A stretch of DNA of 64,000 nt from SAR324 cluster bacterium (lineage in GTDB: Bacteria > SAR324 > NAC60-12). The stretch covers positions 1 through 64,000 of the forward strand of contig JANQJU010000033.1 in NCBI GenBank assembly GCA_028281495.1, read 5' to 3'. The notes under the pieces were generated by a model. That model worked only from the letters and a program-made list of their open reading frames with translations, made no database searches and was not told the origin of the DNA. The translations under genes and the position numbers were made by a program. Positions 1-64,000 of this stretch are shown one piece after another; within the stretch, counting starts at the first letter, position 1; each line of letters begins with the position of its first letter.

Positions 1-195
1 GGCTTCCATCATCTTGTGGATGGTTTTTAATAAGGGCTGCGAGGTGGCATCCCCATTATAGAAATTGGTTACGGCTGAGGGAAAACATCCGTGTTCATGG
101 GCAATGTCGACGGGAAAGATCCCTAACAGTTCGGCCCGTCGTCGGAGTCGCCGTAATTCCGGTTTGGAGAGTCGTTTGCTTTTTCGTGGTTTCAT
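1..195 (-). CDS. Helix-turn-helix protein, 3' end outside the window
   Basis: The reverse strand is open from an ATG at 195 to the window edge, giving 65 residues without a stop. The start has a GAGG ribosome-binding sequence eight bases upstream. The first 20 residues are very basic (Lys/Arg-rich). Residues about 21-50 then read like the helix-turn-helix of small phage-type or XRE-like regulators, with the sequence VDIAHEHGCFPSAVTNFYNG where a recognition helix would be expected. The C-terminal part lies off the window, so full length and family cannot be judged. It is probably a DNA-binding regulator. The reading frame and ribosome site are visible; the fold is inferred from the residue pattern only. 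Confidence 0.5.
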   Translation of the reverse strand, partial: MKPRKSKRLSKPELRRLRRRAELLGIFPVDIAHEHGCFPSAVTNFYNGDATSQPLLKTIHKMMEA

Positions 196-468
196 TGATT
201 CAACCTCGTGGGAGTAAGGCCTCTCTTGGAGAAGCGAGATGGTAAAAGAAAATGAAATTTAGAACGTTAGCTTTTGAAAAATAACGCTTAACCTGATCTG
301 TTGGCTAACACCTCGACTTCAGTCTGTCAAACCTTGGGATCCCCCCAAAAATAGGAGGTGATGTATGCAAAACCAATCAGGGAACCTTGGGTAAATGACT
401 GTTTTTAAAAGGAAAAAAGAAGGTGTATGCGAGGTTAGATCGGAAAAGCTGAAACGAAAAATGCTGGT

Positions 469-2196
469 TTACCGAAAAAAGGAGAGAAATTCTTGGCGGT
501 TGGTAAAAGGTGTGGATTCGAGAATTCGTTGAACATATCGGTCTACGGTCGACACGGTCAGATGGGCCTTTTGCGCAATGGCTTTGGATGAAGAATCTTC
601 GAACAGACACGGAATGATTCGCGTATGGGATTCGGGCAAGCGGGCAAGATATGACAAATAAAATGAAAAATGGCGGGCATGTCGGGGGCTCAACACCATT
701 TCTCGGCGTCGAATGCGTCGAAGGTAGACCGGTAGTTCGGAAAGGTTTTCGGTTCGATCCAAAATCGCCATCACCCCACGTTCCAGATAGTCCACCAAAT
801 GGATGGGATCTTTGGAATCACTCAACATAACGATGGGCAAGTCAGGCAACTTGTCTTGGATCATTTCCAGCATATCTTGAGGGTGAAGGGCTTCGTCAAT
901 CACCAACATGGACAAATCCTTATCGCTCTGCCGAATGGACTCCAAGACCTCCACAGTAAACAACGGGTCTACGGCTAAACTGCGCTCGATGGCAGGAACC
1001 AAAATGTCTTCAGCAATAATTGCTGTCCGAATGGGAGTAACTCCTGGACCAAGACCTGCGACCGCAGTCGCTTGAGCCTTTGGGAGAGTGGCCAATTCGG
1101 TCGTCGAATCGAACAGACTGGCTTCTAACCCTCGCCGAAAGGCCGATAACGAAAACCGCTCCATCAGTAATGGTAGCCCTTGGGTGATCTGATGCAGATG
1201 GACGTGAATATCCGCTACTTTTTCCAAGTTACGGTTTTGGGACTTTGCCGAGCTGAGATCTTTCAGCCGTGCGACATCGTAATTCAATACAGGCAATTCC
1301 ATGAGTCGTGCGGCATCTTGTTGGACAACACATCCCGCCAATTGTTGGGAAGTTTCTCGCATTTTAGTAAGCAATCCAGAGACTCGAATTTCATAGTCTT
1401 GGATCTGGGATTCCCGTTCTTTAGCTTCTTGCAAAACCATCTCGATCATTTCCTTGGCATGATGCAAGGCGCTCAACATGGAATTGAATGTAAGGGATAG
1501 CCGGCCGATTTCATCCTGGGTGGTCACCGGGATTTTTTTGGAAAGATCATCAAACTGTTTGATCTCCTGAACACTCTGCTCAAAGATTTGCAATGGACGC
1601 GATAACACTCGACGCAAATACCAAAACATCCCTACCCCAGAAACCAACAAAATCAGCAACGTGGCCACCACTGAACGGGTGATGATCTCGTTGATCCGCT
1701 GATTCACAGGCGCTGCGGTCATTCCAATGACAATATACCCTTCTAACTTGTCGGCCAAAAATACAGGATGGAACACGTCGTAGCTGGTTTCAGTTTGAAT
1801 CAAAAAAGAGTCTCGTAGAGACTTATGATCCGGTCTAGTTGGCAATCGATGACCTAGCATTTTGATGTTCGAATGCGATAAAATTTCTCCGGATATACTT
1901 ACCACACCAATTTGAGTGAACTGTTCTTTCACACTGCGATGAAAAAAAATGAATCCTGCCAATTCATTTTGAGCGCTCCCTACCTCAATAAAAGGCCTCC
2001 CCCATCCCATACCTTGCAATAGCCGTTCTTCGATCTGGATCACAGCAATCGCTGCTTTGTGATGGATGTCTTCCAAATAACCTTGTTTAAACGTGTAAAT
2101 ATTTACCAATGCAGCACTCCACCCTCCAAGGGTAAGGACGAGAATCACGGCTAAAAAGGTCTTTTTGAACAGAGAAGGTCGAAACAATTCAATCAT
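469..2196 (-). CDS. Membrane-anchored HAMP / receiver-like / HTH signalling protein
   Basis: The protein has about 575 residues. A first membrane helix lies near residues 9-30, then a periplasmic sensor region of roughly 145 residues, a second helix near 176-196, a HAMP linker with the DEIGRLSLTFN signature, a helical stretch, a response-regulator-like domain (about 390-505), and a C-terminal LuxR-like helix-turn-helix (SSKAIAQKAHLTVSTVDRYV). The receiver looks degenerate: the acidic pair at its N-terminus is incomplete and the usual KP lysine motif near its end is replaced by LDRTE. There is no histidine-kinase domain. The ATG at 2196 is chosen over an upstream one because AGGAG lies seven bases before it; it overlaps the stop of the upstream binding-protein gene by four bases (ATGA). 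Coupling to two OpuAC-type genes suggests the membrane protein reads their ligand state and acts directly on DNA. That role is inference. Confidence 0.72.
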   Translation of the reverse strand: MIELFRPSLFKKTFLAVILVLTLGGWSAALVNIYTFKQGYLEDIHHKAAIAVIQIEERLLQGMGWGRPFIEVGSAQNELAGFIFFHRSVKEQFTQIGVVSISGEILSHSNIKMLGHRLPTRPDHKSLRDSFLIQTETSYDVFHPVFLADKLEGYIVIGMTAAPVNQRINEIITRSVVATLLILLVSGVGMFWYLRRVLSRPLQIFEQSVQEIKQFDDLSKKIPVTTQDEIGRLSLTFNSMLSALHHAKEMIEMVLQEAKERESQIQDYEIRVSGLLTKMRETSQQLAGCVVQQDAARLMELPVLNYDVARLKDLSSAKSQNRNLEKVADIHVHLHQITQGLPLLMERFSLSAFRRGLEASLFDSTTELATLPKAQATAVAGLGPGVTPIRTAIIAEDILVPAIERSLAVDPLFTVEVLESIRQSDKDLSMLVIDEALHPQDMLEMIQDKLPDLPIVMLSDSKDPIHLVDYLERGVMAILDRTENLSELPVYLRRIRRREMVLSPRHARHFSFYLSYLARLPESHTRIIPCLFEDSSSKAIAQKAHLTVSTVDRYVQRILESTPFTNRQEFLSFFR

Positions 2197-3092
2197 GGCA
2201 GGATCTCCTTTTGTTGAAGCCACTGCAAAGCAACGGCATCAATCGACTTCTTTTCAATGTCGACTTGGTAATTGAGGTGGATCATAGTGGACGTATCCAA
2301 ATGCAGCACCAAAGATTCCAAAATGTCTTCTAGATCAGGATATTGATTGAGGGTATCTGCTTGTAAGACGACTGAAGGTTGGTAAGGACTAAAAAACAGA
2401 TGATCGTCGACTAACGCAACAAATGATTTCTGTCGCAACTGTGGATCGGTATTATAGCCTAAGCCCACATCGATTTTCCCCAGACTCAACGCACTATAGA
2501 TATTTTCATGAGACATCAATTGAATCCGATTGCGAGGCACTTCAAAGCCGTAATGCGTTTTCAACGAATGGAATCCATCCGGGCGGTCATAAAATGTAAT
2601 CACGAGCCCTAGCTTGAGATCTATATCTTGATTCAACACCCGGCTCAATCCGGACAAGTCCTTAAACTGGTAAGACTCGGCAATAGTCTGCCGGGCGACT
2701 AATACATAACTATTATTCAAGGTTGCCGGGGCCAACCAAACGATTCCATTCTTCCGATCTTTTTTGCGAACATATTGATATAATTGTTGGCTGTCCATTT
2801 CCGTTGGAGGGTTTTTTCTTTCCAAGAGAACATATCCGGTTCCAGTATATTCCCAGTACAGATCAATCTTGCCATTCAACAGTTTCTCTCGAATTACTTG
2901 GGTTGACATGCCCGTTCGTTCTTGCGCGCTGTAGCCATGATGTTGAAGCAAATGGGTGGCAAGGCTAGACAATAAATACTGCTCAGTAAAGCTCTTGCTT
3001 CCAATGATAAGTTTCCCTTTAGACAGAGTAATAGAATTCTCCCCAACCAAGATGGAAAAAATTAGAAAACTCTTCATAAGGATTTTTCGCAT
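2193..3092 (-). CDS. OpuAC/OsmF-type periplasmic substrate-binding protein (paralogue 1)
   Basis: 299 residues with an N-terminal hydrophobic export signal, followed by the family-typical start GSKSFTEQYLL and the LYWEYTGTGY motif of glycine betaine/choline/proline-betaine binding proteins (OpuAC, OsmF, ProX-like). Further family signatures are TFYDRPDG and VGLGYNTDPQ. The family binds quaternary amines in an aromatic cage and normally delivers them to an ABC importer. No permease or ATPase gene is present here. The gene sits between a paralogue 12 bases upstream and the membrane signalling protein, whose start overlaps this stop. A sensory, not transport, role is therefore likely. An AGGAG box just before the ATG supports the start. 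Confidence 0.85.
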   Translation of the reverse strand: MRKILMKSFLIFSILVGENSITLSKGKLIIGSKSFTEQYLLSSLATHLLQHHGYSAQERTGMSTQVIREKLLNGKIDLYWEYTGTGYVLLERKNPPTEMDSQQLYQYVRKKDRKNGIVWLAPATLNNSYVLVARQTIAESYQFKDLSGLSRVLNQDIDLKLGLVITFYDRPDGFHSLKTHYGFEVPRNRIQLMSHENIYSALSLGKIDVGLGYNTDPQLRQKSFVALVDDHLFFSPYQPSVVLQADTLNQYPDLEDILESLVLHLDTSTMIHLNYQVDIEKKSIDAVALQWLQQKEILP

Positions 3093-3104
3093 AGCTCCTA
3101 CTCA

Positions 3105-4010
3105 TCATCGTGATTCGATCAAACCTACTTCTCGAAGCCATGTTAATGCGACTTCGTCAATGGACTTGCCTTCAAAATCAACCCGATAATTGAGCGTAAT
3201 CATCGTTGATGTATCCAAACGGTCTGCAATTCGGTTCAGCAAATGCGAGATTTCTGGATACTGTTCTAACTTCGTTTTATGCACTGTGGGCGCAGGTTCG
3301 TAAGGTTGAAAAAACGATAAATCATCTTGAAGTGCTACAAATTCGGGTAGATTCAATTGTGGGTCAGTGGCATACCCTAAGCCAACTTGTATTTGATCAC
3401 GTTTCAATAGTTCATAAACTTCATCATGTAGGATGAGATCGATTTGTTCGCGAGGAACTTCAAATCTATATCGTTGCTTCAACTGCTTATATCCATCCGG
3501 GCGGTCATAAAATGTGACAATCAAACCAAATCGAGAGAGAACTCCTGAATTTAACACTTTTGCTAAATCCGATAGCGTCTGCAACTTGAGTTGATCGGCT
3601 ACACGCTTCGTAACAACCAATACATAGGAATTGCTGAACTTAGCTTTATTGAGCCACACAATATTATTTTCGAGGTCATGCTTCTTTACGATTTGGTACA
3701 GAGTTTCTTGATCATATATGATGTCGGGGTGCGTTTTGGTCAAAAAAGCATACCCTGTTCCCGTATATTCCCAATAGATATCGATCTCTCTATTCAGCAA
3801 ATGATCACGTAGTGTAAGAGTAGGCATTCCTAATTTTTCCTCCACTTCATACCCGGCCTGTTCTAGAACTTGTACGGTGATTTGTGCCAGCAAGAACTGC
3901 TCAGTGAATCCTTTGCTCGCCACCGTAATTTTTCCTTTGGGGATACCCATTGCCACAGAGATGCTGAAACAATATGCTATTAGAGTAAGGACAATGTATT
4001 TTTGCATCAT
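3105..4010 (-). CDS. OpuAC/OsmF-type periplasmic substrate-binding protein (paralogue 2)
   Basis: 301 residues, clearly paralogous to the next gene along its whole length, with a cleavable signal peptide (hydrophobic to about residue 21), the ASKGFTEQFLLAQ start, IYWEYTGTGYAF, TFYDRPDG, VGLGYATDPQ and a conserved end (LDTSTMITLNYRVD). It is the first gene of a three-gene unit, so the about 250-bp region above 4010 should hold the promoter. Family knowledge points to binding of betaine-like osmolytes or related cations. The tandem duplication without permeases suggests two ligand receptors, or one heteromeric receptor, for the downstream membrane regulator. The ligand cannot be read from the sequence. 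Confidence 0.85.
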   Translation of the reverse strand: MMQKYIVLTLIAYCFSISVAMGIPKGKITVASKGFTEQFLLAQITVQVLEQAGYEVEEKLGMPTLTLRDHLLNREIDIYWEYTGTGYAFLTKTHPDIIYDQETLYQIVKKHDLENNIVWLNKAKFSNSYVLVVTKRVADQLKLQTLSDLAKVLNSGVLSRFGLIVTFYDRPDGYKQLKQRYRFEVPREQIDLILHDEVYELLKRDQIQVGLGYATDPQLNLPEFVALQDDLSFFQPYEPAPTVHKTKLEQYPEISHLLNRIADRLDTSTMITLNYRVDFEGKSIDEVALTWLREVGLIESR

Positions 4011-4189
4011 GATTTTTCTCGTGAAATTCTAAGACAGGGATAGAAAAACAATGAAAGTTTTAGTGTATCTAAGACAAGTCCTTACTATACAAATACGAAG
4101 TATTCCAACATAAAATTACTGAGGAACTACAAGGAAAAAACACCTTTTACATGAAACAGATAGATCGATTAACTGAATAATTTCAGTGA

Positions 4190-4648
4190 AAAATTCAACT
4201 TGTTCTACACTGTACACGACAGTTTCATTCCGTTTCTAAGGATCAACTCCTTCCTTGTTGGTTGGAGTTATCTGAAGATGGAAAAACGGGCTTGGAGTAC
4301 TTGGAATCTATGCTTAATTATCTGTTCCGAGCTGCAGAATCATTAGATGAAACTGTGGTTATCGAGCAAATCCAACAACTACCTGATTCTAAAATTAAGG
4401 AGATCGCTATGACTGCTGCTGAACGGTTGGAAGCTAAAGGATTTCAAAAAGGAAAAGTTGAAGGAATACAGGAGGGAGAGGCTAGAGGTGAAACCAAAAG
4501 AACTCTGAAGATGTTGCAATTGAAGTTTCGGTCAGCAGCTCAGCCTTATGCTGACCGAGTATCGGCAGCCTCACAAAGCGAATTAGACCTTATTTCCGAA
4601 CGCCTCTTGACTGCTGAGACAATTGAGCAGGTATTTGAAGGGCTGTGA
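4190..4648 (+). pseudogene. C-terminal remnant of an Rpn-family PD-(D/E)XK nuclease/transposase-like gene
   Basis: An open frame from just after a stop codon at 4187-4189 runs to TGA at 4646-4648. It has no good ATG or ribosome site; only a TTG at 4262 could start it. The encoded piece matches the C-terminal half of Rpn-family recombination-promoting nucleases: a helical segment (LESMLNYLFRAAESLD), the repetitive charged GFQKGKVEGIQEGEARGE stretch, and the closing LLTAETIEQVFEGL region. The N-terminal PD-(D/E)XK catalytic domain is missing, and upstream sequence shows stops in this frame. It is read as a decayed gene. A short functional C-terminal protein is the alternative, but is less likely. 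Confidence 0.65.
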
Positions 4649-4664
4649 TTTGATTCAATCACTA

Positions 4665-5705
4665 TTACAGATTAAATTCAGTCATCCGCACTCGATCTCC
4701 CGCTTGCAGTTTGAGGATTTGGCCTACCCCCTCCTCGATACCAATGGATTGAGGTGACAACCAGCAGACTTTCCCCACTGTTACCGCAAAGTCGAACCCA
4801 GCCCGTTGATTGCTGATCAAATAACCCCTCCCGGATACGGTCGAGGCTAGTATTTCGATAACAGCCTCTCGACTTTGCTCAATCGGTTGAATGCGAGAAA
4901 TGTTGCATTCGTAGATGGGAGCGGCGGAGCTGTAACCCACATGTTCTTGATACGAGAATCCCATTGCCTTTATGTTTTGAATAACACCTCTAGAATCAGC
5001 ATGAGGTTTCCCGATCACTTGTCGAACTTCGGCAGACAGGAGTGAAATGTAAATCGGCCCGCGTGGCAACAGGCCTAAAATTTCAGTTTCCATGCCGTCT
5101 GAAAGCAATTGCAAATAAGTAGGATAATCCATGTCTTTGATGAAGTGTTGCACTACATGTTTCCAAAACACGCTGCACCCCGACGAGTCATAACAACCGC
5201 GAATCTCTCCAATCATCCGTTTTGGAAACCGCTGTGGAAATTCGGTAGGGTATAGATGCAATGCGACTAAAAGAAGCCGTGCCATGCCTTTTTTACGATA
5301 TCGAGGAAAGAGGACTAAAGATGACATTGACGACGCATCGGTATAATTGCTGACGAGGTGCAAGGTCGGCAGGGTTTTATTCACCTGCAATTTGACTGAG
5401 ATTTGGCAGAGGGATTGAATCTGATAGGAATAAAACAGGTTACCTCGATTGGCCAACGCTGTGAGTTTGATCATTCCCATCAAACGGCGGTGGATCATGT
5501 CTTCTAGGACAAACACGTATATTTCGGGGCCAGGGGTTTGCACGTCCTGAGTGAAGCTTGCCATGGATTCTTGGATGATCTGTTGCAAACCGTCACGATG
5601 GGTATGGAAGGCTCCGGCATTGCCGGGTTCGAGTTCGTGGGAGAGTTGTTCCAATTGATCGAGATCGGTTTCCCAAATAGGACGAAATCGGACAGAGGGG
5701 ATCAT
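4665..5705 (-). CDS. astA: Arginine N-succinyltransferase
   Basis: 346 residues, the usual length of AstA. The family transfers succinyl from succinyl-CoA to the alpha-amino group of arginine, the first step of the AST arginine degradation route. Family signatures visible are the SSLVLFPRYRKKGMARLL acetyl-CoA-like binding region, RFPKRMIGEIRG, a central SGCSVFWKHVV, and LPRGPIYISLL. The ATG at 5705 is preferred because AGGAG lies seven bases upstream; two earlier in-frame ATGs have poor spacing. It is the last gene of a four-gene unit and lies ten bases after the PhyH-type oxygenase. None of astB, astC, astD or astE is present in the window, so a role in succinylating arginine or a derivative inside this cassette is as plausible as catabolism. 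Confidence 0.85.
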   Translation of the reverse strand: MIPSVRFRPIWETDLDQLEQLSHELEPGNAGAFHTHRDGLQQIIQESMASFTQDVQTPGPEIYVFVLEDMIHRRLMGMIKLTALANRGNLFYSYQIQSLCQISVKLQVNKTLPTLHLVSNYTDASSMSSLVLFPRYRKKGMARLLLVALHLYPTEFPQRFPKRMIGEIRGCYDSSGCSVFWKHVVQHFIKDMDYPTYLQLLSDGMETEILGLLPRGPIYISLLSAEVRQVIGKPHADSRGVIQNIKAMGFSYQEHVGYSSAAPIYECNISRIQPIEQSREAVIEILASTVSGRGYLISNQRAGFDFAVTVGKVCWLSPQSIGIEEGVGQILKLQAGDRVRMTEFNL

Positions 5706-5715
5706 GATCATTCTC

Positions 5716-6504
5716 CTAATCTTCCTCATATTTCCACAGGCTGCCTAATAGCAAACGTTGATTGCGTTGGAGCCAATTCCCTCGGTGTAATCCACGGCCA
5801 TCAAAAAAGATCACTGTCCCTGCCGTTCCCGTACATACCTGGGGTTGCCAACCCCAAAGCTCTTGAAGACGCCGCGCTTGATGCGGGAAGTAGCAGCCCA
5901 AAAACAACGATTCCCAATTATCCGCAAACCCTTGAGCACTTTGACGGTAGAGACAGAACAGTTCCGTTTCTTTCCATAAACGCCACAGACCCCGATGGCT
6001 TCCTTTCAGATACACCAATGGTGCTTCCTGCTCACCCACATCGGTTAGATACAAAAAGGCTTTAAAGCGGGGTTTCCAGTCATCAAAATGGAAAAACAAT
6101 TCGAACGGTTGCGCACTTTGTCCCACTTGAGTTTTGTAATTCACGATTTGTCGAAACTGCATGGCTCGTTGGGCTAGATACGCCTGAGCCATCTGTCGAA
6201 TCATGGGATGTTGATAAAAACATTGGGCCGTGGGCAACCATTGGGCCGCTTGTTCCACGATGCACACTCCATCACGGTGATAGGACTTCGAGCGAGCGTG
6301 TTCCAACATTCCACTGGTTTGGACTTCGTCTCGAATGGCCGCAACAGTTTTAGCGGGCAAGAAGTTTTCTCGAACAACCACCCCATCTTGCAACAGCTGC
6401 TGAAAACAAGCGGAGTCTGGTGCCGAGAGTGGGTCTGGTTGACATTGATGAAAATAACGATGTTTGGTCCACACAAAATGAGGCAAGGCCGTCCACACGA
6501 GCAT
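5716..6504 (-). CDS. Phytanoyl-CoA dioxygenase (PhyH)-type 2-oxoglutarate/Fe(II) oxygenase
   Basis: 262 residues. The PhyH family couples decarboxylation of 2-oxoglutarate to hydroxylation of a small organic substrate at a ferrous iron centre. The iron-binding H-x-D is seen in FFHFDDWKPRFKAFLYLTD, followed by a GSHRG loop typical of PhyH proteins. The distal histidine and the 2-oxoglutarate-binding arginine are in DGRGLHRGNWLQRNQRLLLG. It lies six bases after the preceding oxygenase gene and ten bases before astA, so it is very probably cotranscribed with them. The substrate is unknown; the context suggests an amino acid or an arginine-derived compound. The ribosome site is weak, so the exact start is less certain than the reading frame. 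Confidence 0.8.
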   Translation of the reverse strand: MLVWTALPHFVWTKHRYFHQCQPDPLSAPDSACFQQLLQDGVVVRENFLPAKTVAAIRDEVQTSGMLEHARSKSYHRDGVCIVEQAAQWLPTAQCFYQHPMIRQMAQAYLAQRAMQFRQIVNYKTQVGQSAQPFELFFHFDDWKPRFKAFLYLTDVGEQEAPLVYLKGSHRGLWRLWKETELFCLYRQSAQGFADNWESLFLGCYFPHQARRLQELWGWQPQVCTGTAGTVIFFDGRGLHRGNWLQRNQRLLLGSLWKYEED

Positions 6505-6510
6505 GAGATC

Positions 6511-7284
6511 TCACGACCAATAAATCCAAGTACCTTGGGGAGTGTCTCCCAAAAACGCACACATCGTGAGCCGTGACTCTAAAGAAGGTACAACGCAGTG
6601 ATAGTTCATTGAGTTGAATAACAAGACATCCCCTATGTGCGGCTGGATTTCTACTTGTTCCGCCCCTTGCACCACCAGGTCTGTGTACAGCCCATCTTGC
6701 TGAGGAATCAGAAATTGCTCATCCTGGGATTGCCATTGGCGATTGGCCACACGGAGTGTTCCTCCACGGGGAGCCGTGGGCATCTGCAAATACAGATTCC
6801 AAGACAATTGAGACGTGACGCATGCAATGCACCAATCGGGTGGCATTTTTCGAGGAGCGGAATCGGTATGCCACGGAGGATAGGTGTTTTTACGGGCTGC
6901 TCCAGCAAAGTAGGTCTCACCTTCAGGTTCCATGGCACAATGCAAAGGCTGATTGTGTTTCCGGGCTAATTCCACGAATCGTCGCAGTGGATCGAAAGCT
7001 TGTTGCACCACGTATTGTCTTCGAATTTTGTCTGCTTGAGCGGCTTCGAAATACGCCGACTTTCCCGCATCGCGGAATTCGTAGTAGCTCAATCCAAATC
7101 GCTGCACATTGGCATAGCTGACTGTGCGATATCCGGCATGCTCCAATGCGTAGGCGAGCTGTTCACATTCTTCGGTTGTTGCAAAACGGGGTATACGGAT
7201 GAATGGAATTTCGTTGGCTTGCAGAGCCTTCCAATTGGTTTGATTCAATGGAGAACTTTCCTCTGTTTTCCAAGATTGCTTCAT
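6511..7284 (-). CDS. 2-oxoglutarate/Fe(II)-dependent oxygenase, prolyl-hydroxylase-like
   Basis: 257 residues from the ATG at 7284, chosen because GAGG lies about six bases upstream and the ATG overlaps the stop of the transporter gene (ATGA); a longer frame from 7350 would overlap that gene by 70 bases. The double-stranded beta-helix iron motif is visible as PPWHTDSAPRKMP (H-x-D) with the distal histidine in NSMNYHCVVP and the 2-oxoglutarate arginine in SRLTMCAFLG. The middle (GGTLRVANRQW) resembles prolyl-4-hydroxylase-like oxygenases. With the PhyH-type gene it gives the cassette two different oxygenases. The substrate is not known. Confidence 0.75.
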   Translation of the reverse strand: MKQSWKTEESSPLNQTNWKALQANEIPFIRIPRFATTEECEQLAYALEHAGYRTVSYANVQRFGLSYYEFRDAGKSAYFEAAQADKIRRQYVVQQAFDPLRRFVELARKHNQPLHCAMEPEGETYFAGAARKNTYPPWHTDSAPRKMPPDWCIACVTSQLSWNLYLQMPTAPRGGTLRVANRQWQSQDEQFLIPQQDGLYTDLVVQGAEQVEIQPHIGDVLLFNSMNYHCVVPSLESRLTMCAFLGDTPQGTWIYWS

Positions 7285-7706
7285 GTGACCTCGCTTCGGA
7301 AGTAAAGTAGCAAAAACATGCCGAACCCGATAAAGGGAAGTCCCAACCACTGTAATAAGGTAAGCCGTTCATCAAACCACCAGATGGCCAACCCTATGGT
7401 CACCACCGGATACGAAATCATCGCAACCGAAACGAGAGACGCAGGCAGCACACTCAATGCACGATAAGCCATCAAATCGGCAACCGCTGCCACCAAACCA
7501 ATGGCCCCTATCATGAGATAACCTTCCGGCCATTTGACATCGTATGGAACTTCGGCCAATTGATGAATGGCATAGCCTACAATAAAAGCGACCCACGTGA
7601 GCGAAGCACCTGCCGACACATAAACATAAAATTGCTGGCTCACGGCCATTTTAGCCAGCAATACCTGGAGGCCTTTGAATCCAACCGCAAGCAAAAGATA
7701 CAACAT
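7281..7706 (-). CDS. Single-domain EamA/DMT-superfamily membrane transporter
   Basis: 141 residues with four or five predicted membrane helices, one EamA repeat instead of the usual two. The end (WWFDERLTLLQWLGLPFIGFGMFLLLYF) is the classic EamA closing helix-loop-helix. Such half-size proteins are expected to dimerise and often export amino acids or small metabolites. It is the first gene of the eamA-oxygenase-PhyH-astA unit and overlaps the next gene by four bases. No strong ribosome site is seen upstream, but a perfect seven-pair hairpin lies 28-58 bases before the start. Export of the cassette product is the natural guess. That is inference. Confidence 0.78.
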   Translation of the reverse strand: MLYLLLAVGFKGLQVLLAKMAVSQQFYVYVSAGASLTWVAFIVGYAIHQLAEVPYDVKWPEGYLMIGAIGLVAAVADLMAYRALSVLPASLVSVAMISYPVVTIGLAIWWFDERLTLLQWLGLPFIGFGMFLLLYFRSEVT

Positions 7707-8144
7707 GTCAGCTTATGGAGGCGGCTTGCACACCGAGGGTCCAGGCTCCCATGTAACACCCTCGCCAATTCTCTCTTCTGTTGTTAGGCTGTGATGTTTG
7801 AGGAAGCATCGTTTTTCAACCCCTAAACTAGAATAGTTGCAGATTTTAAAATGTATCGAATTCACGGTGAACCTAACACCAGATTCTACAAAAATCCATA
7901 TGTATGCTAAACAAAAATATCGACAAAGAATATGATAATAAAACTAATAATTTCAGTATATTAATTTAATTTAAAAATCCGATAAAACCGGGGAAATTTA
8001 GTGAAATTTGTATAACACGACTCTATTAGACTGGTAACCTACTGATATTAGAAAATTTTAATATATTTTTTGATTTTGTTTAGCACACATATGCTGAAGA
8101 ATTGAGGTAGGACTGTGTATCAGAATTGAGGGTGGTACGAAAGG
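7707..8144. other. Intergenic AT-rich region with a leader hairpin
   Basis: No credible gene. The part next to the transporter gene holds a perfect inverted repeat, 7734-7740 pairing with 7758-7764 (CGAGGGT/ACCCTCG, 17-base loop), in the expected 5' leader of the eamA transcript. The rest (about 7830-8100) is very AT-rich with no open frame and separates the cassette from the FAH-family gene. It could hold the eamA promoter and the end of the FAH transcript, but I see no clear terminator with a T-run. Confidence 0.45.
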
Positions 8145-8783
8145 TCACTCAACCAGGGTCCAAGAAAAAGACCCAATCCGCTCACTCGTAACCGTGACAA
8201 TGTCACCCACCTGAAGGGCACTGACTCCAGCAGGAGTGCCTGTATAGACAAGATCCCCCGGCAAGAGATTCCAAATTTCACTCAGTTCGATTAATAATTT
8301 TGGAATACTGAAAATCATATCTCCCGTGTTGCCATGTTGTCGTTCCTTTCCATTGACGGTGCATCGGAAGTCGAGATTCTGTAAATCTATAGATGATTCG
8401 TAAGGGACAAATTCTCCTAAGAATGCACTCTGTTCAAAGGCTTTTGCTTTCTCCCAAGGCAATCGTTTGGCTTTGAGATCTGCTTGCACATCCCGTAGCG
8501 TCAGGTCCACGCCGAGTGTTATGGCATCAATCGCGGCCAAGGCTTGTTCTGGGGTAGTCACTCGACCTTGCTTACCGATACGAACCACCACTTCCGCTTC
8601 ATGGTGGAGATCCTGACCATGTTTAGGAAAATGGATGAGTTCTCCAACGCCTGCAAGGCAAGAGGCCGGTTTGAAAAATACAACGGGTTTTTCTGGCATC
8701 GCATTCGAAAGTTCTTGGACATGTTTCACATAATTTCTACCAATGCAAAACACGCGAGGTGGGATGGGGGTAGATAAGGGCAT
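8145..8783 (-). CDS. Fumarylacetoacetate hydrolase (FAH)-family protein
   Basis: About 212 residues, the size of the short FAHD1/YcgM-like branch, which contains acylpyruvate hydrolases and oxaloacetate decarboxylases. The N-terminal FCIGRNYVKHVQEL, the metal-binding HHEAEVVVRIG and the closing GDLVYTGTPAGVSALQVGD are family hallmarks. The expected chemistry is cleavage of a C-C bond next to a carbonyl with a Mg or Mn ion held by Glu/Asp. The ATG at 8783 is chosen because GAGGAG lies seven bases before it, in preference to a start five codons earlier. It appears to be a single-gene unit and gives no pathway clue by neighbourhood. Confidence 0.85.
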   Translation of the reverse strand: MPLSTPIPPRVFCIGRNYVKHVQELSNAMPEKPVVFFKPASCLAGVGELIHFPKHGQDLHHEAEVVVRIGKQGRVTTPEQALAAIDAITLGVDLTLRDVQADLKAKRLPWEKAKAFEQSAFLGEFVPYESSIDLQNLDFRCTVNGKERQHGNTGDMIFSIPKLLIELSEIWNLLPGDLVYTGTPAGVSALQVGDIVTVTSERIGSFSWTLVE

Positions 8784-9028
8784 TGGGGTTCTCCTCAAAG
8801 GGCTAATGTTTTCTTGGATCTCACGACTCTCTGATCACTAGAATCATTCCTTGATAAGAGCAAAGCAGATTCCACACAAGACGATTCTTGCGGTGATAGG
8901 AGGGAGTTCTTGTGTCACAAATCGAATGTCTTGCGTCATTAACGATGTGCAGTGAACTCTTAAAAAATATTCCTAAATTTTAGTCAATAATTTCAATTTT
9001 TTGAGGAATAAAAATCAAAAAAAACCCA

Positions 9029-9127
9029 AGGTGGTCTCGGCTGTGCAGAAGGATAAGACATAGCGTCACACAACAAAACGCCCCGGTGGGCACAGCAAAA
9101 AACAACTCTCACTGTTAAGGAGACCCC
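9029..9127 (+). repeat. Conserved 99-bp leader, copy A (inverted partner at 61080-61178)
   Basis: These 99 bases match the reverse complement of 61080-61178 with only two differences by eye. Identity starts abruptly at AGGTGGTCTCGG and continues into the coding sequence. The segment holds a small GC hairpin (GCCC-CGGT-GGGC) and ends with an AAGGAG ribosome site six bases before the ATG. Sequence upstream of 9029 is AT-rich and not shared, so promoter elements probably lie inside the shared block. An untranslated leader under selection, or recent gene conversion, would explain the identity. Confidence 0.75.
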
Positions 9128-9427
9128 ATGAAACTGATTCAATCCCTCAAAGTTGCTTTCATCCTCGTTGCTTTCGGATTCGCTGCTAACGCTTATGCTG
9201 GAGATGCTAAAGTCGAAGCAGACATCACTCAAAATATTACCAACTACACCTTGGAAACTCACTCAGAAGACGGTGAAGCCGAAACCCACTTGGGGAGCAT
9301 TGTAGCTCATGGCAATAGCCAAGTTAAAGCGGGTGTGAAAAACGAAATCAAAACCACCACCGTCCGCACAGGAACAAAGGATGGTTTAGCGCATGCTTCT
9401 GTAGGCAGCATCGTCGCAGGCAACTAA
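9128..9427 (+). CDS. Small secreted protein with two internal 36-residue repeats, copy A
   Basis: 99 residues: a Sec signal peptide (cut predicted after NAYA, about residue 24) and a cysteine-free mature part of about 75 residues made of two tandem repeats. Each repeat follows the pattern VxAx(I/V)xxxIxxxT(L/V)xTxxxDGxA, then four residues and (L/V)GSIVAxGN or GSIVAGN. Alternating polar and hydrophobic residues predict beta-strands, as in beta-solenoid or amyloid-forming secreted proteins. A paralogue with nearly identical signal peptide lies at 60780-61079 in opposite orientation. A strong ribosome site precedes the gene and a strong terminator follows it, so it is a monocistronic unit. No family is recognised, and fibre formation is only a hypothesis. 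Confidence 0.8.
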   Translation: MKLIQSLKVAFILVAFGFAANAYAGDAKVEADITQNITNYTLETHSEDGEAETHLGSIVAHGNSQVKAGVKNEIKTTTVRTGTKDGLAHASVGSIVAGN

Positions 9428-9474
9428 GCAAGAATTCTTTACAAACTATCTCCACGCACCTCTCCTTCTCGAAG

Positions 9475-9515
9475 AATCCGTAGGGTCGAGTGATCGATCC
9501 TGCGGATTTTTTTTT
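9475..9515 (+). terminator. Rho-independent terminator of the small secreted gene, copy A
   Basis: A 15-pair stem (9475-9489 with 9494-9508, two G-U wobbles) with the loop GTGA is followed by a run of T residues. It stands about 45 bases after the stop of the secreted-protein gene. The same stem-loop with its flanking bases occurs inverted at the end of copy B, so it belongs to the duplicated module. Confidence 0.9.
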
Positions 9516-9533
9516 GCTCACCATCCAGAGATA

Positions 9534-10745
9534 TTACAAACCAGATGCTTCTTCGACCTGATGCTGACGAACCTCTTGGATGAGCTGGGACGCAACTGAT
9601 TCGATTTGTTTCACTCGATGGGACCACAAAAAGAAGCGAGCCCACTGTTGTCCTGCCTTTCCCATTCGTTCGCGGAGAGAGGCATTGTGTAACAATTGGT
9701 TCAGTTTTTCGGTCAAATCTTCGGCGTTTTCTGGATCGGTCAAGTATCCAGTGACGCCGTCCTGTACGGCTTCTACTCCCCCTCCTGAACGACCACCCAC
9801 AACCGGTTTGCCCGCCGCACCTGCTTCAAGAAACACCATTCCGAATCCTTCAATATCATTTTGCAAGGCTCGATTGCCGAGCACAAACACATCACAGACG
9901 TGATACCAGGCGTGCAATTCGTCATCATCGACTCTTCCTGTGAAAACCACATGTTCTGACAATCCGAGTTGATCGATCTGTTTTCTGAGGATTTTATAAC
10001 ACTCGCCGGTTCCTACGATCACATATTGTAACTTGGGATGCTGTTTCAGCAGTTGAGGCAAGATATTGAGAATCAATTTGTGGCCTTTGCGTTCGGTCAA
10101 ACGGCCCACGCTGAGCAAAACAGGTTTGCCCATCAAGTCATATTGCTGACGTAGTCGATCTGCTCCTTGTGGCGGATTTAAAAATCTTTCATGAATACCA
10201 GGGGGGACAATCTGAATTTTTTGATGGGCAATTCCTGCTTCAAACAACAGATTGCAGGTATATTCCGAGCTCGCAATCACCCGGGTAGCATGGCGAAACA
10301 CCCAGCGCATGTAAGCCCCCAACAATCTTGTATCTTTGCAAGCCTGAATATCTTCGCCGTGGGCATATAACAGATATGGAATGCGGAAACACTTTTGCAT
10401 TAGCAGCGCTGCACATCCAGCAAACTGAAAACCGCCGGCATGAATCACATGGGGTTTCATTTTCAGGGTATGTAAAAAAGTCCACCACGTCATGCTAATC
10501 AATGGGGGGATGTAGTTGACCAAGAGATGGCCCCATGGATTGCTGGCCCGAATCGGCCCCATCTCATCAGAACGAATGCCCACATGTCGAAAAATGGGGA
10601 ATTCCTGTTGGGAGTCAAAGTGTTGAGATCCCTGTTCAGGACTGGTGATCATAGGAATGCCCAGCCTTCGGCAGACTTCGTAATAGTACCCCCGGCTGCT
10701 CCCACGGTGGGGGAGAAACCGATCACTGAGAAATAGTTGCTGCAT
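9534..10745 (-). CDS. GT4-family glycosyltransferase
   Basis: 403 residues from the ATG at 10745, which has GGAGG six bases upstream. Two Rossmann-like halves are visible: an acceptor half with YAHGEDI and the linker VPPGIHERFL, then the donor half starting LLSVGRLTERKGH with TGRVDDDELHAWY and the GT4 E-x7-E motif EGFGMVFLEAGAAG. Family members transfer sugars from nucleotide donors to lipids, glycans or small molecules. The protein has no signal peptide or membrane helix and should be cytoplasmic or membrane-associated. It is not in an operon with other glycan genes, so the acceptor is unknown. Confidence 0.88.
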   Translation of the reverse strand: MQQLFLSDRFLPHRGSSRGYYYEVCRRLGIPMITSPEQGSQHFDSQQEFPIFRHVGIRSDEMGPIRASNPWGHLLVNYIPPLISMTWWTFLHTLKMKPHVIHAGGFQFAGCAALLMQKCFRIPYLLYAHGEDIQACKDTRLLGAYMRWVFRHATRVIASSEYTCNLLFEAGIAHQKIQIVPPGIHERFLNPPQGADRLRQQYDLMGKPVLLSVGRLTERKGHKLILNILPQLLKQHPKLQYVIVGTGECYKILRKQIDQLGLSEHVVFTGRVDDDELHAWYHVCDVFVLGNRALQNDIEGFGMVFLEAGAAGKPVVGGRSGGGVEAVQDGVTGYLTDPENAEDLTEKLNQLLHNASLRERMGKAGQQWARFFLWSHRVKQIESVASQLIQEVRQHQVEEASGL

Positions 10746-11441
10746 GGGTCGCCTCCGTTCCAAAAATGATGAATCAGTTCCTTCCGTTTCTCTTCAGAAT
10801 TCTGCTGCGGTATCTAGTGACCTATTCGAAATGAAACGGGGCCAGCATTTCTCAAATGAATGCCTGCACGGTGTCTTTCTGAAAAAGACGGACCAATTGC
10901 AGGAGGAAGCTCATTTTTCCGAGGAAATTTGATTCAACCCATTGAATTTATATATGAATTATAAAAAGGAAAAAAGTAAAACAGAAAGGGGTAGAGCTTC
11001 AGCAGATTTCAATTGGGGAGAGGGGTTGTTCAAATATGAAAACAAAGCTCTCATTCTGAACACAGATCGTTTTTACATTTTCAATTCTCTTCTTGTTTAC
11101 CGATTTCTTTACTGCGTTCTCCACCACGTTCTTCTCAGTATTCTGTCATGGCCCATTTCAATTTCATCTTCGCCTCATCATAAAGGCAGGGATGTTTCAT
11201 TCTCGATTCTAGCAAAAAAACAAAATAACTCTTTCAATTCTTCTTATTATTATGAATAAAAACTTCCAAAATTTCTTATTTTTGAAGCTTCGATGGAAAA
11301 TGAAACAACCCTGATCATAAAGGGGGTGAGGGACGAAATACCAAAAATCTGTTACCATCAGATATATTGAGTTTTAACCCGCTTCCGGTCAGCACCCTTG
11401 CTGTTTCCGCCCCAACCACCATGAGATGACACCCCACTGAT
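10746..11441. other. Intergenic region, about 700 bp
   Basis: This region is mostly AT-rich and lies between the divergent glycosyltransferase and AAA/PD-(D/E)XK genes, so it should contain both promoters. Open frames at 10744-10932 and 10942-11259 have unusual composition, poor ribosome sites and no recognisable motif; I do not call them. No hairpin with a T-run or repeat was seen. Confidence 0.4.
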
Positions 11442-13211
11442 ATGAGAGAAAACTCCATGCAGATATCCCCGATGAACATCCCTTATGGCGTTTCCGACTA
11501 CGAAGCTATCCGTACTCGAAATTTCTATTTTGTGGACAAAACCCGATTTCTCCCTCCTTTGGAACAACATAATTTTGTAGTGTTCATCCGACCACGGCGG
11601 TTTGGCAAATCGTCCTGGCTCACCATACTAGAGGCGTATTACGACAAAAACCGTACGGATCAGTTCGATACCTTTTTTGCCGGAACCGATATTGGGAAAT
11701 CTCCGACTTCCCAAGCCAATCAGTATTGTATCTTGTACTTCAACTTCTCTCGCGTGCGCTCCGAACGAGAGCATGTTCAAGCGTCGTTTGAACTCCATAC
11801 TCAAAGCCGCCTACGTACCTGTTTGGAAAGTTATCCTAAAGACTTTTCTCAGGAAGTGACATCGTCGATTTTGGCAGTACCTTCGATTCATGATCAGTTG
11901 AACTTATTATTCGATGCCGTCGCCAAGCTTGACGTCAAGCTCTATGTCTTGATCGACGAATACGACAACTTTGCCAACAACATCTTGGTGCATGCAGGAG
12001 AACAGGCCTATCACGATCTCACGCATGGGGACGGGTTCTTTCGTCAATTTTTTACTGTGATTAAAGGTGGGACGAGTGGACTCGGAGCTGGGATTTCTCG
12101 TTTGTTCATGACCGGGGTATCTCCCGTAACTCTGGATGATGTGACCAGCGGCTTCAATGTTGGAGACAACCTGAGTCTCTCCTCAGAATTTGATGAAATG
12201 CTGGGGTTAACGGAACCCGAGGTTCAAGGCATTTTGGAATATTACCACAACGTGGGCTACGTGAGTTTAGAAGTGGAGGAAGCCTTAACAATCATGCGGG
12301 AATGGTACAATGGCTATCGATTCAGCAAACGCTCACAAACCGATGTGTTTAATACGGATATGGTGTGGCACTTTGTTAAAGAATGCAAAATCAATCGGGA
12401 AACGCCAATACCCGATAGTTTGGTAGATGAAAATGTTCGAATTGATTACGGCAAGCTACGTCATTTGATCTTAGTCAACCGTCAACTCAACGGAAACTTT
12501 GACCGCCTGAGAGCCATTGTCGAAGAGGGCCAGATTGTTTCTGAGATCGTGAAAAGCTTTCCTTTAGAACAATTGCATCAACCCCAAAATTTTACATCCT
12601 TGCTCTACTATTTTGGGCTGTTGACCTTCCGTGGCACCGAAATAGGGCAGCCTATGTTGGCCCCCCCCAACCAGACCATCCTCCATTTGATGTACGAGTA
12701 TATTCGTCGCTCTTTAGATGAAGTGAATTGGTTTCGAATTGTGGAAGATCACTTCAATCGATTGATCCGCTTGATGGCTTGGAAAGGAGAATGGGAATCC
12801 GTGTTTCGTTATTTAGCAGAACAAATCGAAGCCCAAACTAGTATCCGAGATTACTTATCTCGCGAGAAAGTGATCCAAGGTTTTTTGCTCGCCTATCTGA
12901 ATATCAACGATGTGTTCTTCTGCCGAACAGAATATGAATTCAACAAAGGTTACGTGGATCTGTTCTTAGAACCCTTCGTGGCAAAGTATCCCGACATCCA
13001 GCACGGTTATCTGATTGAACTGAAATACCTCAAACGTGACCAATGGAAAGAGGCCAAGGCCGAAGAACTGCTGACCGAAGCCGAACACCAGCTAACTAAC
13101 TACCTAAAAGACCTTCAATTACAACGACGAGAATCCCTGAAATTCACAGGCTTGGTGTTGCTTTTTTGTGGATGGGAACTCAAAGAGATACGAGAGATTG
13201 CTGCAACATGA
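11442..13211 (+). CDS. AAA-ATPase-like / PD-(D/E)XK nuclease superfamily protein
   Basis: 589 residues with the two-domain plan of the large AAA-ATPase_like plus PDDEXK_9 family. The N-terminal half begins IPYGVSDYEAIRTRNFYFVDKT and has the Walker A motif RPRRFGKSSWL and a Walker-B-like YVLIDEYDNFANN. The C-terminal third has a nuclease-fold core with a GYVDLFLEP and HGYLIELKYLK (E-x-K) pair. Members are common in bacteria with many mobile genes; their biological role is not settled and has been guessed as defence or transposon-derived. Starts at 11442, 11457 and 11472 are all possible, since none has a clear ribosome site. The following HAD gene overlaps by four bases (ATGA), so the two are translationally coupled. 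Confidence 0.85.
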   Translation: MRENSMQISPMNIPYGVSDYEAIRTRNFYFVDKTRFLPPLEQHNFVVFIRPRRFGKSSWLTILEAYYDKNRTDQFDTFFAGTDIGKSPTSQANQYCILYFNFSRVRSEREHVQASFELHTQSRLRTCLESYPKDFSQEVTSSILAVPSIHDQLNLLFDAVAKLDVKLYVLIDEYDNFANNILVHAGEQAYHDLTHGDGFFRQFFTVIKGGTSGLGAGISRLFMTGVSPVTLDDVTSGFNVGDNLSLSSEFDEMLGLTEPEVQGILEYYHNVGYVSLEVEEALTIMREWYNGYRFSKRSQTDVFNTDMVWHFVKECKINRETPIPDSLVDENVRIDYGKLRHLILVNRQLNGNFDRLRAIVEEGQIVSEIVKSFPLEQLHQPQNFTSLLYYFGLLTFRGTEIGQPMLAPPNQTILHLMYEYIRRSLDEVNWFRIVEDHFNRLIRLMAWKGEWESVFRYLAEQIEAQTSIRDYLSREKVIQGFLLAYLNINDVFFCRTEYEFNKGYVDLFLEPFVAKYPDIQHGYLIELKYLKRDQWKEAKAEELLTEAEHQLTNYLKDLQLQRRESLKFTGLVLLFCGWELKEIREIAAT

Positions 13212-13876
13212 CTCCTTACTTCCAAGCCGTTATTTTTGATATGGACGGGCTGATGCTCGATACGGAACCGTTGTACAAAGCCGCTTGGCAAGCGGCAGCA
13301 GTGGACTTCGGTTATTGCATCACAGATGAACTCTTTCACAGCTTGATTGGAAAAAATAATACAGATTCCGAAGCCATCGTGATTCAGGAACTGGGGGTGG
13401 ATTTCCCGGTGGTGGAATTTCGGGAGTTGTGGCCTCAAAAATGGAGAGAGCGAGTGGCTTCAGGAGGAATCCCATTGAAGCCAGGGCTGTTGGAATTATT
13501 GGACTTTCTCGATTTACAAACCATTCCATTTGGCGTCGCCACTTCCAGTGAAAAACACGAAGCCACTTTTGCATTGAGCCAGGTTGGCATTTACGAAAGG
13601 TTCCGATGCATCGTGACCAGTGACCAAGTCTCAAAGGGAAAGCCTGCTCCTGACATCTATCTCAAAGCCGCTGAGGAGCTTGGCGTGGCCCCCCGTTCGT
13701 GCATCGCATTGGAAGATTCCAATTCGGGAGCAACAGCCGCAATTCATGCTGGACTCACCACAATTGTAGTTCCTGATATTTTACCGCCGACTGAGGAGGT
13801 CTTGGCGGCATCGCATGCCATCGAACCTTCGCTAAAAGATGCGCAGCGCGTCATCGAAAAATTGATTTTCTCCTAG
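13208..13876 (+). CDS. HAD-superfamily phosphatase / beta-phosphoglucomutase-like protein
   Basis: 222 residues from the ATG overlapping the upstream stop. The four HAD motifs are present in order: FDMDGLMLDTE with the nucleophile aspartate and the general acid, ATSS, the lysine in SKGKPAPD, and LEDSNSGATAA. The alpha-helical cap between motifs I and II places it in the beta-phosphoglucomutase/phosphoglycolate phosphatase branch. It probably hydrolyses or isomerises a phosphorylated sugar or other small metabolite; the substrate cannot be assigned. Coupling to the AAA/PD-(D/E)XK gene is odd, because the two families have no known common pathway. Confidence 0.88.
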   Translation: MTPYFQAVIFDMDGLMLDTEPLYKAAWQAAAVDFGYCITDELFHSLIGKNNTDSEAIVIQELGVDFPVVEFRELWPQKWRERVASGGIPLKPGLLELLDFLDLQTIPFGVATSSEKHEATFALSQVGIYERFRCIVTSDQVSKGKPAPDIYLKAAEELGVAPRSCIALEDSNSGATAAIHAGLTTIVVPDILPPTEEVLAASHAIEPSLKDAQRVIEKLIFS

Positions 13877-13921
13877 ATCAGCTAATTCGCATGAAGCAGG
13901 GACGATCTGCCATTCTACTTA

Positions 13922-14512
13922 TCAATCTAGAAGCCTTTGACTGGCACGAGATCCGGGATAGCGTTTATGTTCAATTTCAAAGTAAGCCCGCAGTAATGAA
14001 TCTTCCAAACCAATCCGTTGACGGACCTCAACCAACGGCAAATCCAACAAGGTATGAAAGTCGACTCTCGTGAGGGGCGTGCAGTCCGATACCCATCCCA
14101 AATGAACCGAATCCTTGAAGATACGAATGTCTTCATCGGAAAATCGATACCCCTTCGGGTATAGATATTTTGCGATATTTGAAAAGGTTCGGGTCACCCA
14201 CGTCGACATTTTGTTGGTACACCCCATTGTGAAACCAATCACAAACGCTTCATCTTTTGGAAGAAAGCCACGTCCTAAAACAGGATGAATAAAATCATGA
14301 GTTTCCAAGTCTGCCGCGCCATGAAAAATATCGACACCAGGCAAGGAATACTTGGGGTTTTCCATAAGCTTAATAATCAGTGGAATTTCATCTTGGGTTA
14401 AAAAACCGGGAAGCGCATTCATCTTTTCTGAAGCCTGACGCAGAGTGGTTTGATGGTCGGAAAGAGGAAAATGGAGTTTGGTATACGGAGACTCGGATTG
14501 CTCGGTTATCAT
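13922..14512 (-). CDS. Coq4-like protein with HDxxH-x11-E metal motif
   Basis: 196 residues from the ATG at 14512, which has AAGGA six bases upstream; the longer frame from 14557 would need a TTG start. Residues H72, D73, H76 and E88 form exactly the HDxxH-x11-E motif known from Coq4, the metal-binding protein of ubiquinone biosynthesis that acts on C1 of the ring. Overall similarity beyond the motif is modest by eye, so this is a Coq4-like rather than a confident Coq4 call. No other ubi/coq gene lies nearby. It stands alone, upstream of the AAA gene's end, with a 21-bp tandem repeat in its leader region. Confidence 0.55.
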   Translation of the reverse strand: MITEQSESPYTKLHFPLSDHQTTLRQASEKMNALPGFLTQDEIPLIIKLMENPKYSLPGVDIFHGAADLETHDFIHPVLGRGFLPKDEAFVIGFTMGCTNKMSTWVTRTFSNIAKYLYPKGYRFSDEDIRIFKDSVHLGWVSDCTPLTRVDFHTLLDLPLVEVRQRIGLEDSLLRAYFEIEHKRYPGSRASQRLLD

Positions 14513-14564
14513 GTTTTCCTTTTGAATTGTTGCGATGTAAACGGATTGGGTGCTCAAAATGATT

Positions 14565-14620
14565 ACTATTCAAACGGACTGACTATTCATTTCAACAGAC
14601 TGACTATTCATTTCAATTGA
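14565..14620. repeat. Short tandem repeat, 21-bp unit
   Basis: The unit ACTATTCATTTCAACAGACTG occurs at 14582-14602, in a shortened form (17 bp) at 14565-14581, and partly again from 14603. It lies between the Coq4-like gene and the end of the AAA gene. It could be an operator array for the Coq4-like gene or replication slippage. Confidence 0.6.
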
Positions 14621-14679
14621 TATTCAAGTGTTGTTGCAGACGCATCAAGCCTCTCATTCATGCTTTATTCCACCCACAC

Positions 14680-16407
14680 TCACTCCACACGGTCTCGATA
14701 CTTGGCAGGCACGATGTTGCGATAGGTACAATAGCGAGCGGCTTCCCATGCTTGAGCTTCTCGCTCTTTGATAACCACTCCCAAGTTGATATTCCGGATC
14801 AGTTCGAGGATATCAAACTCGGTTTCCACCATGATTTCAGACACTACTTCCGTGGCTAACCCTCGCATGTTGTCATTGGAATAGCCTTCCACAAGCTTCA
14901 AAATTTCTTCTTTGATTTGTGCGTATTCGGGGGAGCCAAAAATTTGCTCATCACTGAAATCTGCGATAACTGCTGATTTTTGTTTGAGATGGTCGATCAA
15001 ATAGCGAGTCAGGTTTTGTGTTTCATCCTTGAAGGCCAGATCGAACATCTTGAGCAGAAATTCCCATTTGAAATCTCCTTCCAGGTCGAAGATTCCAATC
15101 TTGATTTCTAAACGGCGTTGGAAGTCGAGAGGAATACGTTGAGGGCGAGATGTGTCAAAAATCCAAAAGATTTTGCCACGATCTTTTTCATCTCCAATCC
15201 AGTCCAAAAAGGCTCCCATCAATTCCAAGTCGGTTTGATGTCCTTCACCTGTTTGAGGATCAGTGAACATGGTATCGGCTTCGGGTTTGGTGATGATCAA
15301 CTTGTCGAAGGTTTTGGCGACATTTTTAATTTTTTCAACAATGATGAGGGTTTCCCCATACCACTTGGATTTGATATTCCCCAGTTGCATCGCTGGCACA
15401 TTGGCTTCTTTTACAAAAGCCTTAAGTTGAAAGGATTTCCCGGTTCCCGTAGGGCCAGTCAGGATGATCCCTTTCCAAGGAGTGAACTCCATCCTCAGGA
15501 TGAGTTTGGCATAAACAGCTTTGAGTTCTTCATACCCAATGATTTTTTCAAACCCATATTCGGGGTAGAACATTTTGACATGCCCTCCAATGGATTTTTC
15601 AATCAAGCGCGCCACCGAACGATGGATATTCTTTTTAATATCTTGTGGATCCTCACGGAGAATGCCGAGAAGGTTCACCAGCGAAATTCCTGCTGTAGAT
15701 GCTGCAATCTCGTTGATAAAAACTTCCGAAAAACCTTTGGCTTCCTGTTGGTTGACATGGGCAATCAATTGTTTGCGTTGCTCGAAGTTCGGTAAATCCA
15801 CATGGATTTCCCGGAGGTGAGGAATGTCTCGAATGTCGCTATTGAGACTAAAGAAAGAAGTTGTGAGCAGCACAACCATGTTATTGGAATCTCGCACTTC
15901 GTAGTCATCTAACATGCTGCGGGCTTGGCTCATTAACAATTTTTCATCCACGGCCATCTGTTCCGAGGGTTTTGCCGAAAAAATAAGGTCCACATCTTCC
16001 ATGATCACGATCAAGCACTTCACCGATTGCCCTTTTGTTTTTCCAAGCTGACGATAATCCTGAAGCAGTTCCTTGATGAGATGAATCCCCGAAATCATAT
16101 TGTAGAAGGTTTTGTTGAATTGAGAGGCATACTTGGTCTCTAAGTAGTCCTCATATTTGAAAAATTCTTCTTTATGTTGAGGCTGGTAATAGTGAACCCC
16201 TTCGGAGGGATTATAGAGAAGGACGTGATTTTTTTGAGAGAACTTTTCCAGCAGCAACTCTCGGATATTTAAATAACGGGAGGGTTGATTTTCTTCCTGA
16301 ACGAGAAGGATGTCTCGGATGTTTCCGGTGATTGCAAAGAGATTGGTGACCTGCAAACGAACAAACAATTCTTTTAATTCTTCGTACACGTTCATGCTAG
16401 TGGACAT
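14680..16407 (-). CDS. Double-AAA+ protein with split catalytic motifs, last gene of the PspA envelope operon
   Basis: 575 residues with two AAA+-like halves. The N-terminal half keeps a Walker-B-like CLIVIMEDVDLIF (131-143) but has no Walker A. The C-terminal half has a good Walker A, GPTGTGKS (318-325), a pore-loop-like SKWYGET (347-353) and an arginine-finger-like DFQRRLE (428-434), but its Walker B position reads KLIITKPEADTMF without the canonical Asp-Glu. The plan resembles Ycf46-type AAA proteins. The protein has no signal or membrane segment, so it should act in the cytoplasm, perhaps remodelling the PspA polymer encoded just upstream (nine-base gap). GGAG six bases before the ATG supports the start. 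ATPase activity cannot be assumed. Confidence 0.78.
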   Translation of the reverse strand: MSTSMNVYEELKELFVRLQVTNLFAITGNIRDILLVQEENQPSRYLNIRELLLEKFSQKNHVLLYNPSEGVHYYQPQHKEEFFKYEDYLETKYASQFNKTFYNMISGIHLIKELLQDYRQLGKTKGQSVKCLIVIMEDVDLIFSAKPSEQMAVDEKLLMSQARSMLDDYEVRDSNNMVVLLTTSFFSLNSDIRDIPHLREIHVDLPNFEQRKQLIAHVNQQEAKGFSEVFINEIAASTAGISLVNLLGILREDPQDIKKNIHRSVARLIEKSIGGHVKMFYPEYGFEKIIGYEELKAVYAKLILRMEFTPWKGIILTGPTGTGKSFQLKAFVKEANVPAMQLGNIKSKWYGETLIIVEKIKNVAKTFDKLIITKPEADTMFTDPQTGEGHQTDLELMGAFLDWIGDEKDRGKIFWIFDTSRPQRIPLDFQRRLEIKIGIFDLEGDFKWEFLLKMFDLAFKDETQNLTRYLIDHLKQKSAVIADFSDEQIFGSPEYAQIKEEILKLVEGYSNDNMRGLATEVVSEIMVETEFDILELIRNINLGVVIKEREAQAWEAARYCTYRNIVPAKYRDRVE

Positions 16408-16416
16408 GCAGTCTCC

Positions 16417-17211
16417 CTATAAATTGCGCTCTTGGTTTTTCTGTTGTTGCGGTGTACCTGGGGTTTGGCCTGCTTCTTGAGCACTTTTTGCAGCTTTCCT
16501 CGCACGAGCCAACTCCAATGCCTTATTTTTAGCCGCAGAACTTTTGCCAAGCTGCTTGTATTTCTCCATAGAACGCTGTGCATCCGTGCCTGCAATTTCA
16601 GCCGTGATTTCTGCCTTGGCCCGGAGGTTTCGAGTGCGCTCTCGGATCGCATTGATCGGACTGCGATCAATGGAAGTTTCCAACCCCGCCAGTTGTTGAT
16701 TGAGCGCAATTTCAGCTTTGGCCAATTCAGTATCCGCTATGGTTTCGGCTTCCTCTTTTTTGAGATTTTCCTTTTCCTGCTGCAACCGTTTCAAGTCCAA
16801 CATGTAATCGCTCAAGCGACCTTCTAGGCGTTCAATATCGGTTTCCAGTTCTGCTTGTTTGGCATCAATTTCGTGTTTCCGTGCATCATAGCGCGTGAAA
16901 TCTTCCAAGGCCTGTTGATCATTTTCATTTTCTGACAAGACCTCAACAATCCCCTCTAAGGCCTGCAAGATGTCTTCTTCCTCTTGGTTCAGCGTCTCCA
17001 ATTGTTGCCCTTTTTGAGCAATCATGGCCTTCAGTTGCGAAAGGGCGTTCGTGATTTCATTGATGTTTCGAATCAGATTATCCCGTGTTTCAGCAAACCC
17101 CGCTTTGATCCCGGCAGAACTGGAGGTGAATACCTCATCGGCTTTGTCACTGATTTCGTGCTCGGTTTTGGTAAAGACATTGGAAAGGTATTTTCCGATC
17201 GCTTTGAACAT
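16417..17211 (-). CDS. PspA/IM30-family membrane-associated coiled-coil protein
   Basis: 264 residues, almost entirely helical. The start MFKAIGKYLSNVFTKTEHEI and the long charged coiled coil (about 30-235) fit the PspA/Vipp1 (ESCRT-III-like) family, although the C-terminal 30 residues are low-complexity and Gln/Ala-rich. PspA proteins polymerise on the inner face of the cytoplasmic membrane and help keep it intact under envelope stress. The usual proteobacterial partners PspB, PspC and PspF are absent. Instead it lies between a membrane coiled-coil protein (17-base gap) and an AAA+ gene (nine-base gap). Family membership is judged from pattern, not alignment. Confidence 0.78.
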   Translation of the reverse strand: MFKAIGKYLSNVFTKTEHEISDKADEVFTSSSAGIKAGFAETRDNLIRNINEITNALSQLKAMIAQKGQQLETLNQEEEDILQALEGIVEVLSENENDQQALEDFTRYDARKHEIDAKQAELETDIERLEGRLSDYMLDLKRLQQEKENLKKEEAETIADTELAKAEIALNQQLAGLETSIDRSPINAIRERTRNLRAKAEITAEIAGTDAQRSMEKYKQLGKSSAAKNKALELARARKAAKSAQEAGQTPGTPQQQKNQERNL

Positions 17212-17228
17212 TGATCCCTCCTATTTTC

Positions 17229-18035
17229 CTAATTGTAAGTGGATGTTTTTTTCAGGTCGGCCATGCTTTTTTGAACCGCAACGGCTGCTTCCATTTCCGT
17301 GTGAAAGGATTCAATTGTTTTTTCCGCTTCTTCCATTTCACTGAAATCCGAAGTGGCCGACACCAATTTCAACCGGTTGAGTTCAAAGACATCAATTTTT
17401 TTCTCAAGAACTTGTTTGAATTCATCGAGTTTTTGAGCGTTTTGATCATAAATCTTCAGTTTTTCTTGTGCGACACTGGAATTCTCTGCTTCCCGAACCA
17501 ATTCTTCCCGTTGAAAACCTTTCATCACGTCCAAGATATCCCGCATCTCTTTGAGCAGGGTGGTGCCTTGATCAAATGCATCATTGGCCCCTTCCATAAA
17601 TCGAAATAGTGCGTGCTCGGTAATGATTGTTTGAGATTCCACCGCTTGAGTGAATTCAAAATAGCCTTCCATCAACTGCTGTTTGAGATTTTGGAACCAT
17701 GTCAGTCCAAAGTCTTCAATCTCATGAAACTCATTCAATACTTTTTGCCGTTTGGCTTCTTCATATTCCTGCAAAAACTTTCGTGCCCCTTGTGCAGCAT
17801 AGTTATTTTTATTGAGGTAGAAACTCGTATAGAGGAGTCCAATCGGAATCAAATCAATCAAATGCAGCCAAGCTGGCAATTCGGGAATTTCAATCCCAAA
17901 AATCAATATCGGCAAAAAAACAGCAATCAGAATGTTGTACCAACTGTGTGTGAATCTATGCCACACATACCGTTTCACATAGGAATAACGATTCTCGTAG
18001 TTTAGAGGATCGTCTGAATCGTCTGTGTTCTTCAA
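17229..18035 (-). CDS. Membrane protein with two helices and a cytoplasmic coiled coil
   Basis: 268 residues. Two membrane helices lie near residues 33-50 and 57-74, joined by a very short loop, so both termini should be on the same, probably cytoplasmic, side. The remaining 190 residues are charged and helical with heptad-like spacing. The start is TTG at 18035, supported by GGAG seven bases upstream; no ATG fits. I do not recognise a named family. Its place directly before pspA suggests that it serves as the membrane anchor or partner for PspA, a part played by PspB/PspC in enteric bacteria. That is inference from position and topology. Confidence 0.7.
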   Translation of the reverse strand: MKNTDDSDDPLNYENRYSYVKRYVWHRFTHSWYNILIAVFLPILIFGIEIPELPAWLHLIDLIPIGLLYTSFYLNKNNYAAQGARKFLQEYEEAKRQKVLNEFHEIEDFGLTWFQNLKQQLMEGYFEFTQAVESQTIITEHALFRFMEGANDAFDQGTTLLKEMRDILDVMKGFQREELVREAENSSVAQEKLKIYDQNAQKLDEFKQVLEKKIDVFELNRLKLVSATSDFSEMEEAEKTIESFHTEMEAAVAVQKSMADLKKTSTYN

Positions 18036-18087
18036 TAGTTTACTCCTACCTGTCTAATCTCTCTGTGGGATTCCAGCCCGATCCTCC

Positions 18088-19671
18088 TCAATTGAAGTCA
18101 ATAATCAGGATCTCTACAACATTATTGAGGTTTCGATATTCGTAAACATTTTGATCCGGTTGCCGCTCTGGGGTTCGCGAAACCCCCAACCCCAGATAGG
18201 TCATCCGTTGCTCGTCAACTCCTTTGATATGGGCCAAATAGTCGTATACCGCTTTCGCCATTTTTTCCGTATTTTGAGACACCCGTTCGAGGTTCTGATT
18301 TTGAACGATGGGAGCACGTCCAATCACAGCAATGCGATAATCGTAATTGCTCAACTGTGTGTCATAAATCTGATCAATCACGACTTTGGATTCGGGTTGC
18401 AGTTGTAATCGGCGATTGAATTCAATTTGCAGATTTTCCCGCGTGAATTTGGGCCGATCAATGAGAGACATCCATTCCGTCCGGCTTAAGACAGAGTAGC
18501 TTTTCTTGGCTTCAGGAGGGCGAGGCACCTCTTTGGGATCGTAGGTGTGATAGAGCTGCTGGAGTATTTTGGAATACACAACCGCTTCCGCATCTTCTCC
18601 GGGAATTGGATTGGAAGCGATCGATTTCATCATGCGCAATTTGACTGCAATCGCATCAATCGCATCCAAAATTTTAGCATCGGATGTGGATTTAACAGGG
18701 AATTGAGTATGGACATTCTCAGCCAGAGTATAAAATTTGATGCCATCAAAGGACGCATCGATATCAATGCGATTCATGCCGGTTTGAGTTTCGACTTCTT
18801 CTAAAAAGGGGTTGGTATTGTTTGCATAGTAAACCCCCGCCTCAAAATACCGTTTGAGGAATTGCACCAACACCTTTTCGTTCTTTTTCAAATATTTGCG
18901 ATTCCCCACAAAGACATCAATAATTTTAGCTCGCTTCAATTCACCGCTGTGCATGAGCACCGTGTATCCTTTTTTCTTGGCGCGAGAAATAAACGGTTCC
19001 CATAAACCCACCACGTCATAATCACCGTTGATCAAGCCGTTGTACGTGTCTTCAATATTTTCATGAGCCTTCACATTCCTTCGGTTGAGCAACGATGGGA
19101 CATCTGCATCCACTGCCAACGAGCCCATCATGAATTTTGAAGTAAAAGCCGCCTTCAGTCCTTTCACCTTTTTTAAAGAATCAATGGTAGGAAACTTCGA
19201 TTGGTTTGCCACCACCGCATCAGCCCCCTGTGAATCGGAAGAGGCTGCAAAAATCATGGGGGCCAGTGTGGCCTCTGGCAACGTTCCCAATTGCTCCAGA
19301 TAGTCTCCGATGGGCATCACGCCGATGTGACATTGATCCCCATCGTTCAAATAACGCATTCGTGACGGGTAGTCCGCGCCATCATCAATCAGATTGACTG
19401 CAATTTTTTCTTGCCGAAGGAGCTTTTTGAATTGTTTGGATGCAAGGATGGCGTATCCAAGATAACCGTCATAACATAGGTTGATCGTGTGATCGGCTTG
19501 AAAGCCACCTCCCATATCCACCAGAGTTTGTGTCACAAAATCATCTATGGCCCCAGTTCGATTGAGAGCGACATAAATGCCCCCTGCAATCACTGCGATA
19601 ATGATCACCCAGACGGCAATGATGCGTCCCCATAAAATTTTTCGCTTTGGTTGAGCCATCTCCTCTCTCAT
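18088..19671 (-). CDS. Inner-membrane-anchored substrate-binding protein with OmpA-like C-terminus
   Basis: 527 residues. A single helix (about 14-36) anchors it. Residues 60-330 form an NMT1/SsuA-like periplasmic binding domain (INLCYDGYLGYA at the start, DYDVVGLWEPFISRA in the middle). The C-terminal 100 residues (about 425-527) resemble an OmpA peptidoglycan-binding domain: RIAVIGRAPIV, a helix with SQNTEKMAKAVYDYL, and NNVVEILI at the end, where RRVEI-like endings are usual. No ABC permease gene is nearby. It may sense a ligand in the periplasm while attached to both the inner membrane and the cell wall. The gene begins seven bases after the VWA gene's stop and ends about 50 bases before the next gene. 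Confidence 0.75.
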   Translation of the reverse strand: MREEMAQPKRKILWGRIIAVWVIIIAVIAGGIYVALNRTGAIDDFVTQTLVDMGGGFQADHTINLCYDGYLGYAILASKQFKKLLRQEKIAVNLIDDGADYPSRMRYLNDGDQCHIGVMPIGDYLEQLGTLPEATLAPMIFAASSDSQGADAVVANQSKFPTIDSLKKVKGLKAAFTSKFMMGSLAVDADVPSLLNRRNVKAHENIEDTYNGLINGDYDVVGLWEPFISRAKKKGYTVLMHSGELKRAKIIDVFVGNRKYLKKNEKVLVQFLKRYFEAGVYYANNTNPFLEEVETQTGMNRIDIDASFDGIKFYTLAENVHTQFPVKSTSDAKILDAIDAIAVKLRMMKSIASNPIPGEDAEAVVYSKILQQLYHTYDPKEVPRPPEAKKSYSVLSRTEWMSLIDRPKFTRENLQIEFNRRLQLQPESKVVIDQIYDTQLSNYDYRIAVIGRAPIVQNQNLERVSQNTEKMAKAVYDYLAHIKGVDEQRMTYLGLGVSRTPERQPDQNVYEYRNLNNVVEILIIDFN

Positions 19672-19677
19672 TCCAAT

Positions 19678-20421
19678 TTAAAAATCTTGCGCAATATATT
19701 CCTCAGCACTATCGAACGCCGCTTCTGCCAAAACTAGTTTTTTCGAAGCTGCGACCAATTCATCCACACTGGAGGCTGAAACAAATTGAGTGGTGTGCAT
19801 CAATTGATGTTGTTTCATATCCAGGCCAATTGTACTCACTAAGAGTTTTTGCTCAATCGCCGCGTTCACAGCAAGGTTGACATCTCGTCTTCCGTTCGAT
19901 TCCCCATCGGTGATAATCAAAATGGTATAATCGCCTAAGCCTGCCTGAGTTTCTTTTTGCACGTTTAACATTTGGACTGCTTGATCAACGGCCTCTCCCA
20001 ACGGGGTCTTCCCACCTGCCCGGACTCGCTCAAAGATGGTCTCTAATTGTTCACGAGCCTGATCCACATGAACTAACGAGAGAACGATCCCTTTGTTGAT
20101 TGCAATGATGGCCACATTGTACTCCGTAGGCAATGCCGCGAGAAACTGCCGCAATGCCTCTTTGGCCCGCTCAATCCGCGTGGAATCTCGCTCCTTGACG
20201 ATTGTTTTAAGTTGCTCTTTTCTTCCGAGCAAACGTCCTATGCGTCCAGGTTTTTCTAAGACTTCCTTCTCTTCTCGGACCTTGATGGAAGCATTCATGC
20301 TGCCCGAATCATCGAAGATGATGGTCACATTTTTTCGGTAAAGAGGATTCACCTCTTCCGCCTGAACGAATCCTGCGAGCAACATGAAAATTGTAGCTAG
20401 GGTCACAACTTTGGCTTTCAT
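19678..20421 (-). CDS. Exported von Willebrand factor type A protein
   Basis: 247 residues with a signal peptide (cleavage predicted after FVQA, residue 21) and one VWA domain. All MIDAS residues are visible: D37, S39 and S41 in the DDSGSM motif, T139 in GGKTPLGEA and D172 in IITDGESNG, so the domain should bind a divalent metal and a protein ligand. It ends EEYIAQDF, like the end of the upstream gene product (TFYDEQDF). With no membrane helix after the signal it should be a soluble periplasmic protein. It lies 13 bases after the SBP-OmpA gene and seven before the anchored SBP-OmpA gene, so it probably bridges these two. Confidence 0.85.
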   Translation of the reverse strand: MKAKVVTLATIFMLLAGFVQAEEVNPLYRKNVTIIFDDSGSMNASIKVREEKEVLEKPGRIGRLLGRKEQLKTIVKERDSTRIERAKEALRQFLAALPTEYNVAIIAINKGIVLSLVHVDQAREQLETIFERVRAGGKTPLGEAVDQAVQMLNVQKETQAGLGDYTILIITDGESNGRRDVNLAVNAAIEQKLLVSTIGLDMKQHQLMHTTQFVSASSVDELVAASKKLVLAEAAFDSAEEYIAQDF

Positions 20422-20433
20422 AGGGTACCCTTC

Positions 20434-22140
20434 TCAAAAATCTTGTTCATCATAAAACGTGCTTAGGTCTGCTTCCGCTTTGTAGACAGTCACGGTGAAT
20501 TCAACACGCATGTTTCGTTCAACATCACTTTTACTCCTAGGTTTCGCCACCTCAGGATTGTCGGCTCCTGATGGCACAATCACCATCTGGGCCACGTTCA
20601 AATCCACACCTTCTTTTTTTGCATACTCCACCAGGGCTTCTGCGACTGCATCAGCTCGCGACTGCGATGTTTTCATTGCCGCTTTCTCAATCATGTTGAG
20701 TTCCATTTGGATCAACTGAGAGGACATATTGGGTAAATTCCACGGCTTGGCAGGGTTGGTCACTTTGTTGAGCCAATTTTGTACTTTTTTCAGCGTCTGT
20801 TGGTCTCCTGATTTTTTGCTCTGCACTGCAACACGCCATGCTCTTACGATAGAAACGTCCACATTGCCGACAATCTTGACCACGGCACCGGGGTTGAGCT
20901 TCGCATATTTGATCCCTTCTTGAAATTCGCTCGCATATTGTTTGATATCAAAATTATTCTGATTGGCTTTGAAATAAACGGGGGTGCTGATCAAAACAGA
21001 ACCATGCCCCGATTGGTCTGCACGTTTCACCTCTTTCGCAATCTTAGCCGCCGTTTGTGCAGAAACGGTTTTGATTTGTGCCGTTGTTTCCGTTTTGACA
21101 TTCCAATCCGTTGCGGTAAGGGACACGCGGGAACTCAAAAACCCCAGTTCGACAAAATCTTTTGAAATACGATTTACTTTCTTTTGTAGACTATTGAAAT
21201 TGGTGGGGGATGTTAAAAAGTAATCGCTCTGCTGTTGGTTGTGAAATTTGGTATCTGCAATCATATCGGTCAGATCTTGCACACCCTGACTTCCTTTACC
21301 AAACAGCAAGTTGGCCGTTTTGGTAATCAATGGCTTGTTCTGTAGCTTCCCTTGAGCCGTCACAAAAAAGGCATTCCGAATGCTGGAAAGTTTTGACTTA
21401 TTGGCGTTGGCCCAATCACTTCGAACCAACACAATGTCTTTGATGCTTTCTCTTTGGACTTTGGTTGACGTTCCAATCACAAGACCATCGACGGCTGAAT
21501 TGCCTTCGGTTAAATTCAGCGCATCAGGAAAAATCACAAATGCGATATCGATGTTGGCATCGTTCCGAATCGCATCTTCGGGGGAATTAGGCCCTGTCAA
21601 TTCGGACACGTATTTGAGTTGAATAGGCTGATTTGCTGGACAATTGGCCAATTCTTTTAAGTCTACAAAGTACCCCATATGAGGCCCACCGTATTGAATT
21701 GCGGCGGTCCGTCCGCACCAGTCTTTCAAAGTTTTGATGGTGTTTCTCACCACCACCACATCCCCCCCTGTTGAATCGGTCAAGCTCGTAAAAACCTCCA
21801 TGTTGATACCGCACTTTGCAAACGCCTCTTGAGCCAAAATGGAGGATCCCACCGTTTGTCGGAAAAATGGGGTTTCTCCCTTACAGACAGCCTGGATTTG
21901 TTGAATGGGGTCATCCATCAGTTTCACGCCACCAGGAAACAGCGCTTGGTTATCCAGGGGCAACACGGCCGCTCCCCAAGTGATGGTGGGATAATAATAA
22001 TTGGATTGCACGGGAGCTTTCTGCAAACTTTGCAATTGCTTTTGTTTCGCAAAGGGTTGGGGTTGGATGTAATCCACAGCATGAACCGCTGTCGTGAGAA
22101 CCAGGACTGACAATAAGATAATCCATGATTTGATTTGCAT
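20434..22140 (-). CDS. Exported substrate-binding protein fused to an OmpA-like domain
   Basis: 568 residues, first gene of the envelope operon. A Sec signal peptide (about 21 residues) is followed by an NMT1/SsuA-like binding domain (about 50-290; FFRQTVGSSILAQEAFAK, GGDVVVVRNTIKTLKDW) and a C-terminal OmpA-like domain (about 385-552). The OmpA part has the opening strand STPVYFKANQNNFDI, a central VKIVGNVD, an unusual insert of about 60 residues, the SRADAVAEALVEYA helix and the closing NMRVEFTV. OmpA-like domains usually hold peptidoglycan through a conserved Asp/Arg pair. An AAGGT site precedes the ATG. Its last residues YDEQDF echo the end of the VWA protein. No transporter genes accompany it. 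Confidence 0.78.
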   Translation of the reverse strand: MQIKSWIILLSVLVLTTAVHAVDYIQPQPFAKQKQLQSLQKAPVQSNYYYPTITWGAAVLPLDNQALFPGGVKLMDDPIQQIQAVCKGETPFFRQTVGSSILAQEAFAKCGINMEVFTSLTDSTGGDVVVVRNTIKTLKDWCGRTAAIQYGGPHMGYFVDLKELANCPANQPIQLKYVSELTGPNSPEDAIRNDANIDIAFVIFPDALNLTEGNSAVDGLVIGTSTKVQRESIKDIVLVRSDWANANKSKLSSIRNAFFVTAQGKLQNKPLITKTANLLFGKGSQGVQDLTDMIADTKFHNQQQSDYFLTSPTNFNSLQKKVNRISKDFVELGFLSSRVSLTATDWNVKTETTAQIKTVSAQTAAKIAKEVKRADQSGHGSVLISTPVYFKANQNNFDIKQYASEFQEGIKYAKLNPGAVVKIVGNVDVSIVRAWRVAVQSKKSGDQQTLKKVQNWLNKVTNPAKPWNLPNMSSQLIQMELNMIEKAAMKTSQSRADAVAEALVEYAKKEGVDLNVAQMVIVPSGADNPEVAKPRSKSDVERNMRVEFTVTVYKAEADLSTFYDEQDF

Positions 22141-22311
22141 AGCTTTTACCTTATGAGGCGTGATGTGAATCGTACTACTATTTTGGAAAGTCTCTTCGAA
22201 TGGAAAACGCCAGTTTAAGAAAATTCAACCAACAGGCCAATAAAAATATCGATACTAATGAGGATAAGATTGAATTCGACCGAAAGATCGCTCCATCACA
22301 AAGCAGACTTG

Positions 22312-23769
22312 TTAGAGCGACTGCCCCTGCATGATCAATTTCTGCAAAGCCTTAGCATCTGCAATGTAAGCCGCTTCTTCCATTTGATCGAGTAGGGCCG
22401 AAAAGGGTGAGCTGTGGTTTTCACAAAGCAAGCGCATGGCATCGAGTTGATCGAGCAGTTCTTCAGTGTTGATGATCGGGACTTGGGAGAGTTGGTTCAG
22501 TTCCTTAAGCAACTGCACCTTGGCCTCAACAGGCAAAGGGGGAAGGGCTGAAGACGTTTGTGGAACGTCCATGCTTTTTTCAGGTTTGAGGTATTGAGAA
22601 AGCAAAGGAAACAATTTTTGAAAATTGAGAGGTTTGGTGAGGTACGCTGAAAATCCGACGGCCTCCGCTTGTTCCTTCTGCTCGCTCAAGGCATCAGCAG
22701 AAAGGGCCACGATAGGAACATGGGATACTTTGGGGTTGTGGCGAAGCATTTTGGTGGCAGTGACCCCGTCCATTCCAGGCATGTGTAAATCCATTAAGAT
22801 GAGATGAGGTGTGTGCCCTTGCACGTGCAAAGCTAAGGCCCGTTCTACCCCTTCTTCTCCATTGCTAGCAAAGTAGGCTTGCACGCCTTGCTGGCGAAGC
22901 AACGCTCGGATCACTTCTTGATTCAACTGATTGTCTTCCACAACCAACACCACATTATCAGACGCGAAACGAAATTTTTCTACCACCTGTGTACTGGACA
23001 AAGCGGGGGCCGAGTGCGCCGTTTCTAAAGGCAAACACACTGAAAACGTTGATCCTTTCCCAGGTTCGCTTTCGACCTCAATCGTGCCTTCTAAAAGTTC
23101 TACCATGTGTTTGGTGAGAGTCAGACCCAGACCACTCCCTTCATATTGACGGGTGGTGGCATTATCCACCTGCTCAAATGCTTGAAAAATAGAAGCTTGT
23201 TTTTCAGGAGCAATTCCAATTCCCGTGTCAACCACTTGTAATAATAAACGGCCTTGATCACGCATGGCATGGATCTGTACCGAGCCACCTTTGGGAGTGA
23301 ATTTGATGGCATTGGCTGTCAGGTGCATCAGAATTTGGTTGAGCTTGGAGCGATCCGATATAATGAACTCCGGCAAGTCGCTATCGAAATCGTAATTGTA
23401 TTCCAGATGTTTTTCCAAAGCTTGGGTTCGGTGGATATGGTAAATGCCTTGAAACAACTGCTTTAAACTCAATGGCTCTTCAGAAAGCGCCATCTTGCCG
23501 GATTCGATTTTTGAAAGGTCCAGCAGGTTGTTGAGCAGTTCCGTCAGCGTCTCTCCAGCCACATGGATGTTGTTCAAGTAACGCCGAAATTCTGGTGGTA
23601 GATGATACTCCTGAGCCAGTTGCAAAAGAATTTGGCTGAAACCGAGAATGGAATTTAGAGGAGTTCGAATCTCATGACTCATGTTAGCCAAGAATTCGGA
23701 CTTGGCCCGATGGACACTTTCACTAGGAGGCTTTGAATCGGATGGCACGTGAAGATTAGATTGGGTCAT
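22312..23769 (-). CDS. Sensorless hybrid histidine kinase (HisKA-HATPase-REC)
   Basis: 485 residues without membrane helices. The HisKA box holds the phospho-acceptor H32 in MSHEIRTPLNSILGFSQ. N and G boxes follow (NAIKFTPKGG, DTGIGIAPE, GSGLGLTLTK). A receiver domain has its phospho-aspartate in LILMDLHMPGMDG. The C-terminal 85 residues are a helical tail also seen at the end of the kinase at 29642-32656. The start overlaps the stop of the REC-RsbW gene (ATGA), so the two are coupled, and that protein may supply the missing input. It should act in the cytoplasm. Confidence 0.92.
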   Translation of the reverse strand: MTQSNLHVPSDSKPPSESVHRAKSEFLANMSHEIRTPLNSILGFSQILLQLAQEYHLPPEFRRYLNNIHVAGETLTELLNNLLDLSKIESGKMALSEEPLSLKQLFQGIYHIHRTQALEKHLEYNYDFDSDLPEFIISDRSKLNQILMHLTANAIKFTPKGGSVQIHAMRDQGRLLLQVVDTGIGIAPEKQASIFQAFEQVDNATTRQYEGSGLGLTLTKHMVELLEGTIEVESEPGKGSTFSVCLPLETAHSAPALSSTQVVEKFRFASDNVVLVVEDNQLNQEVIRALLRQQGVQAYFASNGEEGVERALALHVQGHTPHLILMDLHMPGMDGVTATKMLRHNPKVSHVPIVALSADALSEQKEQAEAVGFSAYLTKPLNFQKLFPLLSQYLKPEKSMDVPQTSSALPPLPVEAKVQLLKELNQLSQVPIINTEELLDQLDAMRLLCENHSSPFSALLDQMEEAAYIADAKALQKLIMQGQSL

Positions 23770-24671
23770 TCGTCCGAGTCTGGTTGAGAAGGATCTGGTA
23801 AGTACTTAATCATGGTAATCTGATTGCCGGATTCATTCCAGCGCACTTCGTCCATATAGGCCCGGATCAGGAGAATGCCTCTTCCACTGAATACCAAAGG
23901 GTTGGAATCTGCAAATGAAGGCAAATTTTCATAATCAAAGCCTATCCCTTCATCCGTCACTTCAAACTCAATCTGGTGTTGCTGGAAGCGGTATACGATT
24001 GTGACTTGTTTTCCTGAGTATTCTGGAGAGGCTTCTCGTTCTTGAAGCATTTCAGCAAACAGATCCCAAGACTCTTCTTTGATTTCTGAGCTGATCCCTA
24101 AGTTTCCATGAATGATCGCATTTCCCAAAGCTTCGATCAAACAAAGATTCAAGCGATTGATGTTCAATCCAAAGGCATCGCATATGGGAGCTAGGTGATC
24201 CTGAAAACACGCGACCACACTGTTGACCAATCCCGTACGACTTTCAATTGCGACCTGGAGTTCTCCCCGATAAAACGGTAGTAGGGTTTTGACCTGTTCT
24301 TTTTCTGAACAAATGGACTCGACCTTCCCTAAGGTCTTTTGAAGATCCAATAGGTCGAATGGTTTTTGTAGAAAATCAAAGGCTCCCAACTTCAAAGCCT
24401 GAATGGCAAATCGGAGTTCCGCATGCCCGGTCATCATGACGACCGGCAATTTGTAGTCTTCTTTACGGATCCGTTCGAACAATTGTAATCCATCCAACCG
24501 AGGCATTTTGATATCCGTCAAGACCATGTCAAACTGATGGGGAACTTCGGCAAATATCTCCCATGCTTGTTGACCATCTTGTGCCACCTGCACAGAATAA
24601 CCTTTGATTGTGAGCCGGCGTTCCAACATTTGTCGCACTTGGGCTTCGTCATCCACTAATAGGATGTTCAT
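23766..24671 (-). CDS. Response regulator with RsbW-like ATPase output domain
   Basis: 301 residues. The N-terminal receiver is complete (DD at 7-8, D53 in LTDIKMP, K in FLQKPFD). The C-terminal part (about 150-295) is a HATPase_c_2 domain of the RsbW/SpoIIAB type, with the N-box EALGNAIIHGNLG and the G-box DEGIGFDYENLP ... GRGILLIRAYMD. RsbW-type ATPases phosphorylate STAS antagonists and hold sigma factors or other partners, so phosphorylation of the receiver may gate a partner switch. A STAS gene lies in the same cluster at 26982-27335. A four-base overlap couples it to the hybrid kinase that follows. Confidence 0.9.
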   Translation of the reverse strand: MNILLVDDEAQVRQMLERRLTIKGYSVQVAQDGQQAWEIFAEVPHQFDMVLTDIKMPRLDGLQLFERIRKEDYKLPVVMMTGHAELRFAIQALKLGAFDFLQKPFDLLDLQKTLGKVESICSEKEQVKTLLPFYRGELQVAIESRTGLVNSVVACFQDHLAPICDAFGLNINRLNLCLIEALGNAIIHGNLGISSEIKEESWDLFAEMLQEREASPEYSGKQVTIVYRFQQHQIEFEVTDEGIGFDYENLPSFADSNPLVFSGRGILLIRAYMDEVRWNESGNQITMIKYLPDPSQPDSDE

Positions 24672-24806
24672 AAAAACTCCTCCATATGTGAAACCGGGGG
24701 AATGCTATTGGACGTCATAGGGTCCAGCAACAAGGGAGACTCTCAATGATCATAGTTAAATCATAGGTTCTTGAAAGACAAGCTAGGGACAGAAGCAGGT
24801 AAGGAC

Positions 24807-25958
24807 TCAGATTTTTCGATAGATGGCCGGTTCTACATATGCATACGGATTTTGGATACGACCTAAGGATTCCGATTTCCCAATGAACAGATATCCTCCA
24901 GGGGCCGTGTGCTCATACATTCGTCTGACAAGAGCTTGCACAGTCTGCTGGTCAAAATAAATCATCACATTGCGACAAAAAATAAGATGGAAGGGCTGTT
25001 TGAAGGGGAACTGTTGGTTCATCAGATTGAACCGGCGGAACACGACTTCATTACGAACCTCTGCTTTCACCTGCCATTGATCGTTCCCATGTTTAGTAAA
25101 ATAACGATTACGCAGTGCCACTGGAATCCGATGCACACGCTCGGCATCATAGACTCCAGCTGTCGCAGTGGCTAACGCCCGTTGAGAAATATCGGTCGCC
25201 AACAAGCCTGCTTGCCACGAGCTATATTCCACTCCGAGGTGTTCCATCAAATTAATGATGAGGCCATAGGGTTCCTCTCCACTGGATGCCGCAGCACACC
25301 ACACTCTCAGATCCAACGGGCCGTTGCTTCGGATTTGATTCAGCACATCGGGCAACGCCGTCTTTCGCATGAAATCAAAATGCTCAGATTCCCGGAAGAA
25401 ATAAGTATGATTGGTAGAAATCATTTCAGCCAACGTGACGAGTTCTTTTCCGCTACGATCAGCGAGGAGGTGTTCATAATACTCCTTGAAGCTCGTCATT
25501 TGGGCTTGCCTCACATACTTCGAAAGCCGTGTCACCAATAACCCCCGCTTCTGTTCACTCAAATTGATGCCAAAACGATTATAAATCAGATCTCGCATGA
25601 GCTTGAATTCTTCATTACTGATGCTCAAAGCTTGATTGGAGGGGGTCATTTTAGTCTCCGACGCTAGTATTCGTTGGGGTGAAGAGGTTACCGCCCTGGG
25701 GGTTACTCTTTGTTGAGTCTTGGCCTGTTGATTCTGCCGCGTGTACGAAGTTTTGCTCGTCAATGAAGGAATGTTGCTTTGTAGTTCGTTCTGTATCACT
25801 TTCACAGAAACCCCGGTTGTTTCGGCATCCCGTTGGCCCTCTTCAATTGCTTTTTGGCAGTAATGAAAATCACCAAAATAACTTTTCCCACCCCACACTT
25901 GCACCAGACATATCGGTCCGGCACATTGGTTCTCATTGGTATGACTTTCACATCTCAT
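24807..25958 (-). CDS. cheR: CheR-type protein-glutamate methyltransferase with Cys-containing N-terminal extension
   Basis: 383 residues from the ATG at 25958, with GGAG six bases upstream. The CheR core starts near residue 112 (SNEEFKLMRDLIYNRFGI) and has the SAM-binding RVWCAAASSGEEPYGL and the HLIFCRNVMIYFD motif. CheR methylates glutamates of chemoreceptors. The first 110 residues are unusual: four cysteines within the first 35 residues (pattern C-x8-C-x4-C-x16-C), then a Gln/Thr/Ser-rich linker. No chemoreceptor or CheA gene lies in the window, so the substrate is encoded elsewhere or is atypical. It is flanked by cheV and the REC-RsbW gene, all on the same strand. Confidence 0.9.
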   Translation of the reverse strand: MRCESHTNENQCAGPICLVQVWGGKSYFGDFHYCQKAIEEGQRDAETTGVSVKVIQNELQSNIPSLTSKTSYTRQNQQAKTQQRVTPRAVTSSPQRILASETKMTPSNQALSISNEEFKLMRDLIYNRFGINLSEQKRGLLVTRLSKYVRQAQMTSFKEYYEHLLADRSGKELVTLAEMISTNHTYFFRESEHFDFMRKTALPDVLNQIRSNGPLDLRVWCAAASSGEEPYGLIINLMEHLGVEYSSWQAGLLATDISQRALATATAGVYDAERVHRIPVALRNRYFTKHGNDQWQVKAEVRNEVVFRRFNLMNQQFPFKQPFHLIFCRNVMIYFDQQTVQALVRRMYEHTAPGGYLFIGKSESLGRIQNPYAYVEPAIYRKI

Positions 25959-26056
25959 CAATTTCTCCGGTTAGCTTTTCTGACGTTCTAACTTATTCCT
26001 AGTGATAAAATCTCAGACTGTAGAGATATCCACAAAGCATCAAGACCTTTCACACG

Positions 26057-26989
26057 CTATAAACAGAAACGATCTACAAGATCAATCAGATCATTGATAT
26101 CGTTTTTCGACAGATAGGCATCGGCACGCACTTGCTCACATTTCAGAGCCATCTGGGTAGTGATCAGTGAGGAAAGGACTATGACCTTCACATCCGGGAC
26201 CTCAGACTTGATTCGCTTGCATAAAGTGAGACCATCCATGCCCGGCATTTCAATATCCGTGATAACAATAATGAGATAATTTGTAATTGCTTTCCCTTCC
26301 GTAGCAGCCTTCTTTTGTAAATCGACAATGGCTTGATAAACAGCGGCACCGTTATCGAACTGGGTGATGGAAGAATAGTTGGCTTTGAGTAATCGGCGCT
26401 CGATCTGTTCACGGATCAAACGCGAATCATCCACGACCATAAGTTTGATATCTCTGCGTTGCACTCCCTTGCGAGCTTCTTCGGGTGTGTCAGGGCGTTC
26501 TGCTCGGCGATCTGAAGAAAGCTCGCCGGTAATGCGCTCTAAAATGCTTTCAAAATCCACCATCAACACCTGCCGGGTATCCATGATCGCGATGCCGGTA
26601 AAATTATTCCCGTTTCGATTGGTTGCACTCGATGGCGGTTGAATGTCGTCCCATGAAATGCGATGGATCTTATCCACCCCATCCACCAAAAATCCGGTAA
26701 TCGCATTGTTGAATTCACACACCAAAATGATCTGTCGAACCCCTGCAGGTTCTTTAGGAGGCACTTGAAGGTGTGCATTCAGATCAATCAATGGGATGGA
26801 AACTCCTTGAAATAAAAAATTACCTTTCAACGAGGGATGCGAATCGGGAAGAAACGTGATGAGATTGGGTTCATATTTGAGAATTTGGCGGACTTTGAGA
26901 ACATTCACCCCAAAACTTTGGTTGCCTAAAAAAAGTTCTAAGACCTCGATTTCATTTGTTCCCGCTTCTAATAATATACCATCAGTCAT
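26057..26989 (-). CDS. cheV: CheV-type coupling protein (CheW-REC)
   Basis: 310 residues from the ATG at 26989, with GGAGG five bases upstream; the start overlaps the STAS gene by eight bases. A CheW-like domain (about 15-160; ELFLGNQSFGVNVLKVRQIL, then GNFLFQGVSIPLIDLN) is followed by a receiver (about 180-305; DD in LMVVDDSRLIREQ, phospho-Asp in IVITDIEMPGMDG). CheV links chemoreceptors to CheA and adapts the complex by phosphorylation. The order STAS-cheV-cheR suggests one transcriptional unit that connects chemotaxis-like coupling to partner switching. Confidence 0.92.
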   Translation of the reverse strand: MTDGILLEAGTNEIEVLELFLGNQSFGVNVLKVRQILKYEPNLITFLPDSHPSLKGNFLFQGVSIPLIDLNAHLQVPPKEPAGVRQIILVCEFNNAITGFLVDGVDKIHRISWDDIQPPSSATNRNGNNFTGIAIMDTRQVLMVDFESILERITGELSSDRRAERPDTPEEARKGVQRRDIKLMVVDDSRLIREQIERRLLKANYSSITQFDNGAAVYQAIVDLQKKAATEGKAITNYLIIVITDIEMPGMDGLTLCKRIKSEVPDVKVIVLSSLITTQMALKCEQVRADAYLSKNDINDLIDLVDRFCL

Positions 26990-27335
26990 GGATTCCTCCA
27001 TTTAGCTTCATCAAAGCTTCCATTTCATTGGAATAAAAGATCAGATACCGATCCAATTGAGCAACGTGAAACAGGTTACGAACTACAGGGCCAACATTAC
27101 AAATCACTAGTTCTTTTTGGAAACTCTCAGCAATTTTGAATGCAGCCACCATCAATCCCAATCCTGCCGAACTTACATAGTGCACTTTTTCCAAATTGAT
27201 AACAATCCCTTTGAGCGCCGGATCTTGAAGTAGAGTGTTGAGATACTCTTTAAAAGGGATTTCCTCTTCTAAACTAATTTTCCCTTCAAGAAAAATGACG
27301 CCGACCTGTCTGTCAATGCGGTGTGTCAAGTGCAT
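26982..27335 (-). CDS. STAS-domain anti-sigma factor antagonist
   Basis: 117 residues from the ATG at 27335, which has a weak AGG site upstream and gives the normal STAS length; the frame stays open upstream but begins without ribosome site. The fold core is clear: VGVIFLEGKISLEEE at the start, IVINLEKVHYVSSAGLGLMV with the phosphorylatable serine pair (S55/S56), and the closing FHVAQLDRYLIFY. Such proteins are phosphorylated by RsbW-type kinases and bind them when unphosphorylated. Two RsbW-like proteins occur in the window (23766-24671 and 45554-47668). It overlaps cheV by eight bases. Confidence 0.9.
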   Translation of the reverse strand: MHLTHRIDRQVGVIFLEGKISLEEEIPFKEYLNTLLQDPALKGIVINLEKVHYVSSAGLGLMVAAFKIAESFQKELVICNVGPVVRNLFHVAQLDRYLIFYSNEMEALMKLNGGIHD

Positions 27336-27458
27336 GGATTGCCTATCATTGTAATGAAAAGGAAGCGAATGATCTGCTAATTGCAGTTCAGGAATCATAT
27401 TAGCAACAAGATAAACATAATCACAACACAGAAACAACACAAGTACAAAAATAAAATC

Positions 27459-28460
27459 TCAATTCACCGTGACCAATTTGTGTGTAATTGCACATCGGAC
27501 GAGCATAGCGATATCATGCACATTGAGCTTTTGCATCATATTTTGTCGATGTACTTCTACGGTCCGAGGACTGATATTAAGATCATAAGCAATTTCCTTT
27601 GTTGCCGAACCATCTACCATCAATTGGAGAATTTCTTTTTCCCGAGGCGTGAGTAAATTCGACAACATTTGTTGGGCTTCGGAGAGTCGCTCTTCGGCCA
27701 TCTTGCGTTCTGTGATATCGCGAATGGCAAGAACAATCCCCCGAACCACTTTCCCCTCACTTCGGATCGGAGAGGCTCCGGCATCCACGGGAACTTGCTT
27801 GCCGTCGGGTGTCTGCAAATAGGCATTACGATCAACCAGACACGATACGGTTTCGCCTTTTCGAGCACGTGAAATCAAACCATCCATCAAATCAGGCGCA
27901 TCTTTGTCAGTGACGGGCAAGACTTCTAACAAATCCCGTCCCATCGCTTCCTCTTGTTTCCATTGCGTGAGGTACTCTGCAATCGAACTCATATAAGTGA
28001 TTCGACTCGCTGTATCTAGGGTGATGACCGCATCACCAATGCTACGCAAAATGGTGGAAAGCCATTGTTCACTTTCTTTAATTTGTTTCTCAGTTCGATA
28101 TTTGTAAAGAGCAATCTCGATCGTGGTATGCAAATCCCGCTCTTTGAACGGCTTGATGATATAGCCAAAGGGTTCGGTGATTTTCGCGCGTTCGAGTGTC
28201 TGTGGGTCCGAGTAAGCAGTGAGGTACACCACAGGGATATCCCATCGATGGCGGATGCGGTCGGCGGTAATGATTCCATCCATTTCCCCTTTCAACATGA
28301 TATCCATCAAGACGAGATCCGGTCGCGGTTTGATCACTTTCTCTAAGGCATCTTCCCCCGAAGCCACAATGGCCGTCACTTCATAACCCAGAAGCTCCAA
28401 TTGATCGCTTAAACTTTCAGCAACGATGCTCTCGTCTTCCACAATCATGATTTTTGTCAT
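27459..28460 (-). CDS. Response regulator REC-PAS-LuxR
   Basis: 333 residues from the ATG at 28460, which has GGAGG five bases upstream. The order is receiver (D53 in LVLMDIMLKGEMDG, K in YIIKPFKE), PAS domain (about 130-250; ILRSIGDAVITLD ... VLAIRDITERK), a short coiled linker, and a LuxR-type helix-turn-helix (LTPREKEILQLMVDGSATKE ... SPRTVEVHRQNMMQKL). It should be a DNA-binding regulator with a second, probably ligand- or redox-linked input. It lies in the middle of the signalling cluster, 123 bases upstream of the STAS gene, and probably receives phosphate from one of the kinases here. Confidence 0.92.
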   Translation of the reverse strand: MTKIMIVEDESIVAESLSDQLELLGYEVTAIVASGEDALEKVIKPRPDLVLMDIMLKGEMDGIITADRIRHRWDIPVVYLTAYSDPQTLERAKITEPFGYIIKPFKERDLHTTIEIALYKYRTEKQIKESEQWLSTILRSIGDAVITLDTASRITYMSSIAEYLTQWKQEEAMGRDLLEVLPVTDKDAPDLMDGLISRARKGETVSCLVDRNAYLQTPDGKQVPVDAGASPIRSEGKVVRGIVLAIRDITERKMAEERLSEAQQMLSNLLTPREKEILQLMVDGSATKEIAYDLNISPRTVEVHRQNMMQKLNVHDIAMLVRCAITHKLVTVN

Positions 28461-28659
28461 TCCAGCCTCCTCAATCCTCGTATTTAGGAACTTCATCTAA
28501 CTCGCTTCCCAATCATACAAACCCGTTGAAATCACCTGTTTCTAACGTAAATGGTATAGGGGAAGTGCTGCCTTAATTTATTTTTGAATTAGCATATCAA
28601 AGGGCAATCGAATAGGAAAAATCGGGTCTGTTGTGGGAAGTTGTTGTGACTCTAGGGCC

Positions 28660-29664
28660 TCAATCAATGGGGAAAACTATTGTGAAGGTCGTTCCAGGAT
28701 GAACTTCCAGATCAACAGTGCCTCGGAGTTGATTCGTCAGTATCCGCACTAAGCGCAACCCCAGAGATTTGGTGGTCTGAAAGTTCAGCACCTCCGGGAG
28801 TCCCACGCCATTATCTTGCACACACAGTTGGGCTCGATTGTTTTCGTGGGGATGCAGCGTGATTCGTAGTTTGCCTGCGGAACCATCCACAAAGGCATAT
28901 TTCAAAGCATTCGACACCAGCTCGTTCAAGATGAGAGAGCAAGGAATCGCAGTATCAACGCTCAACAATATCGATTGAACATCCAACTCTAAAGAAACCG
29001 AATGATGCGGAATGCGATAAGAATGGAACAAATCCGCCACCAATTCTTGGAGGTACGTCCCAAAATCAATTTGAGCGAGATTTTTTGTCTGATAGAGCTT
29101 TTCATGGATCAAGGCCATCGACTCGACTCGATTTTGACTTTCTTTCAGAATGGTACGGAGTCCTTCATTTTCAGTCCGTTGCAACTGCAAGGTGAACAAA
29201 CTGGAGATGATCTGGAGATTGTTCTTCACACGATGATGAATCTCTTTCAGCAACACTTCTTTTTCACGCAGTGCTGCTTGGAGTTGATCGATATAATGGC
29301 GAGCCTCTAAGGCAGCTTGAATTCTTGCCTTCAGTACCACCTCGCGGATCGGTTTATTGATAAAATCTGCGGCGCCGGATTCAAAGCAATCCTCAATTAG
29401 CTTCTCATTGACATCACCAGTGAGCATGATTACTGGAATCTTGGTATACCGCTCATCCGACTTCAGTTGCTTGAGACGCTGGAGCCCATCCACTCCAGGC
29501 ATGTTGATATCCAAGAGGATAAGCTCCACGGGGAGGGTTTCCAAGAGTTGGAACAGGTATTCCGACTCAAGCAAAAACTGGGGAGTATGCCCAAAAGTGG
29601 TGATCAATTCGGAGATCTGTTGGATCACTGTTTTCTCGTCATCAACAATCAGAATCGTAGCCAT
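28660..29664 (-). CDS. Receiver-linked HisKA_2-type histidine kinase
   Basis: 334 residues from the ATG at 29664, with AGGAG close upstream. A receiver (D52 in LILLDINMPG) is joined by a short coiled coil to a HisKA_2 domain with LLKEIHHRVKNNLQIISSL and a HATPase domain (LILNELVSNALKYAF, VQDNGVGLPE, LGLRLVRILTNQL). This architecture is typical of phosphorelay proteins that pass phosphate to separate regulators such as the REC-PAS-LuxR gene product 200 bases downstream. The 5' end overlaps the large hybrid kinase by 23 bases, so expression is coupled. Confidence 0.92.
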   Translation of the reverse strand: MATILIVDDEKTVIQQISELITTFGHTPQFLLESEYLFQLLETLPVELILLDINMPGVDGLQRLKQLKSDERYTKIPVIMLTGDVNEKLIEDCFESGAADFINKPIREVVLKARIQAALEARHYIDQLQAALREKEVLLKEIHHRVKNNLQIISSLFTLQLQRTENEGLRTILKESQNRVESMALIHEKLYQTKNLAQIDFGTYLQELVADLFHSYRIPHHSVSLELDVQSILLSVDTAIPCSLILNELVSNALKYAFVDGSAGKLRITLHPHENNRAQLCVQDNGVGLPEVLNFQTTKSLGLRLVRILTNQLRGTVDLEVHPGTTFTIVFPID

Positions 29665-32656
29665 GATGCTCCTCGGTTTCCGGTGAATGGGGATCAAGCT
29701 CGAAGGCATGACGGATCAAATCCGGAATTTGTTTGGAATTTCGAGAAAAGACCGCATGTTCAATCGACCTGAGGGTATCGAGATAAGGGGAAGTGTACCC
29801 CTGGCACAGCAGTTTCATTTGATTGACCTGCTGAATAATCTCTTGGCTTAGAAAGATCGGAATTTCCGATAAAACCTGGAATTCATGAAGCAGTCTCTTT
29901 TGATCCTCTGGAGGGAGTGGAGATAAGCCTTCTTGTTCTTCCATTCCCGACACGGATTCCTGACGGAGGTGCTTGAGCAAAATGGGCAAAAGCTTGTTGA
30001 AATCCACAGGTTTGGTCAGATAGCCATCCACCCCAGCTTCGTAAGCTGCTTGTTGTTGCTCGGTGAACGCATTGGCAGACAACGCGATAATCGGAATACT
30101 CTCACATTCATCGTGAAGCCGAATGTGTTTGGTGGTGGTCAGTCCATCCATGCCAGGCATGTGCATATCCATCAGTACTAAATCGGGATGCAACGTCACT
30201 GTTTTTTGAATCCCATCCTCTCCGTCTCCCGCCACTTCCAACACTAAATTAAGATCGTTGAACAGAGCCTTCATCATTTCTTGATTCGTCGGATTGTCCT
30301 CAATCAGCAGCACCACATTGTTGGGCACAAACCGGAGGTTTTGTAGATCTGTGGTCACTTCGGCCAGCCCTTCATACACGGCTTCCACAAGCGGGATGGT
30401 CACAGTAAACGTCGAGCCTTCATCCGGCGCACTTTCCACTTCAATGTGTCCACGCAACAGCTTCACGTTTTTGTGGGTAATGGCCAACCCTAAGCCGGTT
30501 CCATCGAAATTTCGGGTGATCGTTCCATCCACTTGCTCGAAGCTTTCAAAGATCGATTCCTGTCGGTCTTTAGGAATGCCAATGCCTTCATCCACAATCC
30601 GAAACCGGATCGAATCACCATGGCGATCCGTGAGCAATTTCACTGATTTGCCAGCAGGCGTGAACTTGATCGCATTGACGGTGAGATTCATTAAAATCTG
30701 ATTCAGCTTTGTACGGTCGGAATGAATCAACATCGGCAGCCGAGGATCAAAATCATATGAAAACACCACCCCTTTCTGCAATGCTTGCACCTTATTGATA
30801 TGGTATATGCTTTCTACCAGCATCTTCACATTGAGATGCTCTTCCGAAAGAGCCATTTTCCCGGCTTCGATCTTGGAAAGATCTAAAATGTTGTTGATCA
30901 ATTCCGAAAGATTCTGCCCACTGATTTTGATGTTTTCCAAATATTCGCCAAACACCATGGGTAAATCCAACGCTCTTCCCCGATTCAACAAGATCTGGCT
31001 GAAGCCCACAATGGAATTCAGCGGTGTGCGGATTTCATGACTCATGTTGGCTAAAAACTGGGTCTTGGCCTGATTCGCCGACTCGGCCTGGTCCTTGGCC
31101 ACCACGAGTTCTTGTTCTACCTGCTTACGTCCGGTGATATCACGTAACATCACCGTATAAATCGTTTCATTAGAAAGCTCTAAACGGGAGATGGAGGCTT
31201 CGGCAGGGAACTCACTTCCATCTTTGCGCAAACCGTAAATTTCCCGTCGGTCTCCCATCTTGCGAGCGTGATGGAAGCCTTTTGAAAAATTGTGCATGTG
31301 ATGGTTGTGTGTCTCCTGATACCGTTCTGGTAACAACGTATTAAGGGGTTGCCCTAAAATATCATCCACCGTGTAACCAAAAATCTTTTCGGCCCCTTGA
31401 TTGAACAAAACAATACAATGGTCGTCGTCTGTCGAAATGATGGCATCTTCTGCAATGTCTAAAATACCGGCAAATCGGGCTTGCGAAGAACTGAGTTCCG
31501 CCGTGCGTTGTTCGATTAACTCCTCCAAGTGTTCTTTGTGATCATGCAATTCCATTTCAAACTGTTTCCGTTCACTGATATCCCGCATGAAACAATAAAA
31601 ACCTGATCTGGAAGTCGATTTGGAAGTAGTGGTTTCCATCACCCCTGATTTGTGCCTCGATGCTTCGTTGGTCGTCACCAATAGAACCTGTTTGTAAAAA
31701 TGAGAACCGTCTTTGCATAACGCCCGCACCTCAAGCTCAGCTTTGCCTTTGCGCATCATTTCTTCCTTAGCTTCCAAAATCGCGGCTCGGTCTTCAGGAT
31801 GGGTAGTCAGAGTGCAGGTCTTACCAATCAATTCGTTGGGAGCGTATTCCAACATCGAAGCATAAACCTCATTGACTTCCAAATAATAGCCATCCGCACT
31901 CAGCTTGGAAATCCCAGGCATGGCGTGTGAGAGCGCCATATTCATTTCCACAATCGATGCGTCCGCTTCGGAAAGCTTCTCCATCTCTTCCCGAATGCGT
32001 TTGGCCATAGGACGAATCACAAATCCAGCGGCCAATGCCAACACCCACAAGGTCATCAGAAAGATGACGATTTCTACAATTCGCATCTGTCGTGAATGAC
32101 GTTCACTTTCCAATTGAAACTGCTCCACGACTGCATTCAGCGCCTCCAGCAACCGGCCCTCATCTTGGGTCGTGTGGACGTATTCAAAATGGGCATTGTC
32201 GAGGGAGAGTTGCTCATTCGACACATGAGCCAACAACTGGACTTCCGCGATGTAGTTGCGCACTTGGGTGTCCAAAGGGGGAATCGAATTGAAGTACAAC
32301 GCTTGGATTTTTTCGGATTTGATTCCAGACAAATGCATGTTCGGATTCCCATGCACCAAAGCCTCATGAGAATCTTCCATCAAGCGGATTGTATCAATGA
32401 GGTCTTTACGGAGGTCAGCACGGTCTTTTGTACCGGTCATGGTAATCAAGCTATAGGAGAGCGTATAGGTTTGCTGAAGAAGGAGGCGTTGGCGCCCACT
32501 GAGATTGATAGCAGCCGCACTGAATTGATGGCTTTCTACTTGCTGCCGATGTAGCAAATAATTGGCAATGGCAATCAGTGCGAGCACCACAAAAACCAGC
32601 GTGTAACGGATCGTCATTTGACGAAAAAAGAATCGATTCCCAGGCTTTACTGACAT
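29642..32656 (-). CDS. Large membrane hybrid histidine kinase with PilJ-type sensor
   Basis: 1004 residues. Two membrane helices (about 17-37 and 195-215) enclose a PilJ_N-like periplasmic domain marked by INLSGRQRLLLQQ. Two PAS domains follow (GLSH-like MNMALSHAMPGISKLS and ILDIAEDAIISTDDDH, each closing with a DIxxRKQxE motif). Then come HisKA (MSHEIRTPLNSIVGFSQ), HATPase (NAIKFTPAGK, DEGIGIPKD, GTGLGLAIT), a receiver (DLVLMDMHMPGMDG) and a helical tail shared with the kinase at 22312-23769. PilJ_N sensors occur in NarX-like kinases and type IV pilus receptors. The second ATG (32656) has the better ribosome spacing. It is the first gene of the signalling cluster. Confidence 0.92.
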   Translation of the reverse strand: MSVKPGNRFFFRQMTIRYTLVFVVLALIAIANYLLHRQQVESHQFSAAAINLSGRQRLLLQQTYTLSYSLITMTGTKDRADLRKDLIDTIRLMEDSHEALVHGNPNMHLSGIKSEKIQALYFNSIPPLDTQVRNYIAEVQLLAHVSNEQLSLDNAHFEYVHTTQDEGRLLEALNAVVEQFQLESERHSRQMRIVEIVIFLMTLWVLALAAGFVIRPMAKRIREEMEKLSEADASIVEMNMALSHAMPGISKLSADGYYLEVNEVYASMLEYAPNELIGKTCTLTTHPEDRAAILEAKEEMMRKGKAELEVRALCKDGSHFYKQVLLVTTNEASRHKSGVMETTTSKSTSRSGFYCFMRDISERKQFEMELHDHKEHLEELIEQRTAELSSSQARFAGILDIAEDAIISTDDDHCIVLFNQGAEKIFGYTVDDILGQPLNTLLPERYQETHNHHMHNFSKGFHHARKMGDRREIYGLRKDGSEFPAEASISRLELSNETIYTVMLRDITGRKQVEQELVVAKDQAESANQAKTQFLANMSHEIRTPLNSIVGFSQILLNRGRALDLPMVFGEYLENIKISGQNLSELINNILDLSKIEAGKMALSEEHLNVKMLVESIYHINKVQALQKGVVFSYDFDPRLPMLIHSDRTKLNQILMNLTVNAIKFTPAGKSVKLLTDRHGDSIRFRIVDEGIGIPKDRQESIFESFEQVDGTITRNFDGTGLGLAITHKNVKLLRGHIEVESAPDEGSTFTVTIPLVEAVYEGLAEVTTDLQNLRFVPNNVVLLIEDNPTNQEMMKALFNDLNLVLEVAGDGEDGIQKTVTLHPDLVLMDMHMPGMDGLTTTKHIRLHDECESIPIIALSANAFTEQQQAAYEAGVDGYLTKPVDFNKLLPILLKHLRQESVSGMEEQEGLSPLPPEDQKRLLHEFQVLSEIPIFLSQEIIQQVNQMKLLCQGYTSPYLDTLRSIEHAVFSRNSKQIPDLIRHAFELDPHSPETEEHHGYDSDC

Positions 32657-32762
32657 CATTCCCTCTTGAATAAGAAACTTCTCCCTCGTTTGATCATTTA
32701 GGAAAGTGAACGCGAATCAAATACGCAAATCTACGTAACGAGGGAAGCTTCCTCAAGAGGTT

Positions 32763-33839
32763 TCATTGGCCCGTGCTGATGTACTCTAGCATGAAGTCGG
32801 AAAACACCTGATGACCAAACTCGTTGAAATGCTCATCACATTCAAATGAGAAAAAGGGGGGCGGCAATTGGTGGGACTCTTTGTAGGAAAACATATCCTC
32901 AGCGAGGTTGTAATAAGGGATCTCCGTGTCTTCCATGATTTCTATCAGTCGACTGACGGGATACTGGTATAAAACCCCATCTTTCCCCGAAGCCAGTTGT
33001 TCCACAGATGGAATCAAAACAAACGAAAGTTCGATATGGTGCTGAGATGCTAAACTTTTTGCATATTGAAGAGCACTCCTCAAATTCGGATAGGCTCTTT
33101 CGCTGAGTTCATTAGAATAAGCATAGAATGGCAATTCACGCACTTCTTTAGAGCGATCAGTTTGCGCTGTTTGCTGATCCGCCGATGCTCTCGTTCTCGC
33201 TGCGAGAATGGCCTTTGCGAGATGAAATAACCTAAAATTGTAGAGGACGATTTTCACCTTTTCGTAGAGTTTGACTGATACAGAAGGCGTTCTTGCCTGC
33301 TCAAATAGACTGTCGTGAATATCATTCCCCATATAAATAAAATAAAAAATCTTTTTGAGATGATCGTGAATCTTCTCTTCCTCAATAAAATTTCTGAGAA
33401 CTAAATTATAGATCCAAGGACCTGATCCCGATCTTCCGAGATTGATGATTGCCACCTCTGGAATTTCATTCTGGATCCTGCTCGTAAACAAATCATCATT
33501 TCTTACCTGGAGTCCTTGGACAAACGAATCCCCCACAAAAAGCCATGCTTCCGGCTTTTTCTGGAGTTCGGCACTCCCTAAACTGCGTGATCCAAAATCA
33601 TTGAATTGCACAAAAGAATCAAAACACTCGTTTTTGTATTCGACTTCTAAATTCGATTGGAACCAATCACTCAAGATCGGATGGGGAGCCATCATGGGGC
33701 GATTTTGACTGGAGGGCAAAAAGGAAGGAAACACACGTAAGAGTAATTCACACAGCACAATGATGGCAGTGAGATTGAAGCACAGAACGACCAGTGCATA
33801 TCGGATGCGAGATTTTTTTTTCATTTCTGAATTTGGCAT
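32763..33839 (-). CDS. Membrane-anchored SGNH/GDSL-type hydrolase
   Basis: 358 residues with one N-terminal membrane helix (about 13-36) and an extracytoplasmic SGNH hydrolase-like domain. The catalytic serine is S105 in FVGDSFVQG, the block-III asparagine is in FIYMGNDIHD, and the C-terminal Asp-His pair sits in CDEHFNEFGHQVF. Similar anchored SGNH proteins act as esterases or O-acyl-modifying enzymes on cell-surface glycans. There is no neighbour that defines its substrate. The start is uncertain because no good ribosome site precedes either of the first two ATGs. A hairpin lies just upstream at 33871-33893. Confidence 0.78.
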   Translation of the reverse strand: MPNSEMKKKSRIRYALVVLCFNLTAIIVLCELLLRVFPSFLPSSQNRPMMAPHPILSDWFQSNLEVEYKNECFDSFVQFNDFGSRSLGSAELQKKPEAWLFVGDSFVQGLQVRNDDLFTSRIQNEIPEVAIINLGRSGSGPWIYNLVLRNFIEEEKIHDHLKKIFYFIYMGNDIHDSLFEQARTPSVSVKLYEKVKIVLYNFRLFHLAKAILAARTRASADQQTAQTDRSKEVRELPFYAYSNELSERAYPNLRSALQYAKSLASQHHIELSFVLIPSVEQLASGKDGVLYQYPVSRLIEIMEDTEIPYYNLAEDMFSYKESHQLPPPFFSFECDEHFNEFGHQVFSDFMLEYISTGQ

Positions 33840-33870
33840 GAGGGTCAGTGACTCAACTTTTTTCTATTAT

Positions 33871-33893
33871 GGCTCCCTCTCCAGGAGGGAGCC
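33871..33893. other. Perfect inverted repeat (hairpin)
   Basis: The two arms GGCTCCCTC and GAGGGAGCC are separated by TCCAG, giving nine perfect pairs. It stands between the small secreted gene ending at 33965 and the SGNH gene starting at 33839. No T-run follows on the minus strand, so a classic rho-independent terminator is not supported; an attenuator or processing site is possible. Confidence 0.6.
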
Positions 33894-33964
33894 AGCTTCA
33901 TCATTCAGTGAGCCTAAGAAATTCTAGAAAAAAGTCCATCTATCAACAAAACCCCTCAAGAGCA

Positions 33965-34351
33965 TTACGGCTTCTGTACTTCGATGAGCCAAAAGGCATT
34001 TCTTGTCCCATTACAACCTTGTGCATATATCCGAACTTGCCAACCTGCCGTATAGGCGAGCGACGCTAATTTCAACAAATTGTCTCGGACATTCGTCCCT
34101 TCGACCTGAGAATTGTTCACATTGTAGTTTGAGGCAGCGTAGTAATCTGAGGCTCCACATGAATTGATGTCTTGTCCACCTCCATCAGGATAAATGTAAA
34201 AGCTCCATTCGCTTCCACTCAAACCATTTCCTAGCTTCGAAATGTTGAACCAGTTGGTCCATCCATCCGCAGAAGCCACATTGGCAGCCACTAGCATGGA
34301 GACTGACAATACAATAAATTTTAGATTCCTAACGATTTTTGAAATTCTCAT
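33965..34351 (-). CDS. Small secreted two-cysteine protein, paralogue 1
   Basis: 128 residues with a Sec signal peptide (cut predicted after ASA, about residue 28). The mature part begins DGWTNWFNISKL and ends LLKLASLAYTAGWQVRIYAQGC ... WLIEVQ with two cysteines that could form one disulfide. It is homologous to the divergent gene at 34767-35150 throughout. The closing pattern (helix, then VRIY strand, Cys, then strand) looks like small secreted oligosaccharide-binding B-subunit-type folds, but I cannot name a family with confidence. The 27 bases before its ATG are identical to those before the paralogue. It is monocistronic as far as can be seen. Confidence 0.72.
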   Translation of the reverse strand: MRISKIVRNLKFIVLSVSMLVAANVASADGWTNWFNISKLGNGLSGSEWSFYIYPDGGGQDINSCGASDYYAASNYNVNNSQVEGTNVRDNLLKLASLAYTAGWQVRIYAQGCNGTRNAFWLIEVQKP

Positions 34352-34378
34352 AATGACCTCGTTTTAAGTATGTGTGCT
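34352..34378 (-). repeat. Shared 27-bp leader of the secreted pair, copy 1
   Basis: The reverse complement of these bases, up to the ATG, is identical to 34740-34766. It contains ACGAGGTCATT directly before the start codon, so it includes the ribosome site (GAGG). Sequence further upstream is not shared, so conservation is confined to the translation-initiation leader. Confidence 0.8.
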
Positions 34379-34739
34379 AATGTGCGTTAGCATATATTTA
34401 AAACTCCATCATCTCAGTCACTTAAGCTGATAAGTTCTCCTACTTTTAGTTCATGTCGAGATGCCGAACATAATTAAAAAGTTTGACTTGAAAATGGTTT
34501 TAATAAGCAAGGAGTGAGGATTGGTATTTAGTTGCTTGTAGGAGTAAAAGAAGCTCCAAGCTGATACCTTCTAAAAATTTAATAACATTAAATATTTAAG
34601 AGGAGTCATCTATCTGATTTGGCCTAATAGTGCTGTCAATTTCGTTGTTATGAGTGAGAGCGACATTGAACATTTTGGATCTCTTGAACAGAGACAATGT
34701 TGCCATGAAATTGGTGGGATATGTGTCTCATCGCACAAC
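34379..34739. other. Divergent intergenic region of the secreted pair
   Basis: About 360 AT-rich bases between the two identical leaders. It must contain both divergent promoters. No open frame, hairpin with T-run or longer repeat was found. Confidence 0.5.
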
Positions 34740-34766
34740 AGCACACATACTTAAAACGAGGTCATT
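34740..34766 (+). repeat. Shared 27-bp leader of the secreted pair, copy 2
   Basis: Identical to the inverted copy at 34352-34378 and abutting the ATG of the second paralogue. It carries the GAGG ribosome site. Confidence 0.8.
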
Positions 34767-35150
34767 ATGAAAACAAAAAGCGTCTTCACTAAGCTAAAAA
34801 TATTAGTAATTTCTTTAGGGATGATGTTCTTAGCAAACGGAGCGATGGCAGCAGATCAATGGACCAATTGGTTCACGATCACACAATTAGAAGCGGAACA
34901 GGGTACGAACGCGGCTATATGGTTTGGTATTTATGCTGACACAATCGATACATCACAAGGCTGTTCTACAAATGATAAATACTTGTTTCCAAGTTTCAAT
35001 GAGAGCAGTGCCACAGGCAACCATTCTTCTAAGGAGCAACTATATAAACTCGCGACACTGGCTTATACTGGAGGTTGGCAGGTAAGACTGTACTTAAGTA
35101 ATTGCATAAATAACCGCCCTGCGGCCTATCGTATCCAGATCAAAAAATAA
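34767..35150 (+). CDS. Small secreted two-cysteine protein, paralogue 2
   Basis: 127 residues with a Sec signal peptide (cut predicted after AMA, about residue 28). Conserved with its divergent neighbour are WTNWF, the IYAD-like strand, a first cysteine (QGCSTNDKY), the helix EQLYKLATLAYTGGWQVRLY, and a second cysteine followed by a closing strand (YRIQIKK). The mature identity to paralogue 1 is limited to these blocks. Both genes may therefore have the same fold but different binding surfaces. A long hairpin 25 bases after the stop probably marks the transcript end. No enzyme motif is visible. Confidence 0.72.
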   Translation: MKTKSVFTKLKILVISLGMMFLANGAMAADQWTNWFTITQLEAEQGTNAAIWFGIYADTIDTSQGCSTNDKYLFPSFNESSATGNHSSKEQLYKLATLAYTGGWQVRLYLSNCINNRPAAYRIQIKK

Positions 35151-35174
35151 CAACACTTGGATCCATTCACATAT

Positions 35175-35205
35175 GTGCATTTTCCAGAAATGCTGGAAGA
35201 TGCAC
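35175..35205 (+). terminator. Terminator-like hairpin after the secreted paralogue 2
   Basis: Arms 35175-35187 and 35193-35205 pair over 13 positions (one G-U) around the loop AAATG. The following sequence is only mildly T-rich, so it is a weak intrinsic terminator at best. Confidence 0.5.
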
Positions 35206-35363
35206 AACTCCTGTTACTTTATAGCAATCCATTCCGCATCTGATTTTATACATGCTCATTCTCTTCCGCCTATGCTCAAAAAAACAGCGTCGATTTCACT
35301 TCAATTTCGAATCTCTTCGACTGGCTTTCTGATTGATCATAACGAGCATCTTGTTTCTCTGAT

Positions 35364-36131
35364 CTAGAAAAAGTCGGAACCCAACAGATTGTACCTTCCT
35401 AGACGTTCCTCCTTCAATTCGAAGGTTGTTACATCCCCTTCTCTATCCCAATTCATTTCATAATTACGCTTCAGATTATTAGCAATGAATCGTGCATTGT
35501 TGGTTCTGCCATCAAATAAGATGAAGGTGCCGGGCAGAAATGTGGATTCCATTAGCAACAAATCTCCCGCCATGACAGTGCGTTCGGGGCACTGAAAGCT
35601 CATTCCATTGATTTCTCCTTGAACGTCCTTAGGATCGGGTCCATCGACATAAATAAAATCGGCGATGATGTCAGGAAGCTGCTGATAGAAATGACAGACT
35701 TGACCATTGTGGGTACCGATTTTGACTTCACTGTAATGCAAATTCACATGAGGTTTCAGATGGGTGGGGATACGAGATTTTGCCACTTCCAACCATTTTT
35801 TAGAGGCATCCACAGAAAATGCCTGAAACATGAACCGATTCCGAATTGCGGGTTGTTCAGGGAGGCGGTTCCAGTCGGCTTCATTCTTTTGGAGCGCGTC
35901 GGCAATCAGCACCGTCGAGTACCCCACCCCAAATTCCAAAGCAGTGAAACACTTTCGCGTGCGGATGATTTGGTGGATTCGAATTAAATCTTCAATGTTG
36001 GGTGGAATCGGAATTTTCAATGGATTGACCACCGGGTCAATAACACCAGGCCGATACTCTGCATTTTCGTTAAAATCAATGAGCTGATCCAGCCCTTGCT
36101 CTTTTATATAGTCCTCAGTTGCTTTTTTCAT
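35364..36131 (-). CDS. SAM-dependent methyltransferase-like protein
   Basis: 255 residues from the ATG at 36131; an upstream TTG at 36158 would add nine residues. A class I methyltransferase-like core is indicated by motif I (FTALEFGVGYSTVLIADAL), an acidic strand end (FQAFSVDASKKWLEVAK) and ADFIYVDGPDP at the motif IV position. The substrate is unknown. Homologous folds include O-methyltransferases and inactive relatives. It appears to be a single gene with an 18-bp tandem repeat in its leader region. Confidence 0.6.
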   Translation of the reverse strand: MKKATEDYIKEQGLDQLIDFNENAEYRPGVIDPVVNPLKIPIPPNIEDLIRIHQIIRTRKCFTALEFGVGYSTVLIADALQKNEADWNRLPEQPAIRNRFMFQAFSVDASKKWLEVAKSRIPTHLKPHVNLHYSEVKIGTHNGQVCHFYQQLPDIIADFIYVDGPDPKDVQGEINGMSFQCPERTVMAGDLLLMESTFLPGTFILFDGRTNNARFIANNLKRNYEMNWDREGDVTTFELKEERLGRYNLLGSDFF

Positions 36132-36177
36132 TTCGTTTCTATCCGGTGATAGGTTCAATGAAAGGGTGACTGTTCGA

Positions 36178-36213
36178 TGAATGAGTGATTTTTAATGAAT
36201 GGATAATTTTTAA
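36178..36213. repeat. Tandem 18-bp repeat in the leader of the methyltransferase-like gene
   Basis: Two units, TGAATGAGTGATTTTTAA at 36178-36195 and TGAATGGATAATTTTTAA at 36196-36213, differ at three positions. A third partial TGAA follows. It is located between the FKBP gene and the methyltransferase-like gene. Confidence 0.6.
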
Positions 36214-36252
36214 TGAACGATGGGGCAGCCACTTAGCGGCATACAGCCGAAG

Positions 36253-36684
36253 TCACTTCACCTTCAACACTTCGACTTTAAACACAAGATCCGCATTGGG
36301 TGGAATGCCCGCTGCTGGAAAACCAGAAGGCCCGTAGGCTAAGTTGGCAGGAATTTTTAATTGGAGTTTGGTTCCAGCTTTCATGCCCTCCAAGGCATCT
36401 TCCCAACCTTGGATGACTTCGCCTTTTCCCAATTCAAATTGGAAGGGGCGTCGCTTCTGACGGCTGCTGTCAAACAGTGTGTAATCTTCGGCAAGCCAGC
36501 CTTCATAGTGAACTGAGACTTGGGAACCTTTTTCAACCTTTGGTCCGTTTCCAAACTTCTCGACATAGACCTGAACCCCAGAGCGTTTGGTCTTGAACGC
36601 AGAATCCAATCCCAGCTGGGGTTTTTTATTCACAGGCTTGTCATTTTTTTGGGCAGCTAAATTACCAGAACTTCCGACACGCAT
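36253..36684 (-). CDS. FKBP-type peptidyl-prolyl cis-trans isomerase
   Basis: 143 residues: a basic N-terminal extension of about 35 residues, then a single FKBP domain with VSVHYEGWLAEDYTLFDSS, FELGKGEVIQGWEDALEGMKAG and IPANLAYGPSGFP ... LVFKVEVLKV, the aromatic and Asp residues that form the prolyl pocket. No export signal is visible, so it is probably cytoplasmic. The ATG lies nine bases after the stop of the OstA-type gene and no ribosome site is seen, which suggests translational coupling to it. It catalyses proline isomerisation during protein folding. Confidence 0.88.
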   Translation of the reverse strand: MRVGSSGNLAAQKNDKPVNKKPQLGLDSAFKTKRSGVQVYVEKFGNGPKVEKGSQVSVHYEGWLAEDYTLFDSSRQKRRPFQFELGKGEVIQGWEDALEGMKAGTKLQLKIPANLAYGPSGFPAAGIPPNADLVFKVEVLKVK

Positions 36685-36695
36685 AGGCTATGATT

Positions 36696-37967
36696 TCAAC
36701 GACAGGTGAATGGGGGAGGCGTTGGAGGAGCATTTTCAGAAGCTTCTTCATCCAAGGAGATGATCATTTGAATGGGAGTTTTGCTATCGCCTTTGGCTTC
36801 GCCTTTGTTTACGTCCATGAACAAATTGATCGTGTTGCCGCTTAGGTATTTTCCGTCGCCACTCACTTCAGCGTTTCCCTCCAGGCGAATGATCTGCTGC
36901 GGTTCATCAAAGAAAGCCTTGTCAGCCCTTGCCACACGCCCTGGCTGTTCGATACACACTTTTTGTTCTGCATAAGCGGAGAGCAACTCACGATTTTCGT
37001 TAAAGGCCAGAACCGACTTTTCTGCGGTCATGTAAATCTGCCGCTGGGGACGCACCATTTCTACATTGCCTTCGAATGTAGCCTCGCGTTTGGCCTCGTC
37101 AAACAAAGCACGCTCAGATTGAATTTCAGTGCGTTGCGATGAGGTGGCAAATGCCTCCGCATTTTCAGCTTCCGCCGAATTACTGCCTGTGGCCAAATTC
37201 CTCGCAGTCCCCGCACGTTCGACGATTTCGGTAGCCCCTTCAGATATTTCAGTTTCATCTTTCAAATCGATTTCGATGCGAGCACGACCGTTACGTTGGT
37301 TTCGAGAATCACCTCGAACTTCCGCCCATTCCTTTTTCTGATCTAGGAAGGCCGTGGCTCCGTAAATAGTGGCTTGGCTGTTGTTGATTTTGACCTTGCC
37401 TTTCAACTGCATGGTCTGTTCCGTCCGGTTATACAGGATGTAACTAGCCCAGAGATCCCGGTCCAGTTGTCGAATATGGACATTGGTTTCGGCTACAATT
37501 TTGTTATAGCGTTGATTGCCTTCGGTGGTGATTTTGATCTTCTCTGCCCAGAATTCGATCTCATCTTTGGGAATCGCACCTTCCACATTGCCCGTAAAAA
37601 TCGCTTCTCCCGCTTTCAAGTCGCCGGAAAATTCCTCTGATTTGATCAATAGGTTGTCCAATCGAGAATGTTTCACAATCAAATCAACATGCTGTTGAAT
37701 CGGGACAGACACTTCTAATTTGTTGAGCGAAGCGACAAAGTCCGCCTTGGAGGAATAGAGTTGGTTATGCAGGGTTTTTAAGGCTTTCAAAAGAACATCG
37801 GGGATGCCCTCGGCTTGCAAAGTATTGAGGGTGGTCGTGGTAATTTTAAAGTTTTCTGCAAATGCGGCCAAACCGAAGCTGGGCAGCAAACCCATTACCC
37901 ACAGCACGACACCAACGATTACCAATCGCTTGAACGAAGTCAGGAATTTTTTCGTTCGTGATTTCAT
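36696..37967 (-). CDS. Exported OstA/LptA-like protein
   Basis: 423 residues from the ATG at 37967, which gives a good signal peptide (hydrophobic core 15-36); a start at 37979 overlapping the pyrG stop is also possible. Two OstA-type beta-jellyroll segments are visible: about 95-215 (AIFTGNVEGAIP ... WAEKIKITTEG ... MQLKGKVKINN) and about 295-395 (ATFEGNVEMVRP ... MTAEKSVLAF ... IRLEGNAEVSGDGKYLSGNTI). OstA/LptA proteins bind lipopolysaccharide and bridge the periplasm to LptD. The protein is twice the usual LptA length, and no other lpt gene is near. It follows pyrG and precedes the FKBP gene in a tight unit. Confidence 0.75.
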   Translation of the reverse strand: MKSRTKKFLTSFKRLVIVGVVLWVMGLLPSFGLAAFAENFKITTTTLNTLQAEGIPDVLLKALKTLHNQLYSSKADFVASLNKLEVSVPIQQHVDLIVKHSRLDNLLIKSEEFSGDLKAGEAIFTGNVEGAIPKDEIEFWAEKIKITTEGNQRYNKIVAETNVHIRQLDRDLWASYILYNRTEQTMQLKGKVKINNSQATIYGATAFLDQKKEWAEVRGDSRNQRNGRARIEIDLKDETEISEGATEIVERAGTARNLATGSNSAEAENAEAFATSSQRTEIQSERALFDEAKREATFEGNVEMVRPQRQIYMTAEKSVLAFNENRELLSAYAEQKVCIEQPGRVARADKAFFDEPQQIIRLEGNAEVSGDGKYLSGNTINLFMDVNKGEAKGDSKTPIQMIISLDEEASENAPPTPPPFTCR

Positions 37968-37971
37968 GGGT

Positions 37972-39597
37972 TCACTCATATTTAGAAGATTTGGATTTAA
38001 AACTCTGTTTATATTGATAAGCAGCTCGAATGAAAGAAGCAAATAAAGGATGGGGTTTCATCGGCTTGGATTGAAGCTCGGGATGAAATTGGCAGGCCAA
38101 GAACCAAGGATGGTCTGGCAATTCAATGGTTTCCACCAAATCTCGTTCGGGGTGCCTTCCAGAAATAATCAGCCCCGAGGCCTCCAAGCGTGGAACAAAT
38201 TCATTCATCACTTCGTAACGATGACGATGACGTTCTGAAATTTTATCTTCTTGGTACACTTCTGCAATGCGTGTCCCCGGCTTCAACGTCGCAGGATATG
38301 CCCCCAAACGCATCGTTCCCCCGGTACCTTCCTGGCCTTCTTGTTCCGGCATGATATCGATTACATTGTCTGGGTGATTGGGACGAAATTCACCTGAATT
38401 GGCTGTAGGGATTCCAGCCACATTGCGGGCATATTCGATAACCGCCATCTGCAATCCCAAGCAAATTCCAAAGAAAGGAACCTTCTCACACCGGGCATAT
38501 TGAACGGCACGGACCTTTCCTTCGGCACCTCGTACTCCAAAACCCGGAGCAACCAAAATGCCATGCGCCTTTTTCAACTGCTTTTGTACTTCTTTTTCAC
38601 TGAGATCCTCGGAATTGACATAGTTCAGATTCACCCTCAAACGATTGGCAATTCCTCCATGTACAAGGGCTTCGTTTAAACTTTCATAAGAGTCTCGCAG
38701 ATCCACATACTTGCCAACAAAGGCAATTGTCACTTCATCCGAAGGATTCTGGAAACGATCCACCATATCAGCCCAGCCTTGTAGCTTGGGTTTACCCGTC
38801 CACATTTTGAGATATTCTGCAATTTGTTCGTCCAGGCCTTCTTTATTGAAAGTCAAAGGAACTTGATACACACTTTTCACGTCAGGGGCGTTGATCACTG
38901 CTTCGACCTCCACATTGGTGAATAAGGCAATCTTTTTCTTAATCTTTTGAGGTAAATCCCCTTTCGTCCGACAGATCAAGATATCCGGTTGAATCCCAAT
39001 TTCTCGCAATTTCCCTACGCTGTGCTGCGTGGGTTTGGTTTTCATATCGCCATTTTCCATATACACAATCAGAGTGAGATGGATGAACAGCGTGTTCTCA
39101 CGCCCGATGTCGTGACGGCATTGACGAATGGCTTCCAAAAAGGGCAAGGACTCGATATCACCTACGGTTCCTCCAATTTCTACAATGGCAACATCAACTG
39201 CGTCAGAGCCTTCCAAAATTTTTGCTTTGATTTCGTCAATCACATGAGGGACCACCTGAACCGTACTTCCCAAATACTCTCCTGCTCGCTCTTTACGCAA
39301 AACGGCATCATAGATTTGACCCGTTGTGCAATTGTGCTTTCGATTCAATTTGGCATTGGTATACCGTTCGTAATGACCGAGATCCAAATCGGTTTCTGCT
39401 CCATCTTCGGTAACAAATACTTCTCCATGTTGAAATGGGTTCATGGTCCCTGCATCCAAATTGATATAGGGATCCAATTTCATTAAACTAACGGTTAGTC
39501 CTCGACTTTCTAGCAAAGTCCCAATGGATGCTCCTGCGATTCCTTTTCCTAAACCGGATACCACGCCTCCCGTGATAAAAATGAATTTTGTCTGCAT
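37972..39597 (-). CDS. pyrG: CTP synthase
   Basis: 541 residues, full length. It makes CTP from UTP, ATP and glutamine in the cytoplasm. The synthetase half opens [16 protein letters not shown] with the ATP loop, and has [16 protein letters not shown] and [12 protein letters not shown]. The glutamine amidotransferase half has GFGVRG and the nucleophile cysteine in [14 protein letters not shown], and closes with CQFHPEL carrying the catalytic His and Glu. AGGAG stands before the ATG. It is the first gene of a unit with the OstA-type and FKBP genes, whose starts overlap or follow within a few bases. Confidence 0.98.
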
Positions 39598-40484
39598 AAA
39601 CTCCTAAACTAAAAACAGGTCGTATTAGGGGTGAAGGTCAGGTTAAGATTCCTTCCGTTTCCGAAAGTCCAAAACTATAGAACCCATATCCTAAAAATGC
39701 AACGATTGCGAACAGGCAAGGCCACCCCCCATAACCAATAGGGAAAACAGGAAACCGGGTGGTTCAAGCAACTCTTTTAAACCATGTGCGCTGTACCTAC
39801 TTCGATTATTCAAACCAAGAATTTACTGCATGATTTTTAAGCAAAAATTCATCATGAAAATCATATTAAATTGATAAAATCAACTTTTTGATTAATTTTT
39901 AATCATATAACGAGTTTTAAAAAATAATTTCTAACAAAATGTGACTAATTTTTAACCATTCCAGCATTGTCATATTTGTATTAAACCGGTTGCTTCGATA
40001 TTTACCGTGAATTGCCCCAACTCTTTTAGCTTCATACTTTATCGAATCATTTCAATGAATTAATTCAACTAATATAGTCTCTCCTATTTGTCGAACCAGC
40101 TCCTTCATTGGGTGAAATCTATTCCAATCCGAGGCTGGTACGATATTCGCAGAAAGAGAAATGAAGGCTTCTTCGAGGAAATCGCCCGAAACGCAAGAAT
40201 GTTCTTTGGAATACTGTCAAGGTAATAAATTGAGGTGTTATTTATTTTAAGGCCATGTTGAAGCACAACAGGCTTAATAGAAACCTAATACGTTTTTACT
40301 CATACCTAAACTTCAGAATGATAGAGTTTAGGGGAGTGGAGTTGGAGGCTGATAAGGAGGGAAATGAGCCGTGTTATCTGAATCGGCTTAAATTCCAAAT
40401 GGTTGCTAGAAAGGCAATAGTATCAATGGTTTTCCATGAAGGAATAGAGCCCAGATTGATCACCTTATATAAAATAGGTCAGCC
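39598..40484. other. Long AT-rich intergenic region
   Basis: About 890 bases between divergent pyrG and the solute-binding gene. 39830-40080 is extremely AT-rich. An open frame at 40255-40488 (77 codons) overlaps the next start by four bases but lacks motifs and a clear ribosome site, so it is not called. A possible long-range pair CCACCC (39722-39727) and GGGTGG (39758-39763) lies in the pyrG leader. I see no RNA gene or recognisable mobile element. Confidence 0.45.
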
Positions 40485-41507
40485 ATGAAACGTTTATTAT
40501 TTTTGCTACTGCTACTTAGCTTTAGTATTCTCACCTCACCCGTTGTAGTGTTATCTAAACAAGTAATTGATGGAAAGGTTATTTACCGTGTAGTTAGTGA
40601 ACAATTTATGAAAGACAGTCGTTACCCGCTGGCCCGACAGCTGCTAGAACTGGCCTTTCAAAAGTCAGAACATCGTTATGGAACTCGATATGAATTGCGG
40701 GATTCGGTTGCACGTCATTATCCGGAGCAAAATTTTCGGCAATTGGAAGCCCGCCGACTGCCGGATATCATGTGGGCCACCACTTCATTAGAACGAGAAG
40801 AACGGGCGCGGGCCGTCTATTTTCCAATTTTTAAAGGTTTGATGGGCAAACGAGTTCACCTCGTGGCTCAATCAAATCAAGCACTATTTGTGAACTTGAG
40901 CAAAACAGAAGCTCAGCAACTCACCTATTGTATTGGTACCCATTGGCCCGATCGAGACATTTATTATAAGAACGGCTTCGTCAATTTGGTGGAAGCGCCG
41001 ACATATCTGACGCTTCAGCGTAAAATTCGGTCACAGTCTCATTTTTGTCACGCCTTCTCGCGGGGTGCCCATGAAGCCATCATCGAATCGTTGCGGATGA
41101 TTCCTCACCGGTTTGAGAGCCAGGTCGGTCCAGAACAATATGTGATGTTTGAATACGATGCCCCTGTATTTTTCTTTGTTCGTAACCGAGAGCGCGAACT
41201 TGCAGAACGCATTCGTTTCGGTTTGGAACATGCTTTAGCCGATGGCTCCCTGAATCGGTTGTTTTATAATGATCGGTCCATTGCTGCCATGATGGCTTAT
41301 GGCAATTTAGAGAACCGCCAAGTGATCCACTTGGAAAATGAATTGTCTCTGAGAGCCAAGGCCCTTTACCGACGTCAAGAACTCTGGTTCAGCCCCAAAG
41401 ATGCGGACCGCTATCGGAACGACGAACACCCACTTCCCGTACCACCGCATTTGAAAGAAAATTTTCAAATCTCGATAGCCAAAGTTCACTATCGTGATGT
41501 GGAATGA
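40485..41507 (+). CDS. Exported family-3-like solute-binding protein
   Basis: 340 residues with a strong signal peptide (about 1-24, very Leu-rich). The rest has the periplasmic binding-protein type II layout: an early strand and helix with PLARQLLELAFQKS, a lobe with PDIMWATTSLEREERARAVYFP, a hinge-like FVNLVEAPTY, and a closing LAERIRFGLEHALADGSLNRLFY typical of amino-acid-binding SBP_bac_3 proteins. No permease or ATPase genes accompany it. A role as sensor or an orphan receptor is plausible. Codon usage looks like the neighbours. Confidence 0.72.
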   Translation: MKRLLFLLLLLSFSILTSPVVVLSKQVIDGKVIYRVVSEQFMKDSRYPLARQLLELAFQKSEHRYGTRYELRDSVARHYPEQNFRQLEARRLPDIMWATTSLEREERARAVYFPIFKGLMGKRVHLVAQSNQALFVNLSKTEAQQLTYCIGTHWPDRDIYYKNGFVNLVEAPTYLTLQRKIRSQSHFCHAFSRGAHEAIIESLRMIPHRFESQVGPEQYVMFEYDAPVFFFVRNRERELAERIRFGLEHALADGSLNRLFYNDRSIAAMMAYGNLENRQVIHLENELSLRAKALYRRQELWFSPKDADRYRNDEHPLPVPPHLKENFQISIAKVHYRDVE

Positions 41508-41545
41508 GGTAGACAGGAAGACGCTTCAAATGAAAAGGAGAGATT

Positions 41546-41731
41546 ATGAGAGCCACACAAATCGAATTTGATCAGTTGTTGTATCAAGCCAGTCAATTGA
41601 GTCGCCCCGATCAGCTTCGGTTAATCGAATATCTCCAACGCCAAAGCCGTCGCGAGCCCTTGGCTTCAAAAGAATCGATGGTAGTTTCTCCTCGTGTTTT
41701 GTTTGAAGAGATGTTCAATATTACAAAATAA
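41546..41731 (+). CDS. Small hypothetical protein
   Basis: 61 residues, not recognised. An AAGGAG ribosome site lies at the right distance from the ATG, and the gene follows the solute-binding gene by 38 bases on the same strand, so it is probably real. The sequence is soluble and helical at first (FDQLLYQASQLSRPDQLRLIEYLQ), with a hydrophilic middle and an end rich in Phe/Met. The first helix resembles the addiction-module antitoxin type of small helical segments, but no toxin gene is near. Confidence 0.55.
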   Translation: MRATQIEFDQLLYQASQLSRPDQLRLIEYLQRQSRREPLASKESMVVSPRVLFEEMFNITK

Positions 41732-41791
41732 AATTTGCCTCTGTATTCTTCCTCAAAAACTCCGCTCTCCCCCCATATGATTCCCGTCGAG

Positions 41792-41809
41792 CAGGCACGG
41801 TTGTGCCTG
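41792..41809. other. Perfect 7-pair hairpin upstream of gpmI
   Basis: CAGGCAC and GTGCCTG flank the loop GGTT. The hairpin lies between the small gene and gpmI, and no T-run follows. It may be a REP-like element, or a structured leader of the gpmI transcript. Only this copy was found in the window. Confidence 0.55.
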
Positions 41810-41986
41810 TCTCTGCGTGGGATGTCATTCCAATCTCGGGTCGGTATCTCTTTCATTTTCGGTTTGTGGGTGCCAAGGCTTTTTCGTATGCTGAGGCCCG
41901 TTTTGCATACCATTGTTTCACGTGCTTCCCAAACCAATCCGAATCACAAAGATTTCTATTAATCAATCCAGCAGAGAGAGGTTTCC

Positions 41987-43621
41987 ATGAACTTGCAACA
42001 ACTCCAATCGTATTTCAGCGGGCGTATGCTCACCCATATCGTTCTGGATGGCTGGGGTATTGGCCATGAAGATGAAAACAATGCCATCTATTTGGCAAAG
42101 ACCCCTGTAATGGATCGCTTGTTGCGTGATTATCCCAGTACCCAACTGCTGACCCACGGCCCTCACGTGGGCTTGCCCAGCGAAAAAGATATGGGGGGTT
42201 CCGAAGTAGGACACATGACCATGGGAGCTGGTTGTGTGATGGAACAAGGTCCCACTTTTATCAAGCGGTTGATCGACAGTGGAGCCTTTTTCGACAGTCC
42301 CGTATTGAACAAGCTGATTCAAAATTGTTTGGAATACCAAACCCCGCTGCACCTTATGGGCTTGTTGTCCGATGGGAACATCCATAGCCATATCGATCAT
42401 GCCATTTCAATCATCCGCTATGCCTATAAACGCGGAGTGAAACAACTTTATGTTCATGCTTTGCTGGATGGAAGAGACGTCGCCATTCAATCCGCTCTCG
42501 AATATACCGAGCTACTGGAAAAATTGTTTCATGAACTCAAATCCGAAAATTCTGAAATCGATTATGCCTTTGCCAGCGGTGGTGGGCGTGAAGCGATCAC
42601 AATGGATCGCGACCAAAATTGGTCCAAGATTGAAGAAGGGTGGAACGCGCATGTACGGGGTGACCATCCGAACCGGTTTGCCTCCATTGAGCAAGCCATT
42701 CTGCATTTCCGCGAAGAAGATCCCCATATCATTGATCAGGCCTTACCTGCATTTGTGATCGAACGAGACGGCCAACCTGTCGGCCCCATTCGTGACAACC
42801 ATTCCTTGATTTTCTTTAACTTCCGAGCTGATCGCGCCATCGAATTCACTCGTGCTGTCGTGGAAGATGACTTTTCCCATTTTGACCGCAGCCCGCGTCC
42901 TAACATCCTATTTTCTGGGATGACGGTGTATGACCAAGATACCCAAATTCCCGAAAACCATCTCGTTGGATCCGCCTCCGTGGACAACCCTTTGGGAAAA
43001 CGAATTCTGGAAGCTGGTATGAAACAATTCCGCCTGACGGAAACGCAAAAGTTCGCTCATGTGACATTTTTCTTCAACGGGGGTTACAAAGAACCTCTGG
43101 ATAATAAAAAAGAAAATTATCATCTGATCGATTCAGACAAAGTGCCATCTTTTGATTTAAAACCTGCCATGAAAGCAAGCGAAATTGCTCAACAAGCCAA
43201 TGCGTTTATTCGTTCTCAAGAATACCAGTTTGGCCTGATCAACTTTGCCAATACGGACATGGTGGGACATTCTGGAAATTTGGAAGCGGCGATCCAAGCG
43301 ACCGAAGCATCCGATCAAGCGGTGGGAGAAATCATCAAAGCGGTGGATGAGGTGTCAGGCCTCTTGGTCATCACTGCCGATCATGGCAATGCGGAAGAAA
43401 TGCGATCATTCAATAAAGCCAAAAATGCCTGGGAACCCAATACCAAGCACTCCCGCAACCCAGTACCTTTCATCATTTATGACCCTCTTTATCGAGGACA
43501 ATACCGTCTCAAATCGGCGGATGTAGAAAGTCTGAACTTGAGCCATATCGCTGCCACCGATCTCATCATGCTTGGATTGCCTGCCCCATCTGATATCAAT
43601 GACCCGCTATTTGTGCCGTAA
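41987..43621 (+). CDS. gpmI: 2,3-bisphosphoglycerate-independent phosphoglycerate mutase
   Basis: 544 residues. It interconverts 3- and 2-phosphoglycerate in glycolysis with two Mn ions and a phosphoserine. The metal-binding start HIVLDGWGIG, catalytic S72 in GGSEVGHMTMGAG, DGRDV, RADR and the closing ADHGNAEEM and KHSRNPVPF are all present. It is longer than enterobacterial GpmI (about 514) and fits the longer subtype also seen in plants and some bacteria. It is cytoplasmic. It is followed by an unrelated methylase gene 74 bases downstream, so they may share a transcript by chance. Confidence 0.97.
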   Translation: MNLQQLQSYFSGRMLTHIVLDGWGIGHEDENNAIYLAKTPVMDRLLRDYPSTQLLTHGPHVGLPSEKDMGGSEVGHMTMGAGCVMEQGPTFIKRLIDSGAFFDSPVLNKLIQNCLEYQTPLHLMGLLSDGNIHSHIDHAISIIRYAYKRGVKQLYVHALLDGRDVAIQSALEYTELLEKLFHELKSENSEIDYAFASGGGREAITMDRDQNWSKIEEGWNAHVRGDHPNRFASIEQAILHFREEDPHIIDQALPAFVIERDGQPVGPIRDNHSLIFFNFRADRAIEFTRAVVEDDFSHFDRSPRPNILFSGMTVYDQDTQIPENHLVGSASVDNPLGKRILEAGMKQFRLTETQKFAHVTFFFNGGYKEPLDNKKENYHLIDSDKVPSFDLKPAMKASEIAQQANAFIRSQEYQFGLINFANTDMVGHSGNLEAAIQATEASDQAVGEIIKAVDEVSGLLVITADHGNAEEMRSFNKAKNAWEPNTKHSRNPVPFIIYDPLYRGQYRLKSADVESLNLSHIAATDLIMLGLPAPSDINDPLFVP

Positions 43622-43695
43622 CTCGTGACACCCACTTGGGCTACATGATTTGTGGCCCAATGGTTCAACGAACTGGAAAGCATGACGGAGCATGA

Positions 43696-44487
43696 ATGAT
43701 CAAACGGTTTGAACGGAATGACGACGTGATTTTCCAAGGGGATGTGCTCGATGTGCTTGCCTCAGAAATTCCGAATGCTTCGGTTGATTTGATCTTTGCC
43801 GATCCTCCCTACAATTTAGGAAAAAACTTCAATGGTCGTCATGACCGATGGGAATCGGAACAAGCCTATCTCGATTGGAGCTTTCAATGGCTGGAGTTGT
43901 GCCTCGCCAAGCTTTCTTCGACCGGTAGTTTGTATGTAATGACCTCCACCCAAAACATGCCTCACTTCGATTTATACCTTCGCGATAAACTGCATATCCT
44001 GTCTCGCATCATCTGGTTTTACGACAGTTCTGGAGTACAAGCCAAACACCGGTTTGGATCGATGTATGAACCTATTTTGTACGGAGTGAAAAATAAGAAA
44101 TCCTATACGTTTAATGCCAATGACATCTTAGTGGAGGCTAAAACAGGAGCACAACGCAAACTGATCGACCATCGAAAATCGATACCAACTGTGTACAATT
44201 CACAAAAAGTTCCAGGCAATGTGTGGGAATTCCCGCGCGTACGTTACCGGATGGCAGAGTATGAAAATCACCCCACTCAAAAACCGATCGCTTTATTAGA
44301 ACGAATCATCCAAGCCAGTTCTCGCCCAGGAGACACCGTGTTAGATCTTTTTTCCGGGACCTTCACGACATCTTATGTCGCCCAACAACAAAAACGACAT
44401 TCGATTGGTATCGAAATCGAAGAAGCCTATGTCCATATCGGATTGCGGCGCTTGCAGATTCAAACTCAAGAGCAGGATTCTTCATGA
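43696..44487 (+). CDS. YhdJ-like DNA adenine methyltransferase (solitary)
   Basis: 263 residues. It carries the DPPY catalytic motif (FADPPYNLGKNF) followed by the SAM-binding motif DLFSGTFTTSYVA near the C-terminus, which is the beta-class order of N6-adenine/N4-cytosine methylases. The end (HPTQKPIALLERII) and length match E. coli YhdJ, whose target is ATGCAT. No restriction endonuclease gene is adjacent, so it is a solitary methylase with a likely regulatory role. The start has GGAG six bases upstream. Its stop overlaps the start of the TPR gene (ATGA). Confidence 0.85.
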   Translation: MIKRFERNDDVIFQGDVLDVLASEIPNASVDLIFADPPYNLGKNFNGRHDRWESEQAYLDWSFQWLELCLAKLSSTGSLYVMTSTQNMPHFDLYLRDKLHILSRIIWFYDSSGVQAKHRFGSMYEPILYGVKNKKSYTFNANDILVEAKTGAQRKLIDHRKSIPTVYNSQKVPGNVWEFPRVRYRMAEYENHPTQKPIALLERIIQASSRPGDTVLDLFSGTFTTSYVAQQQKRHSIGIEIEEAYVHIGLRRLQIQTQEQDSS

Positions 44488-45431
44488 CCACCTCCCTCTC
44501 TTTTGAGCACGAAGCCAAAACTCATTTTCTTCAAGGGCAGGCCCATCAAAAAGCCGGAAATATTGAGGCAGCCATGCAGTCTTATGAACGGGCAATCTAT
44601 TATGGACATACCGAAGCCCACATGAGTCTGGCATTTTTGTGTTATGCCGAACAGGAAGATTATGAAACGGCCTTGTTGCATTTGCATGCCGTTCAGGAAG
44701 TTTATCCTCAATCCGCTTATAACCTTGCGTTTGTTTATGAAAAACTCAGCCGATTGCCAGAGGCAGTCCATTATTACAAGAAGGCCGTGAAGGTAGGAGT
44801 GGCCGCAGCGCACATTCAGTTAGGATACATTTACGAATGCTGCCAAGAATACAACCAGGCCCTCATGCAATACCAAATTGCCTTGTTTAAAGGTGAAGGA
44901 CAGGCCCACCTCTTACTCGGACAACTCTTTGAAATGCTCGAAGAATGGGACCGCGCTTTTGACCATTATGTGGCAGCAGCCAAAACCGACTTCAGTCCGT
45001 TTCTAAACCGGCTCGCTGCCCATGAAATTCCTGGTGGGCGGACTCAACAGCAGCTACAATCCTATCGGCAACATTTTGTGGAAGAATTACAAAAAGGTCC
45101 GTTTGCCTTAGGTCAAGTGAATCAACGCCAAGGGGATTATGCTCAAGCTATGACATTTTATCAAAAAGCTCTCGATGAAGGGGATGAGCGTGGTGCGGAA
45201 GGAATCGCTTCGATTTTGTCTGATTTCACCAATGATGCTGAAAAATTTCAGTTTCTCAAAGAATCCATTACCGCCAATGTCGTCGAAGCGTACTACCATT
45301 TAGCTTTATATTATCAAGAACGAGCCGACTATCCCAATGCACTCATGGCTATCAAGCACTACAACAAATTGTCTCCTCAAAAATCCCCCAAAGGGACCCA
45401 ACTGTTGAACCTTATTTTTGATCACATGTAA
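44484..45431 (+). CDS. TPR/Sel1-repeat protein
   Basis: 315 residues made of tandem helical pairs of about 34-36 residues (FLQGQAHQKAGNIEAAMQSY, LAFVYEKLSRLPEAVHYYKK, LGYIYECCQEYNQALMQY, LGQLFEMLEEWDRAFDHY, ...QGDYAQAMTFYQKAL). It has no export signal, so it is a cytoplasmic scaffold. The start overlaps the methylase stop, which is an unusual coupling: the TPR protein may bind the methylase or simply share translation. No enzyme domain is visible. Confidence 0.85.
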   Translation: MTTSLSFEHEAKTHFLQGQAHQKAGNIEAAMQSYERAIYYGHTEAHMSLAFLCYAEQEDYETALLHLHAVQEVYPQSAYNLAFVYEKLSRLPEAVHYYKKAVKVGVAAAHIQLGYIYECCQEYNQALMQYQIALFKGEGQAHLLLGQLFEMLEEWDRAFDHYVAAAKTDFSPFLNRLAAHEIPGGRTQQQLQSYRQHFVEELQKGPFALGQVNQRQGDYAQAMTFYQKALDEGDERGAEGIASILSDFTNDAEKFQFLKESITANVVEAYYHLALYYQERADYPNALMAIKHYNKLSPQKSPKGTQLLNLIFDHM

Positions 45432-45553
45432 TCCTCACGTACCCTGGGATGCCGTTGCTTGAATCGAATTCTGATTGTTGATATGAATCACACGGCTTCC
45501 AACTACCAATCACCTCACTGGTCTCAGCATTCCTCATATCCTAAAGTCGGCTC

Positions 45554-47668
45554 ATGAATTTTCTGAAAAAGAACCTACATGCCAAGATGCTGATTGCATT
45601 TATGGGATGCCTGCTGTTGGTTTCCATCGGGTATATTCCGCTGTCGATTCATTGGATCAACCGGCAGGCCACCGTCCACCTTGATCAAAAAATTGACCAA
45701 GCGGGAGACCTGTTTACTGGCATCTTGGAGATTCCCTTGTGGCAATTGGATCAACCGGCAATGATCATGGCGCTACGATCCATGTTGAACGACCCAAATG
45801 TACTCATGGTGGCGTTGGAAACTCAGAAGAATGTGCATTTATATACCATCTTCCAGGACCCTTCCGGCTCGATCCGTACTTCGGAAACTCCCGTAAGTGT
45901 GAACATGCCAGAACATATTGAGCGAGTGTTTTCGATTCAACGCGACGGGGAAGTGATTGGTTATCTCCGATTCGCCTACTCCACAGATTCGTTGCAAGCA
46001 GAAAAGTGGACAGCGATCTCTCAATACGTCTTAAGCACTCTTTTTCTGTTCTTGGCCATCTTTGGCGGTACGCTGTTTGTGGGAAGAAAGTTGGTGGTAC
46101 AACCCGTCAAAGCCGTCAATGCGATGATGATGCGAGTGGCTGAAGGCAACTATGACGAGTCCATTGTCTATCAATCCCAAGATGAAATCGGACAGATGGT
46201 CACATCGTTTGAGAAAATGCGAGACTCCGTCAAAGAACAAATCGAACAGGTCGAACAAAAAAAACGACAATTGGAAGTTCTGAATGCAGGCCTCGAAAAC
46301 AAAGTACAAGAACGCACCCAAACGCTGCAAGAGCGCAGCGAAGCCTTACAACAAGAGGTGAACGAACGCCGACAAATTGAGTTCAAAATCCGCGACATGC
46401 TGGAGACTCAGGAGATGATCTCTGACAACCTCATCCAAACTTCAGCCGAACTCCAACGATCTCGTAATGAACTGGAACAAAAGAACGACTCCCTCACCGC
46501 AAGTAATCGAAAATACGAAGATTTGAATCAGAATTATGATCGCATCCTGAAAAAGCTCGATTCCATGTACCACAAAGAATTTCCAAATTTGCAGGGCCAT
46601 TTGGAAGATATTCAAAACACTGTGGCCAAGCGCCATCAGCCCAGTGTGCAACGGACCCGAAAAGAATTGAGCGAAATTCAAGAGATGCTTCACACGATTG
46701 CCGAATTGTATGAATCCAACCAAGCCATCGCTAGCAAACGGATCCTCCTGGCAGAGAACAATCGTCAACAACAAATTTTTGCAAAAATGGCTTTGTCAGG
46801 AACTGGAGTGAAACTCGATATCGTTTCAGAATTCAACGAAGGTAAACAACTTTTAAAGACACGGAACTACGACATCATTTGTACCAACATGGACTTGATC
46901 GAGCTAACAGCAGTGGCTCAGGAAAGCCAACCCAATATCCGTTCCGTGTTCATGACGCCTCATGACGCTTCATTCTATTTGGCCGTTTTAAAAAAATATC
47001 CGTTTCTTTCGAACATTGTTTCTCGCAATGATGAGGATCGCACTTTCACATTAAAAAACATCATCACAACCATCAGTAAGCTAGTGAGCGAAGATCTATT
47101 CGGGCTGGAGAAATATATGAGTTGGGGTGTTGAAGTGCAGCAGCAGATCATCAGCCACAGTCACATTCGCGGCGAGCAGATTGAAACGATGCAAGAGTAT
47201 TTCCGAGAATTCGGTTTTCGCAAAGGCCTATTGACCCGTTGTGGAATGGTTGCAGAAGAACTGCTCATGAATGCGATCTACGACGCCCCCATAGATGCAG
47301 AAGGCCAACCACGTTACAACCACCTGCCTCGAACCGTGCCTGTTGCTTTGGAACCAGGTGAACAAGGGCTGATGCGCTATGCTTGTGACGGCATGTTGCT
47401 CGCTATTTCAGTGCAAGATCCTTTTGGAGCCTTTGGTCGAAAAACCATCCTTAATTATCTGGAACACTGCTATAGCGGTGAGGCAGGCAAATTGGATAAA
47501 TCCAAAGGGGGCGGAGGCTTTGGATTGCTGCAAATCATGGAAACGGCAGATCTCGTGGTGTTCAATGTACGCCCCAAAGTGAAGACTGAAGTGATCACCT
47601 TGTTCAATTTAGACCCCAATGTTTCGCAGAGTAGCAAAAAAGCTGCTTTTCATTATTTTTCAATATAG
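45554..47668 (+). CDS. Membrane sensor with HAMP, degenerate receiver and RsbW-like ATPase domain
   Basis: 704 residues. Helix 1 (about 13-33), a periplasmic sensor, helix 2 (about 160-180) and HAMP (RKLVVQPVKAVNAMMMRV ... DEIGQMVTSFEKM) come first, then a long coiled coil to about residue 385. A receiver-like domain (about 395-515) has lost its acidic pair (LLAENN) and its phospho-aspartate region reads IICTNMDLIEL. The C-terminal 170 residues are RsbW-like: N-box VAEELLMNAIYDAP and G-box GGGGFGLLQIMETAD. It thus resembles a membrane-tethered version of the REC-RsbW protein at 23.8 kb. ThiE follows four bases after the stop. Confidence 0.8.
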   Translation: MNFLKKNLHAKMLIAFMGCLLLVSIGYIPLSIHWINRQATVHLDQKIDQAGDLFTGILEIPLWQLDQPAMIMALRSMLNDPNVLMVALETQKNVHLYTIFQDPSGSIRTSETPVSVNMPEHIERVFSIQRDGEVIGYLRFAYSTDSLQAEKWTAISQYVLSTLFLFLAIFGGTLFVGRKLVVQPVKAVNAMMMRVAEGNYDESIVYQSQDEIGQMVTSFEKMRDSVKEQIEQVEQKKRQLEVLNAGLENKVQERTQTLQERSEALQQEVNERRQIEFKIRDMLETQEMISDNLIQTSAELQRSRNELEQKNDSLTASNRKYEDLNQNYDRILKKLDSMYHKEFPNLQGHLEDIQNTVAKRHQPSVQRTRKELSEIQEMLHTIAELYESNQAIASKRILLAENNRQQQIFAKMALSGTGVKLDIVSEFNEGKQLLKTRNYDIICTNMDLIELTAVAQESQPNIRSVFMTPHDASFYLAVLKKYPFLSNIVSRNDEDRTFTLKNIITTISKLVSEDLFGLEKYMSWGVEVQQQIISHSHIRGEQIETMQEYFREFGFRKGLLTRCGMVAEELLMNAIYDAPIDAEGQPRYNHLPRTVPVALEPGEQGLMRYACDGMLLAISVQDPFGAFGRKTILNYLEHCYSGEAGKLDKSKGGGGFGLLQIMETADLVVFNVRPKVKTEVITLFNLDPNVSQSSKKAAFHYFSI

Positions 47669-47672
47669 AGCC

Positions 47673-48350
47673 ATGTTACCTCCTTTTCGACTCTACCTCA
47701 TCAGCGACGAGCGCCGTTATCCCAATGTGCTCGAACAACACCTCCCCGACATTTTGCAACAAGGCGGTGTCGGACTGCAAATCCGTGAAAAGCACCTCTC
47801 TCCCAGAGGACAATTTGATTGGGTTCAAGACCTTTTAACCCAAATATCCCCCAATCAAACGTTCCCTTGTTATGTGAATGATCGAGTGGATATCGCTTGG
47901 ACTTTGGAATTGGCAGGGGTGCATCTACGAGAAGACAGCATCCCTTGTGATCAGTTGCATCCCATGTTTCGGCAGAACCTATCCATTGGGGTGTCTACCC
48001 ATTCCTTGGAAGGAGTGATTCGTGCTGAAGACGCTGGAGCCGATTTTGTCACCTTGGGGCCAATCTTCCCAACTACCTCGAAAGCCAATGGCGGCCCCCC
48101 CCTGGACCTCGAACAGTTGGAAGAAGCGGCACAGATTTGTGACATTCCCATTTTTGCCTTAGGCGGCATCACGCTAGATCGAGTTGAAATGTGCTTGGAG
48201 GCAGGAGCGTTTGGAGTGGCAGCTATTTCTTCCGTTTGGGGATCGGAATCGCCGGTGCAAACCGTGCGTGAATTCATCCGGCGTATCACTTGGTATCGTT
48301 TGCTCCAAGGGATGTCTTCACCTCGTACACACATCGACGAGACCCACTGA
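47673..48350 (+). CDS. thiE: Thiamine-phosphate synthase (ThiE/TenI family)
   Basis: 225 residues from the ATG at 47673. ThiE joins the pyrimidine and thiazole phosphates to make thiamine phosphate. The beta-barrel landmarks are all visible: FRLYLISDE, GVGLQIREK, CYVNDRVDIAW, GVHLREDS, GVSTHSLEG, FVTLGPIFPTTSK and FALGGITLD ... GAFGVAAISSVW. In a few genomes this family is TenI-like and inactive, but the diphosphate-binding residues look intact. It immediately follows a signalling gene and no other thi gene or TPP riboswitch is seen. Its 3' end overlaps the convergent SufR-like gene by 65 bases. Confidence 0.88.
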   Translation: MLPPFRLYLISDERRYPNVLEQHLPDILQQGGVGLQIREKHLSPRGQFDWVQDLLTQISPNQTFPCYVNDRVDIAWTLELAGVHLREDSIPCDQLHPMFRQNLSIGVSTHSLEGVIRAEDAGADFVTLGPIFPTTSKANGGPPLDLEQLEEAAQICDIPIFALGGITLDRVEMCLEAGAFGVAAISSVWGSESPVQTVREFIRRITWYRLLQGMSSPRTHIDETH

Positions 48351-48945
48351 CGATATGTTCCATGCGACGGACATTCGCCTGCGGCCCCAAGACCTGTTGA
48401 AACAAATGCAATTCAGCCGAACAAAAATTTTGACATGTTTGGGCTGCTGCACAAATCGGGCAATGGTTTTCGATTAATAGATAATTCCCCTCCGGAGTTT
48501 CTTGTACTTCTGCGATGTACCCCTCTTCAGTCCGAATTTGTGCAAGACGTTGTATTTTTTGCAACAGGGTCTCACACCCTTGGAGTTGCTGATAATAGTT
48601 GGCAAACTGTGATTGCGCCCGGGATTCAATTAATTTGGGAAGTGCATCGCTTCCATACACTTTTGAAATGTGCCCCAACATATCTGCCAATAATTCCGAA
48701 CTCCCATCCGGGAAAAACTGATTGGCTTCCCGAGTCAATTCCCACATCTTCGCTGGGCGTCCCATAGGACGAGATTCTTCTCGATAGCTCAACAAATGTT
48801 CATCTCGAAGCGCATACAAATGCTGTCGAATGCCCATTGCAGTGATCCCCAAACGCGCAGCTAATGTCTTGGAATCCTGGGGGCCCTCTTGCTTTAGGAT
48901 GTCTAAAATGGCTTTGCGGGTTCGGAAATCCTTTTTCTTTTTCAT
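48286..48945 (-). CDS. SufR-like iron-sulfur HTH regulator
   Basis: 219 residues from the ATG at 48945, with GGAG six bases upstream. A winged helix-turn-helix of the DeoR/ArsR type (ILDILKQEGPQDSKTLAARL ... MGIRQHLYALRD) is followed by a helical region and a cysteine-rich part: ENHCPICAAAQTCQNFCSAE and a later RRC. This matches SufR, the repressor of suf genes that senses an Fe-S cluster through three or four cysteines. Target genes are not adjacent. The 3' end overlaps the convergent thiE by 65 bases. A minisatellite lies in its upstream region. Confidence 0.82.
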   Translation of the reverse strand: MKKKKDFRTRKAILDILKQEGPQDSKTLAARLGITAMGIRQHLYALRDEHLLSYREESRPMGRPAKMWELTREANQFFPDGSSELLADMLGHISKVYGSDALPKLIESRAQSQFANYYQQLQGCETLLQKIQRLAQIRTEEGYIAEVQETPEGNYLLIENHCPICAAAQTCQNFCSAELHLFQQVLGPQANVRRMEHIVSGSRRCVYEVKTSLGANDTK

Positions 48946-49020
48946 GAATGCTCCACTTCCTGTTGTTTCATTATCATTCCTGCTTTTTCTCACTCCAAAA
49001 TTTTCAGGACATAACCCCAG

Positions 49021-49140
49021 TTTTTTCAGGCCGTGGCTTCATTCTTTTTTCCAGTCGTAGCCTCATTCTTTTTTCCAGTCGTGGCCTCATTCTTTTTTCC
49101 AGTCGTGGCCTCATTCTTTTTTCCAGTCGTGGCTTCAACT
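49021..49140. repeat. Minisatellite: five tandem copies of a 24-bp unit
   Basis: Units begin at 49021, 49045, 49069, 49093 and 49117. The consensus starts TTTTTTCCAGTCGTGGCC and ends TCATTC; the first and last copies have diverged. Because 24 is a multiple of three, frames on both strands stay open, so open reading frames here are probably artefacts of the repeat. It lies upstream of the SufR-like gene. Confidence 0.9.
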
Positions 49141-49157
49141 TCTGGGAAACTGAGGGT

Positions 49158-49211
49158 AACTTCAATTTTTGGAAAACCCAGGGCAACTTCAATTTTTGGA
49201 AAACCCAATTT
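49158..49211. repeat. Second tandem repeat: two copies of a 27-bp unit
   Basis: Copies at 49158-49184 and 49185-49211 begin AACTTCAATTTTTGGAAAAC and differ only in their last four bases. A diverged third copy precedes them. It directly follows the 24-bp minisatellite. Confidence 0.85.
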
Positions 49212-49455
49212 GGAACAAGTGATATTTTTAGAAACAAAAAGCTTTATAAAGTCAATTGTATCGAGCACCTCTTATTTTGTAAAGTTGCGGCTTTATAAAA
49301 CTGGCTCACTTACAAAACTTGAAGCGTCTTTGAGATGCGCTGGGAGCTTATAATGCCACTGGGGATGTCAAGAAGTTACAGATTGCTGTATGATATCTTT
49401 TTCTGTCGTGAGCCGTATTTGAAGAACAGGAGTAGAGCGCCATCAGGGAGATCTT
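49212..49455. other. Rest of the intergenic region 48946-49455
   Basis: After the two minisatellites there are about 240 AT-rich bases without open frame support. They should contain the promoter of the small gene at 49456. No terminator or RNA gene was seen. Confidence 0.4.
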
Positions 49456-49755
49456 ATGGAAGTTAAAGTAAAATTTCGATTCAACAAAGCCACTGGCGAA
49501 GTGGAAGTATTTGATGTGGAAGATACTGGCCCTATGACCCGATCAGCCTCTGAACACAATCGTGAACACGATCACGTTGCCGCAGAAATCGGCCGTGTCC
49601 TAGAACGCCACCCCCATGTAACTGAGCTAATGGGCACTTCAACGATTCCAGAAATCGATGCTCACTCTCAAGCAGACTTTCAAACAGACAACGAAGTAGA
49701 ACAACAAACCACACCCCAAAGAGATTCCTTTCAACAACGAAGTTCCTCAACTTAG
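49456..49755 (+). CDS. Small hypothetical acidic protein
   Basis: 99 residues, not recognised. The first 55 residues look folded (VKVKFRFNKATGEVEVFDVED, then a His-rich helix SASEHNREHDHVAAEIGRVL); the rest is Gln/Ser/Thr-rich and probably disordered. A GGGAG site precedes the ATG at a good distance, so the gene is likely real. It stands alone between a repeat-rich region and the convergent Smr gene. The His-rich helix could bind metal, but that is speculation. Confidence 0.6.
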   Translation: MEVKVKFRFNKATGEVEVFDVEDTGPMTRSASEHNREHDHVAAEIGRVLERHPHVTELMGTSTIPEIDAHSQADFQTDNEVEQQTTPQRDSFQQRSSST

Positions 49756-49801
49756 CCATGTAGGGAAAAAATTATAAAAAAGCAAAATGCACATGAAACG
49801 A

Positions 49802-50605
49802 TCAACGCCTCGCCAGCTCCACCCAAATCGCCCCATCCCCACCGTATTGTTTGGGAGCTTCCCGGAATGTTCGGATATAGCGTGCCCCTTCTCGATTCAA
49901 CCAATCTTGGACAGCTTCCTTCAATACCGGCCCTCCACTGCCTGAATGCAACCCCTTTCCCGTGACAATCAAGATCGTACGACAATTGCGTCGAATCGCA
50001 CTATCGACAAACCGTTGAAGAATGCGGAGTGCTTTATCTCGTGTCTTGCCATGAAGATCCAATTGATCATCAGGATAATCATCCCAACTGGAATCGGTGG
50101 ATTTCTTCTTTTTACGAGGAGACTCTGAAACAGTGTCAGCGTCTTTATCGGGTATCTTTCCTGAAAAATTATCGAAGATGGATGCCATCCAATCGTCTCC
50201 CGGTGCATCCACCTTCGAAGATAAAGCTTTCGTGAATGGCGTTGACGCTTTCGAAGCAGGTCTTTGAAATGCTCCTGCCTTGCTCGATGATTGAGACCTC
50301 CTTGAACCCGACTTTTGTGATGGAGACGGCATGTGTGATGGAGGCGGCATGTCACTTTGCGAAATCTTTCGTGATGCAGATTCCTTGGGAAACGATACTG
50401 AAGAACGGATCCCTCGTTGTATCAAGGTATCCATCAAGTCGTCATCGTCTTCGGACTCTTCGAACTGAATATAGGGTGGGTCTTTGAAATCAGCAGAAGC
50501 GGTGTCTTCGAATTGAATGTGGGGAATGTCTTTAAACGGGACCTGAGGTGGGTCTTCAACTAGGCGACGAGACGGTGGTTTCGTGGATCGTTTCTTTTTT
50601 TTCAC
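49802..50605 (-). CDS. Smr-domain protein
   Basis: 267 residues from a GTG at 50605; no strong ribosome site is seen. The first 175 residues are low-complexity, with repeated PPQVPFKDI, PHIQFEDTA and PPYIQFEES segments, then Ser/Lys-rich. The C-terminal 90 residues are a typical Smr domain (LDLHGKTRDKALRILQRFVD ... RTILIVTGKGLHSGSGGPVLK ... GGDGAIWVELARR), found in MutS2 and in stand-alone nicking endonucleases that cut branched DNA or RNA. LDLHGKT and TGKGLHS carry the key residues. It follows the histidine kinase by 24 bases and may be cotranscribed with it. Confidence 0.85.
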   Translation of the reverse strand: MKKKKRSTKPPSRRLVEDPPQVPFKDIPHIQFEDTASADFKDPPYIQFEESEDDDDLMDTLIQRGIRSSVSFPKESASRKISQSDMPPPSHMPSPSQKSGSRRSQSSSKAGAFQRPASKASTPFTKALSSKVDAPGDDWMASIFDNFSGKIPDKDADTVSESPRKKKKSTDSSWDDYPDDQLDLHGKTRDKALRILQRFVDSAIRRNCRTILIVTGKGLHSGSGGPVLKEAVQDWLNREGARYIRTFREAPKQYGGDGAIWVELARR

Positions 50606-50629
50606 GAGCGATTGGGCAAGTGGAGGTTC

Positions 50630-52105
50630 CTAGTTTTGGGAGTCCACCGCCAACGAAAAAGAAAACGTAGTGCCTGCGTTGAGCGTGCTGCTGACATCGA
50701 TCTGGCTGTGATGGAGTTCCACAATTTTTTTGGTGATAGCGAGTCCTAAACCGGAACCCCGCGAGGTGCGTGAACGACTTTTTTGTCCACGGTAAAAGCG
50801 ATCAAAAATATGAGGCAACTCTTCCCGAGAAATGCCTTCACCCGTATCTCCTACTTTGACCACCACTTGGGAACCTTCCAAGACCAGTTCCACTGTCACT
50901 ACTCCAATTTGAGGGGTATAACGGATAGCGTTGTCAATCAAATTCTGCAAAGCTCGTTCGATCATGCCAATATCAGCCGATACAAAAGGCAATTCTTCGT
51001 GAAAAATCGCACGAATCCGAATCCTGGCTTTTTGAGCCTGAGGTTGGAATTTCTGTACGATGTCCTGAACCAATTCTGCAATGGAAAATGCTTCGAAGTT
51101 GGGTTTGACTTGCTGTGTGTCCAACTGAGAAAACGTGAACAATTCTTCTACCAAGCTCGTGAGATTTTGCGTGCTATTCAGAACGATCTCCAAATATTGC
51201 TTCCGTTCCTCAACTGATAGTGTGTCGTCCTTCAACAGCATCGTTTCCACATAGCCTTGGACTGAAGAGAGCGGAGTTCGCAGATCATGAGACACGTTGG
51301 CAACCAGTTCTCGACGTAAGGAATCAGTTTTTTGGATCTCTTCCATGTGAGATACAATCGTGTTGGCCATGCTGTTGAACGCATCACCCAGTTGATCCAA
51401 TTCGTCGTTCGAGCGGATGGTAATCCGTCGGGAATATTCACCGTGTTCCAAGGCATGGACCACTTCGGTCATATTACGAAGCTTTTTCATCATTAAGCTC
51501 AACACCAGCAGAGCCATCAATGCGGTTGATCCTAAGGTGATGATAAAGGCCCAGGTGCCCAGTTGCAAAAAATAACTATCCACCAGCCGACGCATTACCG
51601 AATCGTATTCTTCTCCTCGTAAAATTACATACACAAAACCTTTGAGCGAATTTTGCATCAGGACCGGGGCCACAGAAAACACCTTCTGCGCGTTGGCATT
51701 GCGGGGATCATCACCCAAAACAAATTTTTCGCCATTATCACGCAGGCACGCTTCGATCGGCCCTAACGCGACCATCTGCCGGACGACTTTATGGTTCGGA
51801 ATCGAAGAAGCTAAGATTTTCCCCGTTTGATCTAGAAGGTAGATTTCAATGCCAGGGTTGAGCATGGTTGCCCCCGCAAAAATTCGTTGCAAGGCTTGCC
51901 AGTTGACTTCATCACCCACAAACGGATCAATTTTGGCCACAATGTGTTTGGCAATTGGTGCGCTGATTTTTTGGGTCGCTTCTTCCACGTACATCTGGGA
52001 GGTGTAGATGGTCATCAGAATGTAAATCATCCCAATGAGCACCAGCAGGATGGTGAAGAGTCCCGAAATTTTCCAATACAGGCTGCGAAACGAATACTTA
52101 GGCAT
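50630..52105 (-). CDS. PhoR-like sensor histidine kinase
   Basis: 491 residues with two membrane helices (about 13-33 and 185-210) around a periplasmic sensor of 150 residues (PDC/Cache-like, with IEIYLLDQTGKILAS). HAMP follows (SNDELDQLGDAFNSM), then HisKA (VANVSHDLRTPLSSVQGY) and HATPase (NLIDNAIRYTP, GDTGEGISREELPHIFDRFY, GSGLGLAITKKIVE). The layout is that of PhoR-type kinases. It lies 52 bases downstream of the OmpR-type regulator, its obvious partner, and upstream of the Smr gene. Confidence 0.93.
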   Translation of the reverse strand: MPKYSFRSLYWKISGLFTILLVLIGMIYILMTIYTSQMYVEEATQKISAPIAKHIVAKIDPFVGDEVNWQALQRIFAGATMLNPGIEIYLLDQTGKILASSIPNHKVVRQMVALGPIEACLRDNGEKFVLGDDPRNANAQKVFSVAPVLMQNSLKGFVYVILRGEEYDSVMRRLVDSYFLQLGTWAFIITLGSTALMALLVLSLMMKKLRNMTEVVHALEHGEYSRRITIRSNDELDQLGDAFNSMANTIVSHMEEIQKTDSLRRELVANVSHDLRTPLSSVQGYVETMLLKDDTLSVEERKQYLEIVLNSTQNLTSLVEELFTFSQLDTQQVKPNFEAFSIAELVQDIVQKFQPQAQKARIRIRAIFHEELPFVSADIGMIERALQNLIDNAIRYTPQIGVVTVELVLEGSQVVVKVGDTGEGISREELPHIFDRFYRGQKSRSRTSRGSGLGLAITKKIVELHHSQIDVSSTLNAGTTFSFSLAVDSQN

Positions 52106-52157
52106 AGGGCTTCTTCTAGGAAGGGGCTTTCAATCAAAATCGGTCTTAACATGAAGA

Positions 52158-52874
52158 TCAGGTTTCCAATTCATGAGGTTCGGCAAATCGATAACCCACC
52201 CCCCACACTGTTTGGATGTATTTGGGTTTGGAACGATCCGCTTCGATTTTGGTCCGGAGACGGTTGATGTGTGAATTCACCGTATGATCATAACCGTCAA
52301 ATTGATATCCCCAAATCTCATCCAGCAATTCTTGACGACTGTAACAATGGCCTGCATGGGTTGCAAACAGGACCAATAGGTCAAATTCTTTCGCCGTCAA
52401 ATCGACGAGTTCATCACTGAGCATCACTTTTCGTTTGTCGAGATCAATCTCCAATCGGCCGAACTTCATGATCCGATTATCTTTCTGGTCTGCCTCTTCG
52501 GCGAGGGACTCCATGCGTCGGAAAATTGCTTTGACACGAGCCATAAGCTCTCGAATACGGAAAGGTTTGGTGATGTACTCATCGGCTCCCAATTCCAGAC
52601 CAAGCACCACATCCAGCTCTTCCGATTTTGCAGTGAGCATGAGAATGGGAGTGTGAATTTTTTCTGCCCGAATGCGCTTACATACCTCCAAACCATCCAA
52701 TCCAGGAAGCATCAGATCTAAGATGATCAAATCATAAGGGTGATTCAAGGCTTGTTGCAGCCCTTCTTGGCCATCGGCAGCACAATCGGCCTGACATCCC
52801 AAATCTTGCAGATTGAGCGACAGAAGTTTGGCGATATCTTCGGCATCTTCGATGATGAGTACCTTGCGAGTCAT
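52158..52874 (-). CDS. OmpR/PhoB-family response regulator
   Basis: 238 residues. A receiver (ED at 9-10, phospho-acceptor D53 in LIILDLMLPGLDG, K in EYITKPFR) is followed by a linker and an OmpR-type winged helix (FDLLVLFATHAGHCYSRQEL ... HTVNSHINRLRTKIE ... VWGVGYRF). It should bind DNA as a dimer when phosphorylated by the kinase encoded next. It begins 24 bases after the sigma-factor gene, so all three are probably one unit. Confidence 0.95.
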   Translation of the reverse strand: MTRKVLIIEDAEDIAKLLSLNLQDLGCQADCAADGQEGLQQALNHPYDLIILDLMLPGLDGLEVCKRIRAEKIHTPILMLTAKSEELDVVLGLELGADEYITKPFRIRELMARVKAIFRRMESLAEEADQKDNRIMKFGRLEIDLDKRKVMLSDELVDLTAKEFDLLVLFATHAGHCYSRQELLDEIWGYQFDGYDHTVNSHINRLRTKIEADRSKPKYIQTVWGVGYRFAEPHELET

Positions 52875-52898
52875 AGGCGTTTTCTACAGTCCTCAGAC

Positions 52899-53492
52899 CT
52901 AAAGAGGTTTTAGGGTAGTGACTCCCCGGCTGATGAATTCTTTGCGGAGCTTGTGACGAGCACGATGCAACAATACTGAAAAATTCGAAACCGAAATTTC
53001 CATACGTTGGCAGATGGTTTCTGTGCTCTCGCCATCGATTTCACGCATGATGAATAGGGTTCGCATTCGATCTGGCAGGCTGTCGATACATTCCCATAGA
53101 ATGTGTCGTAGCTCTTGCTTTTCTAAAGCTTCGTCGGGTCGGAAATGCCACTCTTGCACTTTGTCCTTCCACTTTCCGGCGGAAGTGAAATCAGACGCGA
53201 CACTTTCTTCCATCTCGGGTACTTCGCTTAAAGAAAATTCCCGATGGTTCTGTCGAAAATGGTCCATGATCTTGTGTTTTAAGATCCCTAGCAACCATGT
53301 TTTGATGGAAGATTTGCCTTGATAAGAATTCTTAGCACCAATGGCGGCAAGCAAGGTGTTTTGTACCAATTCTTCAGCCAAGGTTTCATCACTCACTCGC
53401 ATCAATGCAAAATGGTAGAGTACACTGCCATGTTCTCTGACCCAAACTTGAACATCTTGAATCGCTTCTTTCCGTGCTACCTCAGTTGTCAT
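52899..53492 (-). CDS. ECF-type RNA polymerase sigma factor
   Basis: 197 residues. Region 2 (LYHFALMRVSDETLAEELVQNT, then SIKTWLLGILKHKIMDHFR) and region 4 (ECIDSLPDRMRTLFIMREID ... ICQRMEISVSNFSVLLHRARH) are complete, separated by an acidic linker. ECF sigma factors are usually held by an anti-sigma encoded next door. None is present; instead an OmpR-type regulator and kinase follow. It may thus be controlled by transcription through the two-component pair, or by a distant anti-sigma. A direct 11-bp repeat lies 75 bases upstream. Confidence 0.93.
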   Translation of the reverse strand: MTTEVARKEAIQDVQVWVREHGSVLYHFALMRVSDETLAEELVQNTLLAAIGAKNSYQGKSSIKTWLLGILKHKIMDHFRQNHREFSLSEVPEMEESVASDFTSAGKWKDKVQEWHFRPDEALEKQELRHILWECIDSLPDRMRTLFIMREIDGESTETICQRMEISVSNFSVLLHRARHKLRKEFISRGVTTLKPL

Positions 53493-53566
53493 GCGCCTCG
53501 TTTTTGATGGTTGAAATAAAAGGAATCGACTGCTCTTAGGATAGCGTCAAATCTGTGAAATTTTGT

Positions 53567-53588
53567 CACGAAACCATCACGAAACCAT
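53567..53588. repeat. Direct 11-bp tandem repeat upstream of the sigma-factor gene
   Basis: CACGAAACCAT occurs twice in immediate succession (53567-53577 and 53578-53588). Helical-turn spacing (11 bp) between sigma gene and the preceding TPR gene makes it a candidate operator. Confidence 0.5.
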
Positions 53589-53620
53589 CGTTTTTGAGTA
53601 GCAAGAAAATTAGCGGTACA

Positions 53621-55654
53621 TCAAAAGCACCCTTCCATTTTAGGGAGAAGCTGGGGACAAGTTGCCAGTTCACAAACCTTTCTAAAATCCTCACAAGCCT
53701 CCGTTATCTCTCCCGATAGCCAATACACGTACCCCCGGCTTCGATAAGCGCTCACAGCCTGAGGTTGATATTCTAGCCACGTCGAATAATTCTGAAGCGC
53801 TAAATCGTATTGTTGGAGCTGCACATACACCGTACCGCGATTGTTATAAGCCCCAAGATGTTCCGGATTCCGCTCCAATGCTTGGGTATAGTTGTAAAGA
53901 GCTTGCTCGAAATTTTTGAGGCTTAGAAAAAGGTTGCCCCGGTTGTAATATACCTCTCCAAAGTCAGGGTTGAGTTGTAACGCCCGGTCGTAGTCTTCAA
54001 GAGCCGCTTCATACCTCCCTGACAAAGCATAAGCCAAACCGCGATTGGACAAGGCTTCCACGTAGTTTGGATCCAGCCGTAGCGCTTCCGAATAATCACG
54101 TATGGCAAAATCATATTGTTTGAGATGAGCGTGAGAATTGCCCCGGTTGTAGTAGCCCCGAACATACTGAGGTTGCAATTCCAACGCTTTCTGGAAGTCT
54201 TGAAGAGCACGTTCATGTTGTTGCAAATGGGTGTAGGTCAACCCTCGGTTGGCATACGCATACAGCGCTTTTGGTTGCAGCCTCAATGCTTCATCCAAAT
54301 ACACCAATGCTTGCGGATAGTTACCCGAATTCAAGGCCACTCGTCCCAATTCCAGATGAGCCAACCACGATGCAGGATTTTGCCTCACTGTGGCTTCCCA
54401 TAAGGTCTGGTGATTTTGATACACCTGGGTTTGTTGTCTGGTTAGAAACGTTAACCCAAGTACTAGGACTCCAGCCAATCCCATCACGAAGTAGTGCCAT
54501 TTCTCTAACGAATAGGACTCCCCAAACGAAGACGTTCCCCCCCATGAATTTTGTTTCCCGAACCAGCGACTTATTCCGTAGGCGCTTCCACCAACCAAGA
54601 ACACCAGTATCGAGAGGCTTGGAATCTGCACCCAATGATCGGCAACAAAAGAATATTGAGTCCAAGCGTTTTTAAAAAATCCCATCACTGGAAAGAGTGT
54701 CACTCCGTAAATTGCAAATGCCCACCCAACGTGCTTTCCCCAAGTTCGATACTTCCAAAGACACAGTCCACCGATGATTCCCAAGCTCCCCCACGGCAGA
54801 TATTGAGTCCATTGCCACGGATCGATCAACCATTGAGGGTAGGTGAACACTAGCGGATAAGGTACGACCAATTTCGTAAGATAAAAAAACGGAACATGCC
54901 CTGCTACCAAGAACCTTTCCAGCCAAGGCCGATCAGGAAGAGAAGACGCAAAAAATTCGGATTCGAACCCTATTCTCCCCAGTCCTGCCAACAATGCTAA
55001 TACAAAGAAAGGCAACAGCTTGAAACATTCTGACCGCAGGAAGATCTTGCCCCTCCACAATTGCAAGCCAATCAGCACCACCGGTAGCATGATGGTTGAG
55101 GTTTTACTTAGCAACGCAGCTCCAAACAGAACCACGGTCAAGCTGTACCAACGCCATTGCCGAGAGATTTCAAAGCGTCCATAACTCCAGAGCGCTAGCA
55201 GATACCACACTAAAGCCACTCCATTCTTTCGTTCTGCAATCCACGCAACCGACTGCACATAAACCGGGTGCACTGCAAAAAATAAAGCAACCCACTCTGC
55301 ATATCGAACGCCCCATTGTCTCAGTGCTCCCCACAACAGAAATGCCGCCAGTAGGTGTAACCCTAAATTGATGGCGTGGGTGACCTTAAGGTCCAATCCT
55401 ACCACTTGCCGCTCGATCCAAAACGTAGTGCGTGTGAGAGGTATATAGGGCCAAACTCCATTATGATTCTTCGGTTCCAGCCATATTTTGTACAACCCTC
55501 TTGGATCCTCCATCACCGGATCATCTAGATAAAATGCGCCATCATCCAGAATCGAACTATGATGAAGTGTTGGAAAATACGCCCACAATGTGAGGCCAAT
55601 CAACGCGGCGGAAAATAACCAAGACAGCAAGGTTGCTTTAGAGAAACGGAGCAT
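53621..55654 (-). CDS. TMTC-like multispanning membrane protein with C-terminal TPR repeats
   Basis: 677 residues from the ATG at 55654; a longer frame begins at 55699, and neither start has a good ribosome site. The N-terminal 390 residues hold about ten hydrophobic helices of GT-C type, with an extracytoplasmic acidic loop after helix 1 (HHSSILDDGAFYLDDPVM) that could be the catalytic site, and HPVYVQSVAWIAERKNGVA, a signature seen in TMTC and related O-mannosyltransferases. The C-terminal 250 residues are seven TPR repeats (QALVYLDEALRLQPKALYAY ... NRGLAYALSGRYEAALEDYD). It may glycosylate exported proteins. Donor and acceptor are unknown. Confidence 0.75.
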   Translation of the reverse strand: MLRFSKATLLSWLFSAALIGLTLWAYFPTLHHSSILDDGAFYLDDPVMEDPRGLYKIWLEPKNHNGVWPYIPLTRTTFWIERQVVGLDLKVTHAINLGLHLLAAFLLWGALRQWGVRYAEWVALFFAVHPVYVQSVAWIAERKNGVALVWYLLALWSYGRFEISRQWRWYSLTVVLFGAALLSKTSTIMLPVVLIGLQLWRGKIFLRSECFKLLPFFVLALLAGLGRIGFESEFFASSLPDRPWLERFLVAGHVPFFYLTKLVVPYPLVFTYPQWLIDPWQWTQYLPWGSLGIIGGLCLWKYRTWGKHVGWAFAIYGVTLFPVMGFFKNAWTQYSFVADHWVQIPSLSILVFLVGGSAYGISRWFGKQNSWGGTSSFGESYSLEKWHYFVMGLAGVLVLGLTFLTRQQTQVYQNHQTLWEATVRQNPASWLAHLELGRVALNSGNYPQALVYLDEALRLQPKALYAYANRGLTYTHLQQHERALQDFQKALELQPQYVRGYYNRGNSHAHLKQYDFAIRDYSEALRLDPNYVEALSNRGLAYALSGRYEAALEDYDRALQLNPDFGEVYYNRGNLFLSLKNFEQALYNYTQALERNPEHLGAYNNRGTVYVQLQQYDLALQNYSTWLEYQPQAVSAYRSRGYVYWLSGEITEACEDFRKVCELATCPQLLPKMEGCF

Positions 55655-55835
55655 ACCATTTTCGAAAACGAACGATTGAAAGCAAAATTTGAAAAGCAAA
55701 AATGAAAGCTTACAATAACCATCACTTTATTCAGTGATTTCCACACTGGATCAAGTTAGTGAAATAAAAAAAGACATATTGGGGAGGTGTGCGACGAAAG
55801 CGCGGGGAAGGGATCAAACACAAGGAAGGAGATAA

Positions 55836-56174
55836 TTACACTGAGGCTGCTTCTTGAAAGCGTTGACGTACCTTATCGTCAATTTTTTGATCAAAAACCG
55901 GTGAATTCAAAATTTGGTCACGAATTTGAGGAATCGCTTGGCGCACTTCCTTTTCGATTTTCTGATTCAATCGTTCTTCCATCGCGGTCATATCACTTTT
56001 AACTTCGGTTCTGAGCGATTGAAGATCCTCTTTGACCAATTGGAGGTCATCCTTCGTGGCTAATTCAGGGAGATTCATCTCTTCTATTGCTTTTTGTGCT
56101 CCTTTTGTTGCGGCCCGTTCAATAAGCGCTTCCATTTCCTCTGGGGTGTGTTGATGCAAGATGATCATTGCCAT
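55836..56174 (-). CDS. Small coiled-coil protein
   Basis: 112 residues with an almost continuous helical, charged heptad pattern from about residue 10 to 90 (EEMEALIERAATKGAQKAIE ... DDLQLVKEDLQSLRTEVKSD). No export signal. The GGAG site eight bases before the ATG supports it. Not a named family. It resembles small coiled-coil proteins often found next to Rpn or toxin-antitoxin genes, but no such partner is adjacent. Confidence 0.6.
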   Translation of the reverse strand: MAMIILHQHTPEEMEALIERAATKGAQKAIEEMNLPELATKDDLQLVKEDLQSLRTEVKSDMTAMEERLNQKIEKEVRQAIPQIRDQILNSPVFDQKIDDKVRQRFQEAASV

Positions 56175-56295
56175 AGCATTACTCCGTGAAAATTGTGAAT
56201 ACTACAATCGAGATGATTGAATTGTTGGGGACTGAAAAATTCATGCTACAGAAAACCTCGTCAAAACACCAGATAAGTCTCACTAGAAATTTAGT

Positions 56296-57696
56296 TCAGT
56301 CTTGATATAATGTAGCGGATTCTCCAAATAACTCTACAAACAATTCAGAGGCTGAGGGAAAATACAAATGGACATACGATGCGTGCAAACGCCCTTTCGT
56401 GTAACCTTCCCAGCGTGTGGTTTGTCGAGACTTTTTCGTGACTTGCCACAAGTTCGCTCGCTCAGATTCCGCAGACCAATAGGAATAATGGAATTCGTGA
56501 CCACGCCATGTCAATGCCATGTTGGACAGATGGGGTAACGCATAGGCAGGTGGCCGACACCAGCAATACCCAAAATTTTGTAGACGAGCCGTCATCTGAA
56601 CATGGCCAGGGATCACTCCACACATAGGATAGGCAGTTCCTTCTTGGGTGATTAAGGATTCCGTGAGTAACATCAAGCCTCCACACTCAGCGTAACAAGG
56701 CATGCCATTTTGAATCGATTGAGCAATAGCGCTACGCAAAGAGACATTGTCGGCCAATTGTTGAGCAAACACTTCGGGGAACCCTCCACCAAAAATCAAA
56801 CCGTGTAAATTCGACGGCAATTGCGAATCATGCAGCGGAGAGAATGGCACCAGCTCCCATCCAGCATTTTGCAAAAAATCTAGATTGGCCTGATAGTAAA
56901 AATGAAAGGCTTCATCGCGGGCAATACCAATTCGTCGCCGGGGCGATTGTTGTGCTGCGGTTTTTGCTGGTTGGAGCGCATGGTCTACCTGGATGGCTTT
57001 GTTTGTCCTTCCCCATTTTGCCAATTGCACTAGAGCATCGACATCCAGAATAGACTCTCCCAGCTTGGCAAGCTCGGTAGGGTGGGGCAAGGCTTGTTCG
57101 GCTGAGGCTTGCAATCCCAAATGGCGTTCAGGCCATTCGAGCAGATCGGTGTACGGGATAGCTCCCAATAGTGGAAGCGAGAGAGGAGCCAATGCTTGTC
57201 TGAGATAATGGGTGTGTCCGTCACCGTTCACTTGGTTCAATAGAATACCAGCAATTTTTCCAGCCCCCGCCTCTTCGATAAATCCTCGGACCGCGGCAAC
57301 AACGGACCTTCCTGTTTTACGGCAAGGTACTACCAAAATAATGGGCCAATTCAGCCACCGAGCCAATTCCATCGTGCTGCCTTCTTCTGAGATAGGACTG
57401 GCTCCGTCGAACAACCCCATCACGCCTTCCAGCACACTCAAGCTTCCTGTTCCAAAGCGAGCCACTGCTTGCAAAACCCGCTGCTTTCCCATGAGCCACG
57501 AATCCAGATTGATCGAAGGGCATCGCGCATAAACAGAATGATATCCGGGGTCGATGAAATCGGGTCCTACTTTGAACGATTGCACTGGAATCCCACGTTG
57601 TTGCAAAGTTGCCAAAACCATACAGGTGAGTGCGGTTTTGCCGCTACTGCTTTGCATTCCAGCTAGGATGATGCCACTTGAATTTGTTTCCTGCAT
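56296..57696 (-). CDS. cobB: Cobyrinate a,c-diamide synthase (CbiA/CobB)
   Basis: 466 residues. It amidates the a and c carboxylates of (hydrogeno)cobyrinic acid with glutamine and ATP, part of cobalamin synthesis. The N-terminal P-loop (GMQSSSGKTALT) and FKVGPDFIDPGYH identify the dethiobiotin-synthetase-like ATP site; the C-terminal class I glutaminase has the nucleophile in YAECGGLMLL and the conserved His in LHASYVHLYFP. CbiA (anaerobic) and CobB (aerobic) cannot be separated by eye. No other cob gene and no cobalamin riboswitch are near, so it is an isolated pathway gene. It is 50 bases downstream of the M16 protease start region, opposite to none. Confidence 0.9.
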   Translation of the reverse strand: MQETNSSGIILAGMQSSSGKTALTCMVLATLQQRGIPVQSFKVGPDFIDPGYHSVYARCPSINLDSWLMGKQRVLQAVARFGTGSLSVLEGVMGLFDGASPISEEGSTMELARWLNWPIILVVPCRKTGRSVVAAVRGFIEEAGAGKIAGILLNQVNGDGHTHYLRQALAPLSLPLLGAIPYTDLLEWPERHLGLQASAEQALPHPTELAKLGESILDVDALVQLAKWGRTNKAIQVDHALQPAKTAAQQSPRRRIGIARDEAFHFYYQANLDFLQNAGWELVPFSPLHDSQLPSNLHGLIFGGGFPEVFAQQLADNVSLRSAIAQSIQNGMPCYAECGGLMLLTESLITQEGTAYPMCGVIPGHVQMTARLQNFGYCWCRPPAYALPHLSNMALTWRGHEFHYSYWSAESERANLWQVTKKSRQTTRWEGYTKGRLHASYVHLYFPSASELFVELFGESATLYQD

Positions 57697-57746
57697 ACGA
57701 CTTACTGGGATTCAAATTTTTGGGATACGGTCCCTATGAAAAGTCG

Positions 57747-60617
57747 TCACTTAGGAACGACCATCACTTTTACACTTCGGTCGGCACCGAGGTATTGTTG
57801 GGCCAAAGCATTGACTTCTTCCAGTTGGATGGATTGGTAATCGCGGCTGATCTCACGAAGCCATTCCAACTGGCGTGGGTTTTCTTGAGAACCTGCGAGG
57901 AACGTGAGCCACCAATTGGCGTTGCTTTGATGGTTACGCAAATCAGCAATCTGAGGAGTGAAAGCTCGTTCGAATTCATCGGGTTTTGCCCCTTCATCGT
58001 GAAGGTCTTGCCCGATTTGTTCCATCAGGGTGGTGACCGTATCTACATCCTGAGGATCGACTGTGGTCAATGCACCGAGCATCCCAAAATCAGTGAAAGT
58101 GAGGCTACTTTGGTTGGCGACATAATATTCATAGATCTTCCCCAAGTCTTCTCGGATTTTGACACGAATCCGATCTTGAAGAATGGCGGCAAGCACATTC
58201 AATTGATACACACGGCGCATGTCAGTCGTGTCCACAGTAGGCCACACAATCATGGCAAAACCTTGAGGTGTTTGTGTGGAGTATTGGAATACTTTTTTGG
58301 GAACGCCCTGCGGAAACTCCAATTGGCGTTGTGCTGTCATGGGCGGCTTGATTGCTGCTCGTTTTGGCAAAGCCCCAAAGGTCTCCCCGACCAACTGGAT
58401 CGCCTCTTCTTTTTCAAAATCACCTACCAGTGTGATTTCCAAATAGCTGTCTCGAAGCGGTTTTTCGAGCCATGACTGCATTTCTTGCAGATTGCGTTTC
58501 AAAAACTCTGGCTTTTCAGGAAAACCAAAACGGGAATCGTTTCCTCTTAGAAATCGGGTGATCTGATTTTCAATGATGCCATTGAGGGAGTGCTCTAAGT
58601 GTTTATATAGGGGTTCCACGGCTTTCCGGGTCGACCGCGCGGATTCGGGTCGGTACGCAGCATCAACCATATACGCACATAGGATTTGTAGTTGATTTTG
58701 TAAACTTCTTGTAGAGGTCTCAGCTTCCCAAACAAACGCATCTTCTCCCACAGCAAAATTCGCTTCTACTGTCTTGCCAGAAAATATGTTGACCAAATCC
58801 TCATAGGGATGTTTCTGGAGCCCCCCCAAAACCAAGGTTCGAGCCGTGAACGGAATCAAACCCGGTTTGTCCAATGGGGCAGATAACAACCCGCTGCCAA
58901 AACGGACATTCACCAACACGTAATTCGTCCCCATCTGCTTCAAGTTCAGCCGAACATTGTTTCGGTATCGCACTTGAGTCAATTTCAAATCTTCATGCTC
59001 TTGCCATTCGACGACTTCCCCAGGCGGCCCAAAATCCGTATAGGCAAAACGGACTGCCTTTCTGATTTGGGGTGCTTTTACCGCAACCAATTGGCTTTGA
59101 CGGTACGTCTCCAAAATTGCTGTTTCGTCATGGACCGAAGGTATGTTCCCTGTGACAAACACCTTCACTGGGGCCTCTTCCCAAAACTGTTGAAACACCG
59201 CGTGGACCCTTTGGGGAGTGGCTTCCGTGAGAGCTTCCCTCACAAGGTTCAATTCTTCAGAGGGTTCCATGAACACTTCCCCGTGATCCAATGCTTCCAC
59301 AATTTGATCTGCCAGTTGTGTCGAAGATCGAGAATTTGCGGATTTAGCATAATCTTCAAATGCATTGAGCAGCAACGCCTTTTGTCCATCCAGTTCGGAA
59401 GGGAAGAATCCATGGAGTAACCCTCGCCTCAATTCTTGTTCTGCCGTCTGTAATAAAGCTTGCCAATCTTGTGGAGAACCGGCCAACCGGAGTTCTGAAA
59501 CATTGATAGCATCCAAATAAGAATAGTATTCTGCTCGGCCTTCCAGGGTGGCAGAATCCTGCCGTTGTGCCTCGCTTTCCAAACGTCCTGTCAGCACCAT
59601 ATGGGCTAGATGCAAAAGCAACCGTGTTTTTCGATGTGCACGCGAATCCACTTCAATCGGATGTGCCGTTTGAATCGCCACTTGGGTCACTTCGCTATCG
59701 GGTTCTGGGTGTAAATAGGCTTCCAATGGTTTTCCTTGAAACGTATCTAGGGGTGGATTTTCTGGAGTGGGTATGGCTTGCAGGTCTCCAAAAAAACGGC
59801 GGATTCCCTGTTCCATTGCGTCTAAAGAAAAATGTCCGACTACAATCAAGGTCATACGCTCTGGACGATACCAAGTGCGGTAAAAATTCAAGAGGTCTTG
59901 TCGTGATGCTTGAGAAATGATCTGCGGGTTCCCTCCGATAGGGCGTCGACTTAAACGCGAGTTGGGCAGCATGAAATCCAAATTGGCATGAAACGTCCGA
60001 AACTCTACAGAATTACGGCTTCGGAGTTCCGAGTTAATAATCTGCCGTTCCTGTTCCATCTCTGCGGGTTCGAACAGCACCCCTTGCGCATAGTCGTGGA
60101 GCAGTTGAAGGCTGTCTATCACCACAGGTGGCTCATTGGTGGGCAACTCCAAATAATAGATGGTGCGGTCATAACCCGTATTGGCGTTGGTATCGGCTCC
60201 AAAATCCATTCCTAAGCGCTGAAAATATTGAACCATTTCTCCTGCTGGAAAATTCGTCGTGCCATTAAACGCCATGTGCTCCAAAAAGTGTGCAAAACCC
60301 CGTTGTTGCTCGGTTTCCATCAAGGATCCCACTTCGAACAACATTCGCATGCTGATGTTGTTTTCCGGTTCGTTGTTTTGCTTCAACACATATCGAAATC
60401 CATTAGGCAACACGCCAAACGTCACCGTCGGATCCTCCGGCAAGTCTGAAATATCATGAGGCCAGTGGGGTCCAGAAGATACCAACGATGCGAGATTTGG
60501 AGTGCAGGCACCGATCAGCAGGGAGAGTCCCAACAGCCAGGGCAAGAGCCCTTTCAATCGGGTGCGAACGAGGAGTTGTAAAGGAAATAAAAAGAAAGGT
60601 GCGGTGCGAAAAAACAT
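57747..60617 (-). CDS. M16-family zinc protease lipoprotein
   Basis: 956 residues from the ATG at 60617, with AAGGA five bases upstream. A long basic N-terminus leads to a lipobox (LLIGAC, Cys at about 38), so it should be a lipid-anchored periplasmic protein. The active half has the inverted zinc motif HFLEH (110-114) with the distal glutamate in EQERQIINSELRSR. A second M16 half without the metal motif covers the C-terminal 450 residues. This is the full two-domain pitrilysin/PqqL-like plan. It would degrade small proteins or peptides in the periplasm. It may follow from a promoter in 60618-60700. Confidence 0.9.
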   Translation of the reverse strand: MFFRTAPFFLFPLQLLVRTRLKGLLPWLLGLSLLIGACTPNLASLVSSGPHWPHDISDLPEDPTVTFGVLPNGFRYVLKQNNEPENNISMRMLFEVGSLMETEQQRGFAHFLEHMAFNGTTNFPAGEMVQYFQRLGMDFGADTNANTGYDRTIYYLELPTNEPPVVIDSLQLLHDYAQGVLFEPAEMEQERQIINSELRSRNSVEFRTFHANLDFMLPNSRLSRRPIGGNPQIISQASRQDLLNFYRTWYRPERMTLIVVGHFSLDAMEQGIRRFFGDLQAIPTPENPPLDTFQGKPLEAYLHPEPDSEVTQVAIQTAHPIEVDSRAHRKTRLLLHLAHMVLTGRLESEAQRQDSATLEGRAEYYSYLDAINVSELRLAGSPQDWQALLQTAEQELRRGLLHGFFPSELDGQKALLLNAFEDYAKSANSRSSTQLADQIVEALDHGEVFMEPSEELNLVREALTEATPQRVHAVFQQFWEEAPVKVFVTGNIPSVHDETAILETYRQSQLVAVKAPQIRKAVRFAYTDFGPPGEVVEWQEHEDLKLTQVRYRNNVRLNLKQMGTNYVLVNVRFGSGLLSAPLDKPGLIPFTARTLVLGGLQKHPYEDLVNIFSGKTVEANFAVGEDAFVWEAETSTRSLQNQLQILCAYMVDAAYRPESARSTRKAVEPLYKHLEHSLNGIIENQITRFLRGNDSRFGFPEKPEFLKRNLQEMQSWLEKPLRDSYLEITLVGDFEKEEAIQLVGETFGALPKRAAIKPPMTAQRQLEFPQGVPKKVFQYSTQTPQGFAMIVWPTVDTTDMRRVYQLNVLAAILQDRIRVKIREDLGKIYEYYVANQSSLTFTDFGMLGALTTVDPQDVDTVTTLMEQIGQDLHDEGAKPDEFERAFTPQIADLRNHQSNANWWLTFLAGSQENPRQLEWLREISRDYQSIQLEEVNALAQQYLGADRSVKVMVVPK

Positions 60618-60707
60618 GGCTTCCTTGTCGATGGGTACAGCATTCAAGCGCATCCTGTCAGGGTCTACCTTCAGGATTAAACACCATCGTCATAAAGCCA
60701 AGTTTAC

Positions 60708-60747
60708 AAAAAAAAATCCGTAGGACCGATCACTCGACCCTACGGAT
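60708..60747 (-). terminator. Rho-independent terminator of the small secreted gene, copy B
   Basis: Read on the minus strand, the arms pair over 15 positions with a GTGA loop (60715-60747) and run into a T-tract (A-run at 60708-60716 on the plus strand). It corresponds to the terminator at 9475-9515, inverted. Confidence 0.9.
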
Positions 60748-60779
60748 TCTTCGAGAAGGAGAGGTGCATGGTAAAAAAC

Positions 60780-61079
60780 TTAGTTGCCCGCCACGATGCT
60801 CCCTACAGAAGCTGCTGCATGCCCATCTTGGGTTGCAGTACGGACCGATGTCGTTTTGATTTCATTTTTCAACGAGGCTTTCACTTGGCTGCTTTCATGG
60901 GCCACGATGCTGCCCAAGTGCACTTCTGCATCTCCGTTATCAGAGAACGTTTCCAAAGAGCTGTTGGTGATGTTTTGGGTAACGTCTGCTTCGACTTTAG
61001 CATCTCCAGCATAAGCATTAGCAGCGAATCCGAAAGCAACGAGGATGAAAGCAACTTTGAGGGATTGAATCAGTTTCAT
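60780..61079 (-). CDS. Small secreted protein with two internal 36-residue repeats, copy B
   Basis: 99 residues, paralogue of 9128-9427. The first 36 residues (signal peptide plus GDAKVEAD) are identical in protein and almost identical in DNA. After that the mature part differs at about a third of positions, while the repeat landmarks are kept (LGSIVAHESSQVKA, then ASVGSIVAGN at the end). All differences keep the reading frame, and the pattern of alternating hydrophobic residues is the same. It is flanked by the same leader and the same terminator as copy A, so the whole expression unit was duplicated in inverted orientation. Confidence 0.8.
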   Translation of the reverse strand: MKLIQSLKVAFILVAFGFAANAYAGDAKVEADVTQNITNSSLETFSDNGDAEVHLGSIVAHESSQVKASLKNEIKTTSVRTATQDGHAAASVGSIVAGN

Positions 61080-61178
61080 GGGGTCTCCTTAACAGTGAGG
61101 GTTGTTTTTTGTTGTGCCCACCGGGGCGTTTTGTTGTGTGACGCTATGTCTTATCCTTCTGCACAGCCGAGACCACCT
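61080..61178 (-). repeat. Conserved 99-bp leader, copy B
   Basis: Inverted counterpart of 9029-9127 with two differences. Identity ends at 61178; beyond it the sequence is AT-rich and unrelated to the region before 9029. Confidence 0.75.
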
Positions 61179-61346
61179 CGATGAATAGATTTTTAATTAT
61201 TTTTCAAAAAACTGATATTATTTTAAAATTTATGAAAATATTTTTTAAAAAGTACGATTCACCCCCATCGACGAAAGAAACTCTTTTTGCGACGCAAGAG
61301 GCCTCAACAAACGGGACAAGAATTATCTTGTGTGGATTTCTAGAAT

Positions 61347-61661
61347 TCAAACCGCTTCTTTGTCGTTGCCACAATTCCAGCAGGTAGAAAACTGAGGTTC
61401 ATGCACCTCTCCACATTGGGAGCACTCCCACGTGGCTTCATCTAAGGAGGGGAGGTTGGTGATAGCATGGAGCAATTCTTCGGCGCGATCATAGTGTTCG
61501 GATTCAATGACCCACACAGTGGCCCAACTTACGATCGGGGTGATTTCACCCATACTAGAACGATTTTCGTCTTTCACGACACAATCAATACCTTCTGCCT
61601 GAAGTCGGTCGGTCAGCATTTGGACAAACATTCGGTCAGAAGATCGATGCAAACGTTTCAT
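61347..61661 (-). CDS. DUF2007-type protein with C-terminal zinc ribbon
   Basis: 104 residues from the ATG at 61661, with GGAG eight bases upstream. The DUF2007 (putative signal-transducing) domain is the first 70 residues (RMFVQMLTDRLQAEGIDCVV ... WVIESEHYDRAEELLHAI). A zinc ribbon follows: CSQCGEVHEP and CWNCGND. It follows the TauE/SafE gene by 16 bases on the same strand. The function of this family is not established; it may bind a ligand or a protein through its ribbon. Confidence 0.82.
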   Translation of the reverse strand: MKRLHRSSDRMFVQMLTDRLQAEGIDCVVKDENRSSMGEITPIVSWATVWVIESEHYDRAEELLHAITNLPSLDEATWECSQCGEVHEPQFSTCWNCGNDKEAV

Positions 61662-61677
61662 AGGAATTTCTCCACAA

Positions 61678-62472
61678 TTAATTGCTGATTTGGACAAACA
61701 ACATGATTCCCAGCAGGAGTAATATCAGATAGATGAACTTCTCAAAACGCTTGGGCGAGATGCGGTGATTCAATACCCCCCCTAAAAAAATGGCGAACAG
61801 CACACACGGAAAAGCAAACACGTAGAGTTGAATCACCGACGGAGTCCAGAGGCCTTCTAAACCATGCCCGACCATGATCATGCTACCCGTTGGAAAGAAA
61901 TAGCCTTGCATTGTGGCTCGAAATCGGTCTGGTGGCCAGTTGCGCAATGTGCCGTAAACCACCGCTGGGGGACCATTTGTATTGTATGCCCCGCCTAACA
62001 CACCGCCTACAAAACCAAACACATAAGCCCATTGTTCGTTTTCCAATCGCACCAGTCGTCGTTGCAACAAATTATAGCTGGCAAACAGCACCAACACCCC
62101 AGCAAGTACCCCCTGAACCCATCTTTCTGGCAATTCAGTGAGCAGATACAAACCCAATGGAATCCCTGCTAATGCCGATAGAATGAGTCTCCAGGCAGCA
62201 CGAAGATCCACGATTCGCCAATTTTTCATTAAAATCACAGCAGCAATAGTAGTCGCTCCAAAGGCCACTAAGGGAGTGGCCGTTTGTACATTCGTCAATA
62301 ACGTGATCAAAGGCATCGCCAATAAGGCATCCCCAAATCCGAAGGTGGAACGGGTTAACGTTGAAAAAAATAAAATACCCACGATGAAAAATATCGTGGA
62401 CTGGGGTGCTAATAATTCCAATGAGTCCTCATGGTCTCTGAGTTCTTGAAAATGCAGGTCACGACGTCTCAC
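61678..62472 (-). CDS. TauE/SafE-family (TSUP) membrane permease
   Basis: 264 residues with seven or eight membrane helices. The family pattern is visible as STFGFGDALLAMPLI near the start, the repeat GGVLGGAYNTNGPPAVVYG in the middle, and PCVLFAIFLGGVLNHRI toward the end. TSUP proteins export or import sulfite, sulfoacetate and related organosulfur anions. The start is uncertain: a GTG at 62472 overlaps the cyclase stop by 14 bases. The DUF2007 gene follows closely. The substrate is not known. Confidence 0.82.
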   Translation of the reverse strand: MRRRDLHFQELRDHEDSLELLAPQSTIFFIVGILFFSTLTRSTFGFGDALLAMPLITLLTNVQTATPLVAFGATTIAAVILMKNWRIVDLRAAWRLILSALAGIPLGLYLLTELPERWVQGVLAGVLVLFASYNLLQRRLVRLENEQWAYVFGFVGGVLGGAYNTNGPPAVVYGTLRNWPPDRFRATMQGYFFPTGSMIMVGHGLEGLWTPSVIQLYVFAFPCVLFAIFLGGVLNHRISPKRFEKFIYLILLLLGIMLFVQISN

Positions 62473-63799
62473 CTTTGGTGATGTGCATCACATCATACAA
62501 CCCCTGCACGCCTTTGAGCGTGGCTTGCATCGGTTTCACCTTCCAGCCATGGTCCTGCACTTGTTCCTGGATTCCTGGCTCTTCATAAAACTGTTTTGAC
62601 ATCATGATATCCTTCCCACCAGAAAGTCCCTGAACCCGAGCCGCAATGTTAACCACCCGTCCGAAGTAGTCCAATCGATCATTGGAAGTCACGGCAATGC
62701 AAGGCCCTCGGTGCATGCCTACCTTGATCACAATATCGTCTAGATCTAGATGTTCTGTATTGAACTCGTGAAAAGCGTTATGCATTTCAAATACGGCAGA
62801 GGTCGCATCACTAGACACCAAAAACGAGGCCATGATCGCATCGCCAATGGTTTTCACAATCGCCCCGTTATTGCGGGTTACGGTCTCCTTCAAAATTTTA
62901 AAGTGTTCTTTTACCAGATAGTAGGCTTTGGAATCGCCTTGGCGCTCATACAATTCAGTCGACCCCTTGATATCGGTGAAGACAAACACAATATGCTGGA
63001 CTGCAAACGATTCGTCGGAGGAAATCAATTCTGCTGAGAAATAATCTCGAAAAATCTGATTCGAAGCTACCATTGCCCCCGACACCCAAGGAAAATCCTT
63101 GGCCCGTGAAAACTCAAATTCAGCTCTCTCGTCACTCTGGTTCAATAAACGAAGTACGAATGGGCCAGTGCCCAACCACTCTTTTCCCCGGACAAGGTTT
63201 TCTCCATCATAAGTGTATTCGACGACTCGTGGTGTCTCGACCTGTTTCTCTGTCACCACTAACGGCCGCGACACTCCGAATCCGGGTTGATACATATGGT
63301 AAGACCCCGGGGTTAAAGTGATATGAACTTCTTGCTGTCCACCAGGATCTGCCGAAATTGTGAACGGTTCTTCAATATGAATCCAAGCTTGCATCACATC
63401 CAGAAAAGGAACATTGCCGATGTTTCGAATGTTGGGATTGACTCGGAAGGTGACTTCTACGGCATTATCAAACCCACCATCGATATCAATTTGGCAATAA
63501 TTGCAGTGGGCCTTCGAGATCAACTCCGCCAAGGTTGCAGAGACTGTAGTGGGTCCTTTGCAGGAAGGGCATTTGATATCCCATTCCAAATCAAAAATTC
63601 CAGCTTTGGTGCCATACAGAAAAGCATTCAAAACATCATTCCGATCCAACGACCAAGCATCTGCCATTCGAAACGGCGAAATGCGATACAACTGAGGTTG
63701 TGGAGCCATTTCGATATGATGAGCAATCCCATCACAGATGGCTTGGGAAACACCGACTTTCCGCATATCATCTAAATGTTTTTCCAATAACTCTGCCAT
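62459..63799 (-). CDS. Class III adenylate/guanylate cyclase with DUF5939-like N-terminus
   Basis: 446 residues from the ATG at 63799, with GGAGG five bases upstream. The C-terminal 180 residues are a class III nucleotidyl cyclase: metal-binding aspartates in FVFTDIKGSTELYERQGD and VKTIGDAIMASF, and FGRVVNIAARVQGLSGG at the transition-state Asn/Arg position. The N-terminal 260 residues match the DUF5939-type region (PFRMADAWSLDRNDVLNAFL, CPSCKG ... CNYC, VEVTFRVNPNIR), including a possible zinc-binding pair of CxxC motifs. It makes cAMP or cGMP; the base-specific residues cannot be fixed by eye. The permease gene overlaps its stop. Confidence 0.9.
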   Translation of the reverse strand: MAELLEKHLDDMRKVGVSQAICDGIAHHIEMAPQPQLYRISPFRMADAWSLDRNDVLNAFLYGTKAGIFDLEWDIKCPSCKGPTTVSATLAELISKAHCNYCQIDIDGGFDNAVEVTFRVNPNIRNIGNVPFLDVMQAWIHIEEPFTISADPGGQQEVHITLTPGSYHMYQPGFGVSRPLVVTEKQVETPRVVEYTYDGENLVRGKEWLGTGPFVLRLLNQSDERAEFEFSRAKDFPWVSGAMVASNQIFRDYFSAELISSDESFAVQHIVFVFTDIKGSTELYERQGDSKAYYLVKEHFKILKETVTRNNGAIVKTIGDAIMASFLVSSDATSAVFEMHNAFHEFNTEHLDLDDIVIKVGMHRGPCIAVTSNDRLDYFGRVVNIAARVQGLSGGKDIMMSKQFYEEPGIQEQVQDHGWKVKPMQATLKGVQGLYDVMHITKGETS

Positions 63800-64000
63800 T
63801 TTGTCCTCCGTCAAGATAAGGGTTTTATTGGGTCTACCATGACGCACAATCGATTGCGTTGCAACTCGGCAGTAGAGACCGCTACGAATCGCTTCACAGC
63901 ACACACTCCACACGAACTAGAGATTGACTCCCAAGGTAGGAAGTACCAGTATGCATTCTTGAACATCTTGTATTCCCATAACCCTCATTTCACAAGGACG
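63800..64000. other. Window end, upstream of the cyclase gene
   Basis: About 200 bases with no open frame that I can support. They should contain the cyclase promoter. Confidence 0.35.

Follow-up and report, generated by a model that had tools for sequence, protein, structure and literature searches.

A six-gene operon of a SAR324 bacterium encoding a PspA-like protein, a double AAA+ protein, a VWA protein and paired SBP-OmpA proteins, and its relatives in planctomycetes, plasmids and megaphages

The closest described counterpart of the operon presented here is a gene neighbourhood theme in which PspA and a double AAA+ protein are accompanied by a PBPB-OmpA protein and an ABC importer, for instance around OGG56892.1 (Ravi et al. 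2024, PMC11237479). The same study noted that it is unknown how the assembly of PspA is controlled where an AAA protein is lacking. The terms VWA, SBP and TelA do not occur in its main text. The operon lies in a SAR324 cluster genome, within a stretch of 64,000 nucleotides that was analysed as a whole and is referred to as the window. It shares with the published theme a PspA-like protein, a double AAA+ protein with an inactive N-terminal copy and a solute- and peptidoglycan-binding protein; its planctomycete relatives share the ABC ATPase and permease too. In contrast to the theme, the window adds a VWA protein, a second solute-binding protein with an OmpA-like end (SBP-OmpA) and a membrane coiled-coil protein (mcc), contains no importer and has lost its Walker-B Asp. 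What is new relative to the published text is the VWA protein, the paired SBP-OmpA proteins, mcc, the exchange of PspA for TelA, the carriage on plasmids and megaphages, and the losses specific to the window.

Two better-known systems are more distant. The enteric Psp system (pspF-pspABC) has a PspA-type protein in common with the window, but neither pspB, pspC nor pspF is found among the six genes, as had been concluded from the sequence alone, and the PspA-like protein remains under the PF04012 cut-off. With ESCRT-III/Vps4 (CdvB/CdvC) the likeness is one of analogy, namely a polymer-forming fold family with an AAA+ partner, whereas the window AAA+ protein is doubled, has no detectable MIT domain and is scored by the CdvC model at 38 bits for a cut-off of 650.

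Layout of the operon

Six minus-strand open reading frames at positions 14680-22140 of the window were verified as real and correctly placed. Following the direction of transcription, they are named sbpA, vwa, sbpB, mcc, pspA and aaa (Table 1). The intergenic gaps, counted from the end of aaa up to sbpA, are 9, 17, 52, 6 and 12 bases, in agreement with the tight same-strand spacing described in the sequence-only reading. The cluster is not due to chance because the same gene order recurs in unrelated genomes. The GC content of the operon resembles that of the flanking DNA in the window. No sigma-70-like promoter was listed in the interval 5' of sbpA. In PADLOC, the matches were confined to weak ones with coiled-coil, VWA or ATPase proteins, and no known anti-phage defence system was recognised. 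Upstream, on the same strand (22312-27440), genes resembling by eye those for a histidine kinase, a response regulator and CheR-, CheW- and STAS-like proteins are found. Immediately downstream of the operon, at 14572-14616, a direct repeat unit of about 19 bases (ttgaaatgaatagtcagtc) occurs twice.

Table 1. Coordinates of the operon features in the window
Feature	Position	Strand	Basis
sbpA, SBP-OmpA protein, exported	20434..22140	-	signal-peptide-like N-terminus by eye
vwa, exported VWA protein, MIDAS intact	19678..20421	-	PF13519
vwa MIDAS span (DDSGS, T139, D172)	19906..20313	-	alignment
sbpB, inner-membrane-anchored solute-binding protein, degenerate OmpA-like end	18088..19671	-	SsuA family
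mcc, pair of hydrophobic helices followed by a helical domain	17229..18035	-	own family
pspA-like, four long helices, the N-terminal one with MFKAIGKY	16417..17211	-	distant PspA/ESCRT-III relative
aaa, double AAA+ protein lacking Walker A in the N half	14680..16407	-	PF00004
aaa C-half Walker A GPTGTGKS	15433..15456	-	sequence motif
aaa Walker B LIITKPEAD, Asp to Pro	15274..15300	-	compared with 13 homologues
gap 5' of sbpA, presumed promoter region	22141..22311	-	position

Proteins of the operon

The initial identification of the fifth gene product as PspA was retained in part. The protein is below the curated PF04012 cut-off and has no Pfam or NCBIfam match, the single PF04012 match of the window genome being below cut-off and on a different contig; kinship to PspA appears by profile-profile comparison only. 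A profile of 19 relatives was aligned by hhalign to a target profile combining four planctomycete PF04012 proteins with Vipp1 and E. coli PspA, with a probability of 87% (E 3.7e-6, 217 colinear columns; 0.6% for the reversed control). An earlier run with a profile of 11 relatives had given 61% to PspA. The AlphaFold model contains helices at residues 3-29, 32-94, 99-177 and 184-248 in a PspA-like plan, with a pLDDT of 72 (moderate confidence). In a Foldseek search of the PDB, Vipp1/PspA entries were within the first thirty, mixed with SMC coiled coils, and no match was significant (best E 0.02, Vipp1 0.04). Searching PDB sequences with the profile yielded chance coiled coils. The colinear alignment, the predicted helix plan and the recurrence of a pspA-aaa dyad (see below) support the window protein as PspA-like, i.e. 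a distant PspA/ESCRT-III relative outside PF04012. A true PF04012 PspA adjoins an aaa homologue in one genome (G135).

The aaa product matches PF00004 (2e-17) and its matches are classical AAA/CDC48- and CdvC-like; curated models do not assign it to the MoxR-type AAA+ proteins. Its two halves are homologous (hhalign 93%, reversed 0.3%), the N half being a diverged AAA copy. The Walker B sequence ends in KPEAD in the window and in DEAD in each of the 13 further homologues where it could be located. Without this Asp, hydrolysis may be impaired, and the window protein perhaps binds ATP but hydrolyses it weakly. Neither Walker motif is visible in a second planctomycete aaa copy (L130). A functional VWA-AAA pair, envisaged at first sight, found no support: the AAA is CDC48-like and tracks pspA, and vwa tracks sbpA and sbpB and occurs without AAA on Vibrio plasmids.

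Searched alone, sbpA and both OmpA-like ends are under Pfam cut-offs; they were recognised via alignment with orthologues matching NMT1 and OmpA, such as a Vibrio sbpB orthologue that matches PF00691 (OmpA) at 1e-16. A curated model places sbpB in the SsuA family (1.5e-10). The OmpA-like end of sbpA retains Asp428 and Arg495, and that of sbpB has lost the Arg conserved elsewhere. The vwa product matches PF13519 (1e-9), its MIDAS is intact as originally read, and it does not have the C-terminal membrane segment present in most relatives. Beyond its two N-terminal hydrophobic helices, mcc is helical and has no Pfam match. Its candidacy as a second PspA/Snf7 relative was unsupported by profile comparison, Foldseek yielding insignificant BAR-like matches only. 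In the tree, the sbpA branch reaches 4.8 changes per site, far above the other cassette members, and given this very long branch the role of sbpA may have shifted.

Planctomycete relatives and proposed function

Strong matches to sbpA (E < 1e-100) were found in 8 of 294 planctomycete genomes; in the phylum of the window, the window genome is alone among 52. The true range of the system is probably wider than the samples covered here, which comprise the window phylum, Planctomycetota, plasmids and viruses. The order sbpA-vwa-sbpB-mcc-pspA with aaa at the locus is found in the planctomycete loci L008, L009, L040, L041 (with L087) and L044. The core order also recurs in a 595-kb phage record and in IMG/VR contigs. 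The neighbourhood is conserved across phyla. An importer, sbpC-permease-ATPase, flanks the core in all same-order loci, whether planctomycete, LR756511 or IMG/VR, with the ATPase about 1 kb away on the opposite strand in L008 and L040. Nearly all relatives have an ABC importer of the SsuA/urea type. This importer, the degenerate Walker B of the window and the mobile distribution had escaped the sequence-only reading.

The locus can be described from these comparisons as two modules, pspA-aaa on the one hand and sbpA-vwa-sbpB-mcc with the importer on the other, because the dyads and the cassettes also occur apart. Adjacent pspA-aaa genes with no SBP cassette beside them are present at six planctomycete loci (L126, L142-L146), which upholds the early association of the AAA+ protein with PspA. 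Conversely, L045 and L048 carry the cassette and importer with no adjacent pspA, which is located elsewhere in the same genome (L126, L007), and L042 and L046 carry sbpA and the importer with no vwa at the locus. A pspA-like gene is present in 11 of the 294 genomes, five of which are among the eight with sbpA (Fisher p=1.4e-6, with genome relatedness ignored). In L142-L146, a flotillin-like gene is near pspA-aaa in 5/5 genomes, accompanied by a YqiJ-like gene in four and a long coiled-coil protein in four (names by eye), a context resembling one reported for PspA (Ravi et al. 2024).

Gene content, gene order, module structure, key residues and the importer beside the cassette in relatives are established by these comparisons at the level of sequence. 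On this basis we tentatively favour, at somewhat less than an even chance, a trans-envelope module for solute sensing or uptake joined to a PspA/ESCRT-III-like coat. The periplasmic SBP-OmpA and VWA proteins would form a wall-tethered scaffold above the inner membrane, to which sbpB and mcc would serve as anchors. A ligand or the state of the wall would be relayed via sbpB and mcc, upon which the PspA-like polymer would nucleate on the cytoplasmic face and stabilise the membrane that surrounds the NitT/TauT-type importer, or give it its shape. Recycling of the polymer would fall to the AAA+ protein, in the manner of Vps4 with ESCRT-III. A bacterial ESCRT-III-type protein would thereby receive input from wall-bound proteins of the periplasm and have an AAA+ partner dedicated to it. 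The copy in the window probably represents a divergent sensor/coat version, because its importer is unlinked and the Walker B of its AAA+ protein is damaged: the ABC ATPase and permease are absent from the window operon. An SsuA/urea-type importer is encoded elsewhere in the window genome (C61; L085, 8539-12566), unlinked to the six genes and downstream of an arginase-family gene resembling by eye a guanidine hydrolase.

The same linkage to an ABC importer in nearly all relatives, together with SBP folds in three genes, would also be expected of a high-affinity importer with wall-tethered accessory SBPs, for which the PspA-like and AAA+ proteins merely prevent membrane leakage and take no part in sensing. 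This alternative, possible but doubtful in our estimation, agrees with L045 and L048, where pspA is elsewhere, and with the megaphage modules, which retain SBP-OmpA, permease and ATPase. It accounts poorly for the window, which has no linked importer yet keeps vwa, mcc, pspA and aaa, and VWA proteins are unusual in importers.

Plasmid and megaphage forms

Homologues of sbpA are carried by six Vibrio plasmids. The three that were examined display the order ATPase-sbpA-vwa-sbpB-mcc-TelA-sbpC-permease near a PRTRC gene, i.e. a core homologous to that of the relatives described above (sbpA-vwa-sbpB-mcc-X-sbpC-permease) with TelA as X. On the megaplasmid cassette (L014, 8973-17757), TelA (PF05816, 3e-49) occupies the pspA slot, and aaa was not found on the Vibrio megaplasmid searched. 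On V. coralliilyticus p380 (L083, 9869-12914), the cassette is reduced to a lone sbpA-vwa pair close to an integrase. When plasmids (Paenibacillus and others) were searched for the AAA protein, the contexts retrieved were unrelated.

The swap of TelA for PspA in an otherwise matching cassette is a testable hint at the role of TelA. Together with the mobile carriage, it could indicate an envelope-stress or toxic-anion tolerance system with a role related to TelA loci. We regard this as unlikely, since neither the window genome nor the planctomycetes tested yielded a TelA protein (PF05816), and since TelA as a PspA homologue was unsupported, a single-sequence TelA profile showing no similarity to the PspA-like family. 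More improbable still is a decaying, horizontally acquired cassette without function in its present organism, as could be read from the sole copy among the genomes of the phylum, the long branch and the loss of the Walker-B Asp, the sbpB Arg, the VWA membrane tail and the importer, but against which stand six intact, tightly spaced ORFs, the retained MIDAS and Walker A, and a GC content like the surroundings.

The 595-kb record LR756511.1, deposited as an uncultured phage and containing a terminase match, keeps the core order from sbpA to the ATPase, pspA included; aaa was not found on it. The IMG/VR contigs L094, L097, L099 and L101 have the core in the same order, three of them with aaa directly downstream. 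They are taken as viral from their inclusion in IMG/VR and from phage-like neighbouring genes, because no PF03237 terminase was found in them.

Reduced modules sharing SBP-OmpA, permease, ABC ATPase and a membrane coiled-coil protein are found in megaphages; in contrast to the window, no vwa or aaa is nearby and the coiled-coil protein has membrane segments. In the isolated megaphage Bacillus phage G (L103, 163000-182000), gp243-gp250 include a permease, an ATPase, a PspA-like membrane coiled-coil protein and two SBP-OmpA proteins, gp247 aligning to the PspA profile at 42% (reversed 0.1%). An SBP-OmpA homologue is present in fifteen Lak records and in a 735-kb record (two accessions). The coiled-coil protein, SBP-OmpA, permease and ATPase are consecutive both in Lak-B1 (L154, 5320-14134) and in the 735-kb phage LR756501 (L155, 5844-11659). 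The Lak coiled-coil protein is PspA-like by profile (88%, against 4% reversed), and that of the 735-kb phage showed no PspA similarity when compared singly. A pooled megaphage coiled-coil profile giving 96% to PspA was discounted owing to its uneven four-row alignment, and the phage G and Lak proteins are called PspA-like from their individual comparisons. A homology of gp246-like proteins with the gene 3' of aaa in the planctomycete loci L049 and L052 was unsupported. Transporters, permeases and OmpA go unmentioned in the main texts of Al-Shayeb 2020, Devoto 2019 and the 2024 Lak classification.

That phage G, Lak phages and the 595- and 735-kb phage records contain the importer module raises the question of how megaphages handle the host envelope. 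It is conceivable, if doubtful, that bacteria share with megaplasmids and with several of the very largest phages a mobile envelope module coupling a wall-tethered SsuA-type importer to an interchangeable membrane-coat protein (PspA-like/ESCRT-III or TelA), by means of which megaphages would hold the host envelope, or provision it anew, in the course of long infections. In the Lak-B1 stretch, TAG must be read as Gln and the ATPase gene seems to be split by HNH-like ORFs.
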